Shown: positions 1-21,407 of the stretch, piece after piece
Layout of the letters: each line of letters starts with the position of its first letter
Position numbering within the stretch: position 1 is the first letter of the stretch
Source of the DNA: a virus
Reading direction: 5' to 3' (one strand)
Virus record (IMG/VR): IMGVR_UViG_3300011113_000723
Location: 1 to 21,407 of that record
DNA: 21,407 nucleotides
Position numbers and translations under genes: made by a program
The notes under the pieces: model-generated
Database searches by the model: none
What the model was told of the DNA's origin: nothing
The model's input: only the letters and a program-made list of their open reading frames with translations

Positions 1-583
1 TTCCAGTAAAATAAAATAAACCCGTGCTTAAATTATTTATGAATTGTTGAGTTCTATAATACTTTCTCCAATTAGCAGTTTTTCTACTTACACCATTTAC
101 ACCCTCTATTGTACTACCCGTCCAAGCGTTTATAAAATTTTGTCCAGCTGCGGTGGAATTATTTACAGTAGTTCCAAACTCAGATACAGACACAGTACCT
201 GTGGCTGCTGTGGAAGAATTCCAAAGAGTGACATAATTATCAATACTAAACTGATAAGTTTGGTCTTCACTTAAAACATAGACCAACATTCCAATTCTTC
301 TTCTACCTGAAGATATATTATCAGAATATAATGTTAAAACGTCAGGAGACCAAGCAGTTCCCGTTCCTTTTGTAAATTCAATTGGAATTGTGTTACCACT
401 ATATTCTATTGAACCAGTTGTCCCTGTTGGTATGGTATAAACCAAGTCGTTAAGTGAACCTACTTCCATAAATCCACCAATATTATATACACTAAAGGTA
501 TTACCAAAAGTATTTGTATTACTAATAGAAGTTGTTCCTTCTATTAATAACGGGGATGATGGATTTTTATAAGGAATTGCCAT
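1..583 (-). CDS. Hypothetical virion protein, 3' end cut by the window edge
   Basis: An open frame runs from ATG at 583 (MAIPYKNPSS...) to the window edge without a stop, giving about 194 residues; the C-terminus lies outside. It starts 9 bases after the stop of the 373-residue protein gene and is on the same strand, so it belongs to the same operon. The sequence is Gly/Ser/Thr/Asn-rich and beta-like, as in many tail fibre or small adhesin proteins. I do not recognise a family. Local patterns include an RRR stretch near residue 96 and a tryptophan/tyrosine-rich basic patch (NWRKYYRTQQF) near residues 172-182. No signal peptide or membrane segment is visible. No Shine-Dalgarno sequence precedes the start; the leader is AT-only just before the ATG. 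Its place after the adhesin genes suggests a tail or fibre accessory protein, but that is context only. The frame is convincing; the function is open. Confidence 0.8.
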   Translation of the reverse strand, partial: MAIPYKNPSSPLLIEGTTSISNTNTFGNTFSVYNIGGFMEVGSLNDLVYTIPTGTTGSIEYSGNTIPIEFTKGTGTAWSPDVLTLYSDNISSGRRRIGMLVYVLSEDQTYQFSIDNYVTLWNSSTAATGTVSVSEFGTTVNNSTAAGQNFINAWTGSTIEGVNGVSRKTANWRKYYRTQQFINNLSTGLFYFTG

Positions 584-592
584 TTTATATAA

Positions 593-1714
593 TTATGTAC
601 CTATTACACTTCCTTTAAAGTATAAATCAATATTATTATTTAATTCGAAATTTTGAGAAGGGTATGATGTGTAAACTCTAAACGTTGTATGTCCAATAGT
701 TACTCCAGAATAAAAAACTGTATTTTGATATATTGTCGAATTCATTTTTACCGATGTCATAATATTTGGATTACCCATACCTAAATTAATCTCAAGCTGA
801 TACTGATAATTAGTAAACCATGTCGGCACTATCCATGTATACCAAGCCTTATCTTCTATAGTATTTTGAGTAACTTTAGCGGTTAAAAATTCATAATACC
901 TAATCAAATTACCATATTGGTCTAGTCCATATGAAATTCCGTTTATTGGGGTTTGGTTAACTGTTAGCCCCGTTGTAGAATTTAGATTAAATGTTATAGA
1001 TGTCTTTATTGGTCTTGGAAATTCTCCCGAACTCCATCCACTAAAATTTATATAGGATACCATATCACTTATAAATGTTCCCGATACTGAACTTGGTTGC
1101 GTCCCATTTGTAAACCCTAAGAATGTCGAACCCTGATTATACATGTACTGTCCAATAGATGAAGCTCCGCTATAAGGTTCAATAAATAAATAAGCAAAGG
1201 CTTGTTCGGGAGTTGAAGATGGAGTAACTGAAATTGTTGGTGTTGGTGTTGAAGTATTAGTAGAGGTTATACTTGGCGTAATTGAAATAGTTGGTGTTAT
1301 TGTTGGGGTGACTGATAATGTCGGTGTTACTGAAGGAGTAATTGAAATAGTTGGGGTTATTGTTGGGGTTATAGATGGTGTAGGGGTATTTGTTGGGGTT
1401 GGTGTTTGAGTAACAGGTGTTGGGGTAACCGTTGGTGTTGGGGTTTGTGTAATAGGTGTCGATGTTGGTGTTTCACTTGGTTCAGGTGACACACACATAT
1501 AATTCATTGTAAACTCGCATTGTGTTGAGTCAACAATTTTTATTAAAATTTCTGGAGCGTTGTCAAAATAAGAAGGAACCGAAAAGGTATAATTTGGGGG
1601 TACTGTTGTTAAAATTACAGTAACAAATTGACAATAATACTGATTAATATCACATACGTATATCTGATAGGGTGGAGTACCATTAATATTTGTAAGTGTA
1701 ATTTGTTGTGACAT
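593..1714 (-). CDS. Putative tail fibre/adhesin with Pro/Thr-rich linker
   Basis: 373 residues in three parts. Residues 1-75 form a small domain with NGTPPY near residue 11 and a closing VDSTQC near residues 61-66, the same landmarks as the SprB-type repeats of the preceding gene, so it looks like a single orphan repeat. Residues about 76-170 are a low-complexity linker of TPT, TPS and ITP units, likely extended and flexible. Residues about 171-373 are a beta-rich domain of unknown family (starting [12 protein letters not shown]) that could be the binding head. No signal peptide or membrane segment is visible. The start ATG shares one base with the previous stop (TAATG), so translation is probably coupled to the SprB-repeat protein. 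Inferred role: a receptor-binding or fibre protein with its N-terminal domain on the virion, a spacer, and a C-terminal head. The architecture is seen directly; the function is inferred. Confidence 0.75.
1205..1489 (-). repeat. Low-complexity Pro/Thr linker with 60-base internal repeat
   Basis: This stretch encodes about 95 residues of Thr, Pro, Ser and Ile units ([16 protein letters not shown]). At DNA level a 32-base unit at 1278-1309 recurs at 1338-1369 with one mismatch, a period of 60 bases or 20 residues. Such stretches can gain or lose units by slippage or recombination, which would change spacer length between the two end domains. Confidence 0.85.
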
Positions 1715-4587
1715 TATAATTGATATTTTCCTTTTAATGAATTATAAACAGTATTTACCTCATTCAGGGATAATGCTCTATTATAAATATACAAAAGGAA
1801 AAGTGACCCATTAAATGCTCCGAAACCATTGAGTTGTTGTCCATAACGCCCAATTACTGAACCTGTTTGATAAGTATCACTCACAGTTGTAGTGTTAAGT
1901 TGACCATTAATATTTGTAATCAATTGGTTTGAACTTCTTGAGAATACTCCCAAAACAATATTATTAACCACTTGTACTGAAACAGAGTTACCCGAAGACG
2001 GGCTTCCGTAGTTGATATTATAAACTCCGTCAAAAGATGTACCGCTCGCACCTAAACTATTTTCATAAATCCCCCAACCTGTTGTGATATTATCATTTGA
2101 ACCTAATAGTAATTGTGAAATTCCTCCTCCTGTATTACTGTAGTATTCTTTTCTAAAAGCCATGATGACTGTATAGTTTTGAGACGCTCCAAATGTTTCT
2201 AAATTTAGTGTTGCAGAAGTTGGTAATTGTAAATACCCGTCTGTTGACGTGCTGTCATTTAGTGTTAATCCTCCTCCATAGTCGTATGTATAGACATAAC
2301 TTCCTCCATTTAATGTACAGTTGTTTCCATTACCACTTAAATCAAACCATGTTGAGCCATTGCCAGGGTAGGACTCTATGTTATCACCTTCTAATCTTAA
2401 AACCAAACAATTACAAATAACACCGTCGGTTGATAAACAATCGATATCATATTGGATTTGTATGTCAACAGATAGGTCTTCATCCCTATAAACCTCAACG
2501 TTATTTACTGTTTCAGAAGTAATATCGATTGTATTAGTTGTTTCATCTATAACACAATCAGTTATATACGGTAATGAAAGAATTGTATTTGTTAAAAAAT
2601 CAAAATATTGTTCCGTAGTTGGTACATCACTTAGTGATGTTGAATAATGAAATGGATATAGGTATTCAGTACCTGCCAAAGTTATTTTAACAAATATGAA
2701 AGCATTTCTAAAAATACAAGAATCGGAATTAGCAACTAAAGATGTATAACCACTTAAAAGAATACTACCTAAACTAAAATATTCTGAACTCACAAATGTT
2801 GTTCCACTATCCGTTACAGATGAACTACCTGTCAATGTAATCAAAGGATTACACGTAACATTTGTAGACGCTAAAAACACACACCCACTATTTCCTGATA
2901 CAGTTGCAGTGTATGTTCCAGCAGTAAGACCTGTTATTACTAAACCTGTCTGACCATTAGCATTTGCCGACCAAAAGTAACTATATGGTGCATCCGTACC
3001 ATTAATTAATAAACTTACAGTACCACCACTTCCATTTAGACAGCTTGTTGGGAATAAAGTTATATTGGGAGCATTTGTTGATTGTATTGTAACATCAAAA
3101 CTCTGAGTACAATTTTGATTTGTCTTTGTAATTGATACACTATAATTACCTGGTTTTAACCTATTAAAACTGTAACTTGTACTTGTAGTCAAAGGTGAAC
3201 TTTGTCCGTTTGATAGAAAATATTGGTATGTGTCACCTGTAGTTGTTGATGATAGAATGTCAATAGCAATAATTCCATTATTGTATCCACAGGTCGTTGC
3301 AGTATAGGTTATTGATGGATTAAATGAAGGTTCATTAGTTATCACAACTTCCTGAGTAAATCCGCAGTAATTTGAACCATCAGAAACTGATAGTGTCCAT
3401 GTATCTGAACTTAAATTTCTAAAAGTATTGGATGTGATGTTTGATAATATATCAAAAACAGTATTACCATCTGATGACTCACAAATGTATCTATAAGGTT
3501 TTCTTCCACCTTGTACTAATGTTGTTATTGTTCCATCATTATGGGAACAAAGTGAATTTGTTGAGGTAAATTTAGTTACGGTGAATGCATTTGGAACCGA
3601 TAGAGTAAATCCAATTGATGATGTACATAAACTCACGTCTGTGACCCCAACGGTATAATTACCTGCCGGTAAGTTTTCAAATAACACATTACTTGAATAT
3701 GATATTATTTGTTCACCTGTACTCAATGTGTACATATAAGGTGGAGTTCCTCCTGAAAAATAACACAAAGCACTACCATCACTTTGACCACAAGTAGGTT
3801 GTGTCAAAACACTTGTAATACTTGTTATTTGAGTCCCTTGTCCTACAACTGCGGTTTTTGTTTTTGAACATCCTTGTGAATCGGAAACAAATACAGTATA
3901 ACTACCCTGTGATAGTCCTGTAATTGTTGATGCCGAAGTTATTCCCGTCAAACCGTTTCCATTCCAACTATAGATGTACGGTGGAGTACCTGTTAGTCCT
4001 GTTATAACAACTCTGCCAAGTTGAGCGGGGGTACACGTTGGGTTATTAACAATGTAAAAACCGTAATCAAAATCCTGAGTGTTGTTAAGAATTACGGTTT
4101 GTGTTTTGGAAGCACATGAACCTAGTGGAGTTACTTCACAATAATAAACACCTGATGGGAAATTAACAAACGTAAATGGGTTTTCAGAAAAAGTATATCC
4201 ACTATAAAATTCACCATTCCTATAAAAATTATAGGTGTAACTATCAGATATTTCAGTGCTTTGGACGGATATTACTCCATTATTACCACCACAAAACGGA
4301 TTCACTATGGACAAAATAGATGACGTACTAGATGAAAATATATTAAATGAAATCTGTTGTGATTGTGGTGTTGCTGATGAATCAACAACGTTAATACTGT
4401 ATGTACCAGCACTAAGACCTCCGTATGAATACGGACTTGTTTGACCTGTCTGAGTTAATGAGCCAAATGATACCGGCTCAAACCAAGTCATTGTGTATGG
4501 TGGACTCCCGCCTAAAACTAAATTAAGTTCACCACTGTTTGTGTTTGAACAGTCTCCCGTTAATGATATTGTATATAATATTGCCAT
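1714..4587 (-). CDS. Tail adhesin with seven SprB-type repeats and LamG-like C-terminus
   Basis: 957 residues. Residues about 2-582 are seven tandem units of roughly 76-87 residues. Each has a Cys near its start, a G(G/T)xPPY-like centre (for example GGSPPY, GTPPY, GGTPPY), then G-L-x-x-G-x-Y and a V-x-D-x-x-x-C-type ending. This is the pattern of the SprB repeat family, known from surface adhesins of gliding Bacteroidota. Residues about 583-727 form a separate domain of unknown family. Residues about 728-957 look like a laminin-G/concanavalin-type jelly roll: an early [11 protein letters not shown] motif and a terminal [13 protein letters not shown] motif are typical of phage and giant-virus LamG domains. 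No signal peptide is visible, as expected for a virion protein. It starts 2 bases after the 970-residue protein gene. Inferred role: a long fibre or adhesin carrying a carbohydrate-binding tip. The repeat and LamG calls are from motif recognition; the receptor is unknown. Confidence 0.85.
2842..4584 (-). repeat. Seven tandem SprB-like repeats (protein-level)
   Basis: The units span residues about 2-85, 88-170, 171-251, 252-333, 334-420, 421-505 and 506-582 of the adhesin. They share their Cys positions and the PPY and G-x-Y landmarks but are strongly diverged in sequence. They are therefore an old domain array rather than a recent DNA tandem duplication. Units 2 and 6 lack the PPY centre. Confidence 0.8.
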
Positions 4588-4589
4588 TT

Positions 4590-7502
4590 TTAATTCTGTA
4601 TGGTTAAATTAACTATCCAAGTCACACTACTTATCGTCTTACTGATGTGTTGGAAACTAATTAATGGGTTGTCTAAAGTATAAGAGAGTCCTTCTTGATT
4701 TGTTAAACTCTGAAAAAGTTGGACATATCCCGCAACACTAGCGAAACTAACTACGTCATCAACATTACTAATAGTATAGTCATTTGTTACCGTTGCTTGT
4801 GGTAATGTGAATGTAGTACCATCACTATAATTAAATCGTAACTGTCTAACTGTACTTGTTATCAAAGGATTTGCTCCTTGTGGTGACGCTTGGTTATAAG
4901 ATTCAATTATTGAGTTTCGGAATAGAATTGCCAAATTAAACGAACTTGATGTTGATTCTGATGGTTGTTGTACAGGTGCAACAACTTGTGGTGATGTTGT
5001 TGTTTGATTACTTATACTACAACCTCTTTGTCTTCTATACACAAATTTCTGTCTGTGGAAAATTGAATTTTCAAATTTAGTACCAGTGTTCCAAATTGTC
5101 GTAGCCGGTATAAATTGTTCCACAAGTCTTATCCAATAATCACCAACTTCATTAATATAGTTTATCATATTTTGGTAAGTGAAATTATTATTTTCAATAC
5201 CAACATCTTCTTTCATTGTAAGATATTTGTAAAAAATTGACTGTAAGGTTGGGTACCCTCCCGTCTTTCCATCTGAACCATATTGTCTATTCCTTGTATT
5301 GATAGTATTTAACCAAAACGTTTCATAGAACTGTTGAAAGGTTTCCACTTGTGGTTTTGGGTCAATGTATGTCCAATCATTACTTCCAGGTTGTGGATAT
5401 GGTGATGATAATCCTGTGTAAGGTATTGGATAATCTTTGGTATTTGATAGGTACCATACATCATAAACCAAGGCTTGTGCCGGATTCATAAATAATTCAA
5501 CATTCTTAACATTCAAAACTAACCTGTCATCCGCAACATTATATAAAGTATCAAATCCTCCACCCAATGAAGTTCGATAATCTGAGTCTCCTTGAGCCCA
5601 AGCTTTTTTGTTGTCTACCTCTTTTGTTAATGAAAAACCAAAACCTAAATATGGAAAATTTTGAAATCTATCTAAATATTTCATTCCATAAGTGAAAGGT
5701 TCAAGTTGTGTTTGTACGTTAAAATTTTGTCCGGTAAATACACTTGTAGTCCTATTAATTATTTCAGGACTTCTGTGTTGCGGAGTGGCTTCAAACCATC
5801 CTTCCCCTTTTTGGAAGAAAAAGTTATTGTTATTTATTGGAGGTTTTGGATATCCGTTTGAATCAACAGGATAATCATCAATTGTTACATCGACATCAAA
5901 ATATGATGTTGTTGAAGTAAAAGCAGTATATCTAAACCCATAGAATGGATACGTGTTTGTTGGGTCGTAAATTGGTGTTGTTGGTTGGTAAGTTCCTCCT
6001 GATATTGTATTATATAGTTCGTTGAATCTACCTAAATTTATATTGCTGTCCGCCAAATAGACATTTTCATTAAACTCAACTAAAGCTTCGGGCGCCCCAA
6101 TATTTTTAAGTAAGAAATCAATCGCTTTTCGAGTACCTTTGGATTTATATAGGTAAGCAGAATTAATTATTAAATTTCTAAAATATTGGTCATTTAATTG
6201 TGATACTGTAATTCCATCACTATAACCAGGAAAGTCGTTTTCAGTAGTACCATATAATGAATCAAAGAATCCTTGTGTTGTTAGTGGTGAAACTGAACTG
6301 CCCCAACCTAATGTTTGTGCAAAATTATTTAATAACCCCGATGGGATGTCATTACCCACATTGTAGTTTACTGAAGTAACGTGTGATATGGCGTCAATAT
6401 ATTTTTTTGTTTCATCATAACTTCTTCCGTAAATTTTCAATACTTTATCCATCTTATTATCTTCAGTATCAAATTCTTGGAAAGCAGAGGTTATATAAAA
6501 TCTAGAAATTAAATTAGTTTGGAAATCGTCAAAATTTTCAGCTATTTTATTAAGCTGTACTAAATAGTCATTAAAAGCCGGCGTGGATATATCCAAATTC
6601 CACACTCCAATTAAAGGCCATGTTGCAGTCTCATTAGTTGTAACAATATTACCATCTTCAGCTTCAATAGGTACTTTAAAAACAGATGTGTATTTTGGGA
6701 CTATGTATCTATTTAACAATAACTCTTCTACCTCATCAAAGTTCAAATTATAAACTTCGTTTACTATTGTATTATTTGGTCTGATAACTAAGTAATCACT
6801 ACTAGTTGAGTTACCTGAGAATGGGTTACCTTTACAACCTAAAGTTAATGTACCTGAACTAATACTAAGTGGTGGATTTATACTAATAATTTGATAAAAT
6901 TCTCCGTTTAAATTTAGTACGTAGTCAACATAAGTTTTTGGTAAATTTCTAAATTCTGAAATTTCATAATCTAATGAAGATATGTTTTGAGTCGCATAGT
7001 AACTAAAATCAATAGAAAAAGGATTTCTTAACTTAGTGACATCCATAGTAAAAGTTGTGGTAGTGGTCGCACTATTATAAACTATATTATAAGCAGTATT
7101 ACCTGTTGTTAAATTAGACCCGTATTTGGATACTTCGATTGCTGCAGGAAAGAAATTAATTATTTTAGTTATCGCCGCTTCAAATCTTTTGGTAAGTGGA
7201 CCGTAATTAACAAAATTTGTAATTACTGTTTGGTCAAAATTTGGGTAGACTCTAAAATTACTTTCATAAATTTTAGAAGCTTCATCCATAGTTTTAATAC
7301 CCAAACTATCTAAAGAAATTGGTTGTGAAAAAACCGCACTGTCAAATGACCTAACACTTCTTTCAGTGCTACCAACAGTAAAAGCAAAATTACCTTGTGT
7401 TAGACCTCCACCTTGTACAAGTTGGAATCCAACCAAGTTGTCAGAAAAAGTTCCCTTTCCTGATGGTGTTTGTGGTGGACATGTATATTTTATAACGGAC
7501 AT
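4590..7502 (-). CDS. Large baseplate/tail-tip protein with tail protein I-like segment
   Basis: 970 residues. Around residues 449-475 the stretch YKSKGTRKAIDFLLKNIG matches the pattern (long helix, KGT-[RK]-x-[GAS]-[IL]-x-x-LL) typical of phage tail protein I and related baseplate tail-tip proteins. A second conserved-looking block near residues 780-825 (IRLVEQFIPATTIW, then a basic FVYRRQRGC) resembles the end of such structural modules. A Gln/Pro/Ser-rich linker (about 830-850) then leads to a separate C-terminal domain of about 120 residues. It is much longer than P2 gpI (roughly 180 residues), so any relation covers one segment only. The start shares one base with the previous stop (TAATG), and the next gene starts 2 bases after its own stop, immediately before the SprB adhesin. 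Inferred role: connector between the baseplate and the adhesin. The segment similarity is from memory of the family, and the overall function is uncertain. Confidence 0.65.
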   Translation of the reverse strand: MSVIKYTCPPQTPSGKGTFSDNLVGFQLVQGGGLTQGNFAFTVGSTERSVRSFDSAVFSQPISLDSLGIKTMDEASKIYESNFRVYPNFDQTVITNFVNYGPLTKRFEAAITKIINFFPAAIEVSKYGSNLTTGNTAYNIVYNSATTTTTFTMDVTKLRNPFSIDFSYYATQNISSLDYEISEFRNLPKTYVDYVLNLNGEFYQIISINPPLSISSGTLTLGCKGNPFSGNSTSSDYLVIRPNNTIVNEVYNLNFDEVEELLLNRYIVPKYTSVFKVPIEAEDGNIVTTNETATWPLIGVWNLDISTPAFNDYLVQLNKIAENFDDFQTNLISRFYITSAFQEFDTEDNKMDKVLKIYGRSYDETKKYIDAISHVTSVNYNVGNDIPSGLLNNFAQTLGWGSSVSPLTTQGFFDSLYGTTENDFPGYSDGITVSQLNDQYFRNLIINSAYLYKSKGTRKAIDFLLKNIGAPEALVEFNENVYLADSNINLGRFNELYNTISGGTYQPTTPIYDPTNTYPFYGFRYTAFTSTTSYFDVDVTIDDYPVDSNGYPKPPINNNNFFFQKGEGWFEATPQHRSPEIINRTTSVFTGQNFNVQTQLEPFTYGMKYLDRFQNFPYLGFGFSLTKEVDNKKAWAQGDSDYRTSLGGGFDTLYNVADDRLVLNVKNVELFMNPAQALVYDVWYLSNTKDYPIPYTGLSSPYPQPGSNDWTYIDPKPQVETFQQFYETFWLNTINTRNRQYGSDGKTGGYPTLQSIFYKYLTMKEDVGIENNNFTYQNMINYINEVGDYWIRLVEQFIPATTIWNTGTKFENSIFHRQKFVYRRQRGCSISNQTTTSPQVVAPVQQPSESTSSSFNLAILFRNSIIESYNQASPQGANPLITSTVRQLRFNYSDGTTFTLPQATVTNDYTISNVDDVVSFASVAGYVQLFQSLTNQEGLSYTLDNPLISFQHISKTISSVTWIVNLTIQN

Positions 7503-8401
7503 TAACTACTTATCTGTTGGAAATTTTTAGTGAAATCAATATTATTACCTCTGTCTCTTCGAACTTCATATAACAATTCGTTGAATTGGTTTCTAATTTC
7601 ATAAAGATTGTATTGTCTGTAAATGTTGTTTTCGGTATCGTAAATTGTATATATTCCGTCCTCGATTGATTTTGTTTGATTACCGTATAACGCAATTGCT
7701 AAGGTATTGGCATCATGTTCAACCATTTCAACCTCAACCATTGTTGGGTTAAAAAATGTGTGAGTGATTATTATTTCTTGTCCTTCAACTCCTATGTATG
7801 GGGTCGCACTTGGGTTGTTTGTACCTGAAGCCGATGGAGTTAAAGTTAAAAATAACAAGTTACTACTTGTATCTACGTATGAATACCTAATTGTCTGTCC
7901 AACACTGTTAGTTACATTAGAATAAACAGGTGTACAATAAAATGCTGAAGTAATAATTCTAAAAAAATTTGGTACTTTTTGTTGACCACTTAGGTATTCA
8001 ACTCTATACCCAACTAAACCCTGTGGTATGAATTTATAAAGATATTCACTTGGCACATTATCCAAATCAATAATAATACCTTTAACATTTGGTAACGCCG
8101 CCAATACTCCACAAGCCGCAATTGATGTTCTTATTTGTGGAGGTCTTAACATTAGTGTGTATATACCTAATCTATTAAAAGTGTCGGTTGGTAGATTTAA
8201 ATTATAAAGTCCACCTAAAACCTCACTTGTATAACCACCAGTTGCTGAATTATTAAAATATGGAGTAATTAAGGAACTCTCCAACTTTGTTAATTCAAAG
8301 TTTTGAGTATCGTCCCTTGAAGGGGTGTAATGCAAAATTATTTCTATATCTGTGTTAGAGCAATCTGCAAGTCTTACTGTTCCATAATTACCTAAAGCCA
8401 T
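7502..8401 (-). CDS. Hypothetical virion protein (299 aa)
   Basis: I do not recognise a family. The 299-residue product has an N-terminal half of mixed character (MALGNYGTVRLADCSNTDIE...), four cysteines in the first 160 residues or so, and a C-terminal helical, charged tail (RQYNLYEIRNQFNELLYEVRRDRG) that could pack against a partner. No signal peptide or membrane span is visible. It is preceded by a 35-base gap carrying the octamer seen in the other long gaps of the operon, so it may start a new transcript covering the tail-tip and adhesin genes. Its stop overlaps the next start by one base (TAATG). Context suggests a baseplate component or an adaptor between wedge and tail-tip. Coding status is secure: a long frame, tight junctions and no competing frame. 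Confidence 0.8.
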   Translation of the reverse strand: MALGNYGTVRLADCSNTDIEIILHYTPSRDDTQNFELTKLESSLITPYFNNSATGGYTSEVLGGLYNLNLPTDTFNRLGIYTLMLRPPQIRTSIAACGVLAALPNVKGIIIDLDNVPSEYLYKFIPQGLVGYRVEYLSGQQKVPNFFRIITSAFYCTPVYSNVTNSVGQTIRYSYVDTSSNLLFLTLTPSASGTNNPSATPYIGVEGQEIIITHTFFNPTMVEVEMVEHDANTLAIALYGNQTKSIEDGIYTIYDTENNIYRQYNLYEIRNQFNELLYEVRRDRGNNIDFTKNFQQISS

Positions 8402-8414
8402 TATTCTTTTATTT

Positions 8415-8422
8415 TATAAATA
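8415..8422 (-). promoter_or_regulatory. Candidate promoter/processing octamer upstream of the 299-aa gene
   Basis: The coding strand reads TATTTATA, embedded in AACTATTTATAAAA, 13 bases before the start. The same octamer occurs in all three gaps longer than 30 bases in this operon. On the opposite strand it is TATAAATA, the T4 late-promoter consensus, but that orientation points away from the genes. A role is inferred only from position and recurrence. Confidence 0.35.
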
Positions 8423-8436
8423 GTTAATTTATTGTT

Positions 8437-9504
8437 TTAACTTCCCAAATTTACCACATTGAAAAACCCATATCCGTATCTTACAATGTCTCCAACGCTA
8501 TCAACTTCTCCAATTCTTAAAAATCTTTCCATACCTGAATTTTTACCTCTCTCAATTATTCCTGTCAGTTGTATTTCGGGAATTTCTATAACATTCATTA
8601 AAACTTCATCTTTAGTGACTCCACTAAAAACAACATCACTGATTGTTAATCCGCTTGAAATTGCAAAAAACATAGTTGTACCATTTATATAATCAACGTA
8701 ATTTACATTGTTAATAGTGTAAGCCGTGAATTGAGTACCTATATTAGTTGTGACACCAGTCACACCATTTAATATATTAATAACTTGTCCAACCTGTGGA
8801 TATTTTTGAGCCCCGTATTGTAAAAACTCATCATACAATGATTCAGTAAATCCACTTATAGTATATGGTACGTTTGTGGTTGGTAAATAATTGTATGAAT
8901 CGCCTGTAAAAAACGTATCAATAAATTCAGGGGTATTAACCCATGAATTATTAAAGTTTGTAAAATAAACCTTCCCTAATGGATTATCTATCGTTATACC
9001 TGTAAAAGGAACTTGTATGTTTTTTTGAACAATGAATGTTCCAATACTATTTGTACCAGTCAAACTTATAGTACGTCCTGTAGTTATTTGGGGGTAGGTG
9101 TGTTGTATACTTTGCGGACTAACCACAGTAACATTTTCTATTTGACTCCCGTCACCCCAATCTACAGTATAAAAAGTATTATCAAAATACTTTATGTTAT
9201 TGTCAGTAGTTAAAAAGAAATAATAAACATATGGTTGAGCACTGCTAGCACTATAAACAAAATTTATTTGTTGTCCATATTGTGAAATGTTACCATCAAA
9301 AACAGAATAATATCCGATATCATTAAACTCTTGTTTTAATACTATTGGTATTGTCAATCCTGTTAATAAGGATGTTCCGTTTGTGCCTCCTGATAATATT
9401 TCAGTCATACCTGAATAATATCCAAAATTGAATCCATCGTAAGACTCAGGTCGAACATCAAATTTTAAAACCTCAGGTGATATTTTAATTTTATAAGTAT
9501 CCAT
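8437..9504 (-). CDS. Hypothetical virion protein with PKD-like domain (355 aa)
   Basis: 355 residues, beta-rich. Residues about 105-165 contain TVDWGDGS (113-120) followed by QHTYP (134-138) and a later beta strand ending IQV. This is the classic W-G-D-G-S...H-x-Y layout of PKD domains, which are immunoglobulin-like folds common in extracellular and phage tail proteins. The C-terminus has an acidic block (IGEVDSVGDIVRYGYGFFNV). No signal peptide or membrane segment is visible. It starts 2 bases after the 253-residue protein gene and is followed by a 35-base gap. Like that protein, it opens with a short xxYKIxxS motif, which may mark a shared docking strand; this is weak. I infer a peripheral baseplate or tail protein; no T4 counterpart is recognised. 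Confidence 0.75.
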   Translation of the reverse strand: MDTYKIKISPEVLKFDVRPESYDGFNFGYYSGMTEILSGGTNGTSLLTGLTIPIVLKQEFNDIGYYSVFDGNISQYGQQINFVYSASSAQPYVYYFFLTTDNNIKYFDNTFYTVDWGDGSQIENVTVVSPQSIQHTYPQITTGRTISLTGTNSIGTFIVQKNIQVPFTGITIDNPLGKVYFTNFNNSWVNTPEFIDTFFTGDSYNYLPTTNVPYTISGFTESLYDEFLQYGAQKYPQVGQVINILNGVTGVTTNIGTQFTAYTINNVNYVDYINGTTMFFAISSGLTISDVVFSGVTKDEVLMNVIEIPEIQLTGIIERGKNSGMERFLRIGEVDSVGDIVRYGYGFFNVVNLGS

Positions 9505-9506
9505 TA

Positions 9507-10268
9507 TTAAATTGCTTTATTTTTATATTCGTACCAATTTAATGACTGTATAATTTGTCCCGAACTATTCACAAAATGATATAACCTATTTAGATAATCT
9601 AACTTCAATTCATAATAAAATAAATTGTTTGGTAAATTATTAGGGTTGGCATAATCTGTTTGTGGTTGTGTTGTGAAAACTGAGAATTGACCATCTAACC
9701 CGCTGAAAAATTTTGCTTTCATATAAAAAGTATCCAACTGTGTAACTTGGAAGTTTTGAAAAAAATAAATGTAGTAGCTTTCTTTTTCGCCTACGTGGTC
9801 TAATATGAAATAAGGTTTTTTTATAATATATTCAACACCATTATATGTTTTAGTCTCAGTCTGTTTAGTTTGTCTTGGGGCTAAAATTATAGTGAAAAAT
9901 ATTCTTTGGTTTGTAGGGTCTGATGAATCATAAAAATCCATTTTAAAAAAGGATTTTCGTATTGGTGCAGTGTTATAAAAAATTTGATAAGCATTAAATC
10001 TGTTAGATACCACATAAGAATTTTCGTACTCTGTACCGTTTCTAAAATTAAAACTATATGTAAGTGAAGTTTGTTGTAAACTATTTGGTCTACATGAATA
10101 TCTTGAAAGTTCATAGTCTGGTGGTAATCCAACAGTGTTGTCAATGACCGTTTCTTGGTACCCATCGATTGTGTCTCCTCTTCCAAATAAATCAAGATTC
10201 ATGGACATTGGTATTTGTAACTGTTTTTCAGTTTCAGATAATAATATTTTATATTTATTCACAAGCAT
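9507..10268 (-). CDS. Hypothetical virion protein (253 aa)
   Basis: I do not recognise a family. 253 residues rich in Tyr, Phe, Asn and Gln, suggesting a beta-structured virion protein, with no signal peptide or membrane span. The start chosen overlaps the preceding gene by 14 bases (ATG within the last codons of the 586-residue frame). An internal Met at residue 21 (MSMNLDLFGRG) is an alternative start that would remove the overlap. The overlap start is favoured because other junctions in this operon also overlap. The next gene begins 2 bases after the stop. Position between the wedge genes and the tail-tip genes suggests a peripheral baseplate role, as for gp8-gp11 in T4, but no sequence similarity to those is seen. 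Confidence 0.75.
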   Translation of the reverse strand: MLVNKYKILLSETEKQLQIPMSMNLDLFGRGDTIDGYQETVIDNTVGLPPDYELSRYSCRPNSLQQTSLTYSFNFRNGTEYENSYVVSNRFNAYQIFYNTAPIRKSFFKMDFYDSSDPTNQRIFFTIILAPRQTKQTETKTYNGVEYIIKKPYFILDHVGEKESYYIYFFQNFQVTQLDTFYMKAKFFSGLDGQFSVFTTQPQTDYANPNNLPNNLFYYELKLDYLNRLYHFVNSSGQIIQSLNWYEYKNKAI

Positions 10269-12015
10269 CTTCTATTGGGTCTTGTATTGAGCCTGATAAT
10301 GGTCCACTATTTGTACCTTCAGGGATTATTCTAAAAATAAAGTTTTCGTATGGGTAATGTTTACCATTCATAAATGGGTAGTCGACTCCAATTCCATCAG
10401 AGTCAATAAAACCAAATTCATATAAGTCTCTCCAAATAAATGAATTGTTTGTTTCTGAGTAATATGCATAATCAGGAACATTTGCAATTTCACCCAAATT
10501 ACCATCTTCTATATAGTCCGAAAAAACTCTCAAAGTAAATTTATTGTGAGGTTTATAGTAATATCCTTTATTTATACCTATACTAAAATTTTCTTGATTA
10601 AATTCAAACTTATGGTAATACTCTGAAATTACTTTTTCTGTTTGTTCAAAATCATTCCATTCACAGAAATCCCCATAAATTATATCCCCTTTATTTAATG
10701 GTAAGTTATGTCTAAAATTTGAACTTCCTCTATTATAGTATGAAGTTGGTATGGTCGTTAAAGATTGAGGATTTGTCCACCATGATGATGAAGTCTCGGT
10801 AATGTTCATTTCCCATCCTTGTCTAAGTGCCGGTGAAGTTAAACTACCTCCATTAGGTACTGGATTAAACCAACCAAAATATCCTCTATTTTGTACAGAA
10901 AAAAATATTTCAGTGACCGGTCTTTTTTGATTATCTTTTAAATTTAAAAGGGTTATTGGTTTACTAGTCGAAACATTGTAAGACCTTGACCCCTCTTTGG
11001 TTGCAATTCTTGCCGTAAAATTAGGTGTTAAAGACACACCAAAATATTTTTTTACGTCTCTAAATGAATTAAGTTCAAATCCAGAATTTGTAATATTTAT
11101 TTCATTATAAGTTGATAATACTTTATGTAATCTTATATAATATTTTGATTTTGACTCATCTGGTAAGTCAGGATAAATTACTCTTTTCAATGTTGATACT
11201 TTACCTTCCCAAAAATTTTCTTGTCCATTAGTAATATAGTTTATATCCAAAATGTTAATTACATATTCTTCTGAACCAAAAGTACCATCACCCAATAAAT
11301 CAACTTGAAATATATTTGTTCCATTGTAAGTAAAATTAAGTTCGACATATTCTAAAACATTTAACCCGTGTTTTACATTTGATTTTAATTGCCAATAATT
11401 GGAACCTTCAATTTGTACATAATACATAGTATAGGGTATTCCATCACCAGACTGAAAAGATAAAGTTTGTTGGTTATCATTTGCATATAGCATACTAACA
11501 TCGTTTTTACCTGAAAAAACATATGTGGTATATATAAACCAATTATAGTACTGTGATTGTAAATTTTGAAAATTAACATGCGGGTTATCCCCTGTTGTAT
11601 ATCCAGTAATAGAATTGTCAGTCCTTATAAATGAAAATTCTTCATATGTTGGGAAACCTGCCCAGGGTATGTTTAATAGGTCTCCATCAGTAGTATAAGA
11701 CGCCGCTTTATAAAATTCAGGATTTACATAAAACAAATTATTATTAAACGGAGCGTAAGGGTTACCTTGTGGCTGGGATAGCCCTGAATAAGAATTTTCA
11801 AAAATAAATGAGAATTTTGCAGTAGGAAGATAAAATGGACTCCTTTGTCTTTCTTTATAATAAAGTTCGGCCAAATCAATTATAATAGTTCGATTAAACT
11901 CATCTATTTCTTTTTGAGTATTAATCAAAGGTACTGAAATATTTATACCAACATCGTCCGCACCTTTGTACCTTAAATCACCTTTTATAAATTGTATTTT
12001 ACCAATATCACTCAT
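10255..12015 (-). CDS. Hypothetical virion protein (586 aa)
   Basis: I do not recognise a family. The 586-residue product has a short N-terminal helical stretch (about residues 35-57: EIDEFNRTIIIDLAELYYKERQ with surroundings), then a long aromatic-rich, probably beta-structured body. Around residues 390-415 there is a tryptophan-rich patch (GWEMN, SSSWWTNPQ). The C-terminus is acidic (QDPIEDACE). No signal peptide or membrane segment is visible. The ATG overlaps the stop of the 1918-residue gene by 8 bases (ATGAGTGA), implying coupled translation. It lies where T4 carries gene 8 after genes 6 and 7, but it is much longer than T4 gp8 (334 residues) and I see no convincing similarity. Likely a wedge or peripheral baseplate component by position. 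Confidence 0.75.
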   Translation of the reverse strand: MSDIGKIQFIKGDLRYKGADDVGINISVPLINTQKEIDEFNRTIIIDLAELYYKERQRSPFYLPTAKFSFIFENSYSGLSQPQGNPYAPFNNNLFYVNPEFYKAASYTTDGDLLNIPWAGFPTYEEFSFIRTDNSITGYTTGDNPHVNFQNLQSQYYNWFIYTTYVFSGKNDVSMLYANDNQQTLSFQSGDGIPYTMYYVQIEGSNYWQLKSNVKHGLNVLEYVELNFTYNGTNIFQVDLLGDGTFGSEEYVINILDINYITNGQENFWEGKVSTLKRVIYPDLPDESKSKYYIRLHKVLSTYNEINITNSGFELNSFRDVKKYFGVSLTPNFTARIATKEGSRSYNVSTSKPITLLNLKDNQKRPVTEIFFSVQNRGYFGWFNPVPNGGSLTSPALRQGWEMNITETSSSWWTNPQSLTTIPTSYYNRGSSNFRHNLPLNKGDIIYGDFCEWNDFEQTEKVISEYYHKFEFNQENFSIGINKGYYYKPHNKFTLRVFSDYIEDGNLGEIANVPDYAYYSETNNSFIWRDLYEFGFIDSDGIGVDYPFMNGKHYPYENFIFRIIPEGTNSGPLSGSIQDPIEDACE

Positions 12016-15000
12016 ATATTAAATTTGTGTCAACATACTTTTGTCTAAATTTATCCATTGCCGATGAACCCGCAATAAGTCCAAAATAGAAATAATACGG
12101 AGTACCCTGAGTGAATCTTTGGTCATTGTTTTGATTTGGTTCACTAACCGCAGTTGGGTTGCCTTCAGCGTCATAATTAATTAGGTAACCTTTAACATAA
12201 AGTTGACCTAAACTTGTGTTTCCTATAAAATAATCTGAAATTAAATTCAATCTATCTAAAGATTGGTATCTTGAAGTGAAAAACCCTAATTGGGTTTGCT
12301 CAGTGTCTTGATAAAAATCAGTCCAAAAATTATTGTTTTGATTTCCAAAAATTACAGAAGTATTTTGATTCCCATCGGGAATTGTACTTGAAACTTTACT
12401 TGTCCACTGATAAAATGGAACTATCTGTGAATTGTCAGTCAATTGAGTAATATCTGTTGGGGCAATTGGAAATGAAGCATTTGTATTATAAACAATTTGT
12501 CTTGGAGAAATTAAGTCTCTAAGGTTATTGTTTGACTCAAAATATAATCCAAAATTAGGAAACCCTGTCCCCCCTAAATTATCATTTCCCAAATAAACTG
12601 AAGGTACTGTTGAGTAGGCGTCGCTTGTGTATGGTTTAATTCCAAATTCAGAATTTATAGATATCATTTGGGAGTAATCACCATCCACAAGGTCAGGTGT
12701 AATATTAAAGAAAGTATTTGGGTTATAGTCCCATCTTTTATTATTAAAGAATGCTTGGACAGATGGGTCTGAACTTCCTTCATCGGGACTTTCAGTTACA
12801 GGTATTAAAAGACTGTTGAATTTTTGATTTACAAATCTTGATAAGATAAAAATATTTAAAATATCTGAAATGTCGTTAAATGTTGTGTTTGGTAACTTGT
12901 CTATAATATACCCATCAAAATCATCATTATAGGATATTTCTTGTAGATACCCATTTTTTGGTCCTAAATCCATAATTGTGGTAGGATACATAAGTTGTCG
13001 AATATTCCCCTTTTGGTTCCCAACATTTGAGTTTTTGGGTTGTCCAATAAAATAACCATTTGTTAAATTAGTATACTCATCGACCGCAAAAGGACTTGAC
13101 CTATAATAGAAAGTATTTTGAGTATCATGGAAATAAATAAGACTTTTACAATAATTTCTTACAGGTTTATTTTCTTGATTAAAATTTGTAATATTTTCAA
13201 ATGGAAATGCGTATAACGTACCATTAATCCAATTATTACTGAAACTATGTGAAAACACATTAAAACAAGCCGCAGTGTTAACCTTAACTCTTTGTATCCA
13301 TTCAACAACAAATTGATAGTCTCTATATATTGATAATAAAGGTCTGGAAACTAAATTATAACAACCGGCACCTTTGATAAAAATAGTTTTTGTTTTATTC
13401 GAAATTACCATTTTATCACACTCAGTACCACTCTTTAAAAATGGAACTCCATTATCGGCACCATAACATCTAAGAGGTACCGCTTTAGCACAATCACTTA
13501 ATGATTCAATGACATCCGGATTTATTGTTGGGGGTAACACATCAAGGTCAACCTCAACTGATTGTTGTTCTAATGGTGTAAAATCTTGAACGACCTCTAA
13601 CGTACCTCCTACTTCTTGGAATTTATATAATGCAAAAGATGGATTCATGTGCATTTGTGGATAAATTTTAAATGGTCCGTGCGTTTCTTCAGGATTTGCA
13701 ATATAACCGCTATCAGAAATTGGTAACCTATCACTTCTCATGACAATTCTAGGTTTGGAGGGAGCAAATGCCCCATTAACAAAATCAACTTCATTGGACA
13801 ATGTCATAATCATTGCATTGTCAACGTAACTATTCATGTATGATGGCGAATAAGTTCTAGCAACCAAACCATATGGTCCAGCAGGGTTTGGAGACCATGA
13901 TTTTTGCCGTTGGTTATCTTCCCCACATTCTATTAATTCAGTATTATTAAACTCAGGGGTATAAGCACCATACAAAGTCCAATTAATATAAGAAAAAGAC
14001 CCCCCTTCAACATATTGATAAGGTAGATAACCCATATATTTAATCCTACTTGGATTATCATTAACATTCTGATTAGTTATGCGGTATCTTCTATAATATT
14101 GTCCTGAAGCTCGATATAATCCCCTACATTTTGAACACCATGGAGCAATGTCATCTAAAGTATGGAAAAAAGTTAAGAAATTATTGTTGACAGATATGCT
14201 ATTTCGTATTCCCTTAAAATCATCGGGTTGTAACCCGAAAGTAGGCCCATTTGTATTATTAATTTCAAAAGACCCTCCAGTCCATTTTCCAGCAGCTGAA
14301 TAATATTTCCACGAGTAAGAATTAAAATCTTGATATTGAGTAGTGTCTGGTTTGAACATATCCGTACCATAGAAAAGATAATAACCCTCACTTCTGTTAT
14401 CTCTTCTATAGTTATATAAATTTCTATTTTCCCAAATACTATCATTTACATATAACCTTAAATTATTTTGTTGGTCATCTCTATTTCTTATAGGAACATT
14501 TACTCTAAGAAAAATTTCTTTTACAAGCCCTTCTTGATTGTAATCAGCATATCCATAAATTCTACTTAAATCAATTCTAGTTTTAATCTTTGGCGAGTGT
14601 GGGTCGACTCCTCTTTGTAAAATAACAACTCTTTGCGTTGAACCACTAATAAAAGAATCTAACCCATATACTGTACTTATACCCGCAAATGTTTCCTCAT
14701 CATAAGTTGTTGCATTTGTAAGAATTGAACCTTGCCAATTAATTGGGGCATCTGTTATCATTCCAGGACCACAAGCACAAAGGTCATTACCCTGGTAATT
14801 ACTAACGTCTTGAGAACATCCATCACCAAAAGGATATATACCGTACTTTTTAATAAAATAAATTGGGTCTAAGTTTACTACATTAAATGAATTTATTTGT
14901 GGTGATGATGGATTTTTAGTTCTAAATTCTTGTACTGACACATTTTCTAAAACTTGAAAATATTCTAAATCAGTTGGGTATCTATACGTACTATTTTCGA

Positions 15001-17764
15001 AATCTGTAATTTCAGAGGAGCCTGGTGATATTGTATACTCAATATTAAAATTTTGGGTATAACTAAATCGACTAGCGTATGTTACGGTAAATGTTCCCGA
15101 TGAAAATGTTATCCCAGAAACTACGTCAATATTAGGGTCTTCACTGTTTTTGGGATTTGTAAAAGTTAATAACGTTCCTTCAGGATATACAGCTTCCGCA
15201 CTTTCTTCCATCAATAAAATCATCACGTTATCGTAATGTTGTGCTTGATTTTCTCCAGGAGCATAAGTCACTTTTATTTGGTTCGGAGCTTTTCCTTGTG
15301 TTCCTCCGGGTACATACCCATTAACAAAAGGATATCCATTAGTTGCTAAAGTACTAATATCATAATACCTATCTTTTAAACTAAATTGATTTAATTTTTC
15401 ACCCCACGACACTTGTGGACTAAAATAAAGTTGCCAAGAATCAAGACCTTGTGGAGGCGGATTTTGTACATCTAATGAACCCACTTGAAGATATGGGGTT
15501 CCAAAACTATTTGCTCCTTGTTGTCCAGTCACAATAGTTGCAATGTCTGTACCTAAATTATATTGTGTCTGTACGTTAACGTTTGATAATCTTGAGGTAT
15601 TGGAACCGATAACATTAACAATACTTAGCTGTGACGCAACTGAATTATCATTTACGTCGGTTTCAATGAACTTACAATTACATCTTGTACATCCATCTTC
15701 ATTATATAATATTAAGGGTAAACCTAAATTTCTAAAAGGATTTTGTTTAAATATTACTAAATCTATGTTCGGTTCGTCAGGACAATTAATACTACCACCA
15801 ACCAAATTAGCAATCGCGTTAATTGCTTTACATATTTTAACAACAACCCATATAATACCTTGGACTATAATAATTATCAGGGCGATAATTGGCCAAATTA
15901 AAGCTAAAATATGAGTTGCAATTAAAACAAAAATTGATAAATATTTTAAATAAGTTAGTAAAAAATTTACAAACACAAACAAAAAGTCCGTTCGATAATA
16001 CACATCATTTGTTGGAAATTTATTGTAGTTACCTTCACATGTATCGTCTTGGATGTTTTTAATTTGGACTGTGTTTCTTATGAATTTTTTGGTAGCGTAT
16101 CTATCAATGAATTGTGATACAGTATATACTTTATTATAATTAAATTCATAAAAAGTATCCTCACAATTTATTGCTTCGGTAGGATTTGCGTAATCTTCCC
16201 AATTTAAACTAAAAGCATAAGATTGTTCAACTTGATATCTTTTTACAGGAATAATTTCTATATTTATTTTAGCAATTAATCCGTCTTCTTTTTTGACTAT
16301 GTTTACTGTTAATACATCAGTTTCTGAAAATTGAAACATTGGTATTACGTCCCGATATTCAGGTTTTTCAACACCATTAAGAAAAACTTCAAAACTTTCA
16401 ACATTTTCAAATGTTGTTATTCTTAGAGCATCTGTTGGGAATGAGCTAAATAAAATTCCTCTTGTTGTTTCGTCACTGTCGTAATTTATTGAGCCAGAAT
16501 TTATGGTATATGTTATTGGGTCAACTTCCATATTTTCAGTGTCCCATCCATACTCTTTAATATTTGGTAAAAGGTAATAAGCTCTTTTTGTCTCTCCGTT
16601 TACTCTACTTGGCTGGTCCCACTTTACTTTAAATCTATATTTTGCAGTTGTTGGTACCCCAATTGTAGGGTCATTTGAAATAACTAAGTCACCATTTTCA
16701 TCGTTATACACGTAATTAAGGTTCATTGGTAGTTCAACCACCCAATTACCATTATCATCAATCACTTTACCGTTACCTTCTATTTTATATTCTTCTAATA
16801 CCGGTAGTCCATTCTCATCAACAAATATTGTTTGTCTAATCGCGTCAATTTGACCGGGTCCGGTAGTAAGTTCACAATTATATCCGGCCTTTGTTTTTGA
16901 TTTACAATTACCCCAGTCGTCCGCATTTCTTTTTTTTCTAATTTTATTTTTATCACTATCAGAAACTAATGACCCCATGAATATTGCGGTAGGTTCCAAT
17001 TTTAAATTAGCTTCTTTAGTTAAATCAAAATCAATTCTACCTATGTTAAAATCACAAACTTCTTTTTGCCCAAAAAATGGCGCAACGTTTATTGTTTTAT
17101 TTATTGTAATAATTTGAGGTAACTCATTCAAGTTTGTTGAAAATCTAAATCTACTTCCGTCGACTTGGTCTTGGGTTGCAACTCCAAGTCTAATTAAATC
17201 CTGTGGAGTTAATGAAAATTGTCCAATGTCAGATACATCAACCTGCATTACAATAGTTTGCTGTCCAAGTGGTGCTCCAAATATCATAAAGTCACCCGAA
17301 TCATTTGTCTTTACAGTGTACTTATAATATTTGTCATAAATTTCTACAACACTTTTATCAATTAAAGCGTCGATTCTATCAGGAAAAGTTCCGACTGGCG
17401 TATGGTTAGAGTATGAAGGACTATATGGTAGAATATTGAAACGATACCCATCTTCATTAATTGTGTCTATCCTCTGATATGGGTAAAGTGTACTGATGAC
17501 AGGATTATTTTCGTCTTCAGGTTGTAGTGGGATAAATATTGTAACTTTAGCATTAGGAATACCAAACCCACTGTTAGCAAAAACTCTTCCACAAACTACT
17601 CCAAATTTTGAACAATCCCTTGTATAAATGTCCGATTGGAACATTTGAAAAGATAGGATTTCCAACATTTCATAATTTTGGTCTAACTTTACTTGTAGAT
17701 TATTTTCGGAACCTAAAACGGTTCTGATTCTATAAGAATTTTGACTATCACTGACTATTGGCAT
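12008..17764 (-). CDS. Giant baseplate-region protein (gp7 position) with hydrophobic segment
   Basis: 1918 residues, the largest product here. Residues about 54-175 resemble a carboxypeptidase-regulatory/CnaB-type beta sandwich (GVVCGRVFANSGFGIPNAKV... later TNDSGDFMIFGAPLG). Residues 594-644 are almost entirely hydrophobic and could form two membrane-spanning or buried helices. Cysteines cluster at 692/695/697 (CxxCxC), 983/996/998 and 1210/1213 (CxxC), with further single cysteines at about 1425-1468, possibly metal sites. The C-terminus (PYYFYFGLIAGSS...) is aromatic. It follows the gp6-like gene, where T4 has gp7 (1032 residues), so a wedge role is inferred from order only; no direct gp7 similarity is claimed. 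A 58-base gap precedes it, and its stop overlaps the next start by 8 bases. The frame is certain; the molecular role is not. Confidence 0.7.
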   Translation of the reverse strand: MPIVSDSQNSYRIRTVLGSENNLQVKLDQNYEMLEILSFQMFQSDIYTRDCSKFGVVCGRVFANSGFGIPNAKVTIFIPLQPEDENNPVISTLYPYQRIDTINEDGYRFNILPYSPSYSNHTPVGTFPDRIDALIDKSVVEIYDKYYKYTVKTNDSGDFMIFGAPLGQQTIVMQVDVSDIGQFSLTPQDLIRLGVATQDQVDGSRFRFSTNLNELPQIITINKTINVAPFFGQKEVCDFNIGRIDFDLTKEANLKLEPTAIFMGSLVSDSDKNKIRKKRNADDWGNCKSKTKAGYNCELTTGPGQIDAIRQTIFVDENGLPVLEEYKIEGNGKVIDDNGNWVVELPMNLNYVYNDENGDLVISNDPTIGVPTTAKYRFKVKWDQPSRVNGETKRAYYLLPNIKEYGWDTENMEVDPITYTINSGSINYDSDETTRGILFSSFPTDALRITTFENVESFEVFLNGVEKPEYRDVIPMFQFSETDVLTVNIVKKEDGLIAKINIEIIPVKRYQVEQSYAFSLNWEDYANPTEAINCEDTFYEFNYNKVYTVSQFIDRYATKKFIRNTVQIKNIQDDTCEGNYNKFPTNDVYYRTDFLFVFVNFLLTYLKYLSIFVLIATHILALIWPIIALIIIIVQGIIWVVVKICKAINAIANLVGGSINCPDEPNIDLVIFKQNPFRNLGLPLILYNEDGCTRCNCKFIETDVNDNSVASQLSIVNVIGSNTSRLSNVNVQTQYNLGTDIATIVTGQQGANSFGTPYLQVGSLDVQNPPPQGLDSWQLYFSPQVSWGEKLNQFSLKDRYYDISTLATNGYPFVNGYVPGGTQGKAPNQIKVTYAPGENQAQHYDNVMILLMEESAEAVYPEGTLLTFTNPKNSEDPNIDVVSGITFSSGTFTVTYASRFSYTQNFNIEYTISPGSSEITDFENSTYRYPTDLEYFQVLENVSVQEFRTKNPSSPQINSFNVVNLDPIYFIKKYGIYPFGDGCSQDVSNYQGNDLCACGPGMITDAPINWQGSILTNATTYDEETFAGISTVYGLDSFISGSTQRVVILQRGVDPHSPKIKTRIDLSRIYGYADYNQEGLVKEIFLRVNVPIRNRDDQQNNLRLYVNDSIWENRNLYNYRRDNRSEGYYLFYGTDMFKPDTTQYQDFNSYSWKYYSAAGKWTGGSFEINNTNGPTFGLQPDDFKGIRNSISVNNNFLTFFHTLDDIAPWCSKCRGLYRASGQYYRRYRITNQNVNDNPSRIKYMGYLPYQYVEGGSFSYINWTLYGAYTPEFNNTELIECGEDNQRQKSWSPNPAGPYGLVARTYSPSYMNSYVDNAMIMTLSNEVDFVNGAFAPSKPRIVMRSDRLPISDSGYIANPEETHGPFKIYPQMHMNPSFALYKFQEVGGTLEVVQDFTPLEQQSVEVDLDVLPPTINPDVIESLSDCAKAVPLRCYGADNGVPFLKSGTECDKMVISNKTKTIFIKGAGCYNLVSRPLLSIYRDYQFVVEWIQRVKVNTAACFNVFSHSFSNNWINGTLYAFPFENITNFNQENKPVRNYCKSLIYFHDTQNTFYYRSSPFAVDEYTNLTNGYFIGQPKNSNVGNQKGNIRQLMYPTTIMDLGPKNGYLQEISYNDDFDGYIIDKLPNTTFNDISDILNIFILSRFVNQKFNSLLIPVTESPDEGSSDPSVQAFFNNKRWDYNPNTFFNITPDLVDGDYSQMISINSEFGIKPYTSDAYSTVPSVYLGNDNLGGTGFPNFGLYFESNNNLRDLISPRQIVYNTNASFPIAPTDITQLTDNSQIVPFYQWTSKVSSTIPDGNQNTSVIFGNQNNNFWTDFYQDTEQTQLGFFTSRYQSLDRLNLISDYFIGNTSLGQLYVKGYLINYDAEGNPTAVSEPNQNNDQRFTQGTPYYFYFGLIAGSSAMDKFRQKYVDTNLIYE
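15833..15985 (-). other. Segment encoding a 51-residue hydrophobic hairpin
   Basis: This encodes residues 594-644 of the giant protein. The stretch is dominated by Leu, Ile, Val, Phe and Ala, with one Trp-Pro (624-625) and a Gln-Gly (635-636) as possible turns and a single Lys at 607. A basic VVKICKA motif follows. The length would allow two membrane helices. Confidence 0.8.
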
Positions 17765-17774
17765 AACATTTTTT

Positions 17775-17782
17775 TATAAATA
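17775..17782 (-). promoter_or_regulatory. Candidate promoter/processing octamer upstream of the giant gene
   Basis: The coding strand reads TATTTATA within AACTATTTATAAAA, 10 bases before the ATG. A small AT-rich inverted repeat overlaps it (17778-17784 and 17791-17797, loop of 6). The 14-base core is identical to that upstream of the 299-residue protein gene. The short distance to the ATG would give a leaderless or nearly leaderless mRNA if it is a -10 element. Confidence 0.35.
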
Positions 17783-17822
17783 GTTTAGGTACTATTTTTA
17801 AAAAATAAATGACAATACTATA

Positions 17823-19670
17823 TTAGGAAATATTTGTTGTGGTTAAGATAGCGACCTGCACAGTAATATCCGTTTGTGGTTTTCTTACCTGATAAATTTG
17901 AGTGGGTAACGCATAAATTGTCTCATCAATTAAACCAATTTCTTTAGTACTTTCATTGATGTACGGTTGAGATGTCTCATCTGAAGAATACTCACCTCCC
18001 ACTTTTCCAAAAAATTTAATTTCTGTTAGACTTAATACCCCTTCTATGTTTTGAATTTCACTTTTTATTTTTGAAACATTAACATTTTGACCAAGTAATT
18101 GTGACTTCGGGTCTAATGAAGCCGCGATGGTTTGTGAAACTCTTGTTATTACAGCCCCTTGTGTCTGTGAACCCGCGAATTGTGAATCTAATACAACTCT
18201 TACATTTACTGCCAAATCAATTACTTGAGCAGTTTGAACAAATATGTAATCATTAATCATCCTATAATTAGACAGGTAAGTTGCAATATTTGATTTAAGT
18301 GTGTTTGACACCACGTTTGAAAGATTTCCGACTGAGTCGTATGATAGGATGTTAATTTTAATCTTATTATCTTCTTCAACAATTGCAACTTTAGCCGGCG
18401 CCCCAAAAGAAGCTGGCATTTTTTTGATTATTGTCTCGTAATCATTTATTGTAACCGCTCTGTTTTGTGCAGAAAAGTTATAACCAACTAAATTTCTTAT
18501 TTCTTCCAATGACATTGCATTTGCCCCACCAATCGCTGCCGTAACATTATTACAAATTAATGACTGTCTGACAATTGAATTTAATGTTTCAGATGGTCCG
18601 TTTATTGCAAAATTTATAGTCCCTATTTGATTAATTACATTTACACCTAAATTTGTTTGTAACCCTCCTCCAACTCTATATTGAACAAATAATGTTGTGT
18701 TTGGTGTCAAAACTGAACCTAATGAAAAGTTGTTTTGAAATTTTCCTAAATCTAAATTTATTCCGTCTCTTGCATATTCTCTAAGTAATTCATCGCTAGA
18801 TGTGTTTCCTCCACCAAAAGTTATTTTGAAAAAACCTTCAGGAGTAAACTCGGTAATAAACCTGTTGTTTGTTTGGATATACTTCCCAACTTTAATTCCA
18901 GGATTGTCAGATGGTTTAGATGGGTCTTCAACAAATATTCTATCCTCAACTAATGCTTGTACTTCATACCATCTATTGTTCGGTGACAAAAATTCAGTAG
19001 ATGTTGGTACGTTTGAGTAACTAGTTCCTTCTTTTAAAAGTACACTTGTTACACCTAAAACGTTTTTGTCAGGTAAAAACAATTCGTAAAAAGGTCTAGA
19101 TTCCAAATTACTTATTGTTTTTTTGTAAACTTTTGTAACTCCGTTAACCACAGGTTCCCTTTTGACAATGGTATAATTAATAAGAATATCGTTAGCGTCA
19201 AAATTTGGTATCACAAGTCTGTTTGGGAATCCTTCCGCATCAAAAGGAAATGCAAAATCAACATCATTAACCAATTCAAAAATTTGACCTCCTCCCAAAA
19301 CTTGACTCCCTCTTGATAATTTACCACAGTAATCTAAATCCTCTTTATCTCCTGAAGCGGGTACTGTTATTGATAAATCAACAACCGCAACTGAAGGTTT
19401 TACACCGGGTATTTTTAAACCATATGTTTTTGCAATATTAAAAATTGATGACCTTTGTTGAGCATATTGTAATACAGTTTCCTGTAAACTTCTGTCTATA
19501 TGAAAATGTAAATTGTCGGTAACCGCCGCATTCATATCCATTAAAACACTAAAGACCGCTGCGTCATTAAAGTTTGATATCAAGTCAGGATAATACTGTT
19601 TAACGTAATTGATTAATTCAGTCCTTATACCCTGAAAGTCTCTTGTAGTATATGAAATTTGTTTTGCCAT
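17823..19670 (-). CDS. gp6: Baseplate wedge protein, gp6/baseplate J family
   Basis: 615 residues, close to T4 gp6 (660). In the T4 baseplate, gp6 dimers form the inner wedge ring with gp25 and gp53 that holds the hub and triggers sheath contraction. Family features seen: the N-terminal YTTRDFxxIRxELxxY start (residues 7-22), then the helical block with FNDAAVFSVLMDMNAAV and the arginine-rich QQRSSIFNIAKTYG (about 34-85). Next come the central beta region with FGGG (about 290) and the baseplate-J core near residues 375-417: GGANAMSLEEIRN, then QNRAVTINDYETII, equivalent to the T4 gp6 VTATDYDTF stretch. The start lies 1 base after the gp25-like stop. A 58-base gap follows before the giant gene. 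Family assignment is strong; finer detail is by analogy with T4. Confidence 0.9.
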   Translation of the reverse strand: MAKQISYTTRDFQGIRTELINYVKQYYPDLISNFNDAAVFSVLMDMNAAVTDNLHFHIDRSLQETVLQYAQQRSSIFNIAKTYGLKIPGVKPSVAVVDLSITVPASGDKEDLDYCGKLSRGSQVLGGGQIFELVNDVDFAFPFDAEGFPNRLVIPNFDANDILINYTIVKREPVVNGVTKVYKKTISNLESRPFYELFLPDKNVLGVTSVLLKEGTSYSNVPTSTEFLSPNNRWYEVQALVEDRIFVEDPSKPSDNPGIKVGKYIQTNNRFITEFTPEGFFKITFGGGNTSSDELLREYARDGINLDLGKFQNNFSLGSVLTPNTTLFVQYRVGGGLQTNLGVNVINQIGTINFAINGPSETLNSIVRQSLICNNVTAAIGGANAMSLEEIRNLVGYNFSAQNRAVTINDYETIIKKMPASFGAPAKVAIVEEDNKIKINILSYDSVGNLSNVVSNTLKSNIATYLSNYRMINDYIFVQTAQVIDLAVNVRVVLDSQFAGSQTQGAVITRVSQTIAASLDPKSQLLGQNVNVSKIKSEIQNIEGVLSLTEIKFFGKVGGEYSSDETSQPYINESTKEIGLIDETIYALPTQIYQVRKPQTDITVQVAILTTTNIS

Positions 19671-19671
19671 G

Positions 19672-20133
19672 TTATATATTAATAATTACAAAATCTTTAG
19701 AATTAAATACACTGTTTGTTAAAGTATAATCAATTCTGACTTTTGCTGTGTATTCATCTTCAGCTCTACCTGGTAAGTTATATGTCCTTGTTTCAACCCC
19801 ACCTATATTATTCACAACTAATGTACCTTCTTCGTCAGTAGAAGCATTAATTCTAATGTCATTTATTGTTAAATTTGGTATGTATTTTTCGATTGAGTCT
19901 CTAATTTCTCCCTCTATTTCGTTAAATGTCGGTCCGTCAAGTGGTTCAAATATGTATTCATAAAGTCTAGTACCAAAATCAGGTAAAAAATATCTAGCTC
20001 CTTTTCTAGTTAACAACAAATGAATTAAATCAGTCCTAATTTCTTCATTAACAGTATCTGATAAATCCAAATATTTTCCATCAAAAGAATCACGGAAGGG
20101 AAAATTAATACCATATGTTTTACCATTTGCCAT
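19672..20133 (-). CDS. gp25: Baseplate wedge protein, gp25/GpW family
   Basis: 153 residues, slightly longer than T4 gp25 (132). gp25-family proteins (T4 gp25, P2 GpW, type VI secretion TssE) sit at the inner wedge next to gp6 and nucleate the tail sheath. The recognisable core is LLTRKGARYFLPDFGTRLYEYIFEP (about residues 40-64), matching T4 TTRKGSRPFDPEFG and the following helix. The family's EPR motif falls where this protein has IPN (residues 85-87, in EKYIPNL), so Glu and Arg are both missing. The C-terminal part is beta-rich. It is the first structural gene after the nrdA terminator and abuts the gp6-like gene (1-base gap). No Shine-Dalgarno sequence is present; the leader ends TATTTATATCAT before ATG. 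Confidence 0.88.
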   Translation of the reverse strand: MANGKTYGINFPFRDSFDGKYLDLSDTVNEEIRTDLIHLLLTRKGARYFLPDFGTRLYEYIFEPLDGPTFNEIEGEIRDSIEKYIPNLTINDIRINASTDEEGTLVVNNIGGVETRTYNLPGRAEDEYTAKVRIDYTLTNSVFNSKDFVIINI

Positions 20134-20137
20134 ATGA

Positions 20138-20145
20138 TATAAATA
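20138..20145 (-). promoter_or_regulatory. Candidate promoter octamer upstream of the gp25-like gene
   Basis: The coding strand reads TATTTATA only 4 bases before the ATG. Just upstream, TTTACT and TATATT sit 16 bases apart, a weak sigma70-like pair. The site lies between the nrdA terminator and the first baseplate gene, where a promoter for the structural operon is expected. Evidence is position and recurrence only. Confidence 0.35.
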
Positions 20146-20177
20146 TAATGTCGTGTTTTTTTCAGTAAACCTATATT

Positions 20178-20206
20178 AAAATAAAAAAACCCGACTAATC
20201 GGGTTT
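20178..20206 (-). terminator. Intrinsic terminator after nrdA
   Basis: A perfect 8-base stem (20187-20194 paired with 20199-20206, AAACCCGA/TCGGGTTT) closes a 4-base loop. On the minus strand it is followed by a run of seven T and more AT. It begins 5 bases after the nrdA stop and should end that transcript before the structural genes. Confidence 0.93.
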
Positions 20207-20211
20207 CAATA

Positions 20212-21407
20212 TTATGACGAACATCCAAAACAATCAAATTGACTATTTTCAGGTTTTGGAGGTAAATTCATACTTGAGTAATCTACCTTTGGTGGTTCAG
20301 GTGTTGGGTTTGGTTTTTTGATTTTTGAAATGTCAACCGCCAAGTGTTTTGCACCTGTTGAAATAGCCTTTGTTCTAACATAGTAACAAAGTGTTTTTAA
20401 ACCTTTTTCCCACCCATAAAAGTGTGAGGATGAAATCTTAGATAGAGTTGGGTTACCCATATAAATGTTCATTGATTGTGATTGGTCAATGAATGGTGCT
20501 CTGTCAGCCGCCATTTCAATCAAAGATTTTTGTGAAATTTCCCAAATGGTTTTATACTTCTCAATAAGCCTTTCAATTCTTTTAACTTTGAAGTTGTATC
20601 TTTTATCTTCAGTATCTAAATAGTTTAGGAAGTTAATTCCTTGAATTGAACCTTCATTCATAATTATTTCATTCTTTAGGTCTTCGCACCAAATTCCAAT
20701 CTTTTCAAAATCGTTAATCAAATACTTGTTAACAATCATAATTTCACCGCCAACCACACGACGGTTAAAGATTGCCGAATGAGCGGGTTCAGTCATTTCA
20801 TATGAACCTGTAATCTTGGCTGAAGATGCTACAGGCATTTGTGCCGTAAATAGAGAGTTACAAACACCATATTTACTAACATTCTGTTTCAAAATCCCCC
20901 AAGGCCATCTTCCCGACAACTCATCTTCGTTCAATCCCCACATATCAAATTGGAAATTACCTTGTGACATAGGAGAACCTTCAAAGTGTGAGTATGGTTT
21001 GTATTCACCATCAATACACAATCTATTACTTTCAGTGATAGCCGCGAAATAGATAGTTTCAAAAATTTCTTTATTTAATTTACGAGCCTCGTCAGATGTG
21101 AAGATATAATCCATCAAATAGAATACGTCTGCAAGACCTTGAGTACCAATCGCAATGGCTCTTTGAGCAAGCCCTCCAATTTTACCCTTTTCAGTTGAGT
21201 AGTTATTAATGTCAATGACTTTGTTCAAAGCTCTTACAACTTTACGAGTTTCCCCATACAATAATTGGTGATTAAATTCCCCGTCTTTAACAAAGTTCTT
21301 CAATACCATAGATGACAATGTGCAGATTGCGGTAGTGTCCTCATCAGTATATTGATAAATCTCATTACAAAGATTTGATTGTTTGATTACACCAATGTTT
21401 TGATGGT
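20212..21407 (-). CDS. nrdA: Class I ribonucleotide reductase large subunit (5' end outside window)
   Basis: The alpha subunit reduces ribonucleotides to deoxyribonucleotides with a radical from the NrdB partner, supplying phage DNA synthesis. The frame is open to the window edge, so about 397 C-terminal residues are visible and the true start lies outside. Catalytic landmarks: NLCNE at 21361-21375 (E. coli N437, C439, E441), AICTL just after it (C462), the radical-transfer YY in KTLCYYVRT, and a C-terminal CFGCSS redox pair on a Pro-rich flexible tail. Core blocks such as MAADRAPFIDQSQSMNI and HFYGWEKGLKT resemble the eukaryotic RRM1-like type more than E. coli NrdA. About 16 extra residues appear before YKTIWEIS relative to human RRM1 as I recall it. 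A terminator follows directly, so it is not cotranscribed with the baseplate genes. Assignment is very secure. Confidence 0.96.
   Translation of the reverse strand, partial: HQNIGVIKQSNLCNEIYQYTDEDTTAICTLSSMVLKNFVKDGEFNHQLLYGETRKVVRALNKVIDINNYSTEKGKIGGLAQRAIAIGTQGLADVFYLMDYIFTSDEARKLNKEIFETIYFAAITESNRLCIDGEYKPYSHFEGSPMSQGNFQFDMWGLNEDELSGRWPWGILKQNVSKYGVCNSLFTAQMPVASSAKITGSYEMTEPAHSAIFNRRVVGGEIMIVNKYLINDFEKIGIWCEDLKNEIIMNEGSIQGINFLNYLDTEDKRYNFKVKRIERLIEKYKTIWEISQKSLIEMAADRAPFIDQSQSMNIYMGNPTLSKISSSHFYGWEKGLKTLCYYVRTKAISTGAKHLAVDISKIKKPNPTPEPPKVDYSSMNLPPKPENSQFDCFGCSS

Follow-up and report, generated by a model that had tools for sequence, protein, structure and literature searches.

A conserved membrane-type hydrophobic module in an undescribed giant baseplate-region protein of likely Bacteroidota jumbo myophages

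The window, a viral record of 21,407 bases that constitutes the whole stretch of DNA analysed here, carries on its minus strand a baseplate operon in which a gp25-like gene and a gp6-like gene are followed by a giant gene encoding 1918 residues:

19672-20133, minus strand: gp25-like baseplate wedge subunit (PHROG 261, E 5.6e-17)
17823-19670, minus strand: gp6-like baseplate wedge or Baseplate_J protein (PHROG 219, E 3.6e-22; Pfam Baseplate_J, E 0.0019), with relatives in phages
12008-17764, minus strand: giant 1918-residue baseplate-region protein of an undescribed family, directly 3' of gp6
10255-12015, minus strand: conserved 586-residue neighbour with no family match

The first-pass annotation had assigned the giant protein to the baseplate region, a label that is correct because gp6 and gp25 are its neighbours. 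In longer loci, a protein of about 570-620 residues comes after the giant gene. Upstream of gp25, the tail operon is adjoined by a gene for the large subunit of ribonucleotide reductase (20212-21405, minus strand; PHROG 84, E 2.9e-50); the ORF at the equivalent place in the record of a relative, L141 (146718-149150), has a most hydrophobic peptide identical to that of the ribonucleotide reductase ORF of the window. A 957-residue protein encoded at 1714-4587 (minus strand) includes a Hoc-like stretch (PHROG 2973, E 7.9e-7) that probably corresponds to immunoglobulin-like domains in an adhesin of the tail or surface.

The giant protein displays the following regions:

16115-17617, minus strand: residues 50-550, beta-sandwich-rich N-terminal region (AlphaFold2 pLDDT mostly 75-94; Pfam; family alignment)
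15833-15985, minus strand: residues 594-644, hydrophobic block that probably forms a membrane hairpin of two helices, in which H618 and W624-P625 are conserved
15674-15691, minus strand: residues 692-697, CTRCNC (CxxCxC), conserved in 75 homologues
13745-15664, minus strand: residues 701-1340, fast-evolving middle region, the length of which varies among homologues
12011-13756, minus strand: residues 1337-1918, conserved C-terminal region with the motifs NNWxNGTLYxFxF and terminal FYFGLxxGxxAxDxF

Residues 50-550 are the best-conserved part of the protein in the family alignment and are CarboxypepD_reg-like in 24 of 35 members according to Pfam. The giant protein of the window gave no significant match in PHROGs, Pfam or PDB sequences (for the N-terminal part, no PDB sequence at E<=1), and a PDB fold search with the N-terminal part returned weak matches of low TM-score only, namely immunoglobulin-like or CnaB-like domains in adhesins and pilins. 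The N-terminal part has one strong viral match, the metagenomic myovirus protein A0A8S5LA66 (42% identity over 409 columns), and a tblastn search of 50,697 phage records returned nothing for the window protein or for its homologues L046, L050 and L039. The giant protein is a member of an undescribed and widespread family, for which no relative in an isolated phage was found. One homologue of 2846 residues, L012 (L012:2236-10773), has approximately 900 extra residues in the fast-evolving region that separates the cysteine cluster from the conserved C-terminal end. The FYFGLxxGxxAxDxF motif (window 12011-12106) is terminal in most homologues and internal (around residues 929-953) in L036, L037 and L039, which carry an extra C-terminal part.

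Residues 594-644 (nt 15985-15833) read FLFVFVNFLLTYLKYLSIFVLIATHILALIWPIIALIIIIVQGIIWVVVKI and attain their highest 19-residue Kyte-Doolittle mean, 2.85, at residue 626, a value reached in one of 500 whole-protein shuffles; no stretch in the remainder of the protein exceeds about 1.0. The hydrophobic character first attributed to this segment is thereby borne out. The statement that it is not a signal peptide is correct. The sequence CTRCNC falls exactly at residues 692-697 (nt 15691-15674), where the first-pass annotation had placed a CxxCxC motif, so that its numbering was right. The basic patch that it described after the hairpin did not stand up to inspection: residues 645-691 hold three basic and five acidic residues, and Lys646 of the window protein is a glutamate in relatives of 74% identity. 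Two viral relatives at this level of identity retain the hairpin and CTRC[ND]C, and a codon comparison with one of them, L001, gave a dN of 0.131 and a dS of 1.35 for the segment, compared with a dN of 0.134 for the N-terminal domain and 0.331 for residues 701-1340. The hairpin segment is under purifying selection and is as constrained as the N-terminal domain. An antisense ORF opposite the hairpin (15543-15914, plus strand) was set aside as mechanical.

An AlphaFold2 model of residues 1-760 (monomer, 35 sequences, mean pLDDT 71.6) revealed confident beta domains at approximately 50-550, low-confidence linkers around 553-593 and a disordered-looking chain from residue 681, with residues 594-654 forming one continuous 61-residue helix of moderate confidence (block means 56-82) and no hairpin drawn; the model of the C-terminal part (pLDDT 40) was too poor for a fold search. 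An ordinary globular core around the segment was looked for in this model, which describes the monomer, and a lone helix was found instead; since it is flanked by low-confidence linkers, the hydrophobic segment is predicted to lie outside any globular domain in the monomer. The two helices originally envisaged are plausible in that His618 and the Trp-Pro break at 624-625 are conserved, but the model instead draws a single helix. Such a long helix is what would be expected in a bundle, and it is compatible with a buried oligomerization core, in which several copies, with or without partners, would pack their helices into a stable bundle within the baseplate that never meets lipid. Indeed, wedge subunits such as T4 gp6 and gp7 normally assemble via helices, and a gp7-like subunit would be expected to share a helical bundle in the wedge with two gp6 copies.

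A scan by gp6 alignment yielded 80 loci and a scan by alignment of the N-terminal region at least 600 stretches, of which 599 were confirmed; nine loci came from MAG contigs, several of them in Bacteroidota bins. The hydrophobic block was judged in 93 distinct homologues extending past the N-terminal domain and is present at the equivalent position in 91 of these, with a peak of at least 2.0 in 90 and of at least 2.5 in 70, compared with two and none, respectively, among 310 control ORFs of at least 300 residues in the same loci. When hydrophobic segments of at least 19 residues above a Kyte-Doolittle threshold of 1.6 were taken as transmembrane, the window protein qualified at its peak value and 91 of the 93 homologues at 1.9 or more. 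It is hydrophobicity, not missing charge, that constitutes the evidence, because the length of the charge-free run is not unusual by itself: the longest such run was discarded as a measure, as it did not separate the family from the controls (control 95th percentile 56). Chance or artefact as the source of the block is ruled out by the shuffles, the control ORFs, the conservation and the dN/dS comparison. The block is thus in the transmembrane range and far outside the values of neighbouring structural proteins; this excess over the neighbouring soluble structural ORFs speaks against a buried oligomerization core, as does the number of segments, which ranges from one to four depending on the homologue.

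The limits of the block could be set in 64 cases, of which 57 contain H-x-[LIVA] and 59 an aromatic-proline break; a stretch that was simply sticky would not call for such specific residues. This bears on the proposal that the segment is recognized by a tail assembly chaperone and has no membrane or pore role. Such a function has been considered likelier than membrane insertion for the hydrophobic regions of the TP901-1 tape measure, for which either assembly or chaperone binding was favoured (PMC5099701). Nevertheless, the conserved histidine and Trp-Pro, the fixed position and the cysteine cluster that follows go beyond what a generically sticky stretch would show, and the precedent is a tape measure protein whereas the giant protein is beta-rich, which makes chaperone binding very improbable as the explanation.

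Replacement of the block by polar sequence was looked for in the homologues: 91 of 93 keep the block, while L090, L097 and the divergent L044, which are short (732-768 residues), lose the whole module, being without the hairpin, CxxCxC and the small gene described below; L044 and L090 retain the N- and C-terminal parts. The hairpin is not required by all members of the family, since these three do without it. Overall, the proposal of a membrane-type segment survives, given that the block is kept in homologues and lies outside a globular core in the monomer model.

In 75 homologues the block is followed by the CxxCxC cluster, probably a knot held by a metal or by disulfides, and all 75 lack a small membrane gene upstream. 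Ten homologues that lack CxxCxC instead carry, between gp6 and the giant gene, a small gene of 78-156 codons that encodes M[GA]CxC[K/A] or MGCxxCK together with a hydrophobic hairpin; the incomplete loci L043 and L093 fit this pattern and L094 does so in a weaker form. Small MGCxCK, MACxCK or MGCxxCK genes of about 80-160 codons were observed directly 5' of the giant gene in L036-L040, L043, L046, L050, L091-L093, L095 and L096. Six homologues have the block but neither CxxCxC nor a detected small gene: L125, L137, L151 and L160 end before or near the cysteine position, L094 is the weak case just mentioned, and in L035 the block is weaker, CEEC is present and the small gene is missing. Four of the small proteins were checked and gave no PHROG match below E 0.01; judged from their sequences, they look like an undescribed family of phage membrane proteins in the baseplate operon. 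In the tree, the homologues with CxxCxC in cis form one clade (100/98) and those with the small gene another (90/92), the hairpin-less forms being unsurely placed on long branches. Because each class forms one clade, the complementarity between CxxCxC and the small gene may go back to one switch in evolution and carries less weight than the counts imply.

The divergent clade bears on the buried-core explanation in two ways. Its blocks have small or polar residues at regular intervals of about seven positions, for example INFIVLLLNGILGIICSIIYGIG in L046, which speaks for such a core; on the other hand, the product of its separate small gene has a similar hairpin and no large soluble domain. Taken together with the hydrophobicity and the variable segment number, a core that never meets lipid appears possible but rather unlikely.

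One relative is L141, the giant protein of which shares 53% identity with that of the window in the N-terminal 700 residues and is encoded in a record of 293,850 bp. Over 200 kb of this record, the giant protein is the only one of 59 ORFs of at least 300 residues to reach a hydrophobicity of 2.5. The sheath was identified, and a helical, low-proline protein of 664 residues downstream of it, which by its composition is likely to be the tape measure, has no such segment (peak 1.08). The L141 record also encodes the ribosomal protein bS21 (66251-66406, minus strand). Bacteroidetes myophages that encode bS21 have been described from lakes, with genomes of 293-331 kbp (PMC9723584); L141 is like them in bS21 and in the length of its record, whereas the window itself is a 21-kb fragment. 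A word search of that report found no mention of a transmembrane protein. No bS21 match was found in five other long viral relatives, all of which are fragments, and no Terminase_6N match in the records of nine relatives, these being uninformative fragments. The window is likely to belong to the bS21-encoding Bacteroidetes jumbo myophages, and the hosts are likely to be Bacteroidota bacteria.

More distant gp6 relatives show 26-30% identity in gp6, with 26-28% for the isolated phages immuto (Flavobacterium) and Mel-JY01 (Microcystis), and their slot after gp6 is occupied by proteins of approximately 370 residues, often approximately 115 residues, and 1100-2000 residues. The giant proteins of these phages (immuto, Mel-JY01, the huge phage LR756508 and L055-L089) were rejected as homologues, as they display no hairpin and no profile similarity. 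Since the distant relatives carry a different set of genes after gp6, the hairpin protein characterizes one large phage clade.

The conserved module of the giant protein suggests entry of the tail base into a cell membrane at some point. The explanation that we favour, with a probability of roughly 0.4, is insertion during infection. The giant protein would be a structural part of the baseplate in the tail of a jumbo myophage that infects Bacteroidota, and its residues 594-644 would form a transmembrane-type helical hairpin between soluble beta-rich domains, followed by the cysteine cluster. In the assembled tail, the hairpin would be shielded between subunits or by a partner; upon attachment and contraction of the tail it would be released and would insert into a membrane of the host envelope, anchoring the baseplate or lining the entry path. 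This explanation leads because the gene lies in a structural operon, the segment is apparently the only such element of the tail in a relative, and the sister clade has a membrane-like small protein, the sequence of which looks like that of a true membrane protein. What is observed directly is the segment with its conservation and genomic context, as well as its loss as a module or its pairing with the small gene; from these we infer membrane entry, the membrane concerned, the timing and the presence of the giant protein in the virion. Counting against insertion are the continuous helix of the AlphaFold2 model, the three hairpin-less homologues and the TP901-1 precedent (PMC5099701).

If exposed, a hairpin made in the cytoplasm should be delivered to the inner membrane while it is being synthesized, an argument for either efficient shielding or a role in assembly. 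In the latter case, the hairpin would tether the nascent baseplate to the cytoplasmic membrane of the host, on its inner face, while the tail is assembled; with an even number of helices, both large soluble parts would lie on one side, and a membrane platform would be a fitting role for the small MGCxCK hairpin protein. However, tails must be released at lysis, so that the hairpin would have to be extracted or would carry lipid, and to our knowledge anchoring of the baseplate in the membrane by a hairpin is not known for classical myophages such as T4. A direct precedent is Cis13, a contractile-system component with a transmembrane helix that anchors a cyanobacterial contractile injection system in thylakoids (PMC8894136). 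Such an assembly anchor seems unlikely. The sequence is compatible with insertion during infection, with anchoring during assembly and with a core that is buried or bound by a chaperone.

Once the tube of a contractile-tailed phage has pierced the cell wall, the way in which the membrane is crossed is poorly understood. A conserved membrane-type module in a baseplate-region protein of a widespread phage group would be a concrete candidate for this step and an element of the tail base not seen in the classical T4-type tail; T4-type baseplates are not known to have a membrane-inserting part. The natural experiments provided by homologues with the hairpin in cis, with the hairpin and a small partner gene, or with no hairpin make this candidate testable. 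A broader and more doubtful proposal is that, in a large group of jumbo phages of Bacteroidota, the baseplate has taken over from the tape measure or hub the part of genome delivery that crosses the membrane. Giant wedge proteins arranged in a ring would then release transmembrane hairpins on contraction, giving rise to a membrane-embedded collar or channel, supplied either in cis (hairpin and CxxCxC) or with a small partner protein (MGCxCK and hairpin).

Among known systems, T4 gp7 and its T6SS counterpart TssG share the gene slot of the giant protein, as in the window and its relatives gp25 and gp6 are followed by a large wedge-region protein. No similarity to gp7 or TssG was found in PHROG, Pfam or PDB sequences at useful E-values, nor among the best 50 PDB fold matches; T4 gp7 is soluble, whereas the giant protein is about twice as long and has a hydrophobic hairpin. 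Membrane insertion during entry is a role often proposed for the tape measure proteins of other phages, which, as in TP901-1 (PMC5099701), are likewise tail proteins with predicted membrane-spanning segments between soluble parts. The giant protein was nevertheless rejected as a tail tape measure, since its model is beta-rich, its gene comes after gp6 and L141 has the separate helical candidate. By description, the Cis13/Cis12 system (PMC8894136) also includes a component of a contractile tail whose predicted transmembrane helix connects baseplate and membrane; Cis13 is trimeric and tail-fibre-like with the helix at its C-terminal end, whereas the giant phage protein has its hairpin in mid-protein and its gene next to gp6.
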